NCBI GenBank assembly: GCA_021741155.1
Contig: JAIOYP010000009.1
Coordinates: 1 to 64,000 of the forward strand
DNA length: 64,000 nt
Direction of reading: 5' to 3'
From: Flavobacteriales bacterium
Lineage (GTDB): Bacteria > Bacteroidota > Bacteroidia > UBA10329
Shown here: piece after piece, positions 1 to 64,000 of the stretch
Position numbering within the stretch: the first letter of the stretch is position 1
Layout of the letters: the number at the start of each line of letters is the position of its first letter
Made by a program: the position numbers and the translations under genes
The notes under the pieces: model-generated
What the model saw: the letters and a program-made list of their open reading frames with translations, nothing else
What the model was told of the DNA's origin: nothing
Databases searched by the model: none

Positions 1-51
1 TCTGGTCTTTTCTTCGGAATCATGGTCATGATTTTGCAAGGTTTTCGCCAT
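1..51 (-). CDS. possible start of a gene running off the window edge
   Basis: An ATG at 51 on the minus strand opens 17 codons to the window edge, reading MAKTLQNHDHDSEEKTR. The charged, His/Asp-rich start resembles the cytoplasmic head of a membrane protein, but nothing diagnostic is visible. The same frame stays open upstream as far as a TTG. Too short to identify; it could be chance. Confidence 0.2.
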   Translation of the reverse strand, partial: MAKTLQNHDHDSEEKTR

Positions 52-127
52 GAAGATACCGAACCTTGCATTCTGAATCCAATCGAAATAATCATATGTT
101 ATTAACAATCAGTGTGTTAATGACTTA

Positions 128-238
128 TTAAGGGTTGACGAAATAGGGTACGTCTGTAAATGCTAGGGCAATCAAGACGATGGCGGTTATGCCACAAAAG
201 AGCAATACGAAACGAGCCGCTTTCTTCAAATAGTTCAT
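128..238 (-). CDS. small single-pass membrane protein, 36 aa
   Basis: ATG at 238, TAA at 128. Seen: a Lys/Arg-containing head (MNYLKKAARF) followed by about 16 hydrophobic residues and a short tail ending VPYFVNP, so one membrane segment with a positive-inside N-terminus. It starts 39 nt after the stop of the lipoprotein gene at 277 and could be the last gene of that minus-strand run. Family unknown. It might also be a truncated remnant of a longer membrane protein. Composition is the only support. Confidence 0.35.
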   Translation of the reverse strand: MNYLKKAARFVLLFCGITAIVLIALAFTDVPYFVNP

Positions 239-276
239 GAGTGCGGTCGAATGTAAACCTAAAATTGAAGCAAGCG

Positions 277-945
277 CTATTCCCTCATTTCTAACCAACC
301 TGTGTATTCTACAGGGTCTTCGCCTTGGAAGGTGAGTTCAATATAAAAGAGGTACGAGCCACGTGGCATGAGATAACCATTGTACGTGCCGTCCCAACCA
401 TGCACCTTATAGTTAGCTTCTGAAGATTCGAAGATCTTTATCCCATCAAGCGATCTGATTTCCCAATAAATAGAGAAGGTGCTTGCATCATCTGTATTAT
501 AAACCTGAGGGAACCAAGTATCATTAAGTCCATCAATTCCAACTGGTGTGAAAGCGGTAGGAATGTATATATGTCTGCCGCAGTAATTTATCTCTAGGTT
601 GTAAACTGTCGTATCTGCTCCTGTTATTCCGTAGCAAACAATACTATAGAATGAAGTGGATATATGAGGAATAACTGGATACTCAATTACGCTGTCGTTT
701 CCTAAGTAAGCTGATTGCAACCCAAGAAAATTGTCGTGCCAAGTTTTGTACCACTGTTTGTGCGTATGATAAGCAGAGCAGGTTAATTTGAAGTGGTCAA
801 ATCCTTCGTAACCAGAAAAGCAAAGGACTGAATCAACAGCTACATCGACATCTTGTATGGCGAAATATTGGGGTAGTTTCGGCTCGTCTTTAAAACAGCC
901 CGTCAATAAACCAAGTGCAACAAAAAGAAGGCTTAGTTTTTTCAT
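277..945 (-). CDS. lipoprotein with gliding-motility-associated C-terminal (CHU_C) domain
   Basis: 222 aa. Seen: signal peptide ending in lipobox LLTGC (Cys17), a beta-rich middle, then a C-terminal half beginning near residue 125 with FTPVGIDGLNDTW, a variant of the FxPNGDGxNDxW motif of CHU_C/T9SS type B domains. The start is set at 945, not the GTP-side ATG at 954, because 945 forms an ATGA overlap with the stop of the upstream PorP/SprF gene, implying translational coupling. Family knowledge: CHU_C domains direct or anchor proteins through type IX secretion. Inference: an outer-membrane lipoprotein that partners the PorP/SprF protein encoded just upstream. It is a paralogue of the gene at 1968-2609; its NGDG signature has decayed to VGIDG. 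Confidence 0.8.
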   Translation of the reverse strand: MKKLSLLFVALGLLTGCFKDEPKLPQYFAIQDVDVAVDSVLCFSGYEGFDHFKLTCSAYHTHKQWYKTWHDNFLGLQSAYLGNDSVIEYPVIPHISTSFYSIVCYGITGADTTVYNLEINYCGRHIYIPTAFTPVGIDGLNDTWFPQVYNTDDASTFSIYWEIRSLDGIKIFESSEANYKVHGWDGTYNGYLMPRGSYLFYIELTFQGEDPVEYTGWLEMRE

Positions 946-1964
946 CTGTACCATGGTCTTATTTGGTATCTAATTCCAACATCTACTCCGGCAAGGCCGC
1001 CTATCTTTTCCATGGTTTTGTCCAAGTAAGATGAAAGACCTGCCTCGATTACCAGCATATCTTTTAGTTGATAACCTGCTCGGAAACTCAAACGATTAAG
1101 GTCGGCAATACCTAATTGTCCGTAGGCCATGTCTTTGTATGTGATGGTTGCGTAAGCTGAAAAAAAGCCGAAATTGTTTCCAGAACCAATGTTGTTTCCA
1201 ATAGATTGGATTTCGCCTGTCACCTCAGGAGAAATCGTAATGCCATCGCCCACATTAAAATGATAAACGGCTTTAAGTTTGTTTGTCATGATATTCGTCC
1301 CCATTTGAGCCAAAGCCCAACCGTTATCAGGCTTCCGTTCCACCGAGTAATCGAATAAGAAACGTTTCCAATAATATCGGAGGCCTCCCCCAAAATAGAT
1401 GAAATTGGACTTCGAACTTGGCCTAATTTCATTTGTTTGGTACACTAAACCGTAGCGTGGATCAAACATGTCTCCAAACGTTAGTTTGCCCCAATCATTC
1501 AACTTGGAGAGTTGAAAAGTGATTTTTGCACCCAAGATCAGATGATGGTCTTTTATGTTGATTCTGAAAGAGCTTGCGAGCATGGCATGCTGAATGGTGT
1601 GCTGCAATTCCTTCTCATTGCTGTAATACACGGCCGTTCCCCAATTCTGTTTCGGCCCTCCGGTAGATAAATCAACAAACGCTTCATGTTTCATAAAGGC
1701 CAACTCCAACTTGCCTTTATCATTCGGAACGCCCATCGATAGGTTCTTCATTCGGAAGCGGTAGGCTGCGGCCAGTTTCCTATCAAACCCCGCTAAGGCA
1801 GGATTGTCTACGAATGTCCAAATGGAACGGTTGAAGATTTTGTCTTCTTGAGAGTAATCTTTTCTGTTCCATTCGGGTTCGATTGGAACGATAGAATCAA
1901 CCGTTTCCTGTCCGAAAACGAAAAGCGGGAGCAATAGAATGAAAAGTACCGTTGTAATTCTCAT
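942..1964 (-). CDS. PorP/SprF family type IX secretion membrane protein
   Basis: 340 aa. Seen: signal peptide (MRITTVLFILLLPLFVFGQ), the NPALAGFDRK motif near residue 55 that marks PorP/SprF proteins, and alternating beta-strand segments to a C-terminus ending in an aromatic-basic tail (RPWYR). Length fits the family. Family knowledge: these are outer-membrane beta-barrels that work with T9SS substrates carrying CHU_C-type C-termini. It sits 3 nt after the stop of the first lipoprotein gene and overlaps the next one. Its signal-peptide DNA shares a 36-nt identical stretch with the second PorP gene, evidence of duplication or gene conversion. Confidence 0.85.
   Translation of the reverse strand: MRITTVLFILLLPLFVFGQETVDSIVPIEPEWNRKDYSQEDKIFNRSIWTFVDNPALAGFDRKLAAAYRFRMKNLSMGVPNDKGKLELAFMKHEAFVDLSTGGPKQNWGTAVYYSNEKELQHTIQHAMLASSFRINIKDHHLILGAKITFQLSKLNDWGKLTFGDMFDPRYGLVYQTNEIRPSSKSNFIYFGGGLRYYWKRFLFDYSVERKPDNGWALAQMGTNIMTNKLKAVYHFNVGDGITISPEVTGEIQSIGNNIGSGNNFGFFSAYATITYKDMAYGQLGIADLNRLSFRAGYQLKDMLVIEAGLSSYLDKTMEKIGGLAGVDVGIRYQIRPWYR
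1904..1939. repeat. 36-nt direct repeat, copy 1 (signal-peptide region of PorP gene)
   Basis: Identical over 36 nt to 3526-3561. Both copies encode the LLLPLFVFGQE part of the two PorP/SprF signal peptides, while the mature proteins have diverged widely. Confidence 0.9.
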
Positions 1965-1967
1965 GCT

Positions 1968-2609
1968 CTATTCGTTTCTGTAAAGTTGAATCCATCCTTC
2001 TTTGGTTTCAGTTTTGCCGTCCTCAACTTTTAAATATCGAATCCAATATCGATACAATCCTGCTGGTGCTGGATTTTTATTCCAGGCGCCATCCCAAGAT
2101 ACCGTTGGGTCACCCTCATTATCAAGTATGACTTGGCCGTTTTCTGAGCGGATAATCCAGTGTAAGTCAGTAATGTTTGTGAAAATGGGATACCACGTAT
2201 CATTCAATCCATCTCCGTTGGGTGAAAACCCAGATGGGATGTAAAGGGTTTGAAAACAATTTATGATCTTGATTTGAATGGAAGAACTGTCTCCGTCAGA
2301 ATAATTGGTCAACCTTACAATTCCTGTGTCAAGTAATTCATAGAATCTGATTGAAAAGGTGTCTTGTCCTGCATACTGCTGAATGTACTCTGGTTCGAAT
2401 TGAAGAATCTCCCAATGTGAAGAGTCTGCAGAATTGTATAATCCGTTGATCAAATTGATTTCACCTAAAAAATCGTAACCGCAGATTAGCGTGTCGTGGG
2501 TAATGATTACCGCATCTAAATTTATTGAATCGTATTCGGGAGCGAACTGCTCTTTTACACATCCGTTGAGAAGCAAACCAAGAAATACAAACAGCAAAAG
2601 TTGTTTCAT
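1968..2609 (-). CDS. lipoprotein with CHU_C / T9SS type B C-terminal domain
   Basis: 213 aa. Seen: lipoprotein signal MKQLLLFVFLGLLLNGC (Cys17), then a divergent middle, then FSPNGDGLNDTWYP near residue 129, a near-perfect CHU_C signature, followed by an Ig-like strand pattern to the end. The ATG at 2609 overlaps the TGA of the PorP gene upstream (ATGA). Family knowledge: such domains are recognised by T9SS or PorP/SprF partners. Inference: cognate partner of the 2606-3583 protein, forming the older or better-conserved of two tandem modules. The molecular role of the middle region is unknown. Confidence 0.85.
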   Translation of the reverse strand: MKQLLLFVFLGLLLNGCVKEQFAPEYDSINLDAVIITHDTLICGYDFLGEINLINGLYNSADSSHWEILQFEPEYIQQYAGQDTFSIRFYELLDTGIVRLTNYSDGDSSSIQIKIINCFQTLYIPSGFSPNGDGLNDTWYPIFTNITDLHWIIRSENGQVILDNEGDPTVSWDGAWNKNPAPAGLYRYWIRYLKVEDGKTETKEGWIQLYRNE

Positions 2610-3583
2610 TTCGGTTTGGATGCAAAGGGTTGAAAGTGATATCGAAGCCCGCCTGACATAGCCGCTACACCGAATGTATCGTTGGCATATTGGTCAAAAT
2701 AGAAGGCAAAACTATAAACGGCACGAAAGTGCCAAATCTGTAATCCAACCTCGGTTTTGAACTGTTTCAAATCTGGTGCAGAAAGATTGACGAATAAAAT
2801 TTGTTTCCACATTACCAGCAGCGAAGGTTCCATATACCAATGGAAACCGTTGTGTTCAGCAGTAAATCCTACGGCCATTTGACCAGCGGCAAAAAAGTCC
2901 AAATTATAATTGGCATGTAAATGATGTACGGGGTGAAAATCTTTTCCGGCAGGCGTCAATAGCGACCTATGCTCATAGCGGAATGCATATCCGAAGAAGA
3001 GTTGTTTCCAAGTATAAATAAGCCCAGCAGAATACTCAGCAAATTGGACAGAATCTGGTCCGTAAAATTCACTGGTCTGATAAACGAAACCGTATAAAGG
3101 GTCTATCATATCTCCGTAAGTGAAAGAGTCCGATCCACCTTTTAACTTGAGGTATCTGACACCCACGCCAAGAATGAACTTATGTTCCTTTAGGTGAAAC
3201 CTATAGGAGTGCGCTACCTGAACTCGATGATAATCCGTTATCAATCGTTGCCCGCCATTGTAGGTGATGTTGATACCTATGTTTTTTCTTCGACCCCCGA
3301 ATGCAAAGTCTACAATGGCAGACTGATTCCAAAATCCTGCATTTTTGGTATCGTAGCCCTCAGCAACATTTAGTTTCTCGCCTTCATAAGAATATCCGAA
3401 CTGCAATCGCCTATCAAACCCGGCAAAAGCAGGATTTTGCATGGCCGTTATTATTGTTCCGTTCCATGGAAGAGCAACCTGATATTCTGGTGATGATGCT
3501 GCAGGCGGAACGATGGAATCCGTCTTTTCCTGTCCGAAAACGAAAAGCGGGAGCAATAGAAAAGCGAGAAGTTCCAATCTCAT
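2606..3583 (-). CDS. PorP/SprF family type IX secretion membrane protein
   Basis: 325 aa, first gene of the four-gene module. Seen: signal peptide ending LLLPLFVFGQE, then NPAFAGFDRRL near residue 52 (PorP/SprF signature) and repeated amphipathic beta strands typical of an outer-membrane barrel. It overlaps the downstream lipoprotein start by 4 nt. Upstream on the minus strand is a 14-bp palindrome (3603-3616, ACATAACGTTATGT) and a near-consensus -7 element TACTTTCG close to the ATG, so a promoter here is possible but imperfect. Inference: surface-anchoring or export partner for the lipoproteins downstream. Confidence 0.85.
   Translation of the reverse strand: MRLELLAFLLLPLFVFGQEKTDSIVPPAASSPEYQVALPWNGTIITAMQNPAFAGFDRRLQFGYSYEGEKLNVAEGYDTKNAGFWNQSAIVDFAFGGRRKNIGINITYNGGQRLITDYHRVQVAHSYRFHLKEHKFILGVGVRYLKLKGGSDSFTYGDMIDPLYGFVYQTSEFYGPDSVQFAEYSAGLIYTWKQLFFGYAFRYEHRSLLTPAGKDFHPVHHLHANYNLDFFAAGQMAVGFTAEHNGFHWYMEPSLLVMWKQILFVNLSAPDLKQFKTEVGLQIWHFRAVYSFAFYFDQYANDTFGVAAMSGGLRYHFQPFASKPK
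3526..3561. repeat. 36-nt direct repeat, copy 2 (signal-peptide region of PorP gene)
   Basis: Perfect match to 1904-1939; lies in the 5' end of the second PorP/SprF gene. Confidence 0.9.
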
Positions 3584-3615
3584 GAGTCGAAAGTAACGAA
3601 TAACATAACGTTATG

Positions 3616-4626
3616 TCACTCGGGAATTGTATCGGCCTTCATTTTTAGGTCAAGGATATTCTCAGCAAAATCGAATGAAGCTTTCGTCACACTTTCCACA
3701 TCCGGATTGCGCAGCGGATTGGTAAGCACGTGCGAACCTACAGGAAACTCAACCATCTGTTTTTGAGCATCGGACGTGCCAAGCAGTGGCATCATCTGCC
3801 GCATGGCCTCCACCGAAACCACGCTGTCCTGATTTGCTTCGCTCTTATAGTATGCCCCAACGAAGATTGGCTGCTTTACAAGCGCAAAGGTTTCGTTAGT
3901 CATGGTGTAATCTATAAGCGAGCGCAGCGCCACCAAAGCTTCGATTCGGTATTTGGTTTGCCAGTATTTTTTGAACTCCGCAGGAGCTTCATATTCGCGA
4001 TAGTTGCTTCCAGAAATCAATCGCACCAATTGCAGTCCCCAGGGCTGAGTGAGCACATTTGAATTTGGGTCGAATATGTCGATGTTGGGAGAATAGCAGA
4101 TGAGCGCAGCAATTTCGGGGTCGTGGGCTGTCAGGTAAATTCCCAACGTGCCGCCTGTGGAGGTGCACATCAGAATAACCTTCTTGCCAATTTGCTTTCC
4201 AACAGCAATGGCTTCTTTGGCAGATTGGAGGTAGTTTTCGGGGGTAAGGTTGATGAGTGGTTCGGTGGTGTCTAATCCATGTCCGTACAGTCTGGGCAGG
4301 TAGAGATTGCAACCATATCGCTGCGCAAATGCGCGATGCACGGGATTGCCTTCTTCGCCCGATGCCGAAAATCCATGGATGTAAACAATGGCGTATTCTG
4401 TGACGGAAATGGAATCGTTGAACCACTCAATTCGTGATTCATTATTTGGTTTTAGCGTTTTGAATGAAGCTTCCTTTTGGGCAATCCATCCATCTAACGA
4501 ATCGATTGCAATGGAATTGGAAATAGGAGTGGGGTCGAGTTCGGGAGTTGGCGCTTTTGGCCCTGCCATAAATACAATCGAAAGAATGATAATGAGGAAT
4601 AAGGCGGAGTAGGCGGCTTTTTTCAT
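3616..4626 (-). CDS. membrane-anchored alpha/beta hydrolase
   Basis: 336 aa. Seen: an N-terminal hydrophobic segment (residues 5-21) that is either an uncleaved anchor or a signal peptide, oxyanion-hole motif IHGFSASGEE at 83-92, nucleophile elbow CTSTG with Ser156, a possible acid Asp267, and His299 in GSHVLTNP. This order and spacing fit a serine hydrolase of the alpha/beta fold. Family knowledge: such enzymes include lipases, esterases and monoacylglycerol-lipase-like proteins. Substrate is not predictable. The elbow has Cys in place of the usual first Gly. It starts 15 nt after a palindrome that separates it from the antitoxin-like gene upstream. Confidence 0.8.
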   Translation of the reverse strand: MKKAAYSALFLIIILSIVFMAGPKAPTPELDPTPISNSIAIDSLDGWIAQKEASFKTLKPNNESRIEWFNDSISVTEYAIVYIHGFSASGEEGNPVHRAFAQRYGCNLYLPRLYGHGLDTTEPLINLTPENYLQSAKEAIAVGKQIGKKVILMCTSTGGTLGIYLTAHDPEIAALICYSPNIDIFDPNSNVLTQPWGLQLVRLISGSNYREYEAPAEFKKYWQTKYRIEALVALRSLIDYTMTNETFALVKQPIFVGAYYKSEANQDSVVSVEAMRQMMPLLGTSDAQKQMVEFPVGSHVLTNPLRNPDVESVTKASFDFAENILDLKMKADTIPE

Positions 4627-4641
4627 TTGGGGTTTAGGGGG

Positions 4642-4674
4642 AAACCTAACAGGTTTTAAAAACCTGTTAGGTTT
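4642..4674. repeat. palindromic element, 16-bp arms with 1-nt spacer
   Basis: AAACCTAACAGGTTTT and its exact complement flank a single A. The arm read on the minus strand supplies the last two codons (Lys, Thr) and the TAA stop of the gene at 4667-5008. It could form a strong hairpin at the end of that transcript. I recall closely similar palindromes as common in Bacteroidota intergenic DNA, unverified here. Confidence 0.85.
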
Positions 4675-5008
4675 TGAGGAAGTGATTCTTCAATTCTTCT
4701 GAGGTATGAAATCTACCTTCGGTTATATCGTTTCTTGATTCCAATATCCGCTCTTCCAACTCCTCAACCAACATCGGTCTCAGTTTTTTTTTCGCTTCTT
4801 CCGTTGTATAAACCCGACCCGCAACAATATCATCTTCTGCCCTCCGAATTCTTTCATTGAACTCCTCAGCCGACATTGGTTTGAGTTCGGTTTCGGGATA
4901 GGGAACAGGCTCTGAACGCATCAAAGCCGCCACTTTTTTGAGCAGTTTTTCGTCCTCTGTGCGTATCAATTTTTCGATAATACTGTATTTGAGATGTGCC
5001 GTGTCCAT
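4667..5008 (-). CDS. antitoxin-like small protein with internal 34-residue duplication
   Basis: 113 aa from the ATG at 5008 (MDTAHLKYSIIEKL). This start is preferred over the ATG at 5056 because the family opening is of this type and TAACTTTG, a -7 box match, lies 5-12 nt upstream (5014-5021). Seen: N-terminal helix, then two tandem units starting PMSAEEFNERI (residue 44) and PMLVEELEERI (residue 78), each ending in GR(V/F)(Y/H)T(T/S)EE. Family knowledge: Bacteroidota RelE/ParE-type antitoxins often have one such unit. No toxin gene is adjacent, so this may be an orphan or a duplicated-domain regulator. The C-terminus is made by an inserted palindrome. Confidence 0.6.
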   Translation of the reverse strand: MDTAHLKYSIIEKLIRTEDEKLLKKVAALMRSEPVPYPETELKPMSAEEFNERIRRAEDDIVAGRVYTTEEAKKKLRPMLVEELEERILESRNDITEGRFHTSEELKNHFLKT

Positions 5009-5113
5009 GTTATCAAAGTTAGTGAAAGACCTTGAAGTGGTATGGTTCATTGTCACTTAGATTCCATCAAAAAATCAGTACAACTACGCAGAAAAATGTG
5101 ATTGGGTGGGCGA

Positions 5114-5121
5114 TAATTTTG
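5114..5121 (+). promoter_or_regulatory. -7 promoter element TAATTTTG
   Basis: Matches the Bacteroidota TAnnTTTG consensus 39 nt before the ATG of the fibrinogen-like T9SS gene. No TTG at the expected upstream spacing. Confidence 0.45.
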
Positions 5122-5160
5122 CCTCCACTTAAAACCAATTTTAATCAAACACAACCACAC

Positions 5161-6513
5161 ATGAACAAAAAAATTACACTGACCGTTGCCACGCTGATGC
5201 TGTTGGCATTTCAGTCTTCCGCTCAGGAACTACCAAAGAACTGCAAGCAGATTCTTGGCCTAGACCCAACAGCCACGGATGGAGTTTACACCATCGATCC
5301 TGATGGGGATGGGCCGCAGCCACAGATGCAATGCCAATGCGACATGACAACTGATGGCGGTGGCTGGACCTTGGTGCTTAACTACAATCACTTAGCTGGT
5401 ACAAACCCAGACTTGGCATTGCTTACCACTTCGCTTCCGCTCCAAGGAAGTGCCGATCTTTCGACCATAATAGATGAAAGCGCCTCCAACACTTGGGGTC
5501 ATGCCGATACGGCTCTACTTAACGCTTTGGCCTTTGACGAAGTTCGTTTCTATGGTATCACAAGTAATCATAGCAGGGTAATCAATTTCAAAAGCTCTCA
5601 TCCCGGAACTATTGCCTATTTCCGCACTGGACTTGGTTCCACCTGGGGTATTCAAGGGTCGCATACTACGTTGGCTGGTCATACTGCATTGATGCCAAGT
5701 TTACAAGACGGACCCAATACCAATCAAGGCAACTACGCCATGACCGAGTATCCGCTGTGGCTCTTTACGGCCCGGCATTGGTTTCTCTCTCCAAGTTTAG
5801 CTAGATGGGAAGTTGATGATTGGATTGTTACCCCGTCACCTTCCACAACGCCTTCTACCCTTCATCAAATATGGACTAGATCTGGTATCTCGTATTCCAA
5901 TTTGGAGATTTCGGCCTGCGAAACATATACATCACCAAGTGGCAATTATACTTGGACAGAGGACGGTATTTACATGGACACTATTCCGAATAATGTCGGT
6001 TTGGATAGCATCTTGACAATCAATCTTACCATCAATGTGATTGATGAAGTACTCTTGACTGACAATGGGAATGGTTTTTTTACCAATATGCAGTTCAGTA
6101 GCTACCAATGGCTAGATTGCGACAATGGATTTGCAGAAATTATGGGTGCCAATGGGCAGTCGTTTGCCATCGTTAACTCAGGTAACTATGCAGTTACGGT
6201 CACTTTAGGCGAATGCGAACTTACCTCTGAGTGCATGCAAGCAATTACGGTTGGTTTGAACGACACACCAAATGTTCCTGAGTATTCGGTTTATCCAAAT
6301 CCTTCTAGCTCAATTATCACCTTAAAATCCGCCTCGCCTTTCAGCAATGCTAGTATTACACTAACCGATTTGCAAGGAAGAACGGTAATGAACATGTCCA
6401 ATGTGAATGGCTCTGCGGTCGTAATTGACATCAGCAACTTGCCAAGCAGCATTTACACAGTGCAGATATTGGACAAAGGAGCTATTAGCCGATTGAAGTT
6501 GATTAGAGAATAA
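5161..6513 (+). CDS. secreted fibrinogen-like domain protein with T9SS type A sorting tail
   Basis: 450 aa from ATG 5161, chosen because a clean signal peptide (MNKKITLTVA to SSAQ) follows. Seen: residues 28-72 read CKQILG...DGVYTIDPDG...CDMTTDGGGWTLV, the N-terminal core of fibrinogen-related domains (GVYxI and CDMxTDGGGWT). The middle is a low-identity region. The last 75 residues (VYPNPSSSIITL to KLIRE) form a T9SS type A sorting domain. Family knowledge: fibrinogen-like domains usually bind carbohydrate or protein ligands. Inference: surface adhesin or lectin exported by the same pathway as the PorP/SprF proteins nearby. Followed by a strong terminator. Confidence 0.85.
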   Translation: MNKKITLTVATLMLLAFQSSAQELPKNCKQILGLDPTATDGVYTIDPDGDGPQPQMQCQCDMTTDGGGWTLVLNYNHLAGTNPDLALLTTSLPLQGSADLSTIIDESASNTWGHADTALLNALAFDEVRFYGITSNHSRVINFKSSHPGTIAYFRTGLGSTWGIQGSHTTLAGHTALMPSLQDGPNTNQGNYAMTEYPLWLFTARHWFLSPSLARWEVDDWIVTPSPSTTPSTLHQIWTRSGISYSNLEISACETYTSPSGNYTWTEDGIYMDTIPNNVGLDSILTINLTINVIDEVLLTDNGNGFFTNMQFSSYQWLDCDNGFAEIMGANGQSFAIVNSGNYAVTVTLGECELTSECMQAITVGLNDTPNVPEYSVYPNPSSSIITLKSASPFSNASITLTDLQGRTVMNMSNVNGSAVVIDISNLPSSIYTVQILDKGAISRLKLIRE

Positions 6514-6535
6514 TCAGCAGGATTCTAATTACCAG

Positions 6536-6580
6536 AACGACCTCTGTGAGCTTGCCTACAGAGGTCGTTTCTTTTTGTTT
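6536..6580 (+). terminator. rho-independent terminator of the fibrinogen-like gene
   Basis: Perfect 12-bp stem AACGACCTCTGT / ACAGAGGTCGTT with a 10-nt loop, followed by a T-rich run (TTTCTTTTTGTTT). The T tract is on the plus strand only. Confidence 0.9.
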
Positions 6581-6590
6581 CAAAGGTGTC

Positions 6591-7709
6591 CTAATTCACG
6601 GATTTCACGTCAATCGCATCCCGAATACCATTTCCAACAAGCGTAAATGCCAGCACCATCAGCAATATGGCTGCGCCAGGAATGATTGCCAAATATGCCT
6701 TGTTCATGATGATGTAGCCGTAGTGATCTTTAATCATGGCACCCCAACTCGGAATAGGCGGTTGTGCGCCAATGCCGAGGAAACTCAATCCCGCTTCAAT
6801 CAATATGGCAGACGCAAAATTGGCTGCCGATATGACGATGACGGGTCCAAGAATATTTGGGAGAATATGTCTCACTATCGTTCGGAAACCAGAATAGCCA
6901 AGGGCACGGCATGCTTCCACATATTCCTTCTCGCGAATGCTGAGTATTTGACCGCGTACGATACGCGCCACATCCACCCACATGGCCAAACCAACGGCCA
7001 GAAACACCTGCCAAAATCCTTTACCCATGGCCAATGTGATGGCGATAACGAGCAACAGAAGTGGAATACTCCAAACCACGGTTACAAACCACATCACCAC
7101 GTTATCAATCCAACCACGGAAAAAGCCCGCTAAGGAACCCATCAGAATGCCGATGAGCAACGAAATGAAAACGGCCACAAAACCAATGCTTAAGGAAATG
7201 CGTGTTCCGAGAATCATGCGGCTCAGCAAGTCGCGGCCAAAGCGGTCGGTGCCCAACCAAAACGTTCTGGTTTCGATGAGTTCTCTCTCTATTTCTTCAG
7301 ATGATTTTCCTTCGGATGAAAGCGAGGAAAAAGCATAGTTCACCACTTCACCCTCATTGGGCGTATCGCCAGTGTAGCGTTCAATAATGAGCGTATCGTT
7401 GGAGAATGAATGACTGTAAATTGCCATCCAAGAGTACTCTTCCTGCTTTCCAGCCAATAGAATATCTAAGAAGCTATCGGCAGAAACGGACGACCTAGGT
7501 ATTTTAAGAAATGTGAATGTAGAACCTGGCTTTTTTGCTGCCAGTTCAATCATTTGTCTGTTGGCATGCGGACTTCCATCAGGTGTAACCAACGGCCCTA
7601 GAATGGCAAGAACCACCGCAATCAAAATGACCACAACCCCAAAAATGGCGGCTGCATCATTCCTAAACTTTTTCCAAGCCAGTTGACCGAGTGATGTGCC
7701 TTTACTCAT
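6591..7709 (-). CDS. ABC transporter permease, OppC/DppC type
   Basis: 372 aa. Seen: cytoplasmic head, TM1 at about 21-41, a long periplasmic insertion (about 45-150), then WLGTDRFGRDLLSR (151-164), the entry motif of OppC-type permeases, five further membrane segments and the EAA loop EACRALGYSGFRTIVRHILP that docks the ATPase. Family knowledge: partner of an OppB permease, ATPases and a binding protein in peptide or nickel uptake. None of these is adjacent; the neighbours are a T9SS cargo gene and glycosyltransferases. It must work with subunits encoded elsewhere. The insertion is larger than in Proteobacterial OppC. Confidence 0.9.
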   Translation of the reverse strand: MSKGTSLGQLAWKKFRNDAAAIFGVVVILIAVVLAILGPLVTPDGSPHANRQMIELAAKKPGSTFTFLKIPRSSVSADSFLDILLAGKQEEYSWMAIYSHSFSNDTLIIERYTGDTPNEGEVVNYAFSSLSSEGKSSEEIERELIETRTFWLGTDRFGRDLLSRMILGTRISLSIGFVAVFISLLIGILMGSLAGFFRGWIDNVVMWFVTVVWSIPLLLLVIAITLAMGKGFWQVFLAVGLAMWVDVARIVRGQILSIREKEYVEACRALGYSGFRTIVRHILPNILGPVIVISAANFASAILIEAGLSFLGIGAQPPIPSWGAMIKDHYGYIIMNKAYLAIIPGAAILLMVLAFTLVGNGIRDAIDVKSVN

Positions 7710-7721
7710 TTATTTATCAAT

Positions 7722-7813
7722 ATGCGAATGAGCAAATTAGCAAATGTGCATTCGAGGATAGAGGTTGTATCTGACCTGTTTCGCATTCGCTAATTTGCTC
7801 ATTTTCAAATTCG
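7722..7813. repeat. inverted repeat of AATGAGCAAATTAGC type
   Basis: AATGAGCAAATTAGC at 7727-7741 is exactly complemented at 7789-7803, with further GAATG/CATTC echoes between and after. It fills the whole gap between the permease and GT2 genes. A related copy lies at 19851-19888. Confidence 0.75.
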
Positions 7814-7814
7814 C

Positions 7815-8951
7815 TCATTCAACATTTATTTTCCTCCCTTTCCAAACATAGTTGCGCACGTTTCCAAAGATGCCAAGAAAGGTAACATAGACGGAGATGA
7901 AAATTTCGGCAATAAGAATATGTCCAATGCCGCAGTGGGGTTGAAGATCGCGGCTGGCAGTTCTGGTAATAATCAGGTCTAAAAGTGTTTTCACGAACAG
8001 AAGCCACATCAGTCTGTCGGTCCAATAGGAGCCGAATGCCACAATGATAGCAATGAGGGACACGAATGCTGCCACATTTGCCAAGTAGGTAATCACAGCA
8101 GTTCCCTTTACAAACAGATTACTGTAGCCACCTTTTTTGGAAAGCCAACGCTTCCGTTGCTGCCAAAAAGTGGAGTAGGTGGGCTGTGGTCGCGTTAATA
8201 CCACTGCTTCGTAATGCTTTACAAATTGAACCGAATTTGGCCATTTCTCACTGAAGTTGAGCATGGTAAAAACATCATCTCCCGAAGGATTCGCTGAACT
8301 TCCGTATCCTCCCAATTCTTCAAACGGTTTTTTCTCGAAGAACAGATTGGCACCATTGGCCATAATCGGTTTTTGGTGAGATGCAAAACCGCCTGTCAAT
8401 CCCATAATGGCAAGCATTTCTAACGATTGAACACGTTCTAAAACAGTGACTGCTGGTTCCAATACAATTGGCCCAAGCAGCATTTTTGTTTTATTCTCCT
8501 GCCAATGAGACATCATGCTGATGAGCCATTCAGAAGGAACGCGACAATCGGCATCTACCGTGGCAATGATTCCGAATTGCGCTTCTTTCATGCCTGTTTG
8601 AAGAGCAGCTTTTTTGCCTTCACCATTCGTGTTTGATAAGACTTTCAGTTGCGGGAATTCAGCCTTGAGTGCTTGGCATTTCTCTAGGGTATCGTCTTCC
8701 GAATGATCGTCAATTACAATCAATTCAAATAGCTCGCTTGCATAGCTTTGATTGAAGATGTCACGTATAACCGTTTCGATATTGAAAGATTCGTTGCGAG
8801 CTGCAACAAGGATACTTACACCAAGTGTTGGTTCAATTTCTTCCTCCACTTTTAGTTTTTTCCAACCAGAAATGGCGTAGAGAATCATAGCAGAATAGAG
8901 TGCCATTACGGCTACCGCTAAACCAAAAAGGACATGCCAAATCCACTCCAT
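7815..8951 (-). CDS. membrane glycosyltransferase family 2
   Basis: 378 aa from the ATG at 8951; the TTG one codon earlier is less likely. Seen: N-terminal TM (5-28), GT2 fold starting VSILVAARNE (45-54), DD at 81-82, DAD at 133-135 for metal and nucleotide sugar, QQRKRW (264-269), the processive-type QxxRW signature, and three C-terminal TM segments. Family knowledge: this layout matches hyaluronan/cellulose-synthase-like or membrane lipid glycosyltransferases. Its start shares an A with the stop of the LPG-synthase-like gene (TGATG), so the two are coupled, suggesting synthesis or transfer of a glycolipid or surface glycan. Acceptor unknown. Confidence 0.85.
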   Translation of the reverse strand: MEWIWHVLFGLAVAVMALYSAMILYAISGWKKLKVEEEIEPTLGVSILVAARNESFNIETVIRDIFNQSYASELFELIVIDDHSEDDTLEKCQALKAEFPQLKVLSNTNGEGKKAALQTGMKEAQFGIIATVDADCRVPSEWLISMMSHWQENKTKMLLGPIVLEPAVTVLERVQSLEMLAIMGLTGGFASHQKPIMANGANLFFEKKPFEELGGYGSSANPSGDDVFTMLNFSEKWPNSVQFVKHYEAVVLTRPQPTYSTFWQQRKRWLSKKGGYSNLFVKGTAVITYLANVAAFVSLIAIIVAFGSYWTDRLMWLLFVKTLLDLIITRTASRDLQPHCGIGHILIAEIFISVYVTFLGIFGNVRNYVWKGRKINVE

Positions 8952-9982
8952 CAATCAGATTTTCGGAAGAAGCGTAGTTGGAAAATGAACATAACCCCAA
9001 TCAGTGCGGGAACTGCTAAGTTGATAAGCCACAGCATAGAACTTGCCGTGAAAATGCCACTAGCGTTAGACGAAACCATCCCTAAAAAGTAAACCGAAAC
9101 CGAACCTCGCACACCTAATTCGGTAATAGCGAAGGTTGGAATGGCAGTCATCACGAAATAGGTCATGGAAATCATCATCATCGCATTTCCAAAGCTGACT
9201 TCGACATTGAAAATTTGCAAGAGAAGAAAGAATTGAAACGTGAAGATGACGTAGCGCCCTAAACTGGCTAGGAATACTTTCCAAAGCGTTGCCGAACTGT
9301 GGTATTGAAAAACATTAGCGTAGTGCTGATGCTTTTTTGGAATTGGAAGCCAACTTAAAACGGTGGTCAGTAGGCGCGTATTCAGAAATAGCAAAACGAG
9401 CATTACACACAATCCTACCAGCAGAACTCCTGTGAGGTTGTATTGCATTGGGGTGATTGGGCCAAGGCCAACATATTCAGGTAGAAAGAAAATCGTAGCC
9501 AGAATTCCTGTTACCAGCGTAACAACCAATTGCGCGTAGCTCCCGACAATGGTGAGTAGGGCAGCATCAATTCTATCTGCTTTTTGAAGATGGAAAACCC
9601 GCCCACCATATTCGCCAATCCGATTAGGGGTGAATATGGCAATTGTAACTCCAGAGAAAATGGCTTTGAGCGATTTCCAAAAACTGATTTTCTCGATGTG
9701 GCTCATTAGTAAACGCCATTTGTATGCTTCAAGTACCCAGTTGAGCATCATCAGAACTATTAGGCCCATAAAGACTAGAAGTTGTTCTGACTGAAGCAAG
9801 AAGTTAATTCCGCCTTCTAAATCAGCAACCTGATCTTTTATTTGAACCTCACGGTAGATGAACCAAAGCGCGACAAAGGCAATCGCAACTTTGATGAAAA
9901 GTCCGATGTTTCGTTTTCTGAAAAGCCTTTTCGCCATGCATTGCAAAGAACGCAATTTCCCTTCCCTACTGGAGACTTTCAT
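8951..9982 (-). CDS. lysylphosphatidylglycerol synthase TM-region-like (UPF0104) membrane protein
   Basis: 343 aa, about eight TM segments. Seen: the basic head and TM1 (residues 25-42), then FSGVTIAIFTPNRIGEYGGRV, the hallmark of the LPG_synthase_TM / AglD family, and later ITELGVRGSVSVYFLG. Family knowledge: members include flippase-like domains of MprF and glycosyl carrier proteins. Inference: moves or flips the lipid product of the adjacent GT2. The ATG at 9982 is used; an ATG at 9937 (MAKRLFRKRN) is an equally plausible start. No cytosolic LPG synthase domain is attached. Confidence 0.8.
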   Translation of the reverse strand: MKVSSREGKLRSLQCMAKRLFRKRNIGLFIKVAIAFVALWFIYREVQIKDQVADLEGGINFLLQSEQLLVFMGLIVLMMLNWVLEAYKWRLLMSHIEKISFWKSLKAIFSGVTIAIFTPNRIGEYGGRVFHLQKADRIDAALLTIVGSYAQLVVTLVTGILATIFFLPEYVGLGPITPMQYNLTGVLLVGLCVMLVLLFLNTRLLTTVLSWLPIPKKHQHYANVFQYHSSATLWKVFLASLGRYVIFTFQFFLLLQIFNVEVSFGNAMMMISMTYFVMTAIPTFAITELGVRGSVSVYFLGMVSSNASGIFTASSMLWLINLAVPALIGVMFIFQLRFFRKSD

Positions 9983-9995
9983 AGATGTACGATTT

Positions 9996-10043
9996 CCCCT
10001 CCTTTGGAGAGCCTGTCCCGTTTTCTCGGGAGGTCAGGGGAGG
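9996..10043. repeat. GC-rich imperfect palindrome upstream of the UPF0104 gene
   Basis: CCCCTCC (9996-10002) pairs with GGGGAGG (10037-10043), enclosing a second hairpin TCCCG / CGGGA with a TTTTCT loop. GC-richer than its surroundings, lying between the citrate synthase terminator and the next gene start. Looks like an intergenic repeat element rather than a promoter. Confidence 0.55.
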
Positions 10044-10049
10044 CCAAAC

Positions 10050-10086
10050 AAAAAAGGATGAGCAACTGCTCATCCTTTTTTTTGTC
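10050..10086 (-). terminator. bidirectional-looking terminator after citrate synthase
   Basis: AAAAAAGGATGAGC / GCTCATCCTTTTTT stem with AACT loop. On the minus strand the T-run follows the stem, so it can stop gltA transcripts; the plus strand also has a T tract. Confidence 0.9.
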
Positions 10087-10106
10087 ACTGAATTGAAAAA
10101 TCAACC

Positions 10107-11393
10107 TTATCTGTTTGACATTGGCTTGTAAGGTCGCTCCGTTGGACCAGTATAAATCTGTCGTGGACGACCAATCGGTTCCTTATTGGCAATCATCTCC
10201 TTCCATTGTGCAATCCATCCTGGAAGTCGACCCATGGCGAACATCACTGTGAACATTTCAGTTGGAATTCCGATTGCCTTGTAAATGATGCCCGAGTAGA
10301 AGTCAACGTTCGGGTAAAGATTCCTTTCCTTGAAGTAATCGTCATTCAGAGCCACATACTCCAGCTTTTTAGCAAGATCCAAAATCGGGTCGCTCACACC
10401 TAATTTGCCTAATACGTCATCGCATGATTTCTTAATGATGGTGGCACGTGGGTCAAAGTTCTTGTAAACACGGTGACCGAATCCCATAATTCGGAATGGG
10501 TCGTTCTTATCTTTTGCCTTATCAATCCACTTTTGCATGTTTCCACCATCTGCCTGAATTTGTTCAAGCATCTGAATAACTTCCTGATTGGCTCCACCAT
10601 GAAGCGGCCCCCAAAGAGCGGCCACCCCTGCCGCAACCGAAGCATATAGGTTGCTCCTAGACGACCCTACCATTCTCACTGTGGATGTGGAGCAGTTCTG
10701 TTCGTGATCGGCATGAAGAATCAAAAGCTGATCAAGTGCCTTCACAACAATCGGGTCTGGCTCGTAATCTTCCGTTGGCACAGAGAACATCATGTTCAGG
10801 AAGTTCTCGGTGTAATTGTATTTGTTCTTTGGATAAACAACTGGGTGACCAACCGAATTTTTATGCGACCAGGCAGCAATCGTAGAGATTTTGGCAATCA
10901 GCCTTTTGATGGTAAGGTTGATTTTTTCTTCCTCACGGTCTGGATCAAGACTTTCTGGATAGAATGTCGAAAGCGAAATCAGATTGGATGCGAGCACGCC
11001 CATCGGATGCGCCTTCCTAGGAAACGCCTCAAAGAACTCTTTCATGTCCTCATGGATCAACGTGTGGCGCGTGATGGCCTCGTTCCATGTGGAGAATTCC
11101 TGCTGTGTAGGAAGTTCACCATAAATCAAAAGATAAGCGACCTCCAAGAAGGTTGATTGCTCTGCCAATTGCTCAATCGGGTAACCGCGATAACGGAGAA
11201 TACCGACCTCTCCATCCAAAAACGTAATTGAGCTACTTGTGGCTCCTGTGTTCTTGTACCCACTGTCGTAAGTAATTAGTCCAGTCTGGTCGCGCAGTTG
11301 GCGGATGTCAATACCCTGTTCGTTCTCTGTGCCAGTGATAACAGGCAGTTCAATTACTTTGTCTCCCACACGAATCTCAGCTTTGTCACTCAT
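10107..11393 (-). CDS. gltA: citrate synthase
   Basis: 428 aa, the usual length of the hexameric type II enzyme. It condenses acetyl-CoA and oxaloacetate to citrate in the cytosolic TCA cycle. Seen: His265 in PLHGGANQEV, His307 in GFGHRVYKNFDPRA and Asp364 in NVDFYSGI, the three catalytic residues in the expected order, plus the N-terminal small domain (GILRYRGYPIEQLAE). Monocistronic: it is followed by a strong terminator and preceded by a 210-nt gap with a hairpin. Malate dehydrogenase, the preceding TCA step, lies 11 kb away with its own promoter. Confidence 0.98.
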   Translation of the reverse strand: MSDKAEIRVGDKVIELPVITGTENEQGIDIRQLRDQTGLITYDSGYKNTGATSSSITFLDGEVGILRYRGYPIEQLAEQSTFLEVAYLLIYGELPTQQEFSTWNEAITRHTLIHEDMKEFFEAFPRKAHPMGVLASNLISLSTFYPESLDPDREEEKINLTIKRLIAKISTIAAWSHKNSVGHPVVYPKNKYNYTENFLNMMFSVPTEDYEPDPIVVKALDQLLILHADHEQNCSTSTVRMVGSSRSNLYASVAAGVAALWGPLHGGANQEVIQMLEQIQADGGNMQKWIDKAKDKNDPFRIMGFGHRVYKNFDPRATIIKKSCDDVLGKLGVSDPILDLAKKLEYVALNDDYFKERNLYPNVDFYSGIIYKAIGIPTEMFTVMFAMGRLPGWIAQWKEMIANKEPIGRPRQIYTGPTERPYKPMSNR

Positions 11394-11461
11394 TATTTAG
11401 TCAGTAATAGGTTTTGAATTTGCAACCGCGATTATACGAAAAAAACATTCATCCAATTTGT

Positions 11462-11484
11462 CCTTAATGATTCGTTCATTAAGG
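11462..11484. other. hairpin upstream of gltA
   Basis: CCTTAATGA / TCATTAAGG stem, TTCGT loop, about 70 nt upstream of the gltA start and between gltA and the downstream end of the sigma operon. No T-run follows. Could be an operator or a weak terminator for the Spy-like gene. Confidence 0.4.
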
Positions 11485-11604
11485 GTTTTGAAAAAAGTTA
11501 TTGAGGTATTCACATGGCTCGTTCAAACTCTGTTTTCAATCAATGGTTACAACAAAAAAAAGGTACTGATGGTTCAACGCCTTCTTCAACTTCTTCAAAT
11601 CAAC

Positions 11605-12075
11605 TCAATGTGGTGACCCTCCAGGAGTTTTGGTGCGGTCTTTTGCTCTATGGAGCAATTCTTTCCGAAAATTGTGTTCGGCTGCGTGTAATTTTGCCAC
11701 CTTCTTAATGGGTAGAATCTTCTTGAATCGTTCGTTGTACTCTTTTTTAAGGTCAAGCTCCTGCTGCTCAAACGCCAATTCGCGATCAATTGCGACCGAA
11801 AGCTGCGTATCCGTCAAATCAGCATGATTTGTTTTAGTATCGATTCGATTATCGCGTTTTTTCTTTCGAATCTCCCGCATCTTGTCTTCCAACTCATTAT
11901 ATAAAGGCCAGAAAGATTGTGCTTCAGTCGAAGTCAGGTTCAGCTCGTTGGTCAGGAAAGCCACCTTCAAGGCATCCAATTTTTCTCGCTTAGAAGGTTC
12001 CAATTCATCTTGTGCAACAAGCACTTGAAATGAGTTCAAGAGCACAACGGCAGTCAATATCAGTAGCTTTTTCAT
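11605..12075 (-). CDS. periplasmic Spy/CpxP-like helical protein
   Basis: 156 aa. Seen: signal peptide (MKKLLILTAVVLLNSFQVLVAQ), then an almost wholly helical, highly charged body with LTSTEAQSFWPLYNELEDKMREIRKKK, which resembles the metal- and stress-related Spy/CpxP or zinc-resistance-associated fold. It starts 1 nt after the anti-sigma-like gene, so it is the third gene of the sigma operon. Inference: a periplasmic sensor or chaperone whose level or binding feeds back on the anti-sigma protein. Length fits. The strict LTxxQ motif is not present, so the family call is tentative. Confidence 0.6.
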   Translation of the reverse strand: MKKLLILTAVVLLNSFQVLVAQDELEPSKREKLDALKVAFLTNELNLTSTEAQSFWPLYNELEDKMREIRKKKRDNRIDTKTNHADLTDTQLSVAIDRELAFEQQELDLKKEYNERFKKILPIKKVAKLHAAEHNFRKELLHRAKDRTKTPGGSPH

Positions 12076-12076
12076 G

Positions 12077-12550
12077 TCAGATTTCTATTTCGTCAATAAG
12101 TGTGTTCAATTCAATTTCATCTTCGGTAGAGAGGTATTCGATTATTTCTTCATCCGAAAAAGTACTTTCTTCTATCGTAATCTCATTATAACTTACCAGT
12201 TCGTAACTGACTAATTCTGCTGGTTGTAGGTCTGCATATTCAGTCAATTCCTCTACCGACAATGAAGCTAGAGCCATGTCAAAATTCGGTTCAGTATTTT
12301 CCGTAGGAGGTAAGAAAAACCAAGTTGTCAGCGCAATTGCCGCAATTCCAAAACTTGGAATCAGAATCCGATTCCAGTTGAATGTTGGTTTAGCTGAAAC
12401 GTGCTCCGAAGCCCGAACATTTTCCATAATCCGTGGCGTCAAGTTCTCGAAATAACCTTCGGGCGTTTTGAAAGCTTTCCGTTTGAGGTCGGCTTCCGAA
12501 AATCCCTCCAGATTCAATTTCGGCTCGTTATGGTTTTCTGTGTTTTGCAT
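12077..12550 (-). CDS. probable anti-sigma factor, single-pass membrane protein
   Basis: 157 aa from ATG 12550, preferred to the GTG just before it. Seen: soluble N-terminal part with LKRKAFKTPEGYFENL, one TM (ILIPSFGIAAIALTTWFFLP, about residues 64-83), then an acidic C-terminal tail rich in Glu and Ile. It lies between an ECF sigma gene (33 nt upstream) and a periplasmic helical protein. Family knowledge: Bacteroidota anti-sigma proteins commonly have this topology, but the classic zinc-finger motif is absent. Inference: holds the sigma factor at the membrane and senses an envelope signal through its acidic periplasmic tail. Confidence 0.6.
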   Translation of the reverse strand: MQNTENHNEPKLNLEGFSEADLKRKAFKTPEGYFENLTPRIMENVRASEHVSAKPTFNWNRILIPSFGIAAIALTTWFFLPPTENTEPNFDMALASLSVEELTEYADLQPAELVSYELVSYNEITIEESTFSDEEIIEYLSTEDEIELNTLIDEIEI

Positions 12551-12583
12551 CACGATAGATTGACAATGATTTTCTTAAAAGGT

Positions 12584-13135
12584 TTAAAACTGTTGCTTAA
12601 CAAAGGCTTCAATTTTCTTTACTGCGTGATGGTAGGAAGCTTTTAAGGCACCAACAGAAGTTCCCGTCACTTCCGCAATCTCTTCGTACTTCATCTCATC
12701 AAAATATTTCATATTGAACACTAATCGCTGCTTGGTTGGCAACGTGAGAATGGCTTGCTGAAGTTTAAGTTGAATGGCATCGCCACTTACTTCAGTATCG
12801 GATTCTAACTGAGACGAAAGTGCATAGGAGACATCATCCAACGAAACGAAAATGTTCTTGCGCTTCTTTTTGAGGAAGGTGAGAGCTTCATTGGTGGCAA
12901 TACGATAAAGCCATGTAAATAGCTGGCTGTCCTCCCGAAAGCGGTCTAAGTTTTTGAATGCCTTGATGAAGGTGTTCTGCAACACGTCATCCGCGTCATC
13001 GTGGTCAATCACAATTCTTCGGACGTGCCAATAAAGTCGTTCCTGATAGCGGTTGACCAGCTCCCTGAATGCCATATTCCGAGACGAAGGGTCTCTGAAA
13101 CGTTTCAGTAAGTCCTTGTCTTGGTCGTCTGTCAT
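12584..13135 (-). CDS. RNA polymerase sigma factor, ECF subfamily
   Basis: 183 aa. Seen: region 2 with YWHVRRIVIDHDDADDVLQNTFIKAFKNLDRF, including the conserved DADDVLQ-F core that melts promoters, a short linker, and region 4 with LPTKQRLVFNMKYFDEMKYEEIAEVTGTSVGALKA, a helix-turn-helix reading the -35 box. No region 1 or 3. First gene of a three-gene operon with a membrane anti-sigma-like protein and a Spy-like protein. Inference: controls an envelope-stress regulon, probably including its own operon. An inverted-repeat element separates it from the transketolase gene upstream. Confidence 0.93.
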   Translation of the reverse strand: MTDDQDKDLLKRFRDPSSRNMAFRELVNRYQERLYWHVRRIVIDHDDADDVLQNTFIKAFKNLDRFREDSQLFTWLYRIATNEALTFLKKKRKNIFVSLDDVSYALSSQLESDTEVSGDAIQLKLQQAILTLPTKQRLVFNMKYFDEMKYEEIAEVTGTSVGALKASYHHAVKKIEAFVKQQF

Positions 13136-13173
13136 CGATTGAAAGAATCAAACAGACGGAAAAACATATTATC

Positions 13174-13256
13174 GCCACAGATTCTCAGATTACCACTGAT
13201 TTTCTCAGAAGAGAAAAAATCTGTGTACATCTGTGAAAATCCGTGCATCTGTGGCT
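13174..13256. repeat. CACAGAT-type inverted-repeat element, empty form, copy 1
   Basis: Begins GCCACAGATTCTCAGATT and ends GTGCATCTGTGGCT, so the termini are inverted copies. The interior is a degenerate run of CACAGATT/AATCTGTG units. 9 nt beyond its right end lies the stop of the transketolase C-subunit gene. Same ends as the gene-carrying element at 14234-14701 and the copy at 23914-23992. Confidence 0.85.
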
Positions 13257-13264
13257 AATTCATG

Positions 13265-14218
13265 TCATTTTCTTGCGATGGCTTTTAATGCTGCTTCAAC
13301 GATGCTTTCCGTGTTCAATCCGTATTTCTCCAATAGTTCTTCGGGCGTTCCACTTTCCCCAAAACTGTCATTGACTGCCACCATTTCGATGGGAGCTGGA
13401 TTGTTCAAAGCCAAGGTTTGAGCCACACTATCACCGAGTCCACCATTCTTCTGGTGTTCTTCGGCAGTCACCGCGCAACCTGTTTTGTTAACGGAAGCTA
13501 GGATGGCGTCAACGTCCAAAGGTTTAATGGTGTGAATGTTTATTATTTCCGCATTCACGCCTTTTTCGGCAAGAATGGCTTGGGCTTCAATAGCTTTCCA
13601 AACCAAATGACCTGTGGCGAAGATGCTTACGTCAGCACCGTCAGCAATTTTCCATGCTTTACCAATTTCAAATTTCTGATTCTCAGGAGTGAAATTTGGA
13701 ACTTTTGGTCTTCCGAAACGGAGATAAACTGGACCATCCAAATCAGCAATCGCCTTGGTTGCTGCCTTGGTCTGGTTGTAATCACACGGATTGATAACTG
13801 TCATGTGTGGAAGCATTTTCATCATGCCGATGTCTTCCAGAATCTGATGCGTGGCACCATCTTCTCCCAAGGTCAGTCCAGCGTGCGATGCACAGATTTT
13901 CACGTTCTTTCCCGAATAAGCTACGCACTGACGAATCTGGTCGTAAACGCGACCCGTACTAAAATTCGCAAATGTTCCCGTGAATGGAATCTTACCGCCA
14001 ACCGTCATTCCTGCAGCAATACTGATCATGTTTGCTTCGGCAATTCCAACTTGGAAGAATCGATCTGGATTTTCTTTTTCAAAAGCATCCATTTTGAGCG
14101 AACCTGTAAGGTCAGCGCAAAGTGCCACAACATCCTTGTTCTCTTGTCCCAATTCTTGGAGGCCAGCTCCAAATCCAGAACGTGTATCGCGGTCTTCAGT
14201 TAGTTTTTCGATTGCCAT
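13265..14218 (-). CDS. transketolase, C-terminal subunit
   Basis: 317 aa. Seen: pyrimidine-binding domain with [14 protein letters not shown] (the Glu that activates thiamine diphosphate), [17 protein letters not shown], and a C-terminal domain with [14 protein letters not shown]. It forms the other half of the split enzyme with the product of 16195-17040, transferring two-carbon units in the non-oxidative pentose phosphate pathway. In split-transketolase genomes the halves are normally adjacent; here a vWA gene and a GxxExxY element lie between. Repeat elements flank it on both sides (ending 9 nt from its stop, and starting 16 nt from its start), so it may need its own promoter. Confidence 0.95.
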
Positions 14219-14233
14219 TGATTACATGTTTTT

Positions 14234-14701
14234 AGCCACAGATGCACAGATTTACTCTGATTATTATGATTGTTAAAATACAACTCGTTTGATTTCGACT
14301 GATGATGTTCCAAAGTTCAAAATGAGTCCGACTTTACAGCCAGAACATTTCAAATAATTTAAAGTTTGAGATAGGTCTTCCGCGGCAATGCCTGACTTTG
14401 CCTTCACCTCAAGAATTACGTTTTCAAATATTACAAAATCAGCGAAAAATGAATGAGGAAGAATTGTCCCTTTATAATTTACTGAATACTCTTTTTCTCG
14501 TTCGTAGAATATTTTTCTAGACTGGAACTCTAATTCCAAGGCATCCTTGTATACGATTTCTAAGAAGCCTGCTCCTAAACCATTATGTACATCAAATGCT
14601 GCACTAATAATGCTTTCAGTCTCTTTGGAAAACGGATAGGTTTCTTTCATTAAAGACATATCATCTGTGTAGAATCAGTGAAAATCAGTGTATCTGTGGC
14701 T
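14234..14701. mobile_element. candidate mobile element: CACAGAT inverted repeats enclosing a GxxExxY gene
   Basis: 468 bp bounded by AGCCACAGAT (14234-14243) and its exact complement ATCTGTGGCT (14692-14701). Subterminal sequence on both sides repeats the CACAGAT/AATC(T/A)GTG pattern of the two short elements at 13174-13256 and 23914-23992. The only gene inside is a PD-(D/E)XK-like GxxExxY protein. No transposase, integrase or clear target duplication is visible. It sits between the vWA gene stop and the transketolase C-subunit start. Mobility is inferred from the shared ends and differing contents. Confidence 0.6.
14273..14659 (-). CDS. GxxExxY family protein, PD-(D/E)XK nuclease-like
   Basis: 128 aa. 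Seen: family signature GFLEIVY within GLGAGFLEIVYKDAL (residues 28-42), then a nuclease-like core FFADFVIFENVILEVKAK with Asp and an E-V-K triad spaced as in PD-(D/E)XK enzymes, and a C-terminal Q-x-LNYLKCSGCKVGLILNFG helix-strand. Start ATG 14659; ATG 14650 (MKETYPF) also possible. Family knowledge: small, widespread, function unproven, grouped with the PDDEXK_3 superfamily. Unlike its metabolic neighbours it is enclosed by inverted repeats. Inference: it may cut or process the repeats that flank it. Confidence 0.85.
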   Translation of the reverse strand: MSLMKETYPFSKETESIISAAFDVHNGLGAGFLEIVYKDALELEFQSRKIFYEREKEYSVNYKGTILPHSFFADFVIFENVILEVKAKSGIAAEDLSQTLNYLKCSGCKVGLILNFGTSSVEIKRVVF

Positions 14702-14714
14702 GAAAAAATGTTTT

Positions 14715-16109
14715 TCATTTCAATTCCACAAGTTGTGATTTGCCTGAGAAAATTGTAAAATCCTGTTCAATTGTGTAAAAAGCCCTTTTCGATCCAGTTG
14801 GTCTGAATACCACTTTATACGTTCCTGGTTGAAGTGGAATGCTTTCGGATGTGAGGTTTGGATCGAGTGAATAAATCCAATTCAGATTGACTCCTTCCTT
14901 GACAAACACATCACCAACACCCTTTGAGTTTCGCATGATATGTGCCATTCCAGGTTGCGGAATCTCAACAGTGGTGGTATGGCTCTGCGCCACATTCACC
15001 CCAGAAACATACATCCTTGGAAGGGTTTGAATTTCCAGATCATAAGTCCCGACCAAGTAGCGTTGTTTTTTACTCACTTTTTGGAGGTTCAGCGTGTTTG
15101 TCTCACCACCTTTTCGGACAATTGCCTGAAGATTCTCGTAATCGTGTTTTCCTTGAACCTTCAAAATCAGGTCACCTTGAGGCGCATCAATAGCGATGAT
15201 GTTGTGAATACCAGGAATCAGGACGATGCTATCTTTTGTAACGGACGGTACCGTGTGAACCTTCATTCGATAAGTAGTCAACGGGTCAATGCCCAATGTG
15301 TCTGGCAACCCACGGTGGTTCATAGTATGAACAATATTGTAAACCATCTGACCTGAAATGGCATCGTAGAACGTCATGTTCACATCTGTTTCGGTTGGAT
15401 TACTGTTGATGTCGAGCAGATTGACTTGAACCGAAGTAGGGTTCAAGGCCTGAGAAATAACCACGTTCAAAATGTCTTTGAAGGAGCGTTCATTCTTCGC
15501 ATTGAAATAACTTCCAATGCACTTGAATCGGTCAATCAATTCCAAGTCGAGTCCTATCCCAATTACGAACGGTTTTAGAACGATTCCTTTGGCCTGTAAT
15601 GCCATCGAAATCGCGCAGGGATCACCATCACATTCTTCAATTCCATCGGTAATCAGAATAATCATGTTCCGGCAATTTCCGCAGGGCGGGAAATCTTTAG
15701 CTGATTGCTCTAAACTATAAGCAATCGGGGTGGTTCCTTTGGGCTGGATTTTGTCTAAAGCTTTCTTTATGGCGGGTACGCCACCACCACCAAAGGGAAC
15801 TTCCAACCTCGTGTCCTTGCAATCGCGTTGTGTGCTTGAAATGAAAGGGCTTTGATGTCCGTATGCTCGAAGGGCCAATTCGAGATTCTCCACATTTTTC
15901 AGACTGTCCAGCAGCTCGTTTAAGAGTTGCTTCGCGATGTCAATTTTCATCCCGCTTTCCCAGCGTCCGAACATGCTCTGAGACCCATCGAAAACGAATA
16001 GAATACGGTTGAGCGGTTTTGCTTTTTCCTGCGCGGAAGTTGTGTTGCTGAAACTGAGCAAAAACCCAAGCGCCAACATCAAGACAGAAATATGCTTTCT
16101 AAAATTCAA
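14715..16109 (-). CDS. secreted von Willebrand factor A domain protein
   Basis: 464 aa. Seen: signal peptide to TSAQ, then a vWA domain with MIDAS residues DGSQS (41-45), the TT of PKGTTPIAYSL and ITDGIEECDGDPC; a Cys-rich stretch (CGNC, CDGDPC) lies in the same domain. The C-terminal half consists of beta-rich modules without a T9SS tail. Family knowledge: resembles Bacteroidota vWA proteins that bind protein partners through a metal site. The start codon is a TTG at 16109, the only one giving a complete signal peptide; an ATG ten codons on would lack its basic head. It separates the two transketolase genes. Function unknown. Confidence 0.75.
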   Translation of the reverse strand: MNFRKHISVLMLALGFLLSFSNTTSAQEKAKPLNRILFVFDGSQSMFGRWESGMKIDIAKQLLNELLDSLKNVENLELALRAYGHQSPFISSTQRDCKDTRLEVPFGGGGVPAIKKALDKIQPKGTTPIAYSLEQSAKDFPPCGNCRNMIILITDGIEECDGDPCAISMALQAKGIVLKPFVIGIGLDLELIDRFKCIGSYFNAKNERSFKDILNVVISQALNPTSVQVNLLDINSNPTETDVNMTFYDAISGQMVYNIVHTMNHRGLPDTLGIDPLTTYRMKVHTVPSVTKDSIVLIPGIHNIIAIDAPQGDLILKVQGKHDYENLQAIVRKGGETNTLNLQKVSKKQRYLVGTYDLEIQTLPRMYVSGVNVAQSHTTTVEIPQPGMAHIMRNSKGVGDVFVKEGVNLNWIYSLDPNLTSESIPLQPGTYKVVFRPTGSKRAFYTIEQDFTIFSGKSQLVELK

Positions 16110-16140
16110 TTAAGAATTATGAATGAATAATTAAAAATTG
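16107..16140. repeat. AT-rich imperfect inverted repeat at the vWA gene start
   Basis: CAATTAAGAATTAT and ATAATTAAAAATTG form imperfect 14-nt arms (11 of 14 pair) around GAATGA. The TTG start codon of the vWA gene falls in the left arm. Similar TTAAGAATTATGAATG tracts are, from memory, frequent in Bacteroidota intergenic DNA. Confidence 0.4.
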
Positions 16141-16194
16141 TTGAATCACTTAGGATTTTTCATTGGCTAAAACCTAACTCCTCATTCCTAATAC

Positions 16195-17040
16195 CTAGTA
16201 GTCTCCGAGTGTTTCTTCCAATTGGCCAAGGGCATCTTCCAGTTGCTCCGCATTTGGAAAAATACCATGCCATTTATGACTTCCCATCATGTAATCAACT
16301 CCCATGCCCATTTCGGTTTTCATCAGGTTGATAACTGGAACTCCCTTGCCAGTTGCCGCCTTGCATTCAGCCATGGTTTTGAGTAAATCCTCCAAATTGT
16401 TGCCGTCACATTCAAACACTTTCCAACCGAAAGCTTCAAATTTTGCGCGAAGACTTCCAAGTGCAATCACATCATCCGTATCGCCATCAATCTGTCTTCC
16501 ATTAACGTCAACCGTGGCAATGATATTGTCAACTTTTTTGGCTGCAGCATACATGGCAGCTTCCCAAATCTGACCTTCCTGCAATTCGCCATCGCCATGA
16601 AGCGTGTAAACCAACTTACTTTCTCCATTGAGTTTTTTAGAAAGTGCTGCTCCTATTCCGCAGGAAAGTCCCATTCCTAAAGAACCTGACGCCATTCTCA
16701 CGCCAGGCAAACCTTCGTGTGTGGTTGGGTGACCTTGCAAACGCGTGTTCAGAAAACGAAATGTGCTCAATTCCTTCACAGGAAAGTATCCGTAGCGAGA
16801 AAGAACGCTGTACCAAACAGGCGAAATATGGCCGTTTGAAAGGAAGAAAACATCTTCTCCCTTGCCATCCATGGTAAAGTTGGAAGCATCAGGCTTCATA
16901 ATCTCGTGATAGAGCGAAACGAAGAATTCTACGCAGCCTAACGAGCCTCCGGGATGCCCCGATTTGGGAGCGGCTACCATTCTTACAATGTCTCTTCTGG
17001 TCTGCGAACAGATGCGTTTCAGTTCTTGGGTTGATGGCAT
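16195..17040 (-). CDS. transketolase, N-terminal subunit
   Basis: 281 aa. Seen: SGHPGGSLGCVEFFVSLY near residue 27, the diphosphate-binding GDGELQEGQIWEAAMYA motif with downstream VDVNGRQIDG that coordinates the metal of thiamine diphosphate, and GHPTTHEGLPGVRMASGSLGMGLS. It lacks the pyrimidine domain, which is supplied by the product of 13265-14218. Read from its own promoter (TACTTTTG at 17064-17071). The vWA gene begins 85 nt downstream, so the two may be cotranscribed. Confidence 0.95.
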   Translation of the reverse strand: MPSTQELKRICSQTRRDIVRMVAAPKSGHPGGSLGCVEFFVSLYHEIMKPDASNFTMDGKGEDVFFLSNGHISPVWYSVLSRYGYFPVKELSTFRFLNTRLQGHPTTHEGLPGVRMASGSLGMGLSCGIGAALSKKLNGESKLVYTLHGDGELQEGQIWEAAMYAAAKKVDNIIATVDVNGRQIDGDTDDVIALGSLRAKFEAFGWKVFECDGNNLEDLLKTMAECKAATGKGVPVINLMKTEMGMGVDYMMGSHKWHGIFPNAEQLEDALGQLEETLGDY

Positions 17041-17063
17041 GGAGCAGTTAATTGGTTTAGCCT

Positions 17064-17093
17064 CAAAAGTAGCCTAAGCCATAGCCGACACAA
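17064..17093 (-). promoter_or_regulatory. promoter of the transketolase N-subunit gene
   Basis: Minus strand: TACTTTTG (17064-17071, -7 consensus TAnnTTTG) preceded 19 nt upstream by TTG (17091-17093). The ATG lies 23 nt after the -7 box. Confidence 0.6.
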
Positions 17094-17205
17094 AGCCGCG
17101 TTGAAAACAATTGATAAGTCGAAGCGACCAACTTTTTCCTTCTAGCCTGTGTCTATTCATCTCAAAAGGATAATTTTCCGAACCAGTAAAAACGAAACTC
17201 TCATT

Positions 17206-18714
17206 GTGAAAAATAAGCTCGTAATAGTCATTTTAGTCTTTGTGTTTTGCTTCCTCTCGCGGTTGCTTTTCGTTAATTCTAACGTGTTCTTTTTTGATGG
17301 AGACGAAGCCATTGTGGCACTTATGGGGCTAGATATTCTTGATGGGAATTTTCCAATTTACTTCTATGGTCAGAACTATGGTCTTTCGATTGTAGAGGCG
17401 CTTTTAATCAGTTTTGGAATTCTCCTGTTTGGCACAACAATGCTGGCGGTAAAGCTGCCGATGTTGCTGTTGTGGTCAGGTTCGGTTGCGCTCATGGCAT
17501 TATCGTTTTTCAAATTATTGAAGCAGAATAAAGTTGCCACAGCCCTGTTTGTGGCGGTGATGGCTTTGTCTCCAACTTGGCTGGTTTGGTCAATGAAAGC
17601 GAGAGGTGGTTATCTCACTAGTTTCTTCTTCACTTCACTCATTCTGTATCTGCTCATTCAATATAAAGAGAGAATGAAGGCCATCATTTGGCTCGTCATT
17701 GGCTTGTCGTTGGCGTTGGTGTATGAGGCACAACCCATTTGGTTGCCGTGTTTGCTGCCAGTTACCGCGTACTTTCTTTGGGAGCAGAAAGGCGGCCTTG
17801 CTGAAAAGGCAAAATCAGTAGGTGCATTTATACTTGGGGCAGGAGTTCCGTTGGCGGCTTTCGCGTATGTTAAATCAACGATTGAAGTAGCGTGGGACAC
17901 TCCAAAGCCGAATTTCTTGAAGCGTTTAGAGCTACTGGCTGATTTGCCTCATTTGCTTCTCAAAAACCTTGGCGGAAACTACTTTCTCTCTACCAATTAC
18001 GAACCTTCAAATAAATCCTACGCCACCATATTTGTTGTGGTGTTTTTGATTCTCGCAGCTTTCGCCATCGCAAGAGCCATAAAGGAGAAAAAGTTGAGTC
18101 TTTCGCTTGTCTTTTTGCTGGCTTCTATGTTTTCGTTTTCGGGTTTCTTGGTTAAGTCGGAGCCACGGTATTTACTTCCTTTCTTTGGTTTTGCTGTCTT
18201 TACGATGGTTTCTGTTTTTAGGGAAATGGAGAACGAAAACGTGCGAAAAGGAATCTTAGGAGGTTTGGTCATTTTATGCTTGATGGGGTTAGCGGCTTTG
18301 CCCAATTTCAACAAATATTCGTTTGTGAATATGTCGCTGACGGAGGTGGATAAACAGATAAAGAACGATGAAGCGGTGATGGATAAACTCATCCGTAAAT
18401 TCAAGGCTGAAGGCGTGAAGTATGTTTTTACAACCAACGAGTTTTTGCAGTATCAGCTCAATTACATGAGTAATAAAGAGCTGTTGGTTATTGGGCGAAA
18501 AGATCGTTGCCGAACGCCTGAGAACATAGACGCCATCATGGCGGCCTATCCTGAACATGCCAGCGAATTTGCCATCATTGGCTACAATTTTCGCTACGGA
18601 TACACGGGTAAAATCCCGATGGTTGACAACAAGATTTTCTACATCATTCGCCCTGATAAACAAACGCTTGAGCAGGTAGGTTTTTTTAAGGAAGTAGTGG
18701 AGGTTGAATCTTAG
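17206..18714 (+). CDS. GT-C fold integral membrane glycosyltransferase (GT39/83-like)
   Basis: 502 aa from GTG 17206; a GTG at 17149 gives a 19-residue extension, less likely because a near-consensus -7 box (TAATTTTC) lies between. Seen: TM1, then a loop with FFFDGDEAIVA (acidic DxDE at 31-34), typical of the catalytic first loop of GT-C enzymes using lipid-phosphate sugars, then about nine further TM segments and a soluble C-terminal domain of about 110 residues. Family knowledge: dolichyl/polyprenyl-phosphate-sugar transferases such as ArnT or PMT. Inference: decorates a lipid or protein outside the membrane. Acceptor unknown; YchF follows with its own promoter. Confidence 0.75.
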   Translation: MKNKLVIVILVFVFCFLSRLLFVNSNVFFFDGDEAIVALMGLDILDGNFPIYFYGQNYGLSIVEALLISFGILLFGTTMLAVKLPMLLLWSGSVALMALSFFKLLKQNKVATALFVAVMALSPTWLVWSMKARGGYLTSFFFTSLILYLLIQYKERMKAIIWLVIGLSLALVYEAQPIWLPCLLPVTAYFLWEQKGGLAEKAKSVGAFILGAGVPLAAFAYVKSTIEVAWDTPKPNFLKRLELLADLPHLLLKNLGGNYFLSTNYEPSNKSYATIFVVVFLILAAFAIARAIKEKKLSLSLVFLLASMFSFSGFLVKSEPRYLLPFFGFAVFTMVSVFREMENENVRKGILGGLVILCLMGLAALPNFNKYSFVNMSLTEVDKQIKNDEAVMDKLIRKFKAEGVKYVFTTNEFLQYQLNYMSNKELLVIGRKDRCRTPENIDAIMAAYPEHASEFAIIGYNFRYGYTGKIPMVDNKIFYIIRPDKQTLEQVGFFKEVVEVES

Positions 18715-18731
18715 CTAGACGATTACCTTTG
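18704..18731 (+). promoter_or_regulatory. promoter of ychF
   Basis: TTG (18704-18706), 17-nt spacer, TACCTTTG (18724-18731), an exact TTG-N17-TAnnTTTG match ending 20 nt before the ATG. It overlaps the 3' end of the GT-C gene. Confidence 0.75.
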
Positions 18732-18751
18732 CCGCCTCAAAAAATCGAGCT

Positions 18752-19849
18752 ATGGCTTTACAATGTGGTATCGTAGGACTTCCAAATGTTGGGAAATCCA
18801 CCCTTTTTAACTGTCTTTCTAATGCAAAGGCGCAGGCTGCAAACTTTCCGTTTTGCACCATCGAACCAAACATAGGTGTGATTACCGTGCCTGATGAGCG
18901 GTTGGAAAAGCTGGAATCGTTGGTGAAGCCAGAACGCGTGGTTCCTACCACTATCGAAATCGTTGATATTGCTGGATTGGTGAAAGGAGCCAGCAAGGGA
19001 GAAGGATTGGGAAATCAGTTCCTCGGAAACATCCGTGAGACCGATGCGATTATCCATGTTTTGAGATGTTTTGAGGATGGAAATATCGTTCACGTGGATG
19101 GTTCGGTGAATCCAATCCGTGATAAGGAAGTGATTGATACCGAGCTACAGTTTAAAGACCTTGAAACGGTTGATAAGCGCTTGGTGAAAGTGAAAAAGGG
19201 CGCGGAGACCGGTCAAAAGGAAGCGAAAGCTGAATTTGACGTGCTAATGATTCTGAAAGCGACATTGGAGCAAGGAATATCTGCTCGTGCAGCAGAAATG
19301 AGCGAAAGCCAATTGGAGTTGGCGCAGTCGTTTCAGTTATTGACGTTGAAGCCTGTGCTTTATGTCTGTAATGTGGATGAGGCTTCGGTTGTTTCTGGAA
19401 ATGAATTCAGCAAGAAAATTGTGGAAGCAGTGAAGGATGAGAATGCAGAAGTGATTCTGATTTCTGCCGCTGCCGAAGCTGATATTGCAGGATTGGACAC
19501 CTACGAAGAACGCCAAGAATTTCTACAAGACATGGGATTGTCTGAAGCTGGCGTCAATAAGTTGATCCGTTCAGCCTACAAATTGCTCAAGCTTCAAACG
19601 TATTTCACCGCAGGTGTGAAGGAAGTCCGCGCTTGGACAATTGAAAAAGGAATGACTGCACCGCAAGCGGCTGGCGTTATCCATACCGATTTTGAGAAGG
19701 GATTTATCCGTGCTGAAACAATTGCCTATAACGATTTTGTGACGCTTGGTTCAGAAGCTGCCGTGAAGGAAGCTGGTAAGATGAAAGTGGAAGGAAAAGA
19801 ATACGTGGTGAATGATGGAGATGTGATGCATTTCCGATTCAACGTGTGA
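18752..19849 (+). CDS. ychF: YchF/OLA1-type ATPase
   Basis: 365 aa, standard length. Seen: P-loop GLPNVGKSTLFN (residues 8-19), switch I/II with VDIAGLVKGASKGEGLGN, the specificity motif NVDE instead of NKxD (so ATP over GTP, as known for the family), a coiled-coil insertion, and a C-terminal TGS domain (LQTYFTAGVKEVRAWTI to DVMHFRFNV). Family knowledge: ribosome-associated ATPase linked to translation and oxidative stress. Own promoter upstream; a repeat tract follows the stop. Confidence 0.97.
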   Translation: MALQCGIVGLPNVGKSTLFNCLSNAKAQAANFPFCTIEPNIGVITVPDERLEKLESLVKPERVVPTTIEIVDIAGLVKGASKGEGLGNQFLGNIRETDAIIHVLRCFEDGNIVHVDGSVNPIRDKEVIDTELQFKDLETVDKRLVKVKKGAETGQKEAKAEFDVLMILKATLEQGISARAAEMSESQLELAQSFQLLTLKPVLYVCNVDEASVVSGNEFSKKIVEAVKDENAEVILISAAAEADIAGLDTYEERQEFLQDMGLSEAGVNKLIRSAYKLLKLQTYFTAGVKEVRAWTIEKGMTAPQAAGVIHTDFEKGFIRAETIAYNDFVTLGSEAAVKEAGKMKVEGKEYVVNDGDVMHFRFNV

Positions 19850-19850
19850 C

Positions 19851-19888
19851 AATTAGCGAATGAGCAAATGAGTGAATTAGCAAATGCG
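19851..19888. repeat. GAATGAGCAAAT-type repeat, second copy
   Basis: Contains GCGAATGAGCAAAT (19856-19869), identical to 7724-7737, with AATTAGC and GAATTAGCAAATGCG echoes. Lies between the convergent ychF and SDR genes. Confidence 0.6.
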
Positions 19889-19903
19889 GGATTCGCGTAC
19901 AAC

Positions 19904-20830
19904 TCAATCAACTTTATAAACTCTATTTCTGAATACTGAGTCTAGGTATTCGTGGTCAACCTTGCCTTTTTTATCGGCATTGGCGTAGCGTTCGGTTAAG
20001 TGCTTTCTAACGGTTTCTTTCTTCTTTTCGCCAAGGCGGAATATGCGCAGCAATAAGCTTGGGAAGAAGCGTTTCATAAAGAACATAAACTTGGCATCGG
20101 CTGGGAGAATGACATGAAATCGGCCTTTGCCCGCTTTTTTTAGAACGTATGCAGCAACTCGTTCGGGTGTGAGGTCTGATGTGGCAAATATCATCTTCGA
20201 CATTTCTACTTCATCTGCATTTCCACGGGCGCTTTGCATCACTTTAGTTTTGAAGAAAGTGGGCATGACGCACGTTACTTGAACACCGTGCGAATGAAGT
20301 TCTGCCGACATGGTTTCGGATAGTGCTCGTACACCCGCTTTACTCACGTTGTATGCCGCCATTCTAGGTAAACTGGTAAATGCTGCAGCACTTGCTATAT
20401 TGATAATGGCACCCGATTTCTGCTTCTTGAACTGTGGAATGAAAAGCGCATTTCCATAGATCACGCCATGGAGATTGATGCTCAGCAGCCAATCCCAATT
20501 GTCGAGACCGTATTCTTCTACATAGCCGCCATCACCAACTCCTGCGTTGTTTACTAAGAGGTCAATTCCGCCCACATCTGTAAGGAATTTATCGGCAACG
20601 ATGCGGTAGGCGTCTTTGTCGGAAACATCTAGTCCGTAGGTCAGTGGTTTTCCTCCAAGTGATTGGATTTCGGTAGCAGCTTTCTCCAAAGCGACTCCGT
20701 TGATGTCGCTCATGCCAATGATCCAGCCATCGGCTGCCAGTTCTTTACAGAGACAGAGTCCTAAGCCGGAGCCTGCGCCTGTAATGAAGGCGCGTTTTTG
20801 TGGAAATCGGTTGGTGAGTTGATGTTTCAT
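19904..20830 (-). CDS. short-chain dehydrogenase/reductase
   Basis: 308 aa. Seen: TGAGSGLG cofactor motif (17-24), D in GLDVSD, NNAGVG, and the catalytic pair YNVSK with Ser in INIASAAAF. A C-terminal extension of about 60 basic residues (RKHLTERYANADKK) follows a hydrophobic patch (FMFFMKRFFPSLLLRIF), as in membrane-associated SDRs. Family knowledge: NAD(P)-dependent alcohol or 3-ketoacyl reductases. Substrate not predictable. Transcribed convergently to ychF and divergently from the DUF4476 gene. Confidence 0.85.
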   Translation of the reverse strand: MKHQLTNRFPQKRAFITGAGSGLGLCLCKELAADGWIIGMSDINGVALEKAATEIQSLGGKPLTYGLDVSDKDAYRIVADKFLTDVGGIDLLVNNAGVGDGGYVEEYGLDNWDWLLSINLHGVIYGNALFIPQFKKQKSGAIINIASAAAFTSLPRMAAYNVSKAGVRALSETMSAELHSHGVQVTCVMPTFFKTKVMQSARGNADEVEMSKMIFATSDLTPERVAAYVLKKAGKGRFHVILPADAKFMFFMKRFFPSLLLRIFRLGEKKKETVRKHLTERYANADKKGKVDHEYLDSVFRNRVYKVD

Positions 20831-20872
20831 AGTGGAAAGTTAATTGGTTTGCTGTAAGGTTGGCTCGGAGTA

Positions 20873-20989
20873 CCGCGCGAGGGATGGAAGCGGCATCCTT
20901 TTTTGTTTTTCACAAAAAAGATAGATCCGCCTGAGGCGGACCGACCCGACTTTGGGTGGGCCGTTGCGTAGGAGAGGGACGCGCCCAAA
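20873..20989 (+). repeat. structured intergenic element, copy A
   Basis: Shares with 48104-48200 a 33-nt block (2 differences) starting CCGCGCGAGGG and containing AGCGGCATCCTTTTTTG, then AAAAAAGATA and a 3' GGGACGCGCCCAAA. Foldable: GCGCG/CGCGC closing stem, GGATG/CATCC, CTTTTTTG/CAAAAAAG, TCCGCC/GGCGGA and ACCC/GGGT hairpins. Located between divergent genes, in plus orientation before the DUF4476 gene. Confidence 0.8.
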
Positions 20990-21051
20990 GCAAAAAAATC
21001 GTTTGGCACGTCAATTGGTTTAGACCTATCGAACCTTTAAAACTAGAAGCC

Positions 21052-21801
21052 ATGAAAACTTTTACTACCACGTTAGCGCTTGTCTTAACTGCTACAGTAA
21101 TGATGGCGTATCCGAGTGCTTCCAGACTGACCGTTGAGGTGGCTGGACACCGACCAAACACAGTGATTATTATTGATGGGCAGACCTACAACGCGGCCAA
21201 CAATTTGGTGCGATTGGAGGGAATGATGCCGGGCGACCATCAAGTAAAATTGATGCGACCAGGCAGTTGGGGAGATCACGGGATGCTTTTTAATGGGGTA
21301 ATTCGTGTGCCGCAACGGTCAGATGTTTTGGCCATTATCACTCCGCAAGGAATGAAGGTAAACGCACAGCCATTGGCGCACCAAGGTGGTAGCTATTGGG
21401 ATGGAAACGGTGGTCATGGAAATGGCGCAATCGTAACTCCCAACGCGAACGGTAACGGTGGTTTTGTGAGCATGTTACCACATCCGCAACCAGTGGTTTG
21501 CGCTCCTATTGTAATTGGAATGCGCCCTGACGTTTTTGCAAGTGCGCTACGAAGCATTAAGTTGCAATCGTTTGATTCGGACCAGGTACGTGTTGCCAAA
21601 CAAATCATCAGACTAAACGGTGCTTCGTCTAACCAAATTGCACAGATTATGGAACTGATGAGCTTTGAATCGAGCCGATTGGAGATTGCGAAATACGGCT
21701 ACCAGTTTGTAGGCGACCCTGAGAACTACTTCGTTGTGAATGATGTGTTCTGGTTCTCTAGCAGCGTGAGGGAGTTGGATAGATTCATTAATCAGTACTA
21801 A
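21052..21801 (+). CDS. DUF4476 domain protein
   Basis: 249 aa from ATG 21052, where a signal peptide begins (MKTFTTTLALVLTATVMMAYPSAS). Seen: a beta-rich N-terminal module (residues 22-105), a Gly/Asn-rich linker (GNGGHGNGAIV, about 120-145), and a C-terminal DUF4476 helical domain with LRSIKLQSFDSDQVRVAKQI, QIAQIMELMSFESSRLEIAKYGY. Family knowledge: DUF4476 occurs in Bacteroidota secreted proteins of unknown role. No lipobox, no T9SS tail. Preceded by structured element A, which could act in its leader. Followed by a long hairpin. Confidence 0.75.
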   Translation: MKTFTTTLALVLTATVMMAYPSASRLTVEVAGHRPNTVIIIDGQTYNAANNLVRLEGMMPGDHQVKLMRPGSWGDHGMLFNGVIRVPQRSDVLAIITPQGMKVNAQPLAHQGGSYWDGNGGHGNGAIVTPNANGNGGFVSMLPHPQPVVCAPIVIGMRPDVFASALRSIKLQSFDSDQVRVAKQIIRLNGASSNQIAQIMELMSFESSRLEIAKYGYQFVGDPENYFVVNDVFWFSSSVRELDRFINQY

Positions 21802-21816
21802 TATCGAGTCATTGCT

Positions 21817-21885
21817 GTAGAGGTCAACTAATTTGGGTACAAAACAGTATGGTTTTGTTATCTAGATTAGTTGGCTTCTACTTTT
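21817..21885 (+). terminator. long hairpin after the DUF4476 gene
   Basis: 16-bp stem GTAGAGGTCAACTAAT / ATTAGTTGGCTTCTAC (two G-U pairs) enclosing a second hairpin CAAAAC / GTTTTG, followed by TTTTG. Probable intrinsic terminator, unusually branched. Confidence 0.6.
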
Positions 21886-21893
21886 GCGGAACA

Positions 21894-21980
21894 AAGAGAT
21901 GGAGTAATCTCTTGCTTTGATTAAGGCAGGTGGTTCAAAACACCTTTAAAACTGACTTCTATCCGCTTTTTGTGGAGCGG
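21894..21980 (+). other. cluster of three hairpins upstream of the mdh promoter
   Basis: AAGAGAT/ATCTCTT (21894-21913), AGGTG/CACCT (21928-21945) and CCGCT/AGCGG (about 21963-21980). With the preceding terminator there are four stem-loops in under 170 nt. No ORF. Could be a small RNA or simply a repeat-derived spacer. Confidence 0.35.
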
Positions 21981-21997
21981 CATCTTTTCTACATTTG
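21970..21997 (+). promoter_or_regulatory. mdh: promoter of mdh
   Basis: TTG (21970-21972), 17-nt spacer, TACATTTG (21990-21997). Matches TTG-N17-TAnnTTTG exactly; ATG is 42 nt beyond. Confidence 0.75.
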
Positions 21998-22039
21998 CCA
22001 CCGTTTCAAGAAAACGAAAACTCAAAAAAATATAATACC

Positions 22040-22975
22040 ATGAAAGTTACAGTTGTAGGAGCAGGAGCGGTTGGCGCAAGTTGTGCCGAATACATCGCTA
22101 TCAAAGATTTTGCTTCGGAAGTTGTTTTAGTAGATATTAAGGAAGGTTTTGCCGAGGGTAAGGCCATGGACCTTATGCAAACGGCCACTCTTCTTGGTTT
22201 TGACACCAAGATTACGGGCGTTACCAACGATTATTCAAAGACGGCAGGAAGTGACGTTGCGGTAATTACAAGTGGAATTCCGCGTAAGCCAGGAATGAGC
22301 CGTGAGGAATTGATTGGCATTAACGCTGGAATCGTGAAAACGGTAGCAACGAGCTTAATCAAGCATTCTCCAAACGTGATCATTATTGTGGTGAGTAACC
22401 CAATGGACACAATGGCTTATTTGGCACACAAAGCAACTGGTCTTCCTAAGAACAGAATTATCGGAATGGGAGGTGCATTGGATAGCGCACGTTTCCTTTA
22501 CCGTTTGAGTGAGGCGTTGGGATGTCCTGCATCTGATGTTGCCGGAATGGTAATCGGTGGACACAGCGATACAGGCATGATTCCGTTGACACGATTGGCG
22601 GTAAGAAACGGAGTTCCAGTTTCTGAATTCCTTTCTACTGAGAAATTGGCTGAGGTTTCGGAAGAAACCAAAGTTGGTGGTGCTACGCTTACCAGATTAC
22701 TTGGTACGAGTGCTTGGTACGCACCAGGTGCAGCGGTTTCTTCTATGGTTCAGGCAATTCTTTGTGATCAGAAAAAGATGTTTCCATGTTCAGTAATGTT
22801 GGATGGAGAATACGGATTGAAAGACATTTGTATCGGTGCTCCAGCTATCATCGGAAAGAACGGTGTCGAGAAAATTGTTGAGATTAAACTTGATGCTGCC
22901 GAGAAAGCACTTCTTGCAGAAAGTGCTGATGGTGTTAGAAAAACAAATGATCTGTTGGAAGAAGCAACAGCGTAG
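22040..22975 (+). CDS. mdh: malate dehydrogenase
   Basis: 311 aa from ATG 22040 (MKVTVVGAGAVGAS). Oxidises malate to oxaloacetate with NAD+. Seen: Rossmann motif GAGAVG, Asp in VLVDIKEG that selects NAD, substrate loop RKPGMSREEL with the catalytic and binding Arg pair, NPMDTM and the catalytic His in GGHSDTGM. Length and motifs match the LDH-like (type III) MDH of Bacteroidota. Monocistronic: clear promoter upstream and intrinsic terminator downstream. Confidence 0.97.
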   Translation: MKVTVVGAGAVGASCAEYIAIKDFASEVVLVDIKEGFAEGKAMDLMQTATLLGFDTKITGVTNDYSKTAGSDVAVITSGIPRKPGMSREELIGINAGIVKTVATSLIKHSPNVIIIVVSNPMDTMAYLAHKATGLPKNRIIGMGGALDSARFLYRLSEALGCPASDVAGMVIGGHSDTGMIPLTRLAVRNGVPVSEFLSTEKLAEVSEETKVGGATLTRLLGTSAWYAPGAAVSSMVQAILCDQKKMFPCSVMLDGEYGLKDICIGAPAIIGKNGVEKIVEIKLDAAEKALLAESADGVRKTNDLLEEATA

Positions 22976-22995
22976 GTTTAACTGAATTAACTTTG

Positions 22996-23028
22996 AAGGG
23001 TGTTTCGGTTTCCGAGACACCCTTTTTT
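22996..23028 (+). terminator. terminator of mdh
   Basis: AAGGGTGTTTCGG / CCGAGACACCCTT, 13 bp with one G-U pair, TTT loop, then TTTTTT. The next gene starts 3 nt after the T-run, so it needs readthrough or a leaderless start. Confidence 0.9.
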
Positions 23029-23030
23029 AT

Positions 23031-23459
23031 ATGATGGAGTTTCCTGTTCCCATTCGTTTTGTAGAGATTGAAAAGTCGGGTGTACACATCGCGGTTAGCG
23101 GTTTTGTGAACGGAAACTTGGCTAATATTCTTATCGATACGGGGGCTTCTCAAACAGTATTTGATAAGAACAGGATATTTCTTTTTTCTGATCAGACTGA
23201 ATTTGAAGTGGCCGAAAAACTCTCCAAAGGTTTGGGAACGGACAGTATGGAAGGCTTCAAATTCTCCATTAACCAGTTCATTTTGGGAGATATTGTGCTG
23301 GAGGATTTTGATGTTGTGTCGCTTGACCTCAGCCACGTAAATGCTTCCTATTCTGAACTGAATCTAGGGCCGATTGATATGGTTTTAGGCGGGGACTTTC
23401 TGAGAAAATATGCGGCCAGTATTCGCTACGGAAGCGCGGAATTATGGCTGAGGATGTAA
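23031..23459 (+). CDS. retropepsin-like aspartic protease domain protein
   Basis: 142 aa. Seen: LIDTGASQTVFD with the catalytic D36-T-G-A-S40 of single-domain retroviral-type aspartic proteases, a flap-like region around residues 75-85, and the second signature GPIDMVLGGDFLRKY, where the hydrophobic-Gly-Gly/Asp pattern matches the ILGxDxL strand. A dimer would be needed for activity. No signal peptide, so cytosolic. It begins immediately after the mdh terminator and ends on the edge of a palindrome shared with the convergent DCC gene. ATG 23031 and 23034 are both possible starts. Confidence 0.8.
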   Translation: MMEFPVPIRFVEIEKSGVHIAVSGFVNGNLANILIDTGASQTVFDKNRIFLFSDQTEFEVAEKLSKGLGTDSMEGFKFSINQFILGDIVLEDFDVVSLDLSHVNASYSELNLGPIDMVLGGDFLRKYAASIRYGSAELWLRM

Positions 23460-23480
23460 GGGTTTGATGCATCAAACCCT
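23459..23480. repeat. 22-bp palindrome AGGGTTTGATGCATC-type, copy 1
   Basis: AGGGTTTGATG / CATCAAACCCT, perfect dyad centred on TGCA, between two convergent stop codons and overlapping both (TAA at 23457-23459, TAG at 23479-23481). Its relative at 44113-44140 differs by a compensating T-A to C-G swap. Confidence 0.9.
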
Positions 23481-23901
23481 AACCTAGAAAACGTTCTCGC
23501 CATTTCGGTTCAGGAATCCAGCAAACCTCTTTTTTGCCAAACCACTTGTAGCGATTTTTTGCCACCCAATTGTAAACTGGGTTTCTGATGAATTTGGGAA
23601 CAACCAGAAATATTGAGCTGAGTTTCCACAGCCCATTCAAGTGTTTGGCTAGCCGAAGTGCCGCATCACTTTTTACGTAGGTTTTTCCGTTTTCAAGTAG
23701 GACAAGACTTGCGGTGTAATCTTCGGGAAGTTTCGCTTCTTGAAGTTTTTTCTGACCAAACTCCGATTGCAACGAGGCAAACTGAATGTTCTCTTTCTTG
23801 TTCCGTTTTAAGACAAACTGAACCGAACCAGCACACAGATTGCAGACACCGTCAAACAGCAGTATCGGGCCTTCATAACAGGGCAATCGGGTCTTAAGCA
23901 A
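23479..23901 (-). CDS. DCC family (DUF393) thiol-disulfide oxidoreductase-like protein
   Basis: About 135-140 aa; the start is uncertain. Seen: LLFDGVCNLCAGSVQFVLKRN with the DxxCxxC motif naming the family, FASLQSEFGQ, and the C-terminal RNPVYNWVAKNRYKWFGKK block with a further Cys. Family knowledge: thioredoxin-like small proteins of unproven substrate. No ATG precedes the core in frame except one inside or beyond the adjacent CACAGAT repeat (24009); TTG codons at 23901 and 23886 are the best starts. Inference: a repeat insertion removed the native start region. The last residues and stop come from a palindrome. Confidence 0.75.
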   Translation of the reverse strand: MLKTRLPCYEGPILLFDGVCNLCAGSVQFVLKRNKKENIQFASLQSEFGQKKLQEAKLPEDYTASLVLLENGKTYVKSDAALRLAKHLNGLWKLSSIFLVVPKFIRNPVYNWVAKNRYKWFGKKEVCWIPEPKWRERFLG

Positions 23902-23913
23902 TTGACATGAAAT

Positions 23914-23992
23914 AGCCACAGATTCACAGATTTTTACGGATTTTTCACAGATAATCAGTGTTCTTTCTGTGGAAATCTGTGCATCTGTGGCT
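23914..23992. repeat. CACAGAT-type inverted-repeat element, empty form, copy 2
   Basis: 79 bp running from AGCCACAGAT to ATCTGTGGCT, identical termini to the gene-bearing element at 14234-14701. It lies 12 nt upstream of the first possible start of the DCC gene and keeps that reading frame open throughout. Confidence 0.85.
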
Positions 23993-24053
23993 AAAAATAT
24001 GTTTTTCAATATGTTTGGTAATAATACCCGCTTGTCCTAGTCGTCATCGTTCA

Positions 24054-26837
24054 TTATCTCTGAACGATAAAACGTTTGGTGGCCATTTTATTCTCAGAAC
24101 GAATGTCTAATAAATAGATTCCGTTTTGGAGAGAAGAAAGGTCGAATGTTTGACGGATAAGGTTGTTTGATGAGCCGCTCCATACCAATTCGCCCATCGT
24201 GTTGAAAGCCCTTATCTGAACGATTCCGTCAAGCGCAACGTGCGGTTCAATTGTAAATGTTCCGTTGTTGGGATTTGGGTAGAGATTCAAATCAAATCTC
24301 TCAATACGACCGACTTCTTCGATTCCGCTAATGGTTAGCCCAACCGTATCTCCTTTGTAATAGGCCAAACCTCCAGCAAGATTGCCAATAACCAACTCAG
24401 GCAATCCATCGGCATTCAAATCTCCCAAGCATGGTGCTGAGCGTTCGCCTTCATAGGCAGGAAATGCCGAGACTTTATTGAATGACGGTTTTACTGTAAA
24501 AATGAAATTCGGACGCTGCATGGTTGACCCGATGTACTCAATTCCACAGCCATCTGTATTGTTCGAATTACTGTACGCAGTGCAATTGTAAGGAAGGGTT
24601 GAAAACTGTACGTTCTGGTCGTTTCCTGTGCTTCCGGGGCCACGGTACCAGCAGATTTCTACCACCAGATTTGATTCGCCATCCCACACAATTGGACCAT
24701 AAGATTGAGCGGTGAAATCGAATGTTGTTGCCCCTTGAGCAATATTTTGAGTTTGTAAATAATAGACGGTTTCAGTTCCTCCAACGAAACCGTTTAGTTC
24801 GGTTAAATTGGTCAATCCCATTTTGATATAGAATGAACTGAACGAAGTAGTGGTGGTGTTTTCGGTAGAAAGAATCATGTTTTGGATAGCACCTTGATTG
24901 AGCCCAGCAGCTGTCAACTCGCTAGCGCGGATGAGGTATTGATTCCTTCCACTTTGAGTTGAAAAGCCATAAGGAGTCGTTTCCGAACCTGAAGTGAAAC
25001 TCGTTCCAGAACCCAAGTTGGCAACGATTTCGCTTGGGTCGGAAACTACCTCCGTGATTTCGTCATACAAATCAATTCGGCCACTTTCTGAACCGACTAG
25101 CATTTGCAATCTTCCTTCATGTTCAAACAAAAATGGAGCGCTGTAGCCATCTGCAGAACCAGCAACCGTCATGTCTACACTTCCGAAATTAGAATCTGTG
25201 AGCGTGAAAAGTGGAGTAGTGGAGGTGCCATCATTGTGATAGTAAACCAAGTTTCCACTTTTTCCACCGATGATTAAATCGAGCAGCTGGTCACCATCTA
25301 CATCATAAAGGCATGGCGTGGCATATTGACCTGAAATGGTTATTCCTTGAAATCCGGGAGATGTGAGCGAAAAACTACACGGGTTTCCTGCACCAGCACT
25401 ATTTGCGAAATAATGCACCGTTCCATTTACTGCGCCAACAAGCATGTCATCATCGCCATCTCCATCAAGATCGCCAAAAGTGGCGGCCACGTTGCCGATT
25501 CCTAGGCTAGAAATGTTGGCAAGGTCTCGTGTTTGGAGCGTGAAGGCTGGCTCGGTTGAGCTTCCTGTGTTTCTGTAATAAGCGAGTTGTGACGAAAATA
25601 CAGCGGTGCTCGAAGAATACCCTTTGTTGCCCACTATTAAATCCTTCAATCCATCTTGGTCATAGTCGAAAAACACGGGGTACGCACTGGTTCCCAGCTC
25701 AATCATTTCATCTTGAAGAAAATTGTTCTTCACAAAATCTAGGTCAAAATTGGCCGTTGAGCTGGAGTTCAGGTAAAGATGACTGCTGTGATAGTTGTGT
25801 CCGTTGTTCTCCTGATTGGGCGAAGCAACAATATCATCATGTCCATCATTATTCACATCAACCAAAAACGCTGCAGGAAATGTGAAAATGTTGATGGCAC
25901 TCGTGTTGTCGAAATTGGCAGGAAATGTAGGGTCCTGCGAACCAATATTGGCGGTAGTTCCATCGCCAGTATTGATAAGAATATTCATCGCATCAAAGCT
26001 TAAAACACTCACCACAAGATCTTGGTCGCCATCGCCTTCAATATCCAAACCGAGCATGGTAAAACCAGAATGAACACCAGAATTAGCATCAGCCTCGGTT
26101 GTTGGAACTGCGTTGATATTGCCTTTGCACGCAACATTCAGATTGACACCAACAGTTGACGGATCTTCCTGAAAATTCCCCCAGCAAGGCGTGGCAAGTT
26201 CCATGGTCATGCTGTCTGGAATGCCGTACAATTCCATGGATTGATTCTGATGATATTCTGCTGAAGTTCCGAATAAACTGAAGGTAACGATGTCCATGTC
26301 GGAGTCTCCATCCACATCCATAATTGCTGGTAAATCGGCAGGGCTCACGTAGATATTGATAAGACCGTTACCGTAATCAGAAAGCAGTTTGCGTGTCATC
26401 AATGTAAAAATGAGCGTATCGGCATTTCCATCATTTCTGTAAACCGCCATTCCACCGTTGGAATAGGTGAAAATGTCGCTTTTCCCGTCAGCATTAAAAT
26501 CGCGAAGCAAAACCCAACCATGAAGTGATCTATTGCTCGTGCCATGCTGATTGGTGAACATATCTCGGTATCTAGGCGCAATCTCCAACTGATTCTGAGC
26601 ATTCATTCGGAAGCATGTAATCTTATCACCACCCTTGTCAAATACGAAAAGGTCATTCTTGCCATCTGAGTCAAAATCCATGTTGGAAAATTCAGGATGG
26701 TTCAAGCCACCAGCCCACGGAAAATCAAGCGTTCCATTTTCTTCCGCAACGGGAACGGCATCATGCCTATTGAAAAAGAGTTGTGCGTATGATTGGGTGC
26801 TTACAATTAGGAGAAAAACGAAAATTGGAAACCGCAT
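24054..26837 (-). CDS. FG-GAP/VCBS repeat protein with T9SS type A sorting domain
   Basis: 927 aa from ATG 26837, where the signal peptide MRFPIFVFLLIVSTQSYAQ begins. Seen: many Ca-binding-like D-x-D-x-D-G repeats (DFDSDGKNDLFVFD, DFNADGKSDIFTY, DVNNDGHDDIV, DYDQDGLKDLIVG, DLDGDGDDDMLVG, DVDGDQLLDLIIG) forming a beta-propeller, a beta-sandwich insert around residues 620-800, another propeller blade (DLNADGLPELVIG) and a C-terminal NLYPNPNNGTFTIEP...RFIVQR sorting tail. Family knowledge: large secreted surface protein, often adhesive. Isolated gene with its own -7 box. Confidence 0.9.
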   Translation of the reverse strand: MRFPIFVFLLIVSTQSYAQLFFNRHDAVPVAEENGTLDFPWAGGLNHPEFSNMDFDSDGKNDLFVFDKGGDKITCFRMNAQNQLEIAPRYRDMFTNQHGTSNRSLHGWVLLRDFNADGKSDIFTYSNGGMAVYRNDGNADTLIFTLMTRKLLSDYGNGLINIYVSPADLPAIMDVDGDSDMDIVTFSLFGTSAEYHQNQSMELYGIPDSMTMELATPCWGNFQEDPSTVGVNLNVACKGNINAVPTTEADANSGVHSGFTMLGLDIEGDGDQDLVVSVLSFDAMNILINTGDGTTANIGSQDPTFPANFDNTSAINIFTFPAAFLVDVNNDGHDDIVASPNQENNGHNYHSSHLYLNSSSTANFDLDFVKNNFLQDEMIELGTSAYPVFFDYDQDGLKDLIVGNKGYSSSTAVFSSQLAYYRNTGSSTEPAFTLQTRDLANISSLGIGNVAATFGDLDGDGDDDMLVGAVNGTVHYFANSAGAGNPCSFSLTSPGFQGITISGQYATPCLYDVDGDQLLDLIIGGKSGNLVYYHNDGTSTTPLFTLTDSNFGSVDMTVAGSADGYSAPFLFEHEGRLQMLVGSESGRIDLYDEITEVVSDPSEIVANLGSGTSFTSGSETTPYGFSTQSGRNQYLIRASELTAAGLNQGAIQNMILSTENTTTTSFSSFYIKMGLTNLTELNGFVGGTETVYYLQTQNIAQGATTFDFTAQSYGPIVWDGESNLVVEICWYRGPGSTGNDQNVQFSTLPYNCTAYSNSNNTDGCGIEYIGSTMQRPNFIFTVKPSFNKVSAFPAYEGERSAPCLGDLNADGLPELVIGNLAGGLAYYKGDTVGLTISGIEEVGRIERFDLNLYPNPNNGTFTIEPHVALDGIVQIRAFNTMGELVWSGSSNNLIRQTFDLSSLQNGIYLLDIRSENKMATKRFIVQR

Positions 26838-26863
26838 TGAGTCTAAACTGTTTACTTGTCTGA

Positions 26864-26871
26864 CAAATGTA
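26864..26871 (-). promoter_or_regulatory. -7 element TACATTTG of the FG-GAP gene
   Basis: Minus-strand TACATTTG 26 nt upstream of the ATG at 26837. No matching TTG at 17-20 nt. Confidence 0.5.
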
Positions 26872-27001
26872 AAGGCAAAAGGGTGCTTGGCATGTATGAT
26901 CGATTGCCGATCATGATTTAAGAACAAAACTGTTCGTGACATGTTTGATAACTGCCAATTTCTGTTCGTAAAACATGCTCTTCCGCTCCCTTTTATCGTT
27001 C

Positions 27002-27009
27002 TATATTTG
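27002..27009 (+). promoter_or_regulatory. -7 element TATATTTG of the queD-like gene
   Basis: TATATTTG 18 nt before the ATG at 27028; fits TAnnTTTG. Upstream TTG not found. Confidence 0.5.
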
Positions 27010-27027
27010 CGCTCCGTTTTTTAGACC

Positions 27028-27441
27028 ATGATCTACATTACCAGAAGAGAACGATTCAATGCTGCGCACAAGCTTTACAATGAGAATTGGAGCACCGATA
27101 AAAACGATGAAGTGTTCGGGAAATGTGCCAATGCCAATTGGCACGGGCATAATTTTGACCTCATCGTTACCGTAAAGGGAGAGGTAAACCCTGATACTGG
27201 TTTTGTTATGAATTTGAAGGAGCTTAGCCAAATTATCAAGGACGAAGTGATTGAAAAAGTAGATCACAAAAACCTGAATTTGGATGTCGATTTCATGCTC
27301 GGAAAATTGCCATCAACCGAAATTCTGGCAATGGAATTTTGGAAAATTCTCGCTCCTTTGGTAACCGAAAAAGGTGCAACACTCCATTACATTAAATTGA
27401 TTGAAACGGAGAACAACTACGTAGAATACTACGGAGACTGA
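27028..27441 (+). CDS. queD: 6-carboxytetrahydropterin synthase / 6-pyruvoyl-tetrahydropterin synthase family
   Basis: 137 aa. Converts 7,8-dihydroneopterin triphosphate; in bacteria usually to 6-carboxytetrahydropterin for queuosine. Seen: zinc ligands His14 (NAAHKL), His39 and His41 (WHGH), catalytic Cys33 in CANANWHGH, an Asp-His pair in KVDHKNLN and the C-terminal Glu in LIETENNYVEY. The C-x5-HGH spacing is that of PTPS-type enzymes rather than the C-x3-HGH of E. coli QueD, so substrate preference is open. No other queuosine genes are adjacent. Confidence 0.88.
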   Translation: MIYITRRERFNAAHKLYNENWSTDKNDEVFGKCANANWHGHNFDLIVTVKGEVNPDTGFVMNLKELSQIIKDEVIEKVDHKNLNLDVDFMLGKLPSTEILAMEFWKILAPLVTEKGATLHYIKLIETENNYVEYYGD

Positions 27442-27467
27442 TTTACGCAGCCGAATGACAAGAGACA

Positions 27468-27545
27468 AGGGACTAGGGGCGAGAGACGAGGGGCAAGAGA
27501 CTAGGGGCGAGGGACGGTTTTCGCCCCTTGCCCCTCGTCTCCCGT
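27468..27545. repeat. purine-rich tandem and inverted repeat (GGGGCGAGAGAC type)
   Basis: Tandem units ACTAGGGGCGAG / GACGAGGGGCAAGAG, followed by an inverted partner: GAGACGAGGGGCAAG (27483-27497) pairs exactly with CTTGCCCCTCGTCTC (27527-27541). It fills the gap between queD and fabD and could fold into a long hairpin. Confidence 0.8.
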
Positions 27546-27619
27546 CCCTTTCTTTCAAACAGGATTCGGCCTAATTTGAACTCAAAACCATCCTTGCATC
27601 ACAATATTTACAATTTCTA

Positions 27620-28495
27620 ATGAAAGCATACGTATTTCCGGGCCAAGGCTCGCAGTTTCCTGGCATGGGAAAAGAACTTTACGAAAGTTCTGCAGAGGCC
27701 AAAGCCTACTTTGACAAAGCAGACAAGATTCTTGGTTTCAAAATAACCGACATCATGTTTAATGGAACAGAGGAGGACCTGAAAAAGACAAGCGTTACGC
27801 AACCAGCCATTTTTCTTCATTCGGTTATTACTGCATTGACTTTAGAGGATTTTGAACCAGAAATGGTTGCAGGACATTCGTTGGGCGAGTTTTCTGCACT
27901 CGTAGCCAATAAGGCGCTAACATTTGAAGATGGTTTGAGGTTGGTTTCTAAGCGAGCGCTTGCCATGCAAAAGGCCTGCGAATTGAACCCGTCAACGATG
28001 GCCGCCATTCTTGGAATGGAGGATGATGCTGTTGCAACCATTTGCGCTTCTATTGATGAAGTTGTTGTTCCGGCCAATTACAACTGCCCCGGACAAATTG
28101 TAATCAGCGGAAGCGAACTCGGAGTTGAAATTGCCTGCAAGCAACTTACCGAAGCTGGAGCGTTGCGAGCCATCAAATTGAATGTTGGTGGCGCTTTTCA
28201 TAGCCCATTAATGGAGCCAGCCAAGCTAGAATTGGAAGATGCCATTTTGAGTACTACGGTTTCAAAACCCATCTGCCCTATTTATCAAAACGTTACTGGG
28301 CAGGTTGTTTCAAACCCTGACATTATCAAATCCAATCTTATTGCGCAATTAACGGCTCCAGTAAAATGGACGCAGACAATCAATCAAATGCTTTTCGATG
28401 GCGCAACCTCATTTACAGAAGTTGGTCCAGGAAGAGTGCTTTCTGGTCTCATTAAAAAGGTGAATCGTCAAATAGTGACATCCTCGGTTGGATAA
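27620..28495 (+). CDS. fabD: malonyl-CoA:acyl carrier protein transacylase
   Basis: 291 aa. Loads malonyl groups on ACP for fatty-acid synthesis. Seen: FPGQGSQFPGMG (6-17), nucleophile Ser87 in GHSLGEF, Arg112 for the malonyl carboxylate, His194 in GGAFHSPLM, and the C-terminal EVGPGRVLSGLIKK. Length is a little short of E. coli FabD but complete. Stands apart from other fab genes. Followed by a haloperoxidase-like gene 31 nt downstream, on the same strand and perhaps cotranscribed. Confidence 0.96.
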   Translation: MKAYVFPGQGSQFPGMGKELYESSAEAKAYFDKADKILGFKITDIMFNGTEEDLKKTSVTQPAIFLHSVITALTLEDFEPEMVAGHSLGEFSALVANKALTFEDGLRLVSKRALAMQKACELNPSTMAAILGMEDDAVATICASIDEVVVPANYNCPGQIVISGSELGVEIACKQLTEAGALRAIKLNVGGAFHSPLMEPAKLELEDAILSTTVSKPICPIYQNVTGQVVSNPDIIKSNLIAQLTAPVKWTQTINQMLFDGATSFTEVGPGRVLSGLIKKVNRQIVTSSVG

Positions 28496-28526
28496 TTCGG
28501 TAATTTCAGATTTCAAAATATTTATC

Positions 28527-29855
28527 ATGTCTTTGAAGAGAATCGGTCTTTTATCCTTAGTTGCATTTGTGTTTCTGATTGTGCCCACTGGTTGTGAGGA
28601 AGACCGTCCACTGCGTGTGGAGGACATCGAAGGAAAGGCATCGCCAGCACAACTTGGCGAATGGTTAGAGCAGTTTCCAGCAATTATACGGGCCACACAC
28701 ATGACAGGACCCGAAGCTTCTAGAATGTTGGCCTATGCAAGTATCGCCTATTATCAAGGCTATGCCATGGGTTATGACGATATGCGTTCTCTCGTTGGAC
28801 AACTTCAAGGTTTAGACGAACTTCCGGTGCCAGATCCGAATCTAGGATACAGCTACGGCATCATTTCAGAATCTGCTATGAGAACGGTGCTTCTCAATCA
28901 ATTTCAGAACGCCCCTCTCAATATCAAGAATGTGATTAATTCTACCTACTCTGATCATGAGCGAGACTATGCAGCCGCAGGATTCGGAGAAGTGGTTGTC
29001 AATCGGTCTAGAGCATTCGGTGAATTGCTGGGAGACGCCCTCAATGTTTGGGCAGATTCGGATGGCTACTTGGATGTTCTCAACTGTTCTACAACCATTC
29101 CAACAGAACCAGGAAATTGGCAGCCAACACCTCCGAGTTTCCATGCAGCTGAATTTGCTTGTTGGGGAAATATCAGAGCGTTTACATTCAGTCCAGATCA
29201 GCTCATCGTGCTTTGTCACCCAGGAGCGCCCATCGCAGTATCAAACCAAAGTGGCTCTGCATATAGGACAGATATTGATGAAGTTATTGCCATTGAAGCA
29301 GGTCTCTCGCCCGAACAAAAGGACGTTGCCGATTTTTGGCGAGATGATGACGGAAGCTACACCGTTCCTGGACATTACGTTTCGATTCTCGGTCAACTTG
29401 TAAATCAGAATTTGCTTGATGGCAAACAGGCAATTACCGCTTGGGCTCAACTTTCCATCGCCATGGCCGATACTTACATTTCCACCTACAAACTGAAATA
29501 CACGTATTATCATCCGCGTCCTTTGACCTTCGTTCAGAATACTTCAAACGTCAATTGGGAATCCTATTTGACCAATCCGAACACGCCAGAATATCCATCA
29601 ATGCGTTCGACTATGGCGTATGCCGCCACGCAGGTGTTTATCAATCTGTATGGAAATGACTTGGCTTTTACGGACAAAACGCACGTAATCTTCAACTTGG
29701 AAGAACGTTCCTATGCTTCGTTCACAGAAATGGCAGATGAAGTTGTTGCCAGCAGATTGTATGCGGGAACAAACCTGAGAACAACGCTAGAAAGTTCTGA
29801 GTATCACGGACGCTGCATCGCCCAACGGGCAAACGAACTATTCTTTAACGAGTAG
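28527..29855 (+). CDS. vanadium-haloperoxidase/PAP2-fold secreted protein with altered active site
   Basis: 442 aa from ATG 28527. Seen: signal region to VPTGC (Cys23; weak lipobox with Pro at -3), a helical core, then K324-x6-RP (331-332) as in the vanadate/phosphate site. The next motif reads P357-S-M-R360 where PSGH is expected, and the last reads SR-x3-G-T-N416 where the His ligand of SRxxxGxH is expected. Family knowledge: both His residues are needed for haloperoxidase or phosphatase chemistry. Inference: probably an inactive or repurposed member. It overlaps the convergent epimerase gene by 11 nt at the stop. Confidence 0.75.
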   Translation: MSLKRIGLLSLVAFVFLIVPTGCEEDRPLRVEDIEGKASPAQLGEWLEQFPAIIRATHMTGPEASRMLAYASIAYYQGYAMGYDDMRSLVGQLQGLDELPVPDPNLGYSYGIISESAMRTVLLNQFQNAPLNIKNVINSTYSDHERDYAAAGFGEVVVNRSRAFGELLGDALNVWADSDGYLDVLNCSTTIPTEPGNWQPTPPSFHAAEFACWGNIRAFTFSPDQLIVLCHPGAPIAVSNQSGSAYRTDIDEVIAIEAGLSPEQKDVADFWRDDDGSYTVPGHYVSILGQLVNQNLLDGKQAITAWAQLSIAMADTYISTYKLKYTYYHPRPLTFVQNTSNVNWESYLTNPNTPEYPSMRSTMAYAATQVFINLYGNDLAFTDKTHVIFNLEERSYASFTEMADEVVASRLYAGTNLRTTLESSEYHGRCIAQRANELFFNE

Positions 29856-30843
29856 GGCCGTAATTCGCAGCAAACCACTTGAGGGTCACTTCAAGACCAT
29901 CTTTTATGCTCACTTGCGGATTATATCCGAGATAAGCTTTTGCTTTCGAAATATCGGCAAGAGAATCTTGAACATCACCTTTTCTTGGGTCTCTGTAAGT
30001 TGGATTAACTTCTGAGCCTACGAGGTCTTTCAAATCAAAATAGAGTTGATTAACGGTGGTTTTTTCGCCAAATGCGATATTGTAAACACGATTTGATGCA
30101 CCAGGTACTTGAGAGAACATGCCACGAATATTGGCTTGTACTGCATTCTCCACAAATGTGAAATCGCGTGATTGTTCTCCATCTCCATTAATGAAAGGGG
30201 ATTTTCCTTTTAGCAACGCATCCATAAACAACGGAATCACCGCAGCGTAAGGGCCATCCGGTTTTTGGTTTGGCCCAAAAATATTGAAGTAACGAAGTCC
30301 AACTACTTCAATTCCATAATTGAGCGCGTAAACTCCAGCATAAACTTCGTTCACAAATTTGGAAGCTGCATAAGGCGAAAGTGGAGCGCCAATGTGTTCT
30401 TCAACCTTAGGCAATTTCAAACTATCGCCATAAACGGATGACGAACTTGCGTAAACGAAGCGTTTCACTTTCGCATCCTTGGCGGCTGTCAACATATTCA
30501 GAAACCCGGTTACGTTTGCCTCATTGGTAAGCAAAGGCGTTTCTAAAGAACGTGGAACCGAGCCTAAAGCCGCTTGATGTGTGATGTAATCAATTCCTTC
30601 GCAAGCTTTTTGGCATGTTTCAGAATTTGAAATGTCTCCATTAATGAATTCGAAGTTTGGAAGATCCAAAAACGGTTCAATATTCTGCAATTTTCCTTCG
30701 GAAAGATTGTCGAGTACTCGAACCTTTCCTGCACCGAACTTGATGAGATACTCCGCAATATTTGACCCTACAAAGCCAGCCCCGCCAGTAATAAGAAAGG
30801 TTGAGTTACTGATGTCGATAGCATGGAATGGAGTTAAATACAT
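29845..30843 (-). CDS. UDP-N-acetylglucosamine 4-epimerase-like SDR (WbpP/TviC type)
   Basis: 332 aa from ATG 30843; the ATG forms a TAATG overlap with the stop of the RfbB gene, deciding the start. Seen: TGGAGFVGSN NAD motif (18-27), ASSSSVYGD and YAASK catalytic residues, LRYFNIFGPNQKPDGPYAAVIP and NGDGEQSRDFTFV, the block characteristic of WbpP/TviC epimerases for N-acetylated UDP-hexoses. Last gene of the nine-gene nucleotide-sugar operon. Inference: interconverts UDP-GlcNAc(A) and UDP-GalNAc(A). Confidence 0.88.
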   Translation of the reverse strand: MYLTPFHAIDISNSTFLITGGAGFVGSNIAEYLIKFGAGKVRVLDNLSEGKLQNIEPFLDLPNFEFINGDISNSETCQKACEGIDYITHQAALGSVPRSLETPLLTNEANVTGFLNMLTAAKDAKVKRFVYASSSSVYGDSLKLPKVEEHIGAPLSPYAASKFVNEVYAGVYALNYGIEVVGLRYFNIFGPNQKPDGPYAAVIPLFMDALLKGKSPFINGDGEQSRDFTFVENAVQANIRGMFSQVPGASNRVYNIAFGEKTTVNQLYFDLKDLVGSEVNPTYRDPRKGDVQDSLADISKAKAYLGYNPQVSIKDGLEVTLKWFAANYGPTR

Positions 30844-31895
30844 TATCTCTCTTGGTATTGTTGTTTGAAGTAATTCTGATAGGCACCAGAAGTCACGCTG
30901 TTTAACCAATCACTGTTTTCCAAGTACCAATCTACTGTTTTTGGAAGACCTTCTTCGAATGTCAAGCTTGGTTCCCAACCCAATTCCGTTTTCAATTTGG
31001 TCGAGTCAATTGCGTATCGCAAATCGTGGCCAGCACGATCTTTTACGAACGTGATGAGTTTTTCTGAAGTTCCTTTTTCTCTTCCAAGCTTTTCATCCAT
31101 GATAGAACACAAAAGACGGATAAGGTCAATATTCGTCCATTCATTGTTTCCTCCAATGTTGTAGGTTTCGCCCAATCCGCCTTTGTGAAAGACCACATCA
31201 ATGGCAGAGGCATGATCTTCTACAAATAACCAATCGCGGATATTTTCGCCTTTGCCATAAACAGGAATTTCCTGATTGTTCTGTATACGATGAATGGCAA
31301 GTGGAATCAATTTCTCAGGAAAGTGATTTGGCCCATAATTGTTGGAACAATTAGAGATTACAACTGGCAATCCGTAGGTGTGATAATACGCTCGAACCAA
31401 ATGGTCTGAACTTGCTTTTGAAGCTGAATATGGACTTCGAGGGTCGTAAGCAGTTGTTTCGTAAAAGAAACCTTCCTCTCCAAGTGAACCATAAACTTCA
31501 TCGGTAGAAATGTGGTAAAATCGTTTTCCTTCCCAGTTGCCATTCCAAAGTTCTTTAGCAGCAGTGAGTAGATTCACCGTTCCAAGAATGTTGGTTTGAA
31601 TAAAAGCCATTGGACCTGAAATGGATCTGTCAACGTGGGATTCGGCAGCCAAATGAACCACGCCTTCTGGCTGGTATTTTTCGAATACCTCTTTAAGCCG
31701 AGCTGGGTTAGTAATATCGGCATGCTCAAACACATAATTTGAAGCATTTTCAACGTCTTTTAGATTTTCGAGATTGCCCGCGTACGTCAACGCATCTAGG
31801 TTTACAATCTTATAATTAGGGTAGTTTTTTACAAACCTTCTGACTACGTGCGATCCAATAAATCCTGCACCTCCTGTTATGATTATTGTTTTCAT
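30843..31895 (-). CDS. rfbB: dTDP-glucose 4,6-dehydratase
   Basis: 350 aa from ATG 31895, which overlaps the galE stop (ATGA). Makes dTDP-4-keto-6-deoxyglucose, precursor of rhamnose and other deoxysugars. Seen: TGGAGFIGSHVVR (6-18), HLAAESHVDRSI, FYHISTDEVYGSL, the YSASKASSDHLVRAY catalytic motif and CSNNYGPNHFPEKLIPL. No RfbA, RfbC or RfbD gene is in the window, so the later steps are encoded elsewhere or the keto sugar is used differently. Confidence 0.95.
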   Translation of the reverse strand: MKTIIITGGAGFIGSHVVRRFVKNYPNYKIVNLDALTYAGNLENLKDVENASNYVFEHADITNPARLKEVFEKYQPEGVVHLAAESHVDRSISGPMAFIQTNILGTVNLLTAAKELWNGNWEGKRFYHISTDEVYGSLGEEGFFYETTAYDPRSPYSASKASSDHLVRAYYHTYGLPVVISNCSNNYGPNHFPEKLIPLAIHRIQNNQEIPVYGKGENIRDWLFVEDHASAIDVVFHKGGLGETYNIGGNNEWTNIDLIRLLCSIMDEKLGREKGTSEKLITFVKDRAGHDLRYAIDSTKLKTELGWEPSLTFEEGLPKTVDWYLENSDWLNSVTSGAYQNYFKQQYQER

Positions 31896-32914
31896 GCCCT
31901 TATTTTTCTGTAATTCCGTTCCCAATTCCAAGAGGAGCGGAGCGCTTCTTCTAAACCTAATTCAGACTTCCAATTCAACTCAGTATTTGCCTTGGTGGTA
32001 TCTGCATAAACTGCGGTAATGTCACCATTTCTACGAGAACCAATCTTGTAATTGACCGAAATACCAGTTGCTTTCTTAAATGCATTTACCACTTCCAAAA
32101 CACTACTTCCTTTGCCAGTGCCGATATTAAATATATCGTAACTGTTTTGCCTTGTCTCGACTTCTAACTTGCGAAGTGCTCTTAGGTGCGCTTTGGCAAG
32201 ATCAACCACGTGAATGTAATCTCTCACACATGTGCCATCAATGGTGTCATAATCATCACCAAAAATGGTGAGTTCTTTACGAATACCAGCTGCGGTTTGC
32301 GTAACGAAGGGAACCAAATTATTGGGAACTCCAACAGGAAGTTCACCAATTTTAGCCGATTCGTGTGCTCCAATAGGATTGAAGTAGCGAAGCGAAATTG
32401 CTTTGAGTTGCTGGACTCGTGAAGTGTCTCGGATAATGTCTTCACACATGGATTTTGTATTTCCATACGGAGATTCAGCTTCCTTTCTTGGAGTGGCTTC
32501 TGTAACAGGACAAACATCTGGTTGACCGTAAACGGTACAACTTGATGAGAAAACCAAGTTCGGAATTTGGAATCTTTCCATTTCCACTAGGATGTTCATC
32601 AGACTGTCAAGATTATTACGGTAGTACAGAAGCGGCTCATTTACAGACTCGCCAACAGCCTTTTTTGCAGCGAAATGAATTATTGATTCTGCTTGTGATC
32701 CAATCTTGTTAAATACAAGCGCCAATTGTTCAGCGTTATCAATATCAACCTTAAAGAACTGAGGACGTTTGCCAGTAATTTCTTCAATCGAATTAAGTAC
32801 GGATTCATCAGAATTTGATAAATTGTCTAGCACCACAACATCATATCCATTGTTTATTAGTTCCACACAAGTGTGTGAACCGATATAACCCGTGCCTCCC
32901 GTTACAATTACCAT
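31892..32914 (-). CDS. galE: UDP-glucose 4-epimerase
   Basis: 340 aa from ATG 32914. Interconverts UDP-glucose and UDP-galactose. Seen: VTGGTGYIGSHTCVEL (4-19), FAAKKAVGESV, FSSSCTVYGQPD and the YGNTKSMCEDI catalytic Tyr/Lys, then LRYFNPIGAHESAKIGE and GTCVRDYIHVVDLA, all classic GalE blocks. Sits between the UDP-GlcNAc dehydrogenase (1-nt gap) and rfbB (4-nt overlap). Supplies UDP-Gal to the polysaccharide pathway. Confidence 0.95.
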   Translation of the reverse strand: MVIVTGGTGYIGSHTCVELINNGYDVVVLDNLSNSDESVLNSIEEITGKRPQFFKVDIDNAEQLALVFNKIGSQAESIIHFAAKKAVGESVNEPLLYYRNNLDSLMNILVEMERFQIPNLVFSSSCTVYGQPDVCPVTEATPRKEAESPYGNTKSMCEDIIRDTSRVQQLKAISLRYFNPIGAHESAKIGELPVGVPNNLVPFVTQTAAGIRKELTIFGDDYDTIDGTCVRDYIHVVDLAKAHLRALRKLEVETRQNSYDIFNIGTGKGSSVLEVVNAFKKATGISVNYKIGSRRNGDITAVYADTTKANTELNWKSELGLEEALRSSWNWERNYRKIRA

Positions 32915-32915
32915 A

Positions 32916-34214
32916 TTAGAGACTCCAATAGGATAGGTTTTTGATTTTATCCTTGTAAACACCTTTTACATCCACAAAAACTCCATTCGGTTTAGAAATG
33001 GACTGAAACTCACTTTCTTGTTTACCCAAATAATCAGCGTGGTTCACCGCAAGAATGATGGCATCGTAGTTTTTCCCAACAGTCGAAGCCAGCTCAAAAC
33101 CATATTCATGTTTTAAATGAATGGATGAAGCGTGTGGATCAACCACTTCAACACTAACTCCGAACGATTCGAGTTCTCGAATTACATCCACCACTTTTGA
33201 ATTTCTGATATCAGCAACGTTCTCTTTGAACGTTGCACCCATCACCAAAATCTTTGACTTGCTGATGTCGCCACCATTCGCCACAATTTTTTTTACAGTT
33301 TCTCTGGCCACGTACGCGCCAACTTCATCGTTTATGGCCCGACCTGAAGTAATAACCTTTGAGTGATAACCTAGTTCGCGTGCTTTGTGCGTCAAATAAT
33401 AAGGGTCAACTCCGATGCAATGTCCACCAACCAAACCAGGAAAGAATTTCAAGAAATTCCACTTGGTTCCGGCAGCTTCAAGTACATCAAACGTGTTGAT
33501 ACCAACCTTATTAAAAATCATAGACAGTTCGTTCATCAACGCAATGTTCACATCGCGTTGTGTGTTCTCGATGATTTTAGCCGCCTCCGCAACCTTGATT
33601 GATGGAGCCTTGTGCACTCCAGCATCCACAACCAATTCGTAGGTTTTGGCCACAATCTCCAAAGATTCTTCATCGCAACCTGAAACTACTTTGATAATCT
33701 TTCTTAGCGTGTGCTCCTTATCGCCCGGATTTATCCTTTCGGGAGAATAACCAATTTTGAAATCTTCGTTGAATTTTAACCCTGAAATTTCTTCAAGTAC
33801 AGGAACACAATCTTCTTCCGTACAACCAGGATAAACAGTAGATTCATAAACGACATAATCACCTTTTTTAAGTGCTCCGCCAACTGTTTTTGATGCTCCT
33901 AGAACAGGTCTCAAATCCGGTAGATTGTGCTCGTCAATTGGAGTTGGCACAGCCACAATGAAGAACTGAACATCTTTAAGGTCGTTGACATCTTTAGTAA
34001 ACAGGATGTCGCAGCCTTCAAAATCGCTTGATTCTAATTCCTCACTTGGGTCGATGTTGTTCTTCATCATATCAACTCGTTCTTGATTGATATCAAACCC
34101 TACAACTTTGATTCTTCTGGCGAATTCAAGGGCAATTGGCAAGCCAACATATCCAAGTCCAATTACGGCCAGTTTAGCTTCCTTGTCTAATAGTTTTTCG
34201 TAGATATTTTTCAT
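32916..34214 (-). CDS. UDP-N-acetyl-D-glucosamine 6-dehydrogenase (WbpA/TviB type)
   Basis: 432 aa. Oxidises UDP-GlcNAc to UDP-GlcNAc uronate in two NAD steps. Seen: VIGLGYVGLPIALEF (17-31), VPTPIDEHNLPDL, YESTVYPGCTEEDCVPVLE, GYSPERINPGDKEHT, and catalytic Cys in GGHCIGVDPYYL. The loop sequences match the TviB/WbpA/WbpO subgroup rather than Ugd. It lies 1 nt from the WbpB-like gene, giving the first two steps of a di-N-acetylated uronic acid pathway in order. Confidence 0.92.
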   Translation of the reverse strand: MKNIYEKLLDKEAKLAVIGLGYVGLPIALEFARRIKVVGFDINQERVDMMKNNIDPSEELESSDFEGCDILFTKDVNDLKDVQFFIVAVPTPIDEHNLPDLRPVLGASKTVGGALKKGDYVVYESTVYPGCTEEDCVPVLEEISGLKFNEDFKIGYSPERINPGDKEHTLRKIIKVVSGCDEESLEIVAKTYELVVDAGVHKAPSIKVAEAAKIIENTQRDVNIALMNELSMIFNKVGINTFDVLEAAGTKWNFLKFFPGLVGGHCIGVDPYYLTHKARELGYHSKVITSGRAINDEVGAYVARETVKKIVANGGDISKSKILVMGATFKENVADIRNSKVVDVIRELESFGVSVEVVDPHASSIHLKHEYGFELASTVGKNYDAIILAVNHADYLGKQESEFQSISKPNGVFVDVKGVYKDKIKNLSYWSL

Positions 34215-34215
34215 T

Positions 34216-35247
34216 TCAATTCTTTAAAACATCAGTCTTTCTATGACTATAAATCCGTTCAATTATTTCCACCACTTTCATTCCTTCCATGGCATTGGTA
34301 GCAATTGTTTTTCGTCCTTTTAACGAGTCAACCACATTTTGAATAACGAAATGATGGTTTGCTGCAGAACCCTTGTATGCACCGTAATCGTTAGCTGGTC
34401 CCGCAGGTTCCAACTCAGGCATTTCGTATCCTTCAATGTTGCAATGCACAACCTCGTTCATATACTGACCTCCAATCTTCACGCTACCTTTTTCTCCGAT
34501 TACGGTAAGGCTGCTTTCCATGTTTGAATCCCAAACTGAAGTCGAATAATTCAGGCTTCCCATGCCGCCATCAGCAAGTTGGAAGGTTACCATTCCTGAA
34601 TCTTCAAAATCTGTTGTGTGAGAATGGTTGAAATCTCGGAAATCTCCTTTAATGTTCTTAATGTCGCCAAAAAGCCAGTATAGAATATCAACGAAGTGGG
34701 AAAACTGAGTAAAGAGCGTTCCGCCATCAAGCTTTTGGTTTCCTTTCCATCCACCAGCTTTGTAGTAGCGGTCGTCACGGTTCCAATAGCAGTTTATTTG
34801 AACCATGTAGATGTTACCCATCAATTTCCGGTCAATCACATCCTTAATCCAAACGGAAGGTGGTGAGTAACGATTCTGCATAACACAAAAAACCTGTTTT
34901 GATCTGTTGAGTGCCGCATGGATAACTTTCTCGCAATCGGCATTGGTCAGCGCCATTGGCTTTTCGCACAGAACGTGGCTTCCTGCATTTAGGCCAGACA
35001 GGCTGTTCTCTGCATGAAGTCCATTTGGAGTACAAACGCATAATACATCTGGTTTCAGATTCATTAGTTCTTGCAGATTATTGAAAAAAGGAACTTCATA
35101 GGATTCAATTCCTAATTCAGTCTTTGCTTTGGTATCGCAAAGTCCGATGAGTTCTGCTTCATCATTGCGAATAATCATCTCTGCATGACGTTTGCCAATG
35201 TGGCCGCATCCTACAACTCCAAATGTTATTTTCTTCTGGTCGTTCAA
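34216..35247 (-). CDS. Gfo/Idh/MocA oxidoreductase, WbpB/WlbA-like
   Basis: 343 aa; TTG start at 35247, overlapping the acetyltransferase stop as TTGA. Seen: GVVGCGHIGKRHAEMI (10-25) NAD fold, CVCTPNGLHAENS, LCEKPMALT with the family EKP motif, and a C-terminal alpha/beta domain with Asn/His-rich substrate loops (HFVDILYWLFGDIKN). Family knowledge: WbpB/WlbA oxidise C3 of UDP-GlcNAc uronate. Neighbouring dehydrogenase, aminotransferase and acetyltransferase genes support that role. Confidence 0.88.
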   Translation of the reverse strand: MNDQKKITFGVVGCGHIGKRHAEMIIRNDEAELIGLCDTKAKTELGIESYEVPFFNNLQELMNLKPDVLCVCTPNGLHAENSLSGLNAGSHVLCEKPMALTNADCEKVIHAALNRSKQVFCVMQNRYSPPSVWIKDVIDRKLMGNIYMVQINCYWNRDDRYYKAGGWKGNQKLDGGTLFTQFSHFVDILYWLFGDIKNIKGDFRDFNHSHTTDFEDSGMVTFQLADGGMGSLNYSTSVWDSNMESSLTVIGEKGSVKIGGQYMNEVVHCNIEGYEMPELEPAGPANDYGAYKGSAANHHFVIQNVVDSLKGRKTIATNAMEGMKVVEIIERIYSHRKTDVLKN

Positions 35248-35816
35248 CTTATCTTATTTACAGAACCGTTGTTCAATTCATATTTCTCTTGCGATTCTGG
35301 GCAAATGGCCAATCCCTGAGAATCAAATTCCAATCGATGACCGAATTCGCTCATCCAACCAATTTGCCTTGCAGGATTTCCAACCAAAAGGGCATAAGCG
35401 GGAACATTTTTTGTGACCACCGAACCTGCACCTATGAAAGCGAATTTGCCAATTTCATTTCCGCAAACAACGGTTGCATTTGCACCTATACTTGCTCCTC
35501 GGCCAACCAACGTTTTCTCGTATTGACCTCGTCTATTAACAGCACTACGTGGGTTTGTAACATTGGTAAAAACCATTGATGGCCCTAAGAAAACATCATC
35601 CTCGCAAACAACGCCTGTGTAAATGGAAACATTGTTCTGAACTTTTACGTTGTTGCCAAGTTCAACTCCAGGAGACACCACAACGTTTTGTCCTAGATTA
35701 CAATTTTCACCCAACACGCAGCCATCCATTAAATGAGAAAAGTGCCAAATTTTGGAGCCTTCTCCAATCTTGCACCCTTCATCAATGACGGCAGTCTCAT
35801 GAGCGAAGTATCCCAT
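35244..35816 (-). CDS. hexapeptide N-acetyltransferase, WbpD/WlbB-like
   Basis: 190 aa. Seen: left-handed beta-helix hexapeptides (CKIGEGSKIW, CVLGENCNLG, VVVSPGVELG), the His in IWHFSHL, the loop TNVTNPRSAVNRRGQYEKT and GNPARQIGWMSEFG near the end, all matching WbpD/WlbB-type enzymes that acetylate the 3-amino group of UDP-GlcNAc3NA. Coupled to both neighbours (TAATG with UXS upstream, TTGA with the WbpB-like gene downstream). Trimeric cytosolic enzyme by family. Confidence 0.9.
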   Translation of the reverse strand: MGYFAHETAVIDEGCKIGEGSKIWHFSHLMDGCVLGENCNLGQNVVVSPGVELGNNVKVQNNVSIYTGVVCEDDVFLGPSMVFTNVTNPRSAVNRRGQYEKTLVGRGASIGANATVVCGNEIGKFAFIGAGSVVTKNVPAYALLVGNPARQIGWMSEFGHRLEFDSQGLAICPESQEKYELNNGSVNKIS

Positions 35817-36802
35817 TACTTTTTAATGTATCCTTCGAACGTGTTGTGTTCTTTTTTGTAAAGTTCTTCGTCTGGAAGACTTTTGAAATAATCATACGTG
35901 ATTTTCAAGCCTTCGGCTCGGTTCACTTTCGGTTCCCAGTTGAGGATTGACCGTGCTTTGTCGATGTTCGGTTGACGTTGCATTGGGTCGTCCACAGGAA
36001 GGTCTTTGTATATCACTTTCTGGGTGGTTCCAGTAAGTTTGATAATTTCTTCTGCAAACTGAGAAATGGTGATTTCGTCAGGATTTCCGATGTTGACAGG
36101 TTCTGCGTAATCTGACAGCAGCAATCGGTAGATTCCTTCAACCAAATCATCCACGTAGCAGAAACTCCGTGTTTGACTTCCGTTACCAAAAACGGTTAAA
36201 TCTTCACCTCTCAATGCTTGACCGATAAATGCTGGCAATACGCGGCCATCATTTAGGCGCATTCTTGGGCCATACGTGTTAAAGATCCGAACGATGCGTG
36301 TTTCAACTCCATGATACCGATGATATGCCATCGTTATCGCTTCCTGAAAACGCTTGGCTTCATCATAAACACCACGCGGTCCAATAGGATTTACGTTTCC
36401 CCAATACTCTTCTGTTTGAGGATGAACCAATGGGTCACCGTAAACCTCAGAAGTTGATGCAATGAGCATTCTAGCGCCTTTTGCTTTGGCTAAACCAAGA
36501 CAATTGTGAGTTCCCAACGAACTCACTTTAAGGGTTTGAATGGGGATTTTAAGGTAGTCAATTGGGCTTGCAGGAGATGCAAAGTGCATGATGTAATCTA
36601 ATTCGCCCGGAATGTGAATGTACTTGCTTACATCGTGATGATAAAACTCAAATTCTTTGAGTTTGAACAGATGTTCGATATTCTTCAGGTTGCCAGTAAT
36701 GAGGTTGTCCATGGCAATGACATGACATCCTTCCTTTATGAATCTATCGCAAAGATGCGAACCGAGAAAACCTGCGGCACCTGTTATGAGAACTCTTTTC
36801 AT
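35816..36802 (-). CDS. uxs: UDP-glucuronate decarboxylase (UDP-xylose synthase)
   Basis: 328 aa. Converts UDP-glucuronate to UDP-xylose. Seen: [16 protein letters not shown] (5-20), [35 protein letters not shown] and [10 protein letters not shown] (catalytic Tyr/Lys with the UXS-typical DEAKR), [30 protein letters not shown]. Its substrate is the product of Ugd, whose gene overlaps by 4 nt immediately upstream, so flux is directly paired. No N-terminal membrane anchor. Confidence 0.95.
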
Positions 36803-38118
36803 CCTTGTGGGATTACGGTTTTTCTACCTATTGAATTGTAATAAAAACCAAGATCTTTCATTTGGTCAAGGTCATAAAGATTACGGCCGTCAAAAATTAC
36901 TTTCTCTTTTAGACCAGTTTTGAGTTTGTCAAATTCTGGTGAACGGAAAACAGACCATTCGGTAGCAATAATCAATGCGTCTGCACCTGTAAGTGCTTTA
37001 TATTGATCGTCTGCGTAGGATATTTTGTCTCCCAATAATTCTTTTACGTTTTCCATCGCCTCTGGGTCATAGGCAGTAATGGTTGCTCCTGCAGCAAGCA
37101 ATTTGTCAATAACGTAAAGTGCTGGTGCTTCTCTAATGTCGTCTGTATCGGGCTTGAACGCCAATCCCCAAAGCGCGAAGTGCTTTCCTTTCAAATCGCC
37201 ACCAAAAAAGTCCTTTATTTTGGGAACGATGATGGTTTTTTGTTTTTCGTTGACTTCCATTACCGAAGTGAGAAGTGCGAAATCATAATTCACTCCTGCA
37301 GCAGATTTCGCTAAAGCTTGAACATCTTTCGGGAAACAACTTCCGCCATAACCAATTCCAGGAAAAAGGAATCGTTTGCCGATTCTCGTATCTGTTCCAA
37401 TTCCGATTCTCACCTTGTCAACGTCTGCGTCCAATAGTTCGCAAAGGTTTGCCACTTCATTCATGAACGTAATCTTAGTGGCAAGGAATGCGTTGGCTGC
37501 ATATTTCGTCAACTCGGCCGATTTCTCATCCATAAAGATGATTGGATTTCCTTGTCGAACGTAAGGCTTATAAAGCTCTTCCATTATTTTTTGAGCACGA
37601 GCTGATGATGTTCCAACCACAACTCGGTCAGGCTTCAAGAAATCATCTACTGCAAATCCTTCTCTCAAAAATTCAGGGTTAGAAACCACATCAAAATCAA
37701 CCGTTGCGTGCTTCTTAACCGCGGCAGTTACTTTATCTGCTGTGCCAACAGGTACCGTGCTTTTATCCACAAGAACTTTGTAATCCTTCATGATTTTTCC
37801 GAGGTTGTCGGCAACACCTAATACGTAGGAAAGATCGGCAGAGCCATCTTCTCCCGGAGGTGTTGGTAACGCTAGAAATACAACTTGTGCTGATTCAACA
37901 GCTTCGTTCAAATCAGTGGTAAATTTTAATCGACCTTGTTTGATGTTTCGTTCAAAAAGGATGTCCAAGTGTGGTTCGTAAATCGGCACCTCTCCGTTCT
38001 TCATCTTATCGACCTTTTTCACGTCAATGTCAACGCATATAACGTGATTTCCGGTTTCGGCAAGGCAGGTTCCTGTAACCAATCCAACATAACCTGTTCC
38101 TACTACTGCAATATTCAT
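36799..38118 (-). CDS. ugd: UDP-glucose 6-dehydrogenase
   Basis: 439 aa. Makes UDP-glucuronate from UDP-glucose. Seen: [17 protein letters not shown] (5-21), [41 protein letters not shown] and the catalytic Cys in [10 protein letters not shown], ending in the [12 protein letters not shown] block. A distinct subgroup from the TviB-type enzyme encoded 2.6 kb away, so the operon holds two nucleotide-sugar dehydrogenases. Coupled to uxs downstream and the aminotransferase upstream by 4-nt overlaps. Confidence 0.96.
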
Positions 38119-39233
38119 TCTGCTTTATTTATGAATTCAATTACTTTTTCAATGATATAATTCTGTTGCTCATCTTCCATTTCTGTATGGATTGGGAGCG
38201 AAATAACGTTATCGCATAGATTTTCAGTCACGCTAAATGACCTATCAGAATCGCTCAACGCAAATGCTTTTTGTTTGTGTAAAGGAATTGGGTAATAAAT
38301 CATGGACGGAATATCATTCTGGGCTAAGAAAGTCTTCAACCCATCACGGTCAACTCCGTTCAACACAAGCGTGTATTGATGAAAAACGTGCGATGAACGA
38401 GAATTCCTAACTGGAGTTTGAATCTGAGTTACTTCCTTAAAAGCAGCATCGTATTTGTCAGCTACAGCAATTCTCCGCGAAATAAAATCATCTAAATGCG
38501 GAAGCTTAATTCGTAGAATTGCTGCTTGCATAGCATCCAGTCTTGAGTTTACACCAACCACGTCATGCACATACTGACGACTTTGTCCGTGAGAAGCAAT
38601 CATTTTTGCTGTTGCAGCAAGATTATCGTCATCGGTAAAAATGGCACCGCCATCACCAAAACAGCCAAGGTTCTTTGATGGAAAAAACGAAGTGCAACCA
38701 AAGTGTCCTATCGTTCCAGCCTTTACCGTTTTCCCATTTGTGAAATGATAATCAGAACCAATTGCTTGGGCATTGTCTTCAATGACAAAAATTCCTTTCG
38801 CATTGGCCAACTTCATCAGACCTTCCATTTCGGCACATTGTCCATAAAGATGAACAGGAACGATAGCTTTTGTTTTCGGTGAAATGGCGTCCGCAACCTG
38901 CTTCAAATCAAGCGTGAAAGTTTCCGCATCCACATCAACCATAACAGGAGTCAGACCTAAAAGAGCAATGACTTCAGTTGTTGCAACATAGGTGAACGTT
39001 GGAACAATGACTTCATCACCAGGCTTTAAACCCAAAGCCATCATTGCAATTTGCAATGCATCGGTTCCGTTTGCACATGGAATTACATGCTTGGTTCCTA
39101 GATATTCGGCTAGTTCAATTGCGAAATTATCAACCTCAGGTCCGCCAATGAATCGCGTTGATTCCATGACTCCAAGCACGGCTTCATCAATTTCTTTCTG
39201 CAATCGCTGATATTGCGTTTGCAGATCAACCAT
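38115..39233 (-). CDS. DegT/DnrJ/EryC1/StrS aminotransferase, WbpE-like
   Basis: 372 aa, first gene of the operon. Seen: VDLQTQYQRLQKEID head, ANGTDALQIAMMALG, VPTFTYVATTEVI, IEDNAQAIGS with the PLP Asp, FFPSKNLGCFGDGGA with the Schiff-base Lys, and VGVNSRLDAMQAA. Family knowledge: WbpE transfers amine to the 3-keto intermediate of the UDP-GlcNAc3NAcA pathway. With the WbpA-, WbpB- and WbpD-like genes downstream all four core steps are present. A TATATTTG -7 box lies upstream. Confidence 0.92.
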   Translation of the reverse strand: MVDLQTQYQRLQKEIDEAVLGVMESTRFIGGPEVDNFAIELAEYLGTKHVIPCANGTDALQIAMMALGLKPGDEVIVPTFTYVATTEVIALLGLTPVMVDVDAETFTLDLKQVADAISPKTKAIVPVHLYGQCAEMEGLMKLANAKGIFVIEDNAQAIGSDYHFTNGKTVKAGTIGHFGCTSFFPSKNLGCFGDGGAIFTDDDNLAATAKMIASHGQSRQYVHDVVGVNSRLDAMQAAILRIKLPHLDDFISRRIAVADKYDAAFKEVTQIQTPVRNSRSSHVFHQYTLVLNGVDRDGLKTFLAQNDIPSMIYYPIPLHKQKAFALSDSDRSFSVTENLCDNVISLPIHTEMEDEQQNYIIEKVIEFINKAE

Positions 39234-39286
39234 TGCAATCTGTTTCAGTGTAATTGATTTAATGACTTACCGTTTTAAAAGGGGCG

Positions 39287-39294
39287 CAAATATA
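39287..39294 (-). promoter_or_regulatory. -7 element TATATTTG of the nucleotide-sugar operon
   Basis: Minus-strand TATATTTG 53 nt before the aminotransferase ATG, in the only gap over 100 nt between 29.8 and 42 kb. Upstream TTG absent at standard spacing. Confidence 0.5.
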
Positions 39295-39360
39295 GTCATT
39301 TACGTGCCTGATTTGAATTGAAAAATGGGCGATGAACGCCACTTCTATGGGTGTATTTAG

Positions 39361-40509
39361 TTAATACTTATTGCTTCCCAATTTCTCAATCTCTAGGGCA
39401 AAGTGATTCCAAGAGAATCGATCTTTTTCTTTAAGGATATTCAGTTGAAATTCGTTCATTTTTTCTTCCTGAAAAAAGGTGTCGAGATAATTGCCAACAG
39501 ATTCGGGACTGACTTCTGCTACGTATCCAACCTTACCGTGAGGAACCATTTCTGGTAGTCCGCCAACATTGGTAACCAGCATAGGTGTGTCGAAGTGATA
39601 GGCAATTTGCGTGACACCACTTTGTGTTGCACTCAAGTACGGTTGAGCCACTATGTCGGCAGCACAGAAATAATAGCGCACTTTGAATTTGTCGACAAAT
39701 CCGGCATTGATAATCACATTATTTTCAATTCCCAATTGCTTAATAAGTCTATCGTATTTGGCTCTATCTTCATAGAATTCTCCAGCAACAATCAACTTTA
39801 GGCTGGCTCGGTTTTCCATTTTGGAGATGGCTTCCAGCAGAAGTTCTAGTCCTTTGTATTTTCGAATGATTCCGAAGAAAAGAATCACCTTCCATTCGTC
39901 AGAAAGGTTGAGGTGTTTTCTCGCTAATTCTTTCTCCACTTTTTCACCGAAATGGTCATAAATGGGATGGTAGAGCAGCTTCCGAGTTTTTTTAGCATCA
40001 AACTGGCTAAGTTCTTCCATTACACTCGAAGACATAGTCACGTACGAGTCGCAATGATTTAGGAAATACCGAGTGAACATTCCGTCTCCGATTCTTCTTT
40101 CGTGCGGAATAACGTTATCCAGAATGCCAATAATCGGAACATTTAGCTCGGCTTTAAGCCATTTACAGATGGTGCCCAAACATGGCCCCATGAATGGAAG
40201 CCAAAATCGAACAACGATAAAATCGGGCTTTAGTTTGGCGATTTTCCGTACGGTTAGCCACCAACTTATGGGATTGATGGAACTGATGGTTGAGCGAATG
40301 TCGACTCCTTCTGGGCCTCTTCGGTCGTTGGCTTCTTTTTGGCTCGTTCCCGGAAAAAGAAAATTTGGATATTGAAGATAGAACGAGAAAATCGTGTTCT
40401 CAATTCCTTGTTTGGTAAATTCTTGGGACAAAGATTCGTTCAGTTGCGCTATTCCTCCGCGAAGCGGAAAAGCAGGACCGATAATCACACATTTTCGGGT
40501 TACGCCCAA
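39361..40509 (-). CDS. glycosyltransferase family 4
   Basis: 382 aa with TTG start at 40509, 2 nt after the GT2 stop; a GTG seven codons in is an alternative. Seen: IIGPAFPLRGGIAQLNESL (N-terminal acceptor domain with the Gly-rich loop), ILFFGIIRKYKGLELLLEAI (donor domain start), VAGEFYEDRAKYDRL, and the E-x7-E-like region ATQSGVTQIAYHFDTPMLVTNVGGLPEMV. Typical retaining GT-B enzyme. Last gene of the DUF4199-GT2-GT4 run, next to the nucleotide-sugar operon, so probably adds a sugar to a lipid-linked glycan in the cytosol. Confidence 0.87.
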   Translation of the reverse strand: MGVTRKCVIIGPAFPLRGGIAQLNESLSQEFTKQGIENTIFSFYLQYPNFLFPGTSQKEANDRRGPEGVDIRSTISSINPISWWLTVRKIAKLKPDFIVVRFWLPFMGPCLGTICKWLKAELNVPIIGILDNVIPHERRIGDGMFTRYFLNHCDSYVTMSSSVMEELSQFDAKKTRKLLYHPIYDHFGEKVEKELARKHLNLSDEWKVILFFGIIRKYKGLELLLEAISKMENRASLKLIVAGEFYEDRAKYDRLIKQLGIENNVIINAGFVDKFKVRYYFCAADIVAQPYLSATQSGVTQIAYHFDTPMLVTNVGGLPEMVPHGKVGYVAEVSPESVGNYLDTFFQEEKMNEFQLNILKEKDRFSWNHFALEIEKLGSNKY

Positions 40510-40511
40510 CG

Positions 40512-41462
40512 TTAGTCTATTGTTTCGGCAATATGATAGTTGTTCCGGTCGTGTGAGGATCGGGAAATCATCTCAGCCAAGAAACCAGCGGTAAACAACT
40601 GCGTGCCGATAATCATCGCTAAAATGGCGAGGTAGAACAAAGGTTGATCCGTCACTTCGCGCACTTTTGTCTGGTTTGCAAGGCCAATAATCTTTTCAAG
40701 AATGAGCCAAGCGCTTACAGCACCACCAAGAAGAAACATAAGCGTGCCATAAACTCCAAAAAAGTGCATTGGACGTTTACCGAAACGGCTCATGAATGTA
40801 ATGACCAATAAATCCAAAGGCCCATTGATAAATCGCTCTATCCCAAACTTAGTGACGCCAAACTTTCGTTCTTGGTGCTGCACAATCTTTTCACCAATCT
40901 TGGTGAATCCAGCCCATTTGGCGATTACGGGAATGTAACGGTGCATCTCACCATATACTTCCACGCTTTTCACCACATCTTGCTTGTACGCTTTCAAACC
41001 ACAATTGAAATCATGCAAGTTGATGCCAGACATGCTGCGTGCTGCCCAATTGTAAAGTTTGGTTGGAATTGTCTTTGTAATCGGGTCGAAACGTTTCTTT
41101 TTCCAGCCTGATACTAGGTCAAAACCATCCTCAGTAATCATCCTCACCAATTCAGGAATTTCCTCTGGACTATCCTGTAGATCGGCATCCATTGTGATAA
41201 CGATGTCGCCTTTGGCTGCGTCAAATCCACGGTTCAAGCCAGCAGATTTCCCATAATTTCTACGGAATCGCAAGGCACGAATTTGAGAATACTGTTTCTT
41301 CAGATTTTCAATGACTTCCCAAGAACCATCCGTGCTTCCGTCATCCACATACACAACTTCATAGTTGAAGTTATTCTTCTGCATAACTTCATCAATCCAC
41401 CTAGTTAGCTCAGGCAGCGATTCGTTTTCGTTGTAAAGTGGGATTACGATGGATATCAGCAC
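40512..41462 (-). CDS. glycosyltransferase family 2, polyprenyl-phosphate type
   Basis: 316 aa; GTG start at 41462. Seen: ISIVIPLYNENESLPEL, VDDGSTDGSWEVI, MDADLQDSPEEIPEL with the catalytic DxD and the DPM1/ArnC-like DLQD motif, RNYGKSAGLNRGFDAA, and two C-terminal TM segments (about residues 230-255 and 275-300). Family knowledge: makes polyprenyl-phosphate sugars used by GT-C enzymes, such as the one encoded at 17206-18714. 5 nt after the DUF4199 gene, so cotranscribed. Confidence 0.88.
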   Translation of the reverse strand: MLISIVIPLYNENESLPELTRWIDEVMQKNNFNYEVVYVDDGSTDGSWEVIENLKKQYSQIRALRFRRNYGKSAGLNRGFDAAKGDIVITMDADLQDSPEEIPELVRMITEDGFDLVSGWKKKRFDPITKTIPTKLYNWAARSMSGINLHDFNCGLKAYKQDVVKSVEVYGEMHRYIPVIAKWAGFTKIGEKIVQHQERKFGVTKFGIERFINGPLDLLVITFMSRFGKRPMHFFGVYGTLMFLLGGAVSAWLILEKIIGLANQTKVREVTDQPLFYLAILAMIIGTQLFTAGFLAEMISRSSHDRNNYHIAETID

Positions 41463-41467
41463 CGCGG

Positions 41468-41989
41468 TTAGTTGTTTTCTGAATCAGATGAAACGGAAGC
41501 GAATGGGTCTCCGTCTTTCTTTAAAATTCCAGAGGTTACCAACGAAATCAGAAATCCTACGAAAGTGTAGCTCAAAACTACCATTGCCGCCATTGGACCT
41601 GGCTGCATGAATTTTTTGGTCATGCTCATAGCCATCTCAACTTGGTCGTCAGGCAATCCTTGTTCGTACATCTGATCTTCTGCTCGTAAAATAAGTTGCT
41701 CTAACGTGTCTGGGTCGATAAAACTGAAAAACACGAAAGTGTAAAAAGCCACCATGATACTGGCAAAGAAGGCAATGCCAGTACCAGTTCCAAGTCCTTG
41801 TCCGTAAGAAAGTACGCCATCCTGATTAATTCGCTTTGCCTGAGTGCCGAGATAAATTAAAGCCGCAATAACCGCATAACTAATCCATTGCGCCCATTTA
41901 GCTTCGGTCATATCGAGCAAATACAGGACTAATGAAATTCCGATGAGCGCAAGCCCAAGGATTCCTCCCCAATTCATTAAATGTTTCAT
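41468..41989 (-). CDS. DUF4199 membrane protein
   Basis: 173 aa. Seen: four hydrophobic segments, with a cytosolic RINQDGVLSYGQGLGTGTGIAF loop between the second and third that is characteristic of DUF4199, an acidic loop (LRAEDQMYEQGLPDDQVEM) and a short polar tail. Family knowledge: unknown function, often next to a GT2 of the polyprenyl-phosphate type in Bacteroidota, as here. Inference: accessory membrane subunit of the GT2. Preceded by a block of palindromic repeats. Confidence 0.8.
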   Translation of the reverse strand: MKHLMNWGGILGLALIGISLVLYLLDMTEAKWAQWISYAVIAALIYLGTQAKRINQDGVLSYGQGLGTGTGIAFFASIMVAFYTFVFFSFIDPDTLEQLILRAEDQMYEQGLPDDQVEMAMSMTKKFMQPGPMAAMVVLSYTFVGFLISLVTSGILKKDGDPFASVSSDSENN

Positions 41990-42027
41990 GGTTGGTTGGT
42001 TTGAGATTCGGCCAAAGATAATGGATT

Positions 42028-42147
42028 GTAGAGACGCGATTTATCGCGTCTGTTAAGAGTTATTCAGTAGAGAGGCGATTTATCGTGTCTTAATTATTGG
42101 TTGCCAGATTGTCTGTGCTATTCAGTCGCGATAAATCGCGACTCTAC
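42028..42147. repeat. three copies of a GTAGAGACGCGATTTATCG palindromic repeat
   Basis: Copy 1 (42028-42051) includes the perfect dyad AGACGCGAT-TT-ATCGCGTCT; copy 2 (42067-42090) is degenerate; copy 3 (42124-42147) is inverted. Copy 3 provides the TAG stop of the BlaI-family gene. Fills the gap between blaI-like and DUF4199 genes. Confidence 0.85.
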
Positions 42148-42515
42148 ATGTTTTGTTTCTTTTTCGCTTCAATCACCTTCATTAGGTCATCCATTTCTTT
42201 CACAGTCATGTCGTTGTCCTTCACGAAAAATGAAACCAAGTTCTTGAATGATCCATCGAAATAATTATCGACTAAGTGTCCAGCGGTGTGTTTGGTGTAA
42301 TCCTCCTTGGATACAATCGCAAAATACTGGTGTGTTTTCCCGAACGCCTTGTAACTCACAAACTCCTTCTTTTCTAAAATGCGGATAATGGTACTCACCG
42401 TATTGTACGCAGGTTTCGGCTCTGGAAACTCTTCAATCACATCCTTAACGAACGCTTTTTTGAGTTTCCATAACGCATGCATTACCTGTTCTTCGGCTTT
42501 CGTCAAATCTGTCAT
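42144..42515 (-). CDS. BlaI/MecI/CopY family transcriptional repressor
   Basis: 123 aa. Seen: N-terminal winged helix LTKAEEQVMHALWKLKKAFVKDVI, recognition segment PAYNTVSTIIRILEKKEFVSYKAFGKTHQY, and a C-terminal helical dimer domain (SFFVKDNDMTVKEMDDLMKVI), all canonical for BlaI. Family knowledge: dimer binds dyad operators and is cleaved on signal from a BlaR/MecR-type protease. No BlaR partner gene is adjacent. Two AACTA-N6-TAGTT dyads lie just upstream, probably its own operators. The stop codon is contributed by an inserted repeat. Confidence 0.93.
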   Translation of the reverse strand: MTDLTKAEEQVMHALWKLKKAFVKDVIEEFPEPKPAYNTVSTIIRILEKKEFVSYKAFGKTHQYFAIVSKEDYTKHTAGHLVDNYFDGSFKNLVSFFVKDNDMTVKEMDDLMKVIEAKKKQNM

Positions 42516-42528
42516 GGCGTGAATTTAT

Positions 42529-42564
42529 AACTAAAGAGTTAGTTTTATAACTATGCATTTAGTT
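42529..42564. promoter_or_regulatory. tandem operator pair AACTA-N6-TAGTT
   Basis: Two identical-format dyads at 42529-42544 and 42549-42564, exactly 20 bp apart (about two helix turns), in the divergent region between the BlaI-family gene and mqnB. Flanks are AT-rich (TTTATA). Likely bound by the BlaI-family protein in tandem dimers. Confidence 0.75.
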
Positions 42565-42667
42565 TTTGTTTAGCATTGGTTCTGATTCGTGCTAGAATCA
42601 GCCTCATAAATTTCGGTTTGGAGCGTCCTAGCTGCAAAACCTGAATCGAAGAGACTAAATTTGGCAC

Positions 42668-43282
42668 ATGGCAAAAAGGATTCTTCTCGTTTCAGCGACT
42701 CAAACAGAAATGATTTCTGCAGAGTTTGACGGCTTGGAGAAATTGATAACGGGCGTTGGAATGGTCGCAACTACGTTTGCTGTCACGCGCAAACTTGCCG
42801 CAACCCAATATGATTTGGTAATCAACATTGGAATAGCAGGCACGTTTACAAATGATGTAGAGATTGGTCAGGTTGTATGGGTTGCAATTGATGAGTTCTC
42901 AGAGCTAGGGGTTGAAGATCATTCGCGGTTTATTCCAGCGGATGATTTAGGGCTGATGGACGAAGCGGACCGAGTGTTTCATGCAGATGAAGATTACCGA
43001 CCAAATTTGCTGGGAGTCACCGCTTTGACGGTCAATCGTGTTCATGGAAACGCTGCGACTATCGAAAGAGATTTTAAACAATTTAAATGCAATATCGAAA
43101 CTATGGAAGGAGCAGCCGTGGCGTACGTCTGCAATCAATTTGACGTTCCGTGGGTTCAAATTCGGGCTATATCTAATATGGTTGAACCGAGAAACCGAGA
43201 CGCTTGGAACATTCCTTTGGCTATCAAAAACCTGCATTCGGAGGTAGAGAAATACATTTATGAATGGACTAATGAAGCATAA
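42668..43282 (+). CDS. mqnB: futalosine hydrolase
   Basis: 204 aa. Removes hypoxanthine from futalosine in the alternative menaquinone pathway. Seen: nucleoside-phosphorylase fold with LITGVGMVATTFAVTRKL, NIGIAGTF, and the catalytic ETMEGAAVAYVCNQ segment, ending with IRAISNMVEPRNRDAWNI. Reads into mqnD with an overlap, matching a pathway operon. Divergent from the BlaI-family gene, so the tandem operators may also affect it. Confidence 0.92.
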   Translation: MAKRILLVSATQTEMISAEFDGLEKLITGVGMVATTFAVTRKLAATQYDLVINIGIAGTFTNDVEIGQVVWVAIDEFSELGVEDHSRFIPADDLGLMDEADRVFHADEDYRPNLLGVTALTVNRVHGNAATIERDFKQFKCNIETMEGAAVAYVCNQFDVPWVQIRAISNMVEPRNRDAWNIPLAIKNLHSEVEKYIYEWTNEA

Positions 43283-44102
43283 ACTTACGCTTGGTTTTTC
43301 GCCTTGTCCGAACGATACCTTCATTTTTGATGCCTTGGTCAATGGAAGAATTGACCTTGGTGATATTGAACTGGAAGTTGTGTTGGCCGATGTGGAAGAA
43401 CTGAACCGCATGGCGATTGCTGGGAAATTGGACATTACCAAAATCAGTTACAATGCTTTTGCGCGCGTACATTATATGTATCAGCTGCTGAATGCCGGAA
43501 GTGCATTGGGCAATAAGTGTGGGCCGTTATTGATTGCGAAGAAACCGTTGACCGTAGATGAATTACAAACCGTTACGATTGCCATTCCTGGAAAGAACAC
43601 AACTGCCAACTTCTTGATGTCATTCGCTTATCCTGATGCTTCAAATAAAAAGGAATTCCTTTTCTCAGAAATTGAAAAGGCGGTCTTGAATGATGAAGTG
43701 GAAGCTGGAGTCATTATCCATGAAAACCGATTCACGTACTCAGAAAAAGGGTTAGTGAAGATTGCCGATTTGGGAGAAGTTTGGGAACAAAAAACAGGTT
43801 TCCCGATTCCGCTTGGCGGCATTGCCATTCACCGCAGATTGAAGCCAGAATTGCGTAGGCGATTTGATGCTCTGCTCAGAGAAAGCGTGCAATTTGCGTT
43901 CAATAATCCCGAAGCTTCAAAAGATTACGTCAAGTGTCATGCGCAGGAAATGGACGAAGCAGTGATGCGTTCACATATCAATCTCTACGTCAATAAATAT
44001 TCAATTGATCTTGGAGAAAAAGGAAAAAGTGCAATTGCTAAAATGTACGAGGTCGGAAAGACCTTCGGAATGCCGAGGGTTGAAGATTCGGTTTTTGTCT
44101 AA
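43272..44102 (+). CDS. mqnD: 1,4-dihydroxy-6-naphthoate synthase
   Basis: 276 aa from ATG 43272 (MKHKLTLGFSPCPNDTF); an ATG at 43260 is less likely. Converts cyclic dehypoxanthine futalosine to dihydroxynaphthoate. Seen: SPCPNDTFIFDA loop, DITKISYNAFARV, GNKCGPLLIAKK, IPGKNTTANF and VIIHENRFTYSEKGL, the conserved substrate-binding-protein-like blocks of MqnD. Overlaps the mqnB stop by 11 nt. A 28-bp palindrome follows its stop by 10 nt. Confidence 0.94.
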   Translation: MKHKLTLGFSPCPNDTFIFDALVNGRIDLGDIELEVVLADVEELNRMAIAGKLDITKISYNAFARVHYMYQLLNAGSALGNKCGPLLIAKKPLTVDELQTVTIAIPGKNTTANFLMSFAYPDASNKKEFLFSEIEKAVLNDEVEAGVIIHENRFTYSEKGLVKIADLGEVWEQKTGFPIPLGGIAIHRRLKPELRRRFDALLRESVQFAFNNPEASKDYVKCHAQEMDEAVMRSHINLYVNKYSIDLGEKGKSAIAKMYEVGKTFGMPRVEDSVFV

Positions 44103-44112
44103 GGATTCGTCT

Positions 44113-44140
44113 GTTAGGGTTCGATGCATCGAACCCTAAC
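44113..44140. repeat. 28-bp palindrome GTTAGGGTTCGATG-type, copy 2
   Basis: Perfect dyad GTTAGGGTTCGATG / CATCGAACCCTAAC centred on TGCA, between the convergent mqnD and lipoprotein genes. Compared with 23459-23480 it differs by a T-A to C-G pair swap that keeps the dyad. Confidence 0.9.
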
Positions 44141-44147
44141 CTAACCG

Positions 44148-45017
44148 CTACTGTGTGAAGTTGAAGACTTCGCCATCAACTTCAATAGTCGCTTGCTTAT
44201 CGCATTCTCCCATTCCGTAATCGATAGTTCCATCGTTGAAATTGGCAGGCGAAATGACCATCGTTCCTTTATTGATGTAGGCACAACCTGTTTGAAGAAC
44301 CAATGCAGTTGATGATTCCCAAGTAAACGGATGTGTGTTCGAATCATTGCCTTCGCCTGAGCCTGTCAGTTCAAAAACATCATCGTTCAAACCAGCTACT
44401 CCCATAATGCTTGTGGTATCTGGCGTGTTGAAATGAGTGGTATCTCCTTCTGTCCATGTTCTGTTGAGGTTTGCTTCCCAAAGAACTTGCTGAGAACCCC
44501 AAGAAATAATGGCGTCAGAAATTGTTTCGCTGTAGGTTGGATTTCCTGAGCCATCGGCAGCACCAACAGTAACGGAATACGTTCCTGCAAGCGTGTATTG
44601 ACCTTTCGTAAAGCCATCGAAAAGTATGTCAATTGTAGTTCCTTCGTCTCCAAAATTTCCGCTGAATTCGGCAGTGAAAATTCCTTTTCTAACAATTCCA
44701 TTTGGACCAGTACAACCAGTTGTTCCGTAATCAACGGTCAAGGTTTTTGGGAATGTTGAACCGAGGGGCGAAAGTGTGGCTGTGGCACAGGAGGCCGTTC
44801 CGCTCAAAGTCCAAGATGATTGGCTAATCTGATTCAGTGGTGTTCCATTGTTGACCGCAGTACTCAATTGTGCAAACACATCGTTGAAAACGATGATGGC
44901 AACCGAACTATTGCTGGCAGCTTGAATGTTCTGATGCACAACTTTCTTGCAACTAGAGATGAAAACAACACTAGTCAAAAGTGTCAATGCAATCGGGAAA
45001 AGGAATTTTCTGTTCAT
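44148..45017 (-). CDS. secreted lipoprotein, unknown function
   Basis: 289 aa from ATG 45017, where a lipoprotein signal starts (MNRKFLFPIALTLLTSVVFISSC, Cys23). The longer open frame upstream overlaps folA and is rejected. Seen: a Thr/Gly/Asp-rich body of predicted beta strands, with two possible disulfide pairs (CATATL..TGC and TGC..ECDK) and no catalytic signature. No T9SS tail. Follows folA in the same direction after 37 nt and may end the lipoprotein-thyA-folA transcript. Family not recognised. Confidence 0.7.
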   Translation of the reverse strand: MNRKFLFPIALTLLTSVVFISSCKKVVHQNIQAASNSSVAIIVFNDVFAQLSTAVNNGTPLNQISQSSWTLSGTASCATATLSPLGSTFPKTLTVDYGTTGCTGPNGIVRKGIFTAEFSGNFGDEGTTIDILFDGFTKGQYTLAGTYSVTVGAADGSGNPTYSETISDAIISWGSQQVLWEANLNRTWTEGDTTHFNTPDTTSIMGVAGLNDDVFELTGSGEGNDSNTHPFTWESSTALVLQTGCAYINKGTMVISPANFNDGTIDYGMGECDKQATIEVDGEVFNFTQ

Positions 45018-45054
45018 AATTCTTGGTTGTAAAATCGTGTGTAAAGTAACGGTT

Positions 45055-45534
45055 TTAAGCTCTTTCGTAGGTGATAAAGGTAAACGAATGTGGATGTTTT
45101 TCGTCCGTTGGATGAGCAGTCGTCTCAACTTCTTTCCATTCAGTTCCGAGTTTCGGGAAATGTCTGTCTCCTTCAAACGAGTGATGAACACGCGTGAGAT
45201 AAACTCGGTCAACTAAATCAAGCGCCAAGCGATAAATCTGTTCTCCACCAACGATGAAGGCTTCATTATCATTTTTGGCCAATGCCAATGCTTCTTCAAG
45301 CGAATTGACGATTTCGCATCCCTCAGCTTTGAAATTTGAATCTCGCGTAATGATGATGTTGGTGCGATTTGGCAGTGGACGGCCAACAGATTCATAGGTT
45401 TTTCGCCCCATGATGATGGCGTGCCCGCTCGTTTTCTGTTTGAAAAACTTCAAATCATCTGGCAAATGCCAAATGAGGTCGTTGTCTTTTCCGATGACGT
45501 TGTTCTCGTCTGCTGCGACAATAATGCTAATCAT
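45055..45534 (-). CDS. folA: dihydrofolate reductase
   Basis: 159 aa, standard length. Seen: [26 protein letters not shown], with the catalytic acidic/Trp region, [23 protein letters not shown] for NADPH and [13 protein letters not shown]. Reduces dihydrofolate made by ThyA, whose gene overlaps by 4 nt upstream (ATGA). Confidence 0.97.
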
Positions 45535-46325
45535 ACGGCTATCGGTGCTTTGATTCCCGGATGCGGTTCGTAGTTCAGCAACTCAAAATCATCATACCTG
45601 AAGTCAAAAATGTCTTTCACAGCAGGATTGATTTTCATGGTTGGGAGTGTTCTCAACTCACGGCTCAGTTGCAATTCGGTCTGCTCAAAATGGTTGGAGT
45701 AGAGGTGAGCATCGCCAAATGTGTGAACGAAATCTCCAGGTTCAAGATTGCAGACTTGAGCAATCATCATAGTGAGTAAGGCGTATGAAGCGATATTGAA
45801 GGGAACACCCAAGAAAATATCTGCGCTGCGCTGATACAATTGACAAGATAATTTTCCATCGGCAACATAAAACTGGAACATGGTGTGGCACGGAGGCAAG
45901 GCCATGTTTTCCACCTCAGCCACATTCCAAGCACTTACAATATGACGTCTGGAATCTGGATTGTTCTTAATCCCGTCAATCAGTTTTACGATTTGGTCAA
46001 TTTTTTTCCCGTCAGGAGTTGGCCACGAACGCCACTGAACACCATAAACGGGGCCTAATTCTCCATCCTCATCTGCCCATTCATCCCAAATAGAAACTCC
46101 ATTTTCTTTTAGGTATTTGATGTTGCTGTCGCCTTTCAAAAACCACAAAAGTTCGTGGATGATTGAGCGTAAATGCAGTTTTTTAGTCGTAACCACGGGA
46201 AAGCCTTCGCTAAGATCGAAGCGCATTTGATAGCCAAAAACACTGCGCGTACCAGTTCCTGTCCGATCCGATTTATCGGTTCCGGTTTCCATTACGTGGC
46301 GCATCAGGTCGTGGTACTGTTTCAT
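45531..46325 (-). CDS. thyA: thymidylate synthase
   Basis: 264 aa. Methylates dUMP with methylene-tetrahydrofolate. Seen: [32 protein letters not shown], nucleophile Cys in [32 protein letters not shown], and the dUMP-binding GDAHLYSNH. Matches E. coli ThyA in length. Cotranscribed with folA and probably the lipoprotein gene ending 9 nt upstream. Confidence 0.98.
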
Positions 46326-46334
46326 GCTTTTAAA

Positions 46335-46955
46335 TTATTGAGGATAAATGGTTCGAGCGTGAAATCTTCCGTTTCTCAAATCGAGATGTCCGCCTGTACC
46401 GTTAAATACACGGCAATTGAATGTGCCTTTGGTTTTGGCTCCAAACTGCAATTCATCAACCGCCTTATGTGATGTGATTTCGAAATTGGCCCAACTTTCT
46501 TGTGTTCCGTACTGCACGTCACTGCTCCAAGTTACACTGTCATTATCTACGTAGAAAAAGATGGCTCCTTCAATTCCAGCAGTTGTGCTGTCCAAGTTGT
46601 AAGATCCGTAACCGTACGTTCCTTCATCAAAAAGGGAATAACTGACATTGTAAGATGGGAATAACGTGTCGGTGAGAAACTTCACAACTTGAATTCCCAC
46701 CGTGTTCTTGGTGTAATCTGGTGTTTGGGAACTTCGCTGAAAGACGGTATACTGACTATGCAATCTGCCAAGAGAATCCTCATAGGTTCGAATGCCTGGT
46801 CCATTACCGTAGTTTTCTTCGCCATCTTCATAGTAAACCGTGTCGCTTCCAATTTCGAATTCAACAAAAAACAAGTTGTCTTCTCCTGGTTGAAGTTCTT
46901 CTTTCTTGCAAGAGGCAAACAAAATCACGAATAGTGCAAAATAGATTGCTCTCAT
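46335..46955 (-). CDS. secreted lipoprotein, unknown function
   Basis: 206 aa from ATG 46955 (MRAIYFALFVILFASCKKE, Cys16 lipobox FASC). Seen: Tyr/Gly-rich beta-like body (YEDGEENYGNGPGIRTY, YGYGSYNL), no recognised domain. Begins the lipoprotein-thyA-folA-lipoprotein run and carries a good -7 box. Its pairing with thyA may simply be positional. Family not recognised. Confidence 0.75.
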   Translation of the reverse strand: MRAIYFALFVILFASCKKEELQPGEDNLFFVEFEIGSDTVYYEDGEENYGNGPGIRTYEDSLGRLHSQYTVFQRSSQTPDYTKNTVGIQVVKFLTDTLFPSYNVSYSLFDEGTYGYGSYNLDSTTAGIEGAIFFYVDNDSVTWSSDVQYGTQESWANFEITSHKAVDELQFGAKTKGTFNCRVFNGTGGHLDLRNGRFHARTIYPQ

Positions 46956-46973
46956 TTTTAGGACATTGAGAAA

Positions 46974-46981
46974 CAAAAGTA
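46974..46981 (-). promoter_or_regulatory. -7 element TACTTTTG of the thyA-folA run
   Basis: Minus-strand TACTTTTG 18 nt upstream of the lipoprotein ATG at 46955. No standard-spaced TTG. Confidence 0.5.
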
Positions 46982-47043
46982 ATTACGCGGGAACGTAATT
47001 ATCCGCGCTTTAAGAATCGGGTATCAACAATTTTTCCCCAATC

Positions 47044-48066
47044 TCAATGGAGGGTTAGACGGATAGGAAGGTGGTCTGAATAACCGCCATGATACTTTGG
47101 TCCGCCATAGGTTTTACTTGGAGATGGTTCGCTTCCGTCTTTTGGAAAAAACAGCAGCCAATCTTCTTTGAAAATTGCGACTGACGAATCTGAAGCAGCG
47201 TATCCTTTTGTGCTATTAAGTAAGCCATCTGATACGATAAATTGATCGAGCATTCCCCAGTCTCCTTTATAGTTGTAGCTGCCCAATCCGCTTTGATTGA
47301 GGTTGTAGGTCAGGTTGGTGAGTTTATTATTTGCGCCAGGTTTACAGTTCATAACTTCGGTCATGGAGCGGTTGTCTGGGTAATCGTTGAAATCTCCCAT
47401 GCAAATGACCTTGGCGTTCTTGTTCCGTTGTAAAATGGAGTCGATTTTTGTTCGGAGAACGGTTGCGGCAAGTAAACGTTTCGGCTCGCTTGCTTCTTCG
47501 CCACCACGTCTGGATGGCCAATGATTAACGAAGAAATGAAGCGTATCCTTTCCTGAAAGTAGTTTGGCGTAAAGGATATCACGGGTGGTGGTTTCTGGTT
47601 CAAAATCGAAGAAAACATTCAGTTTTTCGTGATAGAGTTCAGAAAGAATTTCTGAGTTGTAAGCTAGGGCAACATCTATGCCTCTGGCATCCGGACTGTT
47701 TTCGTGGATGACTTTGAATTTGACTTTGCCAAGCGAATCGGTTTTGAAAAGGTCTTCTACTACTTTTCGGTTCTCAATTTCGCAAACTCCTACCACTTCT
47801 GGAAGTCCGTCTTCAGATATGGCGGTGAGCACTTTTGCGAGGTCAACTAGCTTCTTTGCGTAGCGTTCCTGAGTCCAATTGTTGGCACTGTCGGGAAGGA
47901 ATTCGTTGTCTAAAACAAGGGTGTCATCAACGGTATCGTACAGGTTTTCCACATTGTAGAAAACAACTTCAATTGGTTGAGTTAATTCTTGACTGCATCC
48001 TGTAGTGAGCTGGAGCAGTCCGAGATTGATGATTATTGAGAGGGTTCTGAAAATTGGGTTTTGCAT
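47044..48066 (-). CDS. endonuclease/exonuclease/phosphatase family lipoprotein
   Basis: 340 aa from ATG 48066 (Cys24 after QLTTGC). Seen: all EEP-fold motifs in order: VVFYNVENLYD, CEIENRKVVEDL with the metal Glu, FVNHWPSRRGG, GDFNDYPDNRS and the terminal SDHLPIRL catalytic Asp-His. Family knowledge: members cleave phosphodiesters of DNA, RNA or lipids. Lipid-anchored location and lack of DNA-binding additions fit a periplasmic or surface phosphodiesterase. Substrate unknown. Single gene with its own -7 box. Confidence 0.9.
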   Translation of the reverse strand: MQNPIFRTLSIIINLGLLQLTTGCSQELTQPIEVVFYNVENLYDTVDDTLVLDNEFLPDSANNWTQERYAKKLVDLAKVLTAISEDGLPEVVGVCEIENRKVVEDLFKTDSLGKVKFKVIHENSPDARGIDVALAYNSEILSELYHEKLNVFFDFEPETTTRDILYAKLLSGKDTLHFFVNHWPSRRGGEEASEPKRLLAATVLRTKIDSILQRNKNAKVICMGDFNDYPDNRSMTEVMNCKPGANNKLTNLTYNLNQSGLGSYNYKGDWGMLDQFIVSDGLLNSTKGYAASDSSVAIFKEDWLLFFPKDGSEPSPSKTYGGPKYHGGYSDHLPIRLTLH

Positions 48067-48084
48067 GGTGGGTTTTCTGGCGCG

Positions 48085-48092
48085 CAAATGTA
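48085..48092 (-). promoter_or_regulatory. -7 element TACATTTG of the EEP lipoprotein gene
   Basis: Minus-strand TACATTTG 18 nt upstream of the ATG at 48066, abutting structured element B. Confidence 0.55.
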
Positions 48093-48103
48093 GAAAGATG
48101 CGC

Positions 48104-48200
48104 CCGCGCGAGGGGTGGGAGCGGCATCCTTTTTTGAGGAACGAAAAAAAAGATACAGCGGACGACCCGACCCCGATTTTTTATCGGGGACGCGCCCAAA
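48104..48200 (+). repeat. structured intergenic element, copy B
   Basis: Same 5' block and 3' end as copy A (20873-20989). Its variant hairpins keep pairing: GGGTG/CATCC (G-U replaces A-U) and a new CCCCGAT/ATCGGGG stem where copy A has ACCC/GGGT. Between divergent EEP lipoprotein and parE genes, plus orientation before parE. Confidence 0.8.
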
Positions 48201-48307
48201 AACCCTTGTTCACATCCCTGTTGAAAACCAAGGTGAAATAAGTTCAATCTGACCGTGCTCTACTACTATATTTATTGTCCGCAAGAAAGGAAGGATAGAA
48301 GACGGAA

Positions 48308-50176
48308 ATGGCGCAGGAAACACAATACGGAGCAGAGCAAATTCGATCGCTTGAATGGCATGAACATATTCGGCTTAGGCCAGGTATGTACATTGGCAAA
48401 CTGGGCGATGGAAGCCAGTATGACGATGGTGTTTACATTCTAATCAAGGAGGTTATTGACAACTCGATTGATGAGTTTGTGATGGGAAATGGCCGCACGA
48501 TTGAGGTTACGGTGAAGGAACGTTCGGTGCGAATTCGCGATTACGGTCGTGGCATTCCGCTGACCAAAGTTGTGGATTGTGTAAGTAAAATCAACACTGG
48601 AGCGAAGTACGATTCGGTTGCTTTTAAGAAGTCGGTTGGATTGAATGGAGTAGGTACCAAGGCTGTGAATGCTATGTCTTCGGTGTTTACTATTCAGTGC
48701 TACCGCGATGATCAGACCAAGTTGGCTGAGTTCGAGAAAGGAATAATTACAAAAGATGCTCCTATTGAGCCGAGTACTCAGCGGAAGGGTACAATCACAT
48801 ATTTTGAGCCTGATGAATCACTTTTCAAGGGATTTCGGTACCGCGATGAGCATGTGAAGAAGATGTTGTGGAACTATTGTTACCTCAATCCTGGGTTGAC
48901 GATTCTCTACAACGGTGAGAAAATGATTTCCGAAAATGGTCTGAGAGACCTGTTGGAGGCCAAGATTGATGATGATATCTGTTATCCGATTATTCACCTG
49001 AGAGGTGAGGATATTGAGGTGGCGATTACGCACGGACATTCATCGCGAGAGGAATATTATTCGTTTGTCAACGGTCAGCATACCACCATGGGCGGTACGC
49101 ACCAAGGTGCTTTTCGCGAAGCAGTAGTGACGACCATTAGAACACATTTTAAGAAGGAATTTGATGCCAGTGATGTCCGAAGTGGAATCATCGCAGCTAT
49201 TTCTGTGAAGGTGATGGAACCTGTTTTTGAAAGTCAGACGAAGACCAAATTGGGTTCTCAGAATGTGGCTGAAGATGGCCCTTCGATGAAGGCGTTCGTT
49301 GGGGATTTTCTTAAAACCGATCTCGACAATTTCCTTCATAAGAATACAGATGTTGCCGATTTGCTTTTGAAGCGAATTCAGCAAGCAGAACGAGAACGGA
49401 AAGAGCTTTCAGGCATTAAGAAATTGGCTCGTGACCGGGCGAAAAAATCCAGCCTTCACAATAAGAAATTACGCGATTGCCGTATTCATTTCGATTCGAA
49501 CAAGGAACGGTCGGATGAAACTACGATTTTCATCACCGAGGGAGATTCTGCTTCTGGTTCCATCACCAAAAGTCGTGACCCAAACACGCAAGCCGTATTT
49601 AGCTTGCGTGGAAAACCACTGAATAGCTACGGTCTAACGAGAAAGGTTGTTTACGAGAACGAGGAATTCAACCTTTTGCAAGCCGCATTGAATATTGAAG
49701 ATGGGCTGGAAGGGTTGCGCTATAATAAGATAGTTGTGGCTACTGATGCCGATGTGGATGGAATGCACATTCGTTTGCTTCTACTTACGTTCCTTCTACA
49801 ATTCTTCCCTGATTTGATTAAGAATGGACACGTTTATATATTACAAACACCTCTTTTCCGTGTTCGTAACAAGAAAGAAACGCGCTATTGCTATTCGGAA
49901 GATGAGCGGAGAGATGCCATTGCCCATCTTGGAAAGAACCCTGAGATAACGCGTTTCAAAGGTTTAGGAGAAATTTCGCCCGATGAATTCAAGAATTTCA
50001 TTGGAGAAGACATGCGATTGGATCCAGTTGAGATTAGAAAAGAAGATCACTTGAGTCAGATGCTGGAGTTTTTCATGGGTAAAAATACTCCTGATAGACA
50101 AGATTTCATCATTGATAGATTAAGGATTGAGAAGGACTTGGTCGAGGATTTGGAGAGCGAGAAAATTGAAGCATAA
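48308..50176 (+). CDS. parE: DNA topoisomerase IV subunit B
   Basis: 622 aa. ATPase half of the type II topoisomerase that unlinks replicated chromosomes. Seen: GHKL ATP site ([37 protein letters not shown]), the TOPRIM metal site [14 protein letters not shown] and [10 protein letters not shown], and the C-terminal [12 protein letters not shown]. It lacks the extra insertion of some GyrB proteins and is followed at once by its A subunit, which makes ParE the better call. RBS is not obvious; a TATATTTA near-match to the -7 box lies about 30 nt upstream. Confidence 0.93.
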
Positions 50177-50202
50177 CAGTTTTAGAAAGTACAGGAAATA
50201 AT

Positions 50203-52938
50203 ATGAGCGAAGAGAACGGCTCGGAAGAAAACGAAGAGAAAAAGGAAGACGGAACTGGCGAGGTAGAAAGTGCCGTTGCCGTAAGTGGGATGTATCAAGA
50301 CTGGTTCTTGGACTACGCTAGCTACGTTATTCTTGAGCGTGCCGTTCCGAATATTGAGGATGGATTGAAGCCTGTTCAGACGCGTATCATGCACTCCATG
50401 TTTGAGTTGGAGGATGGCCGCTATAATAAGGTTGCCAACATCATTGGGCATTGCATGAAATACCATCCGCATGGCGATATGGCCATTGGCGATGCGATTG
50501 TTGGTCTTGGACAGAAAGAACTACTCATTGATACCCAAGGAAACTGGGGCAACACGCTTACGGGCGACCGCGCAGCTGCTGGTCGATACATTGAAGCCCG
50601 ACTTTCCAAATTTGCCCTTGAGGTTGTTTTTAATCCAAAAACCACTAATTGGAAGACTTCTTATGATGGAAGAAACAGGGAGCCAGTTACGCTTCCTGTC
50701 AAGTTTCCGTTGTTGTTGGCGCAAGGAGTTGAAGGTATTGCGGTTGGACTTTCAACCAAGATTCTTCCGCACAATTTCAACGAGCTAATTGATGCTTCCA
50801 TCCAAATTCTGAAAGGAAAAAAGGCAACTGTTTTGCCTGATTTCCTTACTGGTGGAATGATTGACGTGAGCGGTTACAACGATGGTCAGCGTGGAGGTAA
50901 AGTTCGGGTTCGTGCCAAGATTGGGAAGATTGACACCAAAACATTGGTTATTACCGAGATTCCGTACGGAACCAATACTTCCAACCTTATCGACAGCATT
51001 CTAAAAGCGAACGAGAAAGGCAAGATTAAGATAAAGAAGGTGGAGGACAACACGGCTCAGGACGTGGAAATTCTCATTCACCTCGCCACAGGAATTTCTC
51101 CTGATAAGACCATCGATGCGCTTTACAGTTTCACAGATTGCGAATCGAGCATTTCGCCAAATGCGTGCGTGATTGTAAATGATAAACCGATGTTCATGTC
51201 GGTTTCGGATATTTTGTCAATCTGTACGCAACAGACACTTGATCTTCTCAGAAGAGAGTTGGAAATCAAGCTGAATGAATTGCAAGAGCAATGGCACTTC
51301 GCTTCGCTGGAGAAAATTTTCATTGAGAATCGCATCTACCGCGATATTGAAGAAGAAGAAACGTGGGAAGGCGTCATAAGTGCGATTGATAAAGGACTGA
51401 AACCACACACGAAACACTTGATTCGTGAGGTAACGGTGGACGACATTACGCGATTGACCGAGATTCGCATCAAGCGTATATCCAAGTTTGATAGCAACAA
51501 GGCGGATGATAATATCGCTGCATTGGAAGGTAAAATCGCTGAAGTCAAGCACGACCTGGAGCATTTGGTCGATTTCGCGATAGCGTATTACAAAAACCTA
51601 AAAGACAAGTACGGTAAAGGCCGTGAGCGTAGAACCGAAATCCGTCATTTTGATGTGATTCAGGCGGCACGTGTTGCTGTTGCGAATGAGAAACTTTACA
51701 TCAATCGTGAAGAAGGATTTATTGGAACTGGTCTGAAGAAGGATGAGTTTGTTTCCGACTGCTCAGATATTGATGACATCATTGTTTTCTTAGCCAATGG
51801 AACAATGAAAGTGGTGAAGGTGGACAACAAGGTTTTTGTTGGGAAGGATATTATCCATGCTGCTGTGTTCCGCAAGAACGATAAGCGCACCATATATAAT
51901 ATGATATACCGCGATGGACCGCGTGGAAGCTATTTTTCCAAGCGATTCCCTGTCACTTCCATCACCCGCGATAAGGATTATGACCTGACCGCAGGAACGG
52001 CTGGTAGCGCGGTTGAGTGGTTCTCGGCAAACCCGAACGGGGAAGCGGAGGTAATTCTGGTTCATGTACGACCAAAACCGAAGTTGAAGAAATTGAAGTT
52101 CGATTTCGACTTTGCAGAATTGACCATAAAAGGTCGTGATGCGAAAGGGAACACATTCTCAAAGAACCCACTTCGTAAGATTGAAATCAAGGAGAAAGGA
52201 CTTTCTACTCTTGGAGCTAGAAAAATTTGGTTTGACGATACCGTTCAGCGTTTGAATGCAGACGGAAGAGGCGAGCTTTTGGGCGAATTTGCACCTGAGG
52301 ACAAGATTCTGACCATTATGCAGAATGGAGATTACAAGTTGCTCGGTTTTGACATCAGCACACAGTTTGACGATGACATGACCCTCATCGAAAAATGGAA
52401 TCCTGAAAAACCACTTTCGGTCGTTTATCTCGATACAAGCAAGAAGATTTACATGATTAAGCGGTTTCTGGTTGAGAAATCTTCGAAGGCCGTGAGCATG
52501 CTCCCCGAAGGAGAAGAGAACCAATTGGAACTCGTTACTACTGATTGGAAACCACGGATTCAACTCAATTTCCGGAAAAAGCCAGGCGAAGAAGAAGCCT
52601 CAGTTGAGGAAATCAACGTGGAGGAATTTATTGCTGTAAAAGGTTTGAAAGCCAAAGGAAATCAACTCACCAAGGAAACGGTCAATACGATTGATCTCTT
52701 GGAACCTATTCCATACGAACCGCCAGTTAGCGACAGTCAAGATTCCCTAGCAGAGGACGATGATGATAACGATGAATCGCAGGATTCCGATGAAGCCACG
52801 GACACCGAAGAAGCAACAACTGTTGAGTGGGATGTAAGCGATTCGACCGATGAAGTGAAAAACGAAAAAGGAAAAGCGAAAAAGGACGAAACGCCACCAG
52901 CTAAAGAAACTGGCGAAGGGCAGTTAGGGTTGTTCTAG
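50203..52938 (+). CDS. parC: DNA topoisomerase IV subunit A
   Basis: 911 aa. Seen: YASYVILERAVPNIEDGLKPVQTRI (39-61), HPHGDMAIGDAIVGLGQ (88-104), catalytic Tyr129 in DRAAAGRYIEARLS, the tower and long coiled coil around residues 420-470, then a C-terminal beta-propeller-like part (KKLKFDFDFAELTIKGRD) and a very acidic/Lys-rich tail from about residue 845. The residue matching GyrA Ser83 is Met93. Longer than Proteobacterial ParC because of the tail. Adjacent to parE with a 26-nt gap; terminator downstream. Confidence 0.94.
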   Translation: MSEENGSEENEEKKEDGTGEVESAVAVSGMYQDWFLDYASYVILERAVPNIEDGLKPVQTRIMHSMFELEDGRYNKVANIIGHCMKYHPHGDMAIGDAIVGLGQKELLIDTQGNWGNTLTGDRAAAGRYIEARLSKFALEVVFNPKTTNWKTSYDGRNREPVTLPVKFPLLLAQGVEGIAVGLSTKILPHNFNELIDASIQILKGKKATVLPDFLTGGMIDVSGYNDGQRGGKVRVRAKIGKIDTKTLVITEIPYGTNTSNLIDSILKANEKGKIKIKKVEDNTAQDVEILIHLATGISPDKTIDALYSFTDCESSISPNACVIVNDKPMFMSVSDILSICTQQTLDLLRRELEIKLNELQEQWHFASLEKIFIENRIYRDIEEEETWEGVISAIDKGLKPHTKHLIREVTVDDITRLTEIRIKRISKFDSNKADDNIAALEGKIAEVKHDLEHLVDFAIAYYKNLKDKYGKGRERRTEIRHFDVIQAARVAVANEKLYINREEGFIGTGLKKDEFVSDCSDIDDIIVFLANGTMKVVKVDNKVFVGKDIIHAAVFRKNDKRTIYNMIYRDGPRGSYFSKRFPVTSITRDKDYDLTAGTAGSAVEWFSANPNGEAEVILVHVRPKPKLKKLKFDFDFAELTIKGRDAKGNTFSKNPLRKIEIKEKGLSTLGARKIWFDDTVQRLNADGRGELLGEFAPEDKILTIMQNGDYKLLGFDISTQFDDDMTLIEKWNPEKPLSVVYLDTSKKIYMIKRFLVEKSSKAVSMLPEGEENQLELVTTDWKPRIQLNFRKKPGEEEASVEEINVEEFIAVKGLKAKGNQLTKETVNTIDLLEPIPYEPPVSDSQDSLAEDDDDNDESQDSDEATDTEEATTVEWDVSDSTDEVKNEKGKAKKDETPPAKETGEGQLGLF

Positions 52939-52967
52939 TTCAGCTATGGGATTTTTCTGTTGGGTTT

Positions 52968-52986
52968 GCTCAAGGTTTGAGCTTTT
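52968..52986 (+). terminator. terminator of parE-parC
   Basis: GCTCAA / TTGAGC with GGT loop followed by TTTT. Short stem but correctly placed 30 nt after the parC stop. Confidence 0.65.
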
Positions 52987-53029
52987 AAAATTGAAGTGGT
53001 AAATATTCTTCGATGGTTTAGAGCCGTAA

Positions 53030-53052
53030 TAATGCAATACATTATTGCATTA
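53030..53052. other. AT-rich hairpin TAATGCAATA / TATTGCATTA
   Basis: 10-bp perfect stem, CAT loop, 75 nt upstream of the choice-of-anchor gene. Possible regulator site; no promoter match found around it. Confidence 0.4.
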
Positions 53053-53126
53053 ATCAGAGTCATGCATACGACAACTTACCGATTACAAAATCGTTCTTTT
53101 GTAGGCCGTCAAATCATGGCAATCAG

Positions 53127-55469
53127 ATGAAAAATCAAATTCAGGCCGTTGCGGCTTTTCTATTAGTTCTATGCGGAGGTTCTGCGTTTGCGCAAAGCGC
53201 ACTGAACATGACACAGTTGGGACATTTGTCATACAGCGAGGATTTGAGCGAGGTGAGAGGTGCTTTTCATAATGGGCGAGAGTACGCTTTGGTTGGAGCG
53301 CATAGCGGACTTTCTATTGTGGATGTGACTAATCCGGCTACGCCAACAGAAGTGTTTTTTCAATTGGGCCCAAACTCAATATGGAGAGATCCTTTTTATC
53401 ATAACAACCATGCTTTTTGCGTTACCGAAGGAGGAGGAGGTCTGCTTATTGTGGATATGAGTCCATTGCCAGGCAGTCAGAACTTAACCACTACACTTTA
53501 CACGGGAAGCAGTTTCCCGTTCAGTTCTGCGCATAATATGTTCATAGATAGACCAAATAATCGAGCTTACATTTTCGGGACCAATACGATTGATGGAGCA
53601 ATTATCTTGGATATTTCAAATCCAATGAACCCAACCGAACTTGGAATTTGGAACGAGCACTACATCCATGATGGTTTTGTGCGTGGGGATACGTTATGGG
53701 CAGCTTGCTTAGAAGCAGGTGTTTTTGTTGTGAATGTGGCCAATGCTGGCAATCCTGTAGTTCTGTCAAATTGGGATACACCAAGCGAATTTTCTCATAA
53801 TGTTTGGCCTTCGGATGATAACGCCAATTGCTATACAACCGATGAAGTTACCAGCGGCTATGTTGCAGGATACGATATGAGTAACCTACAGAATGTGGTT
53901 GAAACCGATAAGGTTCGGCACCCGCTTTCACAAGGCGTGATTCCGCACAATACCCATTTTATCAATGATTATGTCGTTACGTCCCACTATCGTGATGGTG
54001 TGACCGTACATGATGTATCTAATCCGTCAAATATTGTCCTGACTGGTTATTATGATACCAACCCATTAAGTGGAAATGGATTTAATGGCGCTTGGGGAGC
54101 TTGGCCGTATCTTCCATCAGGAAACATTTTGGTTTCTGATATTGAGGAAGGATTATTTGTTCTAGGAGTTGATTATCAGCGCGCTGCTCGATTGCAAGGA
54201 ACCGTTACCGAATTCGGGTCTGGAAATCCGCTGAATGCCGTTCAGATTGACGTAGTTGGAGCTGGAATTAATGAACTGACTGACCTTTTTGGCGAGTACG
54301 CAACTGGTATGGCAGCTGGAGGAACATTTGATGTGACCTTTCAGAAGGGTGGATATCTTTCTCAGACAATTTCGGGAGTTGTAACTACGAATGGACAAAC
54401 AATAATTCTTGACGTAGAGTTGGTTCCAGATGTTCCGTTTATGCTGTCAGGAAACGTATCTGAATCAGGTACAGGGATATCAATTGAAGGCGCAACTGTT
54501 CTGTTTGAGAACGAGTTCTTTATCAAAGAGCTGACTACTGATGCCAATGGCGATTATTCTGACAATAATTTTTTCGCAGGGGAATATAACGTCACCGTAG
54601 GTGCTTGGGGGTATGTTGGTGAGTGCTCCACCGTTTCCATTACCGCTTCTGGAACCCCTCCAAGTTTTGAATTGCCGTTTGGATATTCAGATGATTTTGC
54701 GCTTGACTTAGGCTGGATTGTATCTGGAAATGCGAATGTTGGTGTTTGGGAAAGAGGCGTTCCAATTGGAACGACACTCAATGGTCAATTTTCTAACCCT
54801 GATTCTGATGCTGGGTCAGCATGCGGAAATCAAGCATATATCACTGGAAATGGCGGAGGGAGTGTAGGTGATGATGATGTCGATGATGGTGTCACCATTC
54901 TTACTTCTCCAATAATGGATTTGACGATTTACTCAGAGCCAACAGTGACGTTCGATTATTGGTTTTTCAATCAGGGAGGAAATGAATCTCCGAACGACAC
55001 CTACTTGGTAAAGATGAATAACGGAACAACCCAGGCAACCCTGTTCTCGCTGCCGGTATCATCAAGTCAGTGGAAGGCTATTTCTATGCCTATTTCTCAG
55101 TTCATTGATGTCACTTCTACGATGCAACTTATTCTTGAAGCCGAGGATATTACACCAGGTCATTTGGTTGAAGGAGGAATCGACAATTTCCGAATTACAG
55201 AAACGACAGGGATTCAAGACTCTGATTCTGGAATTCAAGTTGCTATATTCCCTAATCCAGCTAAGGAATTCGTAAATATCAACGTAAGCAAGCCTTTCAG
55301 TGCTGGTTATGTTCAGCTATTTGATATGGCAGGAAAGGCAGTTGCCAATCAACATTCGATTTCTTCGGGAGCAAATGTCATAAGATTTTCGGTTGCTGCT
55401 GGAATCTACATCTGTGAAGTTGTAGTGGATGGTAAACGTCAGGTTAAAAGATTGTCAATTCATCATTGA
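53127..55469 (+). CDS. choice-of-anchor B family T9SS cargo protein
   Basis: 780 aa. Seen: signal peptide to SAFAQ, a beta-propeller-like first half (residues about 30-350) with LVGAHSGLSIVDVTNPATPTE, HNMFIDRPNNRAYIFGTN, IHDGFVRGDTLWAACL, matching choice-of-anchor B proteins, two carboxypeptidase-regulatory-like Ig domains (LQGTVTEFGSGNPL, LSGNVSESGTGISIEGATV), a jelly-roll part near 520-690 and a T9SS type A tail (VAIFPNPAKEFVNI to RLSIHH). Family knowledge: surface proteins of unknown ligand. Monocistronic. Confidence 0.87.
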   Translation: MKNQIQAVAAFLLVLCGGSAFAQSALNMTQLGHLSYSEDLSEVRGAFHNGREYALVGAHSGLSIVDVTNPATPTEVFFQLGPNSIWRDPFYHNNHAFCVTEGGGGLLIVDMSPLPGSQNLTTTLYTGSSFPFSSAHNMFIDRPNNRAYIFGTNTIDGAIILDISNPMNPTELGIWNEHYIHDGFVRGDTLWAACLEAGVFVVNVANAGNPVVLSNWDTPSEFSHNVWPSDDNANCYTTDEVTSGYVAGYDMSNLQNVVETDKVRHPLSQGVIPHNTHFINDYVVTSHYRDGVTVHDVSNPSNIVLTGYYDTNPLSGNGFNGAWGAWPYLPSGNILVSDIEEGLFVLGVDYQRAARLQGTVTEFGSGNPLNAVQIDVVGAGINELTDLFGEYATGMAAGGTFDVTFQKGGYLSQTISGVVTTNGQTIILDVELVPDVPFMLSGNVSESGTGISIEGATVLFENEFFIKELTTDANGDYSDNNFFAGEYNVTVGAWGYVGECSTVSITASGTPPSFELPFGYSDDFALDLGWIVSGNANVGVWERGVPIGTTLNGQFSNPDSDAGSACGNQAYITGNGGGSVGDDDVDDGVTILTSPIMDLTIYSEPTVTFDYWFFNQGGNESPNDTYLVKMNNGTTQATLFSLPVSSSQWKAISMPISQFIDVTSTMQLILEAEDITPGHLVEGGIDNFRITETTGIQDSDSGIQVAIFPNPAKEFVNINVSKPFSAGYVQLFDMAGKAVANQHSISSGANVIRFSVAAGIYICEVVVDGKRQVKRLSIHH

Positions 55470-55546
55470 TTGACGACCTTCGCACATTATAATTAAGCGG
55501 TTTTCGTATTTTGAAAACCATTCAGGAACCTATCAAACAAGTGGAA

Positions 55547-56617
55547 ATGGAGAGTGAAATTATGCAAATCAAGGTTGAGAGGGTAGCAAAAACCCGTATT
55601 CATGACGTGGATTTTGGCAACATTCCATTTGGAAGAGAATTTGCCGATCACATGTTCGTTGCCGATTATGCAGACGGAAAGTGGGGAGGTTTCAGAATTG
55701 AGCCGTATGGCAAAATGATGTACACACCCGCCATGCTCGGTCTTCATTATGGTCAAACCATTTTTGAAGGTATGAAAGCTTATCGTAACACTAGCGGTGA
55801 GGTAATGATGTTCCGTCCTACGGACAACTTCAAACGATTGAATGTTTCTGCTGAGCGTATGTGCATGCCAACCATTCCAGTTGATTTGATGATGGAGGCT
55901 TTGCGAGAATTGCTGAAAATTGATGATGCTTGGGTTCCAACTAGCACAGATTCATCACTTTACATTCGTCCGTTCATGTTTGCAACAGATGAGTTTTTGG
56001 GAGTGAAACCATCAGATAAGTATCGATGTGTCATGTTTACTGGTCCGGTTGGACCATACTATACTACACCACTAAAGGTGATGGTGGAGGATACCTACAC
56101 TAGAGCGGTCAAAGGAGGAACAGGTTCTGCAAAATCAGGTGGTAATTATGGTGGGGCACTTTATCCAACCAAATTAGCGCAACAAAAAGGATATCACCAA
56201 TTGCTTTGGACCGATGCCATTGAGCACAAATTCATCGAAGAAAGCGGAACCATGAATGTCATGTTCCAAATTGAAGGTTCGCTGGTTACTCCTCCAACTG
56301 GGGATACAATCTTGAAAGGAATCACACGAGATAGTGTTCTGAAGCTAGCTGCGGATTTGGGTATTGATGTGCAGGAAAGACGTATCAGTATTGATGAACT
56401 TAAATCGGCTTACGACAATGGCCAGTTGCTAGATGCATTCGGAGTGGGTACAGCTGCCACAATTGCTCCAATTGAGTTGATTGGATATAAAGGGGTTGAC
56501 CTTATCCTTCCGCCAATCGGACAGCGAAAAATGTCTCAATTAATATCCAAGGAATTGACAAATATCCGCTACGGAAAAGCAGTAGACAAATTCGGTTGGA
56601 TGGTCAGTATGAATTGA
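55547..56617 (+). CDS. ilvE: branched-chain-amino-acid aminotransferase
   Basis: 356 aa from ATG 55547; a TTG at 55511 and ATG at 55562 are alternatives. Transaminates Leu, Ile and Val. Seen: FGREFADHMFVADYADGKWGG, FEGMKAYRN, YIRPFMFATDEFLGVKPS, PLP Lys196 in GSAKSGGNYGGALYPT, EESGTMNVMF and GVGTAATIAPI. Matches the eukaryote-like BCAT subgroup. Shares its stop TGA with the ATG of the downstream Cys-rich lipoprotein (TGATG). Confidence 0.95.
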   Translation: MESEIMQIKVERVAKTRIHDVDFGNIPFGREFADHMFVADYADGKWGGFRIEPYGKMMYTPAMLGLHYGQTIFEGMKAYRNTSGEVMMFRPTDNFKRLNVSAERMCMPTIPVDLMMEALRELLKIDDAWVPTSTDSSLYIRPFMFATDEFLGVKPSDKYRCVMFTGPVGPYYTTPLKVMVEDTYTRAVKGGTGSAKSGGNYGGALYPTKLAQQKGYHQLLWTDAIEHKFIEESGTMNVMFQIEGSLVTPPTGDTILKGITRDSVLKLAADLGIDVQERRISIDELKSAYDNGQLLDAFGVGTAATIAPIELIGYKGVDLILPPIGQRKMSQLISKELTNIRYGKAVDKFGWMVSMN

Positions 56618-56976
56618 TGAGGAAGCCTGCACTCATATTGCTTTTTGTTCCGACCCTGTTGTTCGGCTGCAAGAAATGTGTTGAATGTGAAATAAAACTC
56701 AAAGAATCGCAAGACGAAATTGGTCATGTGGATGAGTTTTGTGGAACAAATAAAAAGGTAGAGGAGGAAGAAGAACGTCTTCATGCAGATTACACTTGTC
56801 TTGAATGTGTTGTGAATACGGGTTTGGGAGAGGCTACATCAGGCGTGCAATGCGGTAATCGCGCCTTTACCGATAGTGTCGAAGCTGATTGGAAGCAAGG
56901 AGCATTTGATTTAGGTACAACAGCCAATTGCACGTATTACCGCGATACGGTGAACGTAACCTGTGTTCTTAAATAA
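56617..56976 (+). CDS. small cysteine-rich lipoprotein
   Basis: 119 aa. The ATG at 56617 overlaps the ilvE stop as TGATG. Seen: lipobox LLFGC (Cys18), then eight further Cys (KKCVEC, FCG, TCLEC, QCG, NCT, TCV), an even number suggesting four disulfides or a metal site, and an acidic stretch VEEEEE. No known domain. Translational coupling to an amino-acid enzyme is odd for an envelope protein. Family not recognised. Confidence 0.8.
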   Translation: MRKPALILLFVPTLLFGCKKCVECEIKLKESQDEIGHVDEFCGTNKKVEEEEERLHADYTCLECVVNTGLGEATSGVQCGNRAFTDSVEADWKQGAFDLGTTANCTYYRDTVNVTCVLK

Positions 56977-56988
56977 GAATCAGACGTT

Positions 56989-57951
56989 TTAGTAAATGCT
57001 CACGTAAGCCGAGCCAATCCACACAGCATCTTGATTGGCCGTGTAAAGCGAAACTTTGTAAGTTCCACGGTCTCTAAGATTTAGAGGGAAGTTAGCCTGA
57101 GTAACATCTTTAGCAATTGGCACAGTCAGCTCTTGAAAATGCTCGCTAAACTCTTTTGCACCTTGAGGCCTAAACCAAATATCTACGGAAACCCCATCGC
57201 CACCAAAACCTTCGTTGTTTGAGAATAGTGCTTTTAGGTCAACACCTCCCGGAACACCCTTGAATTTTTCGTTCTGTCCTGTAAGCATACCACTTTGCAC
57301 GGCTCTTCCAAAAGCCATGTAAAAACTCTCAAACGCAAGCGTTTCCTTTTCCTCCTCAGTCAATTCCTCTTTAATTACTGATTCAACGAAAATAGGTTCA
57401 GGTGCATTCTCTAAAAGTTGTTGTTTGCTCAGTTCAGCTTTCTTGGTCGGTGCTTCAACAGCGGTAATTTTTTCCACCTTCTTCGGCTCAACAACAGGCT
57501 CAACCTTGGCAACTGGTTCTGGTTTCTTTACGACTGGCTCAGGCTTGACAGCAGCAACCACAGGCGGTTTTGGAGGGCCATTTACCTTAATGACTCCGCT
57601 GGCCAAGAAGTTCCATTCCCTGTCATATGCGGAAACCGTGTACGAATTTGCAGTCTTGAACTCGTACCTCAAAGCGGCCCAATTCCGAGCTTGTCCAATC
57701 ACCAATTTCATGCTATCGGTCTTCACTTTTCCATTGGTTTCTGACTTTAATAGAATGTTCATGGCATTACCATTGATGGTGGTTTTTCCATTGTAGTACA
57801 TGATGGAGAGAACTTTGGGCCAGCTGCTAGCTGTCCATTCCGTTCCAGGGTTTTTCAGAACTCCAACATTATTGAAATCTTCTCCGAACTCAATTTTTTG
57901 AGCTGAAACGTTGAGAGTGGCGCAGGTAAGAAGGATGAAAAAGAATTTCAT
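56989..57951 (-). CDS. secreted protein with Pro/Val/Lys-rich linker, unknown function
   Basis: 320 aa from ATG 57951, where MKFFFILLTCATLNVSAQ begins; upstream open frame runs into the tRNA and is rejected. Seen: N-terminal beta module (19-125), a low-complexity linker of repeated KPEPV/VEPKK (126-165), a helical bridge and a second beta module (220-320) with IWFRPQGAKEF and GTYKVSLYTANQDAVWIG. Both modules look Ig- or jelly-roll-like. No lipobox or T9SS tail. Family not recognised. Convergent with the Cys-rich lipoprotein gene. Confidence 0.75.
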   Translation of the reverse strand: MKFFFILLTCATLNVSAQKIEFGEDFNNVGVLKNPGTEWTASSWPKVLSIMYYNGKTTINGNAMNILLKSETNGKVKTDSMKLVIGQARNWAALRYEFKTANSYTVSAYDREWNFLASGVIKVNGPPKPPVVAAVKPEPVVKKPEPVAKVEPVVEPKKVEKITAVEAPTKKAELSKQQLLENAPEPIFVESVIKEELTEEEKETLAFESFYMAFGRAVQSGMLTGQNEKFKGVPGGVDLKALFSNNEGFGGDGVSVDIWFRPQGAKEFSEHFQELTVPIAKDVTQANFPLNLRDRGTYKVSLYTANQDAVWIGSAYVSIY

Positions 57952-57999
57952 ACTTATGCTTCTTACCAATTTTCTCGCCATTCTGCGTTTCTTTTTGAG

Positions 58000-58083
58000 T
58001 GCCCAGGACTGGATTCGAACCAGCACAACCTTGCGATCACCAGCCCCTCAAGCTGGCGTGTCTACCAATTTCACCACCTGGGC
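58000..58083 (-). tRNA. tRNA-Leu (anticodon GAG)
   Basis: 84 nt on the minus strand. Acceptor stem GCCCAGG / CCTGGGC with discriminator A, anticodon stem CCAGC / GCTGG around loop TTGAGGG (GAG), long variable arm (class II), T-loop GGTTCGAATCC. CCA is not encoded. A -7 box lies just upstream. Confidence 0.96.
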
Positions 58084-58093
58084 TACGGTCGCG

Positions 58094-58101
58094 CAAATTT
58101 A
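58094..58101 (-). promoter_or_regulatory. -7 element TAAATTTG of the tRNA-Leu gene
   Basis: Minus-strand TAAATTTG 10 nt upstream of the mature 5' end. Confidence 0.6.
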
Positions 58102-58149
58102 GCCGTTTTTTCGAGTAGCGAAACACATGTTTATTGATGAACGAACAAA

Positions 58150-58177
58150 TTGACCGCAATCGCATTTGGTATATTTG
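58150..58177 (+). promoter_or_regulatory. promoter of rocD
   Basis: TTG (58150-58152), 17-nt spacer, TATATTTG (58170-58177). Exact consensus; gives a leader of about 130 nt before the ATG at 58312. Confidence 0.7.
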
Positions 58178-58311
58178 CAGCAAACAGTGAAGCCCACCGT
58201 TTAAATAGCTCAATTGAACTCAAATATTAGGTCGTCAGCGATTTTATTATTTCTGTTCAAAATTTAGAATAAGAGTGAAATAGAGTGATAATTGAAAAAA
58301 GTAAACGCGAA

Positions 58312-59565
58312 ATGACAACAGAAGAATTGATAAAGGTTTCTGCCAAAGCGCAGCAAGTGATTGATGTAGAAGACCGCTACGGGGCGCACAATTATCATCC
58401 GTTGCCAGTAGTGTTGGAGAAGGGAGAAGGCGTTTTTGTGTGGGATACGGACGGAAAGAAGTACTACGACTTCCTTTCGGCTTATTCAGCGGTGAACCAA
58501 GGACACTGCCATCCAAAAATTATTGGAGCCCTTACTGAGCAAGCACAAAAGCTAACCCTTACCAGTCGCGCATTCTATAATGATGTATTGGGAGAGTATG
58601 AGAAGTATGTAACCGAGTATTTTGGTTTCGACAAACTTCTTCCGATGAACACGGGAGCAGAAGCTGTAGAAACGGCTTTGAAAATGTGCCGAAAGTGGGC
58701 GTATGAGAAGAAGGGTTTAGCTACTGATAAGGCGAAGATTCTTGTTTGCGAAGGCAATTTCCATGGAAGAACAACAACGATTGTTTCTTTCTCAAACGAC
58801 TCAGATGCGCGCAAGAACTTTGGGCCATATACACCCGGTTTTGAGGCGGTTCCTTACAATGATGCAGCTGCTTTGGAGAAAGCACTGCAAGACCCAAATG
58901 TTGCTGGTTTCCTTGTAGAACCAATACAAGGGGAAGCAGGAGTGAATGTGCCCGATGAAGGCTATTTGACGAAGGTTCGGGCGTTGTGCTCCGAGTACAA
59001 CGTTCTGATGATTGCCGATGAAATTCAGACAGGAATTGCCCGAACAGGAAAGCTCCTCGCCATCGACCACGAGAACATCAAACCAGATATTTTGATTCTA
59101 GGAAAAGCACTTTCTGGTGGCGTATTGCCTGTATCTGCGGCACTTGCAGATGACGAAGTGATGATGTGCATCCGTCCGGGAGAGCACGGATCAACCTTTG
59201 GTGGAAACCCGTTGGCTTGTAAAGTGGCGATAGCAGCTTTGGAAGTGGTAAAGGATGAAAAGCTGGCGGAGAATGCGCAGCGATTAGGCGAGATTTTCCG
59301 TGCTGAGTTGACTGCATTTGCCAAAACCAATTCGTTGGTGAAGCTCGTTCGCGGGAAAGGATTGCTGAATGCCATCATTGTAAACGACTCCCCTGAAAGC
59401 AAAACCGCTTGGAACATCTGTTTGACGTTGGCTAGCAAAGGACTTCTGGCTAAGCCAACTCATGGCAACATCATTCGTTTTGCCCCTCCGTTGGTAATGA
59501 CAGAAGTACAATTGCGCGACTGCATCCAAATTATTAAGGACACGCTAACCGAATTTGCCGCGTGA
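58312..59565 (+). CDS. rocD: ornithine aminotransferase
   Basis: 417 aa from ATG 58312; the earlier GTG is not needed. Converts ornithine and 2-oxoglutarate to glutamate semialdehyde. Seen: [46 protein letters not shown] for [29 protein letters not shown] (235-246), Lys265 in LGKALSGG and STFGGNPL. Canonical RocD length and blocks. Overlaps the repeat-protein gene (GTGA) at its stop, placing the two in one transcript. Confidence 0.95.
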
Positions 59566-60023
59566 GTCCATTCACTCCAAAACGGTTTGTGTTGCAGCTG
59601 ATGTTTCTGCTGCTTCTGCTGGCAACGAATTCGTTTGCGCAGCAAGACAATTCATATAAAGGAGACGACCTCCATTATTTGGGTTATGTGCTTTTAACTG
59701 GAGACACTTCCGCTTGGGCAAACGTGAAGAATGATGACATCTATTACCTGTCGAAGAGTCTCTTTATGAAAAATCAGGCGAAGTTGAAGTTCATTAAGAA
59801 TGATGACCTGTACTTTTTCGGTTTGGCGCTTATTACAGGTAAGAAAGAAGAGTTGGATAAGATTGTGAAAGACGATTATTACTACTTGGCATCAGCCATT
59901 TTTGATAAGAAAGAGAGTTCGCTGGAGAACATCAAAACGGATGACCTCTACTACCTTGGCAAGGGACTTCTGAGCAAGGACATGAACTATTTTGATCAAA
60001 TCTCAACCGAGAAGGCCGAATGA
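59562..60023 (+). CDS. secreted protein of five 23-residue repeats
   Basis: 153 aa; GTG start overlapping the rocD stop (GTGA). Seen: signal peptide to FAQQ (about 27 residues), then five uninterrupted 23-residue units starting at residues 34, 57, 80, 103 and 126, each beginning with a variant of [GNKT]DD-x-YYL and closing with a -x-IK turn, then a short tail. The pattern of a DD pair, a YYL/YFF block, a small-residue helix and a basic end suggests a helical solenoid. No known family recognised. Overlaps the FMN reductase start by 4 nt, so it is in an operon with rocD and that gene. Confidence 0.75.
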
Positions 60024-60541
60024 TCAGCATTATCTGTACCACTGATCGAACCGACAGCAACTCCATGAAGTTGTCTCAGGTGTATGAACAGAAACTGCTC
60101 GAAATGGGCGAGTCCTGCCAGATACTAGACTTGCAAACCGTTCCTGCCCAATGGATACAAGACAGCGCCTACGGAACCAACCTTCCCGAATTTGATGTAG
60201 TAGTGGAGAAGTACATTCGCTCCGTTTCCAAGTTCATTTTTGTAACGCCAGAGTACAACGGCAGCTTTCCTGGATACGTCAAATTCTTTATGGATGCCTG
60301 CGATTATGGCGATTTCGCGCATAAGAAAGTAGCGTTGGTTGGCCTAGCTTCTGGACGTTCAGGTAACGTTCGTGGCTTAGACCACCTTACAGGTATCTTC
60401 CATTACCTCGATACAGATGTGTACAAGAAGAAGGTTTATCTATCGCAGGTGCATCTTCTTTTGCCAAAAGATGGAATGCTTACAGATGTAAACTGTCTAA
60501 AGGAAATTGAGAATCAATTGAAAGGGTTTATTGAGTTTTAG
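60020..60541 (+). CDS. NAD(P)H-dependent FMN reductase family protein
   Basis: 173 aa. Seen: flavodoxin-like fold: IICTTDRTDSNSMKLSQVYEQKL, then the hallmark TPEYNGSFPGYVKFFMDAC for FMN, and LASGRSGNVRGLDHL. Reduces quinones, azo compounds or FMN in the family at large; specificity cannot be read. Last gene of rocD-repeat protein-reductase operon (ATGA overlap). Followed by a low-complexity CCAGC-type repeat. Confidence 0.87.
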   Translation: MISIICTTDRTDSNSMKLSQVYEQKLLEMGESCQILDLQTVPAQWIQDSAYGTNLPEFDVVVEKYIRSVSKFIFVTPEYNGSFPGYVKFFMDACDYGDFAHKKVALVGLASGRSGNVRGLDHLTGIFHYLDTDVYKKKVYLSQVHLLLPKDGMLTDVNCLKEIENQLKGFIEF

Positions 60542-60610
60542 CGACCAGCCACCAGTCACCAGCAACTAGCAACCAATAACTTCATCAACTCTATCAACCA
60601 ATCAACTAAC
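60542..60610. repeat. degenerate ACCAGCMACC-type tandem repeat
   Basis: Runs CCAGCCACCAGTCACCAGC then CAACTAGCAACC and CAACCAATCAAC, a roughly 7-8 nt periodic C/A-rich tract that fills the space between the reductase and DoxX-like genes. Confidence 0.6.
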
Positions 60611-60661
60611 ATGCTAGCCTGCCTCATCACCAACTGCTCATTCATCTCCAACTTACAAGGA

Positions 60662-61042
60662 ATGTGGCTTATTCAGGCATTTGTGTCTGTCTTTTTGGCC
60701 ATTCTTTTTCTTCAGTCTGGATTGGATAAGGTAATTGATTGGAAAGGAAACCTAGAATGGTTAACGGGGCATTTCTCTAAATCATTCCTTTCTGGAATGG
60801 TACCTATGCTGTTGGGAACATTGACCTTGGTAGAACTTGCCGCAGGTGCTGTTTCCGCATTGGGAGTGGTGGAGGTAGTGCTTTACAGAACCTTCTGCCT
60901 TTCGTTTGCAGGAACTGTTCTTTCTGCCTTAGCACTGGTTATGCTTTTCTTCGGACAGCGCATGGCAAAGGATTATGCGGGCGCTGGTGGCCTAGTGCCT
61001 TACTTTATTCTTGTGGTGATTGATCTTTACTTTTTGGGGTAG
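60662..61042 (+). CDS. DoxX-like membrane protein
   Basis: 126 aa from ATG 60662 (MWLIQAFVSVF); ATG 60611 would put 17 repeat-derived residues in front. Seen: four TM helices, with LQSGLDKVIDWKGNLEWLTGHF after TM1, characteristic of DoxX-like proteins, and a short GQRMAKDYAGAGG loop before the last TM. Family knowledge: DoxX/DoxD proteins are linked to thiosulfate oxidation or redox systems, but most members are uncharacterised. No partner is adjacent. Confidence 0.75.
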   Translation: MWLIQAFVSVFLAILFLQSGLDKVIDWKGNLEWLTGHFSKSFLSGMVPMLLGTLTLVELAAGAVSALGVVEVVLYRTFCLSFAGTVLSALALVMLFFGQRMAKDYAGAGGLVPYFILVVIDLYFLG

Positions 61043-61257
61043 ACTAAGAGTTGTTTTAGCCAAGTAGCCTGGCCCAGACAGAGATTTCACGTAACTTAGT
61101 TGCAACTAATCTGTTCAGATTTGGCATGAAAAGAGTTATCGGCTAGAGACTTTTTTGTCTTCAGGGGAAGGCTGAATGTCTTCCAGACCAATTTTTCTTA
61201 TCCGAAATTTTTCACATTTTCGACCGAAAAAAGTGCGATTGCAAGTGCACCCTACAT
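61043..61257. other. intergenic region with no gene
   Basis: 215 nt between convergent DoxX-like and rsmE genes. One 14-bp palindrome, TTAGTTGCAACTAA (61096-61109), and T-rich tracts. No ORF, tRNA or strong terminator seen. Confidence 0.6.
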
Positions 61258-61938
61258 TTACAAATAGTTCATCACCGAAAGTGCGAATATCCCTGCGGTT
61301 TCTGTTCGTAAACGGCTCTTACCTAAATCTATTTGAGTGGCACCGCTTTTCAATGCTGCTTCAATCTCTTCCAACGTGAAATCACCTTCAGGGCCAATCA
61401 TAATCCACGAATCGGTTTGAAGCTGATTTGTGAGGCCAACTTTCTGTCCATCGCGACAATGAGCTAAAAGCAAAGGAGTTTCTGCGTTTTGCACAAAAGT
61501 TTCGATAGGTGTGAGCTCATGCAATTTCGGAAGCCAATTCCGCTGACTTTGCTTCATAGCAGCCAGCAGTATTTTCTCGCAGCGATCTAATTTAAGAACA
61601 CGCCTTTCTGAATTTGAGCATAAAATCGGACATATTTCGCTCACTCCAATCTCAACAGCTTTCTCCAGAAACCATTCAAAACGGTCGGTGCTTTTTGTAG
61701 GCGCAATGGCAATTTTCGGCAGAATGGACGCTTCTTCAGTCGACTTCTCAAGGATTCGGAATGAACAAGAACGCTTGGATATTTCTGTGATTTCAGCTTT
61801 TGCTGAAATTCCTTTGCCGTCAATTACACCTATTGTGTCGCCCATATTCAATCGCAACACTCGAACCGCATGGCGCGTTTCCTCCTCGCCAAGCTCAAGC
61901 AAGCCATCCTGAAGTTGGGGTTGGTAGAAAATATGCAT
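61258..61938 (-). CDS. rsmE: 16S rRNA (uracil-1498 N3)-methyltransferase
   Basis: 226 aa. Methylates U1498 in the decoding centre using S-adenosylmethionine. Seen: HAVRVLRLNMGDTIGVIDGKG (PUA-like start), IAPTKSTDRFEWFLEKAVEIGVSEI, ERRVLKLDRCEKILLAAMKQSQR, and the SPOUT-knot motifs IGPEGDFTLEE and LGKSRLRTETAG. Standard length. Divergent from the nucleotidyltransferase gene, with a near-consensus -7 box TAAATTCG by its ATG. Confidence 0.95.
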   Translation of the reverse strand: MHIFYQPQLQDGLLELGEEETRHAVRVLRLNMGDTIGVIDGKGISAKAEITEISKRSCSFRILEKSTEEASILPKIAIAPTKSTDRFEWFLEKAVEIGVSEICPILCSNSERRVLKLDRCEKILLAAMKQSQRNWLPKLHELTPIETFVQNAETPLLLAHCRDGQKVGLTNQLQTDSWIMIGPEGDFTLEEIEAALKSGATQIDLGKSRLRTETAGIFALSVMNYL

Positions 61939-62047
61939 GCCGCGAATTTACGATTGTGAGATTCACAAAACCTCGTTTGAAACTAGTCTGTGTTCATTTC
62001 GTGGCGCGCAAACGGCTTTCTATATTCGCGGCTCAAACAAAAGAGAA

Positions 62048-62944
62048 ATGAAACCGACACTACTGATACTTGCTGCTGGAATGGGAAGCCGATATGGCGG
62101 ACTCAAGCAGATTGACCCACTTGGTCCGAATGGCGAAACCATCATTGAATATTCAATTTACGATGCAATCCAAGCTGGATTTGGGAAAGTGGTGTTCGTA
62201 ATTCGCGAATCGTTTGCTGATGATTTCAAAGAACGGTTCACTGGAAAATTTGAGGATAAAATTGAAATCGCCTACGCGTATCAAGATGTGAATACGCCTG
62301 TTGAAGGAATCAAGAATCTTCCGCAACGCGAAAAACCTTGGGGAACCATGCACGCGGTTTTGGTGGCGCATGATGTAATCAACGAGCCATTTGCTGTTAT
62401 CAATGCAGACGATTTTTATGGCGCGGATGGATTTCATCAGATTGCTGATTTCCTCAAGAACAAGTGTTCTGAGGATACCTATACAATGGTTGGCTACGTG
62501 TTAAAGAACACATTGAGCGAGCACGGACAAGTAAGCAGAGGAGTTTGCGTAGCAGATTCAAGCAACAACTTGGCAAAGATTGACGAGCGCACCAAGATTC
62601 ATTGGGAAGGGGAAAAAGTGATTTATCATGATGGAGATGCTTCTTTTGAAGTACCAACTGATTCAGTCGTTTCCATGAATTTCTGGGGATTCCACCCAAA
62701 TATTTTTGAGGTGAGCAGAAAGATGTTCGTTGATTTTGTGCGAGAAAATCAAGATAATCCAAAGGCGGAATTCTTTATTCCATTGGTTGCTGATAATTTG
62801 ATTGCTGCCAAGGCTGCCTCTTTTCCAGTTCTTACATCTAACGATAGATGGTATGGAGTAACATATCAGGAAGATCGCCAAAGCGTGGTTGATGCGTTTA
62901 AGAAAATGGTGGACGAAGGGAAATATCCAAGTCCTCTCTGGTAA
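62048..62944 (+). CDS. sugar-nucleotide nucleotidyltransferase
   Basis: 298 aa from ATG 62048, selected because LLILAAGMGSRYGGLKQ (5-21) must sit near the start. Seen: the GlmU/RfbA-type pyrophosphorylase loop, FAVINADDFYG with the metal Asp pair, QDVNTPVEGIKNLPQREKPWGT, and a substrate loop STVVSMNFWGFHP-like. Family knowledge: activates sugar phosphates or choline phosphate with NTP; this subgroup is not assigned. A bidirectional terminator follows. Confidence 0.83.
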   Translation: MKPTLLILAAGMGSRYGGLKQIDPLGPNGETIIEYSIYDAIQAGFGKVVFVIRESFADDFKERFTGKFEDKIEIAYAYQDVNTPVEGIKNLPQREKPWGTMHAVLVAHDVINEPFAVINADDFYGADGFHQIADFLKNKCSEDTYTMVGYVLKNTLSEHGQVSRGVCVADSSNNLAKIDERTKIHWEGEKVIYHDGDASFEVPTDSVVSMNFWGFHPNIFEVSRKMFVDFVRENQDNPKAEFFIPLVADNLIAAKAASFPVLTSNDRWYGVTYQEDRQSVVDAFKKMVDEGKYPSPLW

Positions 62945-62965
62945 TACACCTTATATATAGGATAT

Positions 62966-63012
62966 ATGAAACCCGTCTCAAGCATTTTGCTTGAGACGGG
63001 TTTCATGTTTTT
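62966..63012. terminator. bidirectional terminator
   Basis: 19-bp perfect stem ATGAAACCCGTCTCAAGCA / complement, TTT loop, followed by GTTTTT. Separates the convergent nucleotidyltransferase and toroid-protein genes; the T-run touches the latter's stop. Confidence 0.93.
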
Positions 63013-64000
63013 ACGAACCGCCCAATTTCTGCAGGTTCTGGAGGTCATTTTCTATCGAAAGAATCAACAGGCAAGTTGCTGTGCAAAACACGGGACTTGT
63101 AATGCAATGATGTCCGTTCCAACTTCCATCCTGATTCTGAATTTTTACCATTTTGCCCGAAATATCATCGTACCAGTTTCTCCACGAATTGTCTTTGGCA
63201 ATCACCAATCCTTCGCCCGTTTGTAGGAAACTGATGAATTCCTCACCGCCATTGTTGCCAAATCCGCTCATTACATCTTCTCTTTGAGCAGTGCGCTTTG
63301 CGCTTTCGTAAACTTTGTAAGAAGTCTGGGCTTTGATTGCCTCGTTTTCGGCAAAACCAGCCTTACGAAGATTATCTGCCGAAACATCTTCAGCATCTTT
63401 TATCAAACCTTGCTTCTGCGCCAATTGCATGCGTTCGGTTACTTGGCGTGCATCTTTTGCTGCCGATCTTGCAGAACCTGAAACCGAATAAAGCACCACG
63501 CCAGCCCCTCTGTCTGTATTCACATTTCCGGTTTCCGCATCAAAATTGCCAGTTTGATATTCCTTGGCTTTGGATAGTTTATCGGTATCGACCTTGGCTC
63601 CCGCATATTCGGCAGATTCCAGCGCATTGGTTGCTAGTGAGGATTGCAAAACCCCAGCCCAACCTGCTCCTTTTGTGCTGCCATCAGCCATCTGCCCTTC
63701 CTGAATTTTGACCACACAAACATTCAAAGCTTCATTAATTCGCTTTCTCATTGGGTCGTTTTTCGGAAGTTTCTCTAGAAGATTGGTGAGAAATTGCGAA
63801 GCAAGCACCACATCGATATTTTGCCCCAATTTACTTTGAATCTGAGTTCCAGTAAGATTGGTAATGTTTAGCGAGTTTGGATTGGAATTCTCCACTTCCT
63901 TTAATAGATATTCTACCGCTTTTTTTAGCTGGTTAGCATATGTTCCAGATTCCAATGTATTTCCATTTCGGAGCAAAGCCATGCCAACCATAGAAGTAGT
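63011..64000 (-). CDS. alpha/alpha-toroid (squalene-cyclase/prenyltransferase repeat) protein, partial
   Basis: 329 residues visible, open at the window edge. Seen: C-terminal QNQDGSWNGHHCITSPVFCTATCLLIL with the QDGSW motif of terpene-cyclase/prenyltransferase toroids and a Cys/His-rich nearby segment; upstream GAGWAGVLQSSLATNALESAEYAG resembles another toroid helix pair. A long hydrophilic insert (about 160-290) is Ala/Lys/Gln-rich. Family knowledge: toroids include cyclases, protein prenyltransferase and alpha-2-macroglobulin-type domains. No catalytic DxDD is visible in this part. Function unknown. Confidence 0.65.
   Translation of the reverse strand, partial: TTSMVGMALLRNGNTLESGTYANQLKKAVEYLLKEVENSNPNSLNITNLTGTQIQSKLGQNIDVVLASQFLTNLLEKLPKNDPMRKRINEALNVCVVKIQEGQMADGSTKGAGWAGVLQSSLATNALESAEYAGAKVDTDKLSKAKEYQTGNFDAETGNVNTDRGAGVVLYSVSGSARSAAKDARQVTERMQLAQKQGLIKDAEDVSADNLRKAGFAENEAIKAQTSYKVYESAKRTAQREDVMSGFGNNGGEEFISFLQTGEGLVIAKDNSWRNWYDDISGKMVKIQNQDGSWNGHHCITSPVFCTATCLLILSIENDLQNLQKLGGS

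Follow-up and report, generated by a model that had tools for sequence, protein, structure and literature searches.

Homing genes interrupt their target, and recombination-promoting nucleases (Rpn), which are of the PD-(D/E)XK class, carry to our knowledge no flanking arms. RAYTs (TnpA-REP) are HUH/Y1 enzymes that are vertically inherited, and we know of no target duplication in RAYT systems. Excerpts of the published accounts describe REPIN/RAYT systems as a nuclease-type gene together with palindromic repeats, with many matching gene-less copies and long persistence (PMC3116915, PMC2817692, PMC8266576, PMC8049555), and an excerpt on Rpn links that nuclease family to mobilisation (PMC5350276). 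The window (the whole stretch of DNA that was analysed, 64,000 nucleotides) contains an element of about 470 bp in which one gene, of the GxxExxY family, lies between two inverted arms. Judged from sequence comparisons, this is on balance probably a one-gene element whose nuclease recognises its own arms and whose gene-less palindromes are non-autonomous relatives, an arrangement resembling REPIN/RAYT without the HUH transposase. Searches of an open-access (PMC) library returned no description of GxxExxY genes with such arms.

As read in the sequence, AGCCACAGAT starts at position 14234 and ATCTGTGGCT ends at 14701, and the claim of the sequence-only reading that AGCCACAGAT and its complement bound a 468-bp unit is correct, both termini being present at these positions. 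The gene occupies 14273–14659 on the minus strand and encodes 128 aa, its identity being supported by TIGR04256, PF13366, an AlphaFold2 model and a fold search. The arm on the gene's 3′ side (14234–14262, plus strand) consists of AGCCACAGAT G CACAGAT TTA CTCTGAT, and the arm on its 5′ side (14663–14701, minus strand) has the minus-strand reading AGCCACAGAT A CACTGAT TTT CACTGAT TCTA CACAGAT. With weaker outer ends included, the full inverted repeat extends over 14211–14724, with arms of 52 nt (14211–14262 and 14673–14724) that are 77% complementary; by eye, outer ends of two kinds recur among this genome's other copies. No other ORF of at least 50 aa lies wholly inside the element. The earlier statement that no transposase is present therefore stands for the interior of the element, where the sole ORF of at least 50 aa is the nuclease, and its scope is the element plus one HUH gene of the genome. 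A RAYT was considered as the driver and rejected, since the genome's one Y1_Tnp gene found has neither a tract nor an outer repeat nearby. The window contains CACAGAT 21 times, compared with 8.65 expected, and none of 100 shuffles reached so high a count. Genome-wide, the AGCCACAGAT..CACAGAT pattern has 63 matches, overlapping readings included (reversed control, 0), and GCCACAGATNCAC has 97 in this genome (control, 0). An Rfam scan of the window returned tRNA only, and promoter and terminator scans showed no excess over shuffles.

Two gene-less palindromes in the window, at 13174–13256 (site B) and 23914–23992 (site C), have the same spelling as the window arms. They had been described as short elements sharing the termini of the gene-bearing one; both are true palindromes, but the left end of the 13174 palindrome is CGCC rather than AGCC. 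The underlying idea, same ends with differing contents, is borne out as a general pattern. The site C palindrome is enclosed by a larger inverted repeat (23881–24037), formed by GGGCAATCGGGTCTTA at 23881–23896 and an imperfect partner at 24022–24037. This outer GGGCAATCGGGTCTTA repeat is found on at least one side of 7 of the 21 CACAGAT elements examined here (L014, L028, L216, L218 and L223 are among the places seen), and it may be a MITE family in its own right or a favoured target. Fourteen of the 21 elements examined in this genome have no outer GGGCAATCGGG repeat, and seven lie inside one. A different short repeat, at 20865–20923 of the window, has copies here and in G001, G004 and G008 and is unrelated to CACAGAT.

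Larger repeats also surround tracts elsewhere. In sister genome G007, 11 of 12 tract hits lie inside a larger repeat, and CACAAAG tracts (L224–L234) take the same position in each of eleven near-identical copies of that repeat. These copies were at first candidates for a recent burst with clean borders, an idea rejected since the tracts sit inside the larger repeated unit, which is probably an insertion sequence; lying within it, the tracts are not used there for element borders. The motif GTTACTxxTCAG recurs outside the arms of L043, L144, L146, L150 and L152 (G015) and of L170 (G033); within 250 bases of a gene it always faces outward, and it has 10 matches in 806,844 bases of loci. The gene-less elements of G018 share, by eye, interior sequence with the 3′ flank of the gene.

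The window protein scores 127.6 bits against TIGR04256 (cut-off 35) and 116.8 bits against PF13366 PDDEXK_3 (cut-off 22), the sole domain above its cut-off, and the assignment of a PD-(D/E)XK-like GxxExxY gene to the element is thereby confirmed, both scores lying far above their cut-offs. The G-x-x-E-x-x-Y motif reads GFLEIVY, and the nuclease core residues, in window numbering, are E34, D74, E84-x-K86 and Q98-x3-Y102, the E-x-K plus Q-x3-Y motif being shared with Cas4/RecB-family nucleases. Among 88 relatives, D74 and K86 are invariant and E84, Q98 and Y102 are at least 90% conserved; because the core residues are conserved, nuclease activity is expected. The AlphaFold2 model, built on the 88-sequence alignment, has a pLDDT of 95.9 and a pTM of 0.88. 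Its nearest PDB fold is SSO0001 (4ic1; E 2.9e-4), which we take to be a Cas4 protein, followed at E 0.005 or weaker by LHK-Exo, RecE, the Cas4-family ACE1 and Cas4 Pcal_0546, with tRNA-splicing endonucleases among the weaker matches. The predicted fold is nearest to Cas4/RecB-type PD-(D/E)XK nucleases; by sequence, PDB chains gave no match to the protein, and neither did PADLOC or PHROGs.

The gene is evidently under purifying selection, with dN/dS of 0.03–0.15 in 4 of 12 ortholog or paralog pairs, the other eight having saturated synonymous sites. Of 148 genomes sampled from the window's phylum, 74 have GxxExxY genes, and relatives occur in 8 of 72,556 plasmid records, six of which were opened. 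Phage records held no relative, and 68 viral stretches matched a pattern and none a relative; spread by viruses was rejected as an explanation on these grounds. Annotated neighbours on plasmids include a Fic family protein in Treponema and elsewhere radA, fabD/fabG and adenine deaminase, with no cas genes among the annotated neighbours of five plasmid loci. On a Sphingomonas parapaucimobilis plasmid (L308) the gene lies between fabD and fabG, and a CGCGAAG-type tract is seen on its 5′ side only.

This genome holds five GxxExxY genes, all five of which are tightly enclosed by inverted arms, and each has its own spelling: CGCAGAG/CGCAAAG, CACAGAG/CACGGAG, a long CACAGAG arm, CGCGGAT/CACGGAT, and the CACAGAT of the window. 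The arms are inverted and composed of tandem units of about 7 bases, spaced about 8–11 bases. G015, a related genome, yielded 20 matches, and the 17 elements read there display the arm types CACAGAT, CACAAAG, CGCAAAG, CGCAGAT, CACTAAA and TACGAA. To score the arms, the downstream flank was reverse-complemented and its local similarity to the upstream flank taken, in a first set of 174 genes (the best-scoring part of long lists, containing 80 named loci), in 109 held-out genes, and in 319 control ORFs, non-overlapping and drawn from those named loci. Scores of at least 16 were obtained for 128 of the 174 first-set genes (60 of the 80 named loci), 81 of the 109 held-out genes and 38 of the 319 control ORFs, and scores of at least 20 for 99 (45 named loci), 52 and 11, respectively; with the flanks defined a little differently, an earlier count was 55 of 80 genes against 38 of 515 controls. 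Inverted flanks are thus commoner at GxxExxY genes than at control ORFs, a comparison that had been proposed. Genes without such flanks, which had been named in advance as contrary evidence, do exist as the smaller part of each set, with 46 of 174 and 28 of 109 below the threshold; some of these are decayed, and one intact miss is Methylobacter L254.

The two arms of an element also match each other specifically. Across 14 genomes, the mean own-arm score is 21.7 compared with 14.2 for permuted arms (sd 0.62, maximum 17.0 in 10,000), and the own arm is the best partner, ties counted, in 55 of 76 elements. Named loci led to seven genomes (Komarekiella, Aeoliella, Methylobacter, Gracilimonas, Dyadobacter and one MAG each of Pyrinomonadaceae and Planctomycetota), and these gave 29 matches, 7 of them already first-set loci, and 24 of the 29 score at least 16; the five below are both Methylobacter matches (one decayed), 1 of 10 in Aeoliella, and a broken Gracilimonas copy that accounts for two rows. 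Six plasmid loci score 24 (Bacteroides finegoldii, protein WP_032839887.1), 23 (Bernardetia) and 9 to 13 (the other four). The logo of 46 distinct arms of this genome reads A-GCCACAGAT-n-CACnGAT-TTn-CACnGAT-ttnn-CACAGAT, in which nine columns are fixed because the arms were picked by GCCACAGAT. Units two and three have, in their free columns, C, C, G and A at 91–96% and the last T at 96% and 76%, and the second base (87% and 74%), the fourth base (65% and 59%) and the spacers vary. Within genomes, protein and tract similarity are correlated (r 0.48; 0 of 5000 permutations).

When all protein columns were scanned against base 2 of the unit (CAC or CGC), the C-terminal tail came out on top. Elements with CGC mostly end in R-x-[V/A]-N, often VNNL or VNGL, and those with CAC have Ile before the Asn or another tail. 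Among the 79 unambiguous discovery elements, a Val/Ala tail accompanies G in 34 of 35 and an Ile tail accompanies A in 14 of 14, with an overall fit of 71 of 79; the exceptions are L264, L258, L102, L203, L184, L198 and L268, which have G without a Val/Ala tail, and L002 (RLAN), which has A. Two genes of the same genome, G015, encode proteins that are 92% identical, yet L144, with VINGTL, has CACAAAG and L146, with VVNGL, has CGCAAAG. The tail rule was fixed in advance and then applied to the 109 held-out genes, which come from genomes unused before and include no identical protein, though possibly relatives of named genomes. With 48 scorable and six ambiguous, the rule was right in 37 of the 42 unambiguous cases (Val/Ala with G, 14 of 16; Ile with A, 3 of 3; other tails with A, 20 of 23), the misses being L348, L400, L342, L346 and L356. 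Fisher's test of Val/Ala against the rest gives 1.2e-6 with kinship ignored. On a tail-free tree of 121 rows, 24 independent pairs were obtained, of which on average 17.4 go the same way and 0.05 the opposite way (sign p 1.5e-5), compared with 5.9 and 6.0 for shuffled tails; these pairs use all branches of a quick tree, unsupported ones included, and the starred branches alone provide 3. The held-out tree alone gives 7 pairs, 5.5 the same way and 0 opposite (p 0.06). The last base of the unit (G or T) was tried in the same manner and set aside, as it correlates with many protein columns in what looks like clade structure. Because each gene has its own spelling, the two arms agree, and the spelling tracks the C-terminus, the protein very probably reads its arms.

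The sequence-only reading suggested that GxxExxY genes and CACAGAT-type tracts occur together, and the genomes bear this out: over 59 genomes, the tract pattern gave 158 hits in the 41 with the gene and 3 in the 18 without it (reversed pattern, 12), so the short repeats are not common where the gene is missing. With the genes' own arms included, at least two hits are present in 18 of the 41 genomes with the gene versus none of the 18 without (Fisher 4.5e-4), and hits and gene correlate with a Spearman coefficient of 0.54 over the 59 genomes and 0.48 without G001–G008. Among the 150 hits listed, 15 are within 1 kb of a gene, and there are 11 further hits, six of them in G006; when those 15 are removed, at least two hits are still found in 16 of 41 versus 0 of 18 genomes (p 0.0012). 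Of the genus members, the two that carry the locus V gene have 97 and 33 hits of the window spelling, two of the 97 being the window gene's own arms, and the seven that lack it have 14, 1, 1, 1, 1, 0 and 0, three of these seven being only 70–83% complete; the 14 matches are those of G004. Among 57 dispersed tracts from nine genomes, 31 are best matched by a gene arm of their own genome, where about 6.3 would be expected, and those of G016, G021, G028 and G031 do not, on average, fit their own genome's genes best. G033 carries a dispersed CACGGAG..ACACAAAG family (contigs C3, C6, C24, C36 and C38), a spelling that none of the genes read in that genome has.

Elements whose flanks are homologous occur at five loci within the genus; the gene names at these loci (aldehyde dehydrogenase, transketolase and others) are readings of the translations. 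Filled and empty sites, proposed for comparison among strains, have both been found at the same place among sister genomes. Site A, the junction of the window element, is filled in G008 and empty in G001 (two overlapping contig ends) and G004–G007, locus I is empty in G001, G003 and G005, and locus IV is empty in G001. The orthologous junction of site B has no tract in G001, G003, G004, G005, G006 or G007, and the site C palindrome is absent from its orthologous junction in G002, G004, G006 and G008. At locus IV, about 1.6–1.7 kb of other sequence takes the element's place in G004 and G002, with an ORF in G004. Compared with the flank trees, loci I and V show a patchy distribution of the element, which implies gain, precise loss or exchange more than once. 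The search for target duplications, also proposed, gave no clean one at sites A, B and C or loci I and IV, where divergence is too high; a TTAA duplication is possible at locus I, short repeats exist at site A, and none were seen at locus IV. Some junctions hold other arrangements: a lone arm of locus IV spelling lies at the site A junction in G003 (L207, C331, about 1695–1796), the site B junction in G008 (L206, C9) has a gene-less palindrome with CACAGAA units, and the arms of the G008 locus V gene are of the CACAGAA/CACAGAG type, the 5′ side bearing a whole palindrome in place of a single arm.

At shared sites, the arms are either conserved or both re-spelled together. L001 and L174 at locus I, the best of six pairs, have arms identical at 42 of 44 and 51 of 55 positions while their synonymous sites differ by 56%; arm identity is weaker in the other ortholog pairs (for example, 39 of 48 with 43 of 51, and 29 of 43 with 35 of 50). 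In L002, also at locus I, both arms are re-spelled from CGC to CAC, and the protein is 67–70% identical to the other four. L001 (C12) and L002 (C55) belong to one assembly, G000, in which they occupy homologous junctions with elements of differing spelling; this pair may reflect a mixing of two related organisms, and the assembly has possible slight contamination (3.85%). The gene can apparently persist for long periods at the same sense-strand gene junctions.

Matching arms, conserved cores, joint re-spelling, and the covariation of tail and unit base 2 indirectly support the reading that the arms are the nuclease's own recognition sequence, and the gene-less palindromes would be non-autonomous relatives that carry the arms only. 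Nuclease protomers may bind the tandem units and cut at or near the palindrome, either as a duplex or as an extruded hairpin, after which host repair would copy or capture the element at a new place or replace a resident copy. As a purely hydrolytic nuclease cannot join ends, host repair would have to complete the process, and hydrolysis followed by host repair would fit both the missing fixed target duplication and the concerted re-spelling of arms. As to the earlier suggestion that the protein may itself mediate spread or processing, it very probably reads the arms, but some tracts ride inside other repeats, and movement of all copies by this protein is therefore not required.

It is rather unlikely, though deserving of weight, that the nuclease reads the arms while serving the host or merely persisting, for instance in the processing of palindromes or junctions, and that other transposons spread the gene-less copies. 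The low dN/dS of the four computable pairs, the several loci common to different species, the tracts inside the larger G007 unit and the GGGCAATCGGG repeat, the orphan palindromes of G004, and the scarcity of relatives on plasmids and their absence from phages would all suit such a role, whereas most of the elements examined have no outer repeat, tract numbers follow the presence of the gene, and the occupancy of loci I and V is patchy against the flank trees. We give little credence to a role of the arms in RNA, where they would pair or be processed in the transcript and control expression, with the protein possibly cutting RNA. The arms do abut the start and stop codons, the gene lies in sense orientation with its neighbours in 142 of 172 cases with both neighbours found (31 without), same-strand triples number 58 of 69 for the gene against 236 of 357 for controls, and tRNA-splicing endonucleases appear among the weaker fold matches. 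Between the arms of gene-bearing elements, however, the spacers agree at only 71% compared with 93–96% for the unit C, A and last base, values that are inflated because the sample is the 74 elements scoring at least 20; in this genome's arms the cores are kept while the fourth base and the spacers drift, a pattern more like motif recognition than like selection for base-pairing in a helix, and no Rfam family fits.

That the agreement of the arms is purely mutational, template switching between inverted repeats homogenising them without any protein reader, is very improbable: spacer changes are sometimes common to both arms, as at locus IV between G000 and G003, but such a process leaves unexplained why the protein tail covaries with the unit base, why the arms are conserved beyond synonymous sites, and why the pattern is specific for the gene relative to the 319 control ORFs. 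Least credible of all is a defence or toxin-type nuclease with incidental flanks. Small PD-(D/E)XK nucleases do occur in defence systems, and the Fic family neighbour in Treponema points the same way; the protein nevertheless has no PADLOC or PHROGs match, and the other annotated neighbours are radA, fabD/fabG and adenine deaminase.

The one-gene element with self-recognised arms accordingly stays the favoured reading, and it may extend, more tentatively and with slightly less than an even chance of being right, to a transposase-free class in which each sequence-specific nuclease carries its target as arms, the tail is a partial protein-to-DNA code, and the gene-less palindromes of several phyla are the non-autonomous offspring. 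If so, a family named after a motif would turn out to be a type of genetic element whose enzyme-to-target rule can be read, and the specificity of a large uncharacterised nuclease family could be read from its flanks. A set of palindromic intergenic repeats would be accounted for, and many natural nuclease/target pairs would be available for protein engineering. L144 and L146, near-identical proteins with differently spelled arms, make the rule directly testable.

Compared with known systems, the GxxExxY element resembles homing endonuclease elements in having a selfish-looking nuclease gene with putative sequence-specific recognition, and is unlike them in that the gene has a tract on either side and the empty junctions are tract-free, save for the lone arm in G003. 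Like Cas4, the protein has a PD-(D/E)XK core with Q-x3-Y, consistent with the fold match at E 2.9e-4; unlike Cas4, the window protein is about 128 aa long and has two Cys, too few for a four-Cys iron–sulphur site. It belongs to a different family from Rpn. Gene-less inverted-repeat elements that carry the ends of a gene-bearing one, and terminal inverted repeats, are shared with MITEs and insertion sequences, but the arms of the GxxExxY element are tandem units, and the only gene inside is a nuclease rather than a known transposase. At sites A, B and C and loci I and IV, which are diverged, no fixed-length duplication of the kind left by a DDE-type MITE stands out clearly, TTAA being possible at locus I. 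The closest likeness in organisation is to REPIN/RAYT, as the GxxExxY gene is bounded by inverted repeats of a type that also occurs in many gene-less copies dispersed through the genome. Unlike a RAYT, the protein is a PD-(D/E)XK nuclease with no HUH Y1 domain (PF01797), and unlike REPINs, the arms are tandem units of about 7 bases in many spellings, matched separately for each gene and tracking a residue of the protein. By analogy, the GxxExxY element would function like REPIN/RAYT while falling outside the HUH definition, and is neither a demonstrated MITE of a known transposase nor a target-splitting homing gene; if this is true, it represents a second, unrelated solution to the task that REPIN/RAYT performs.
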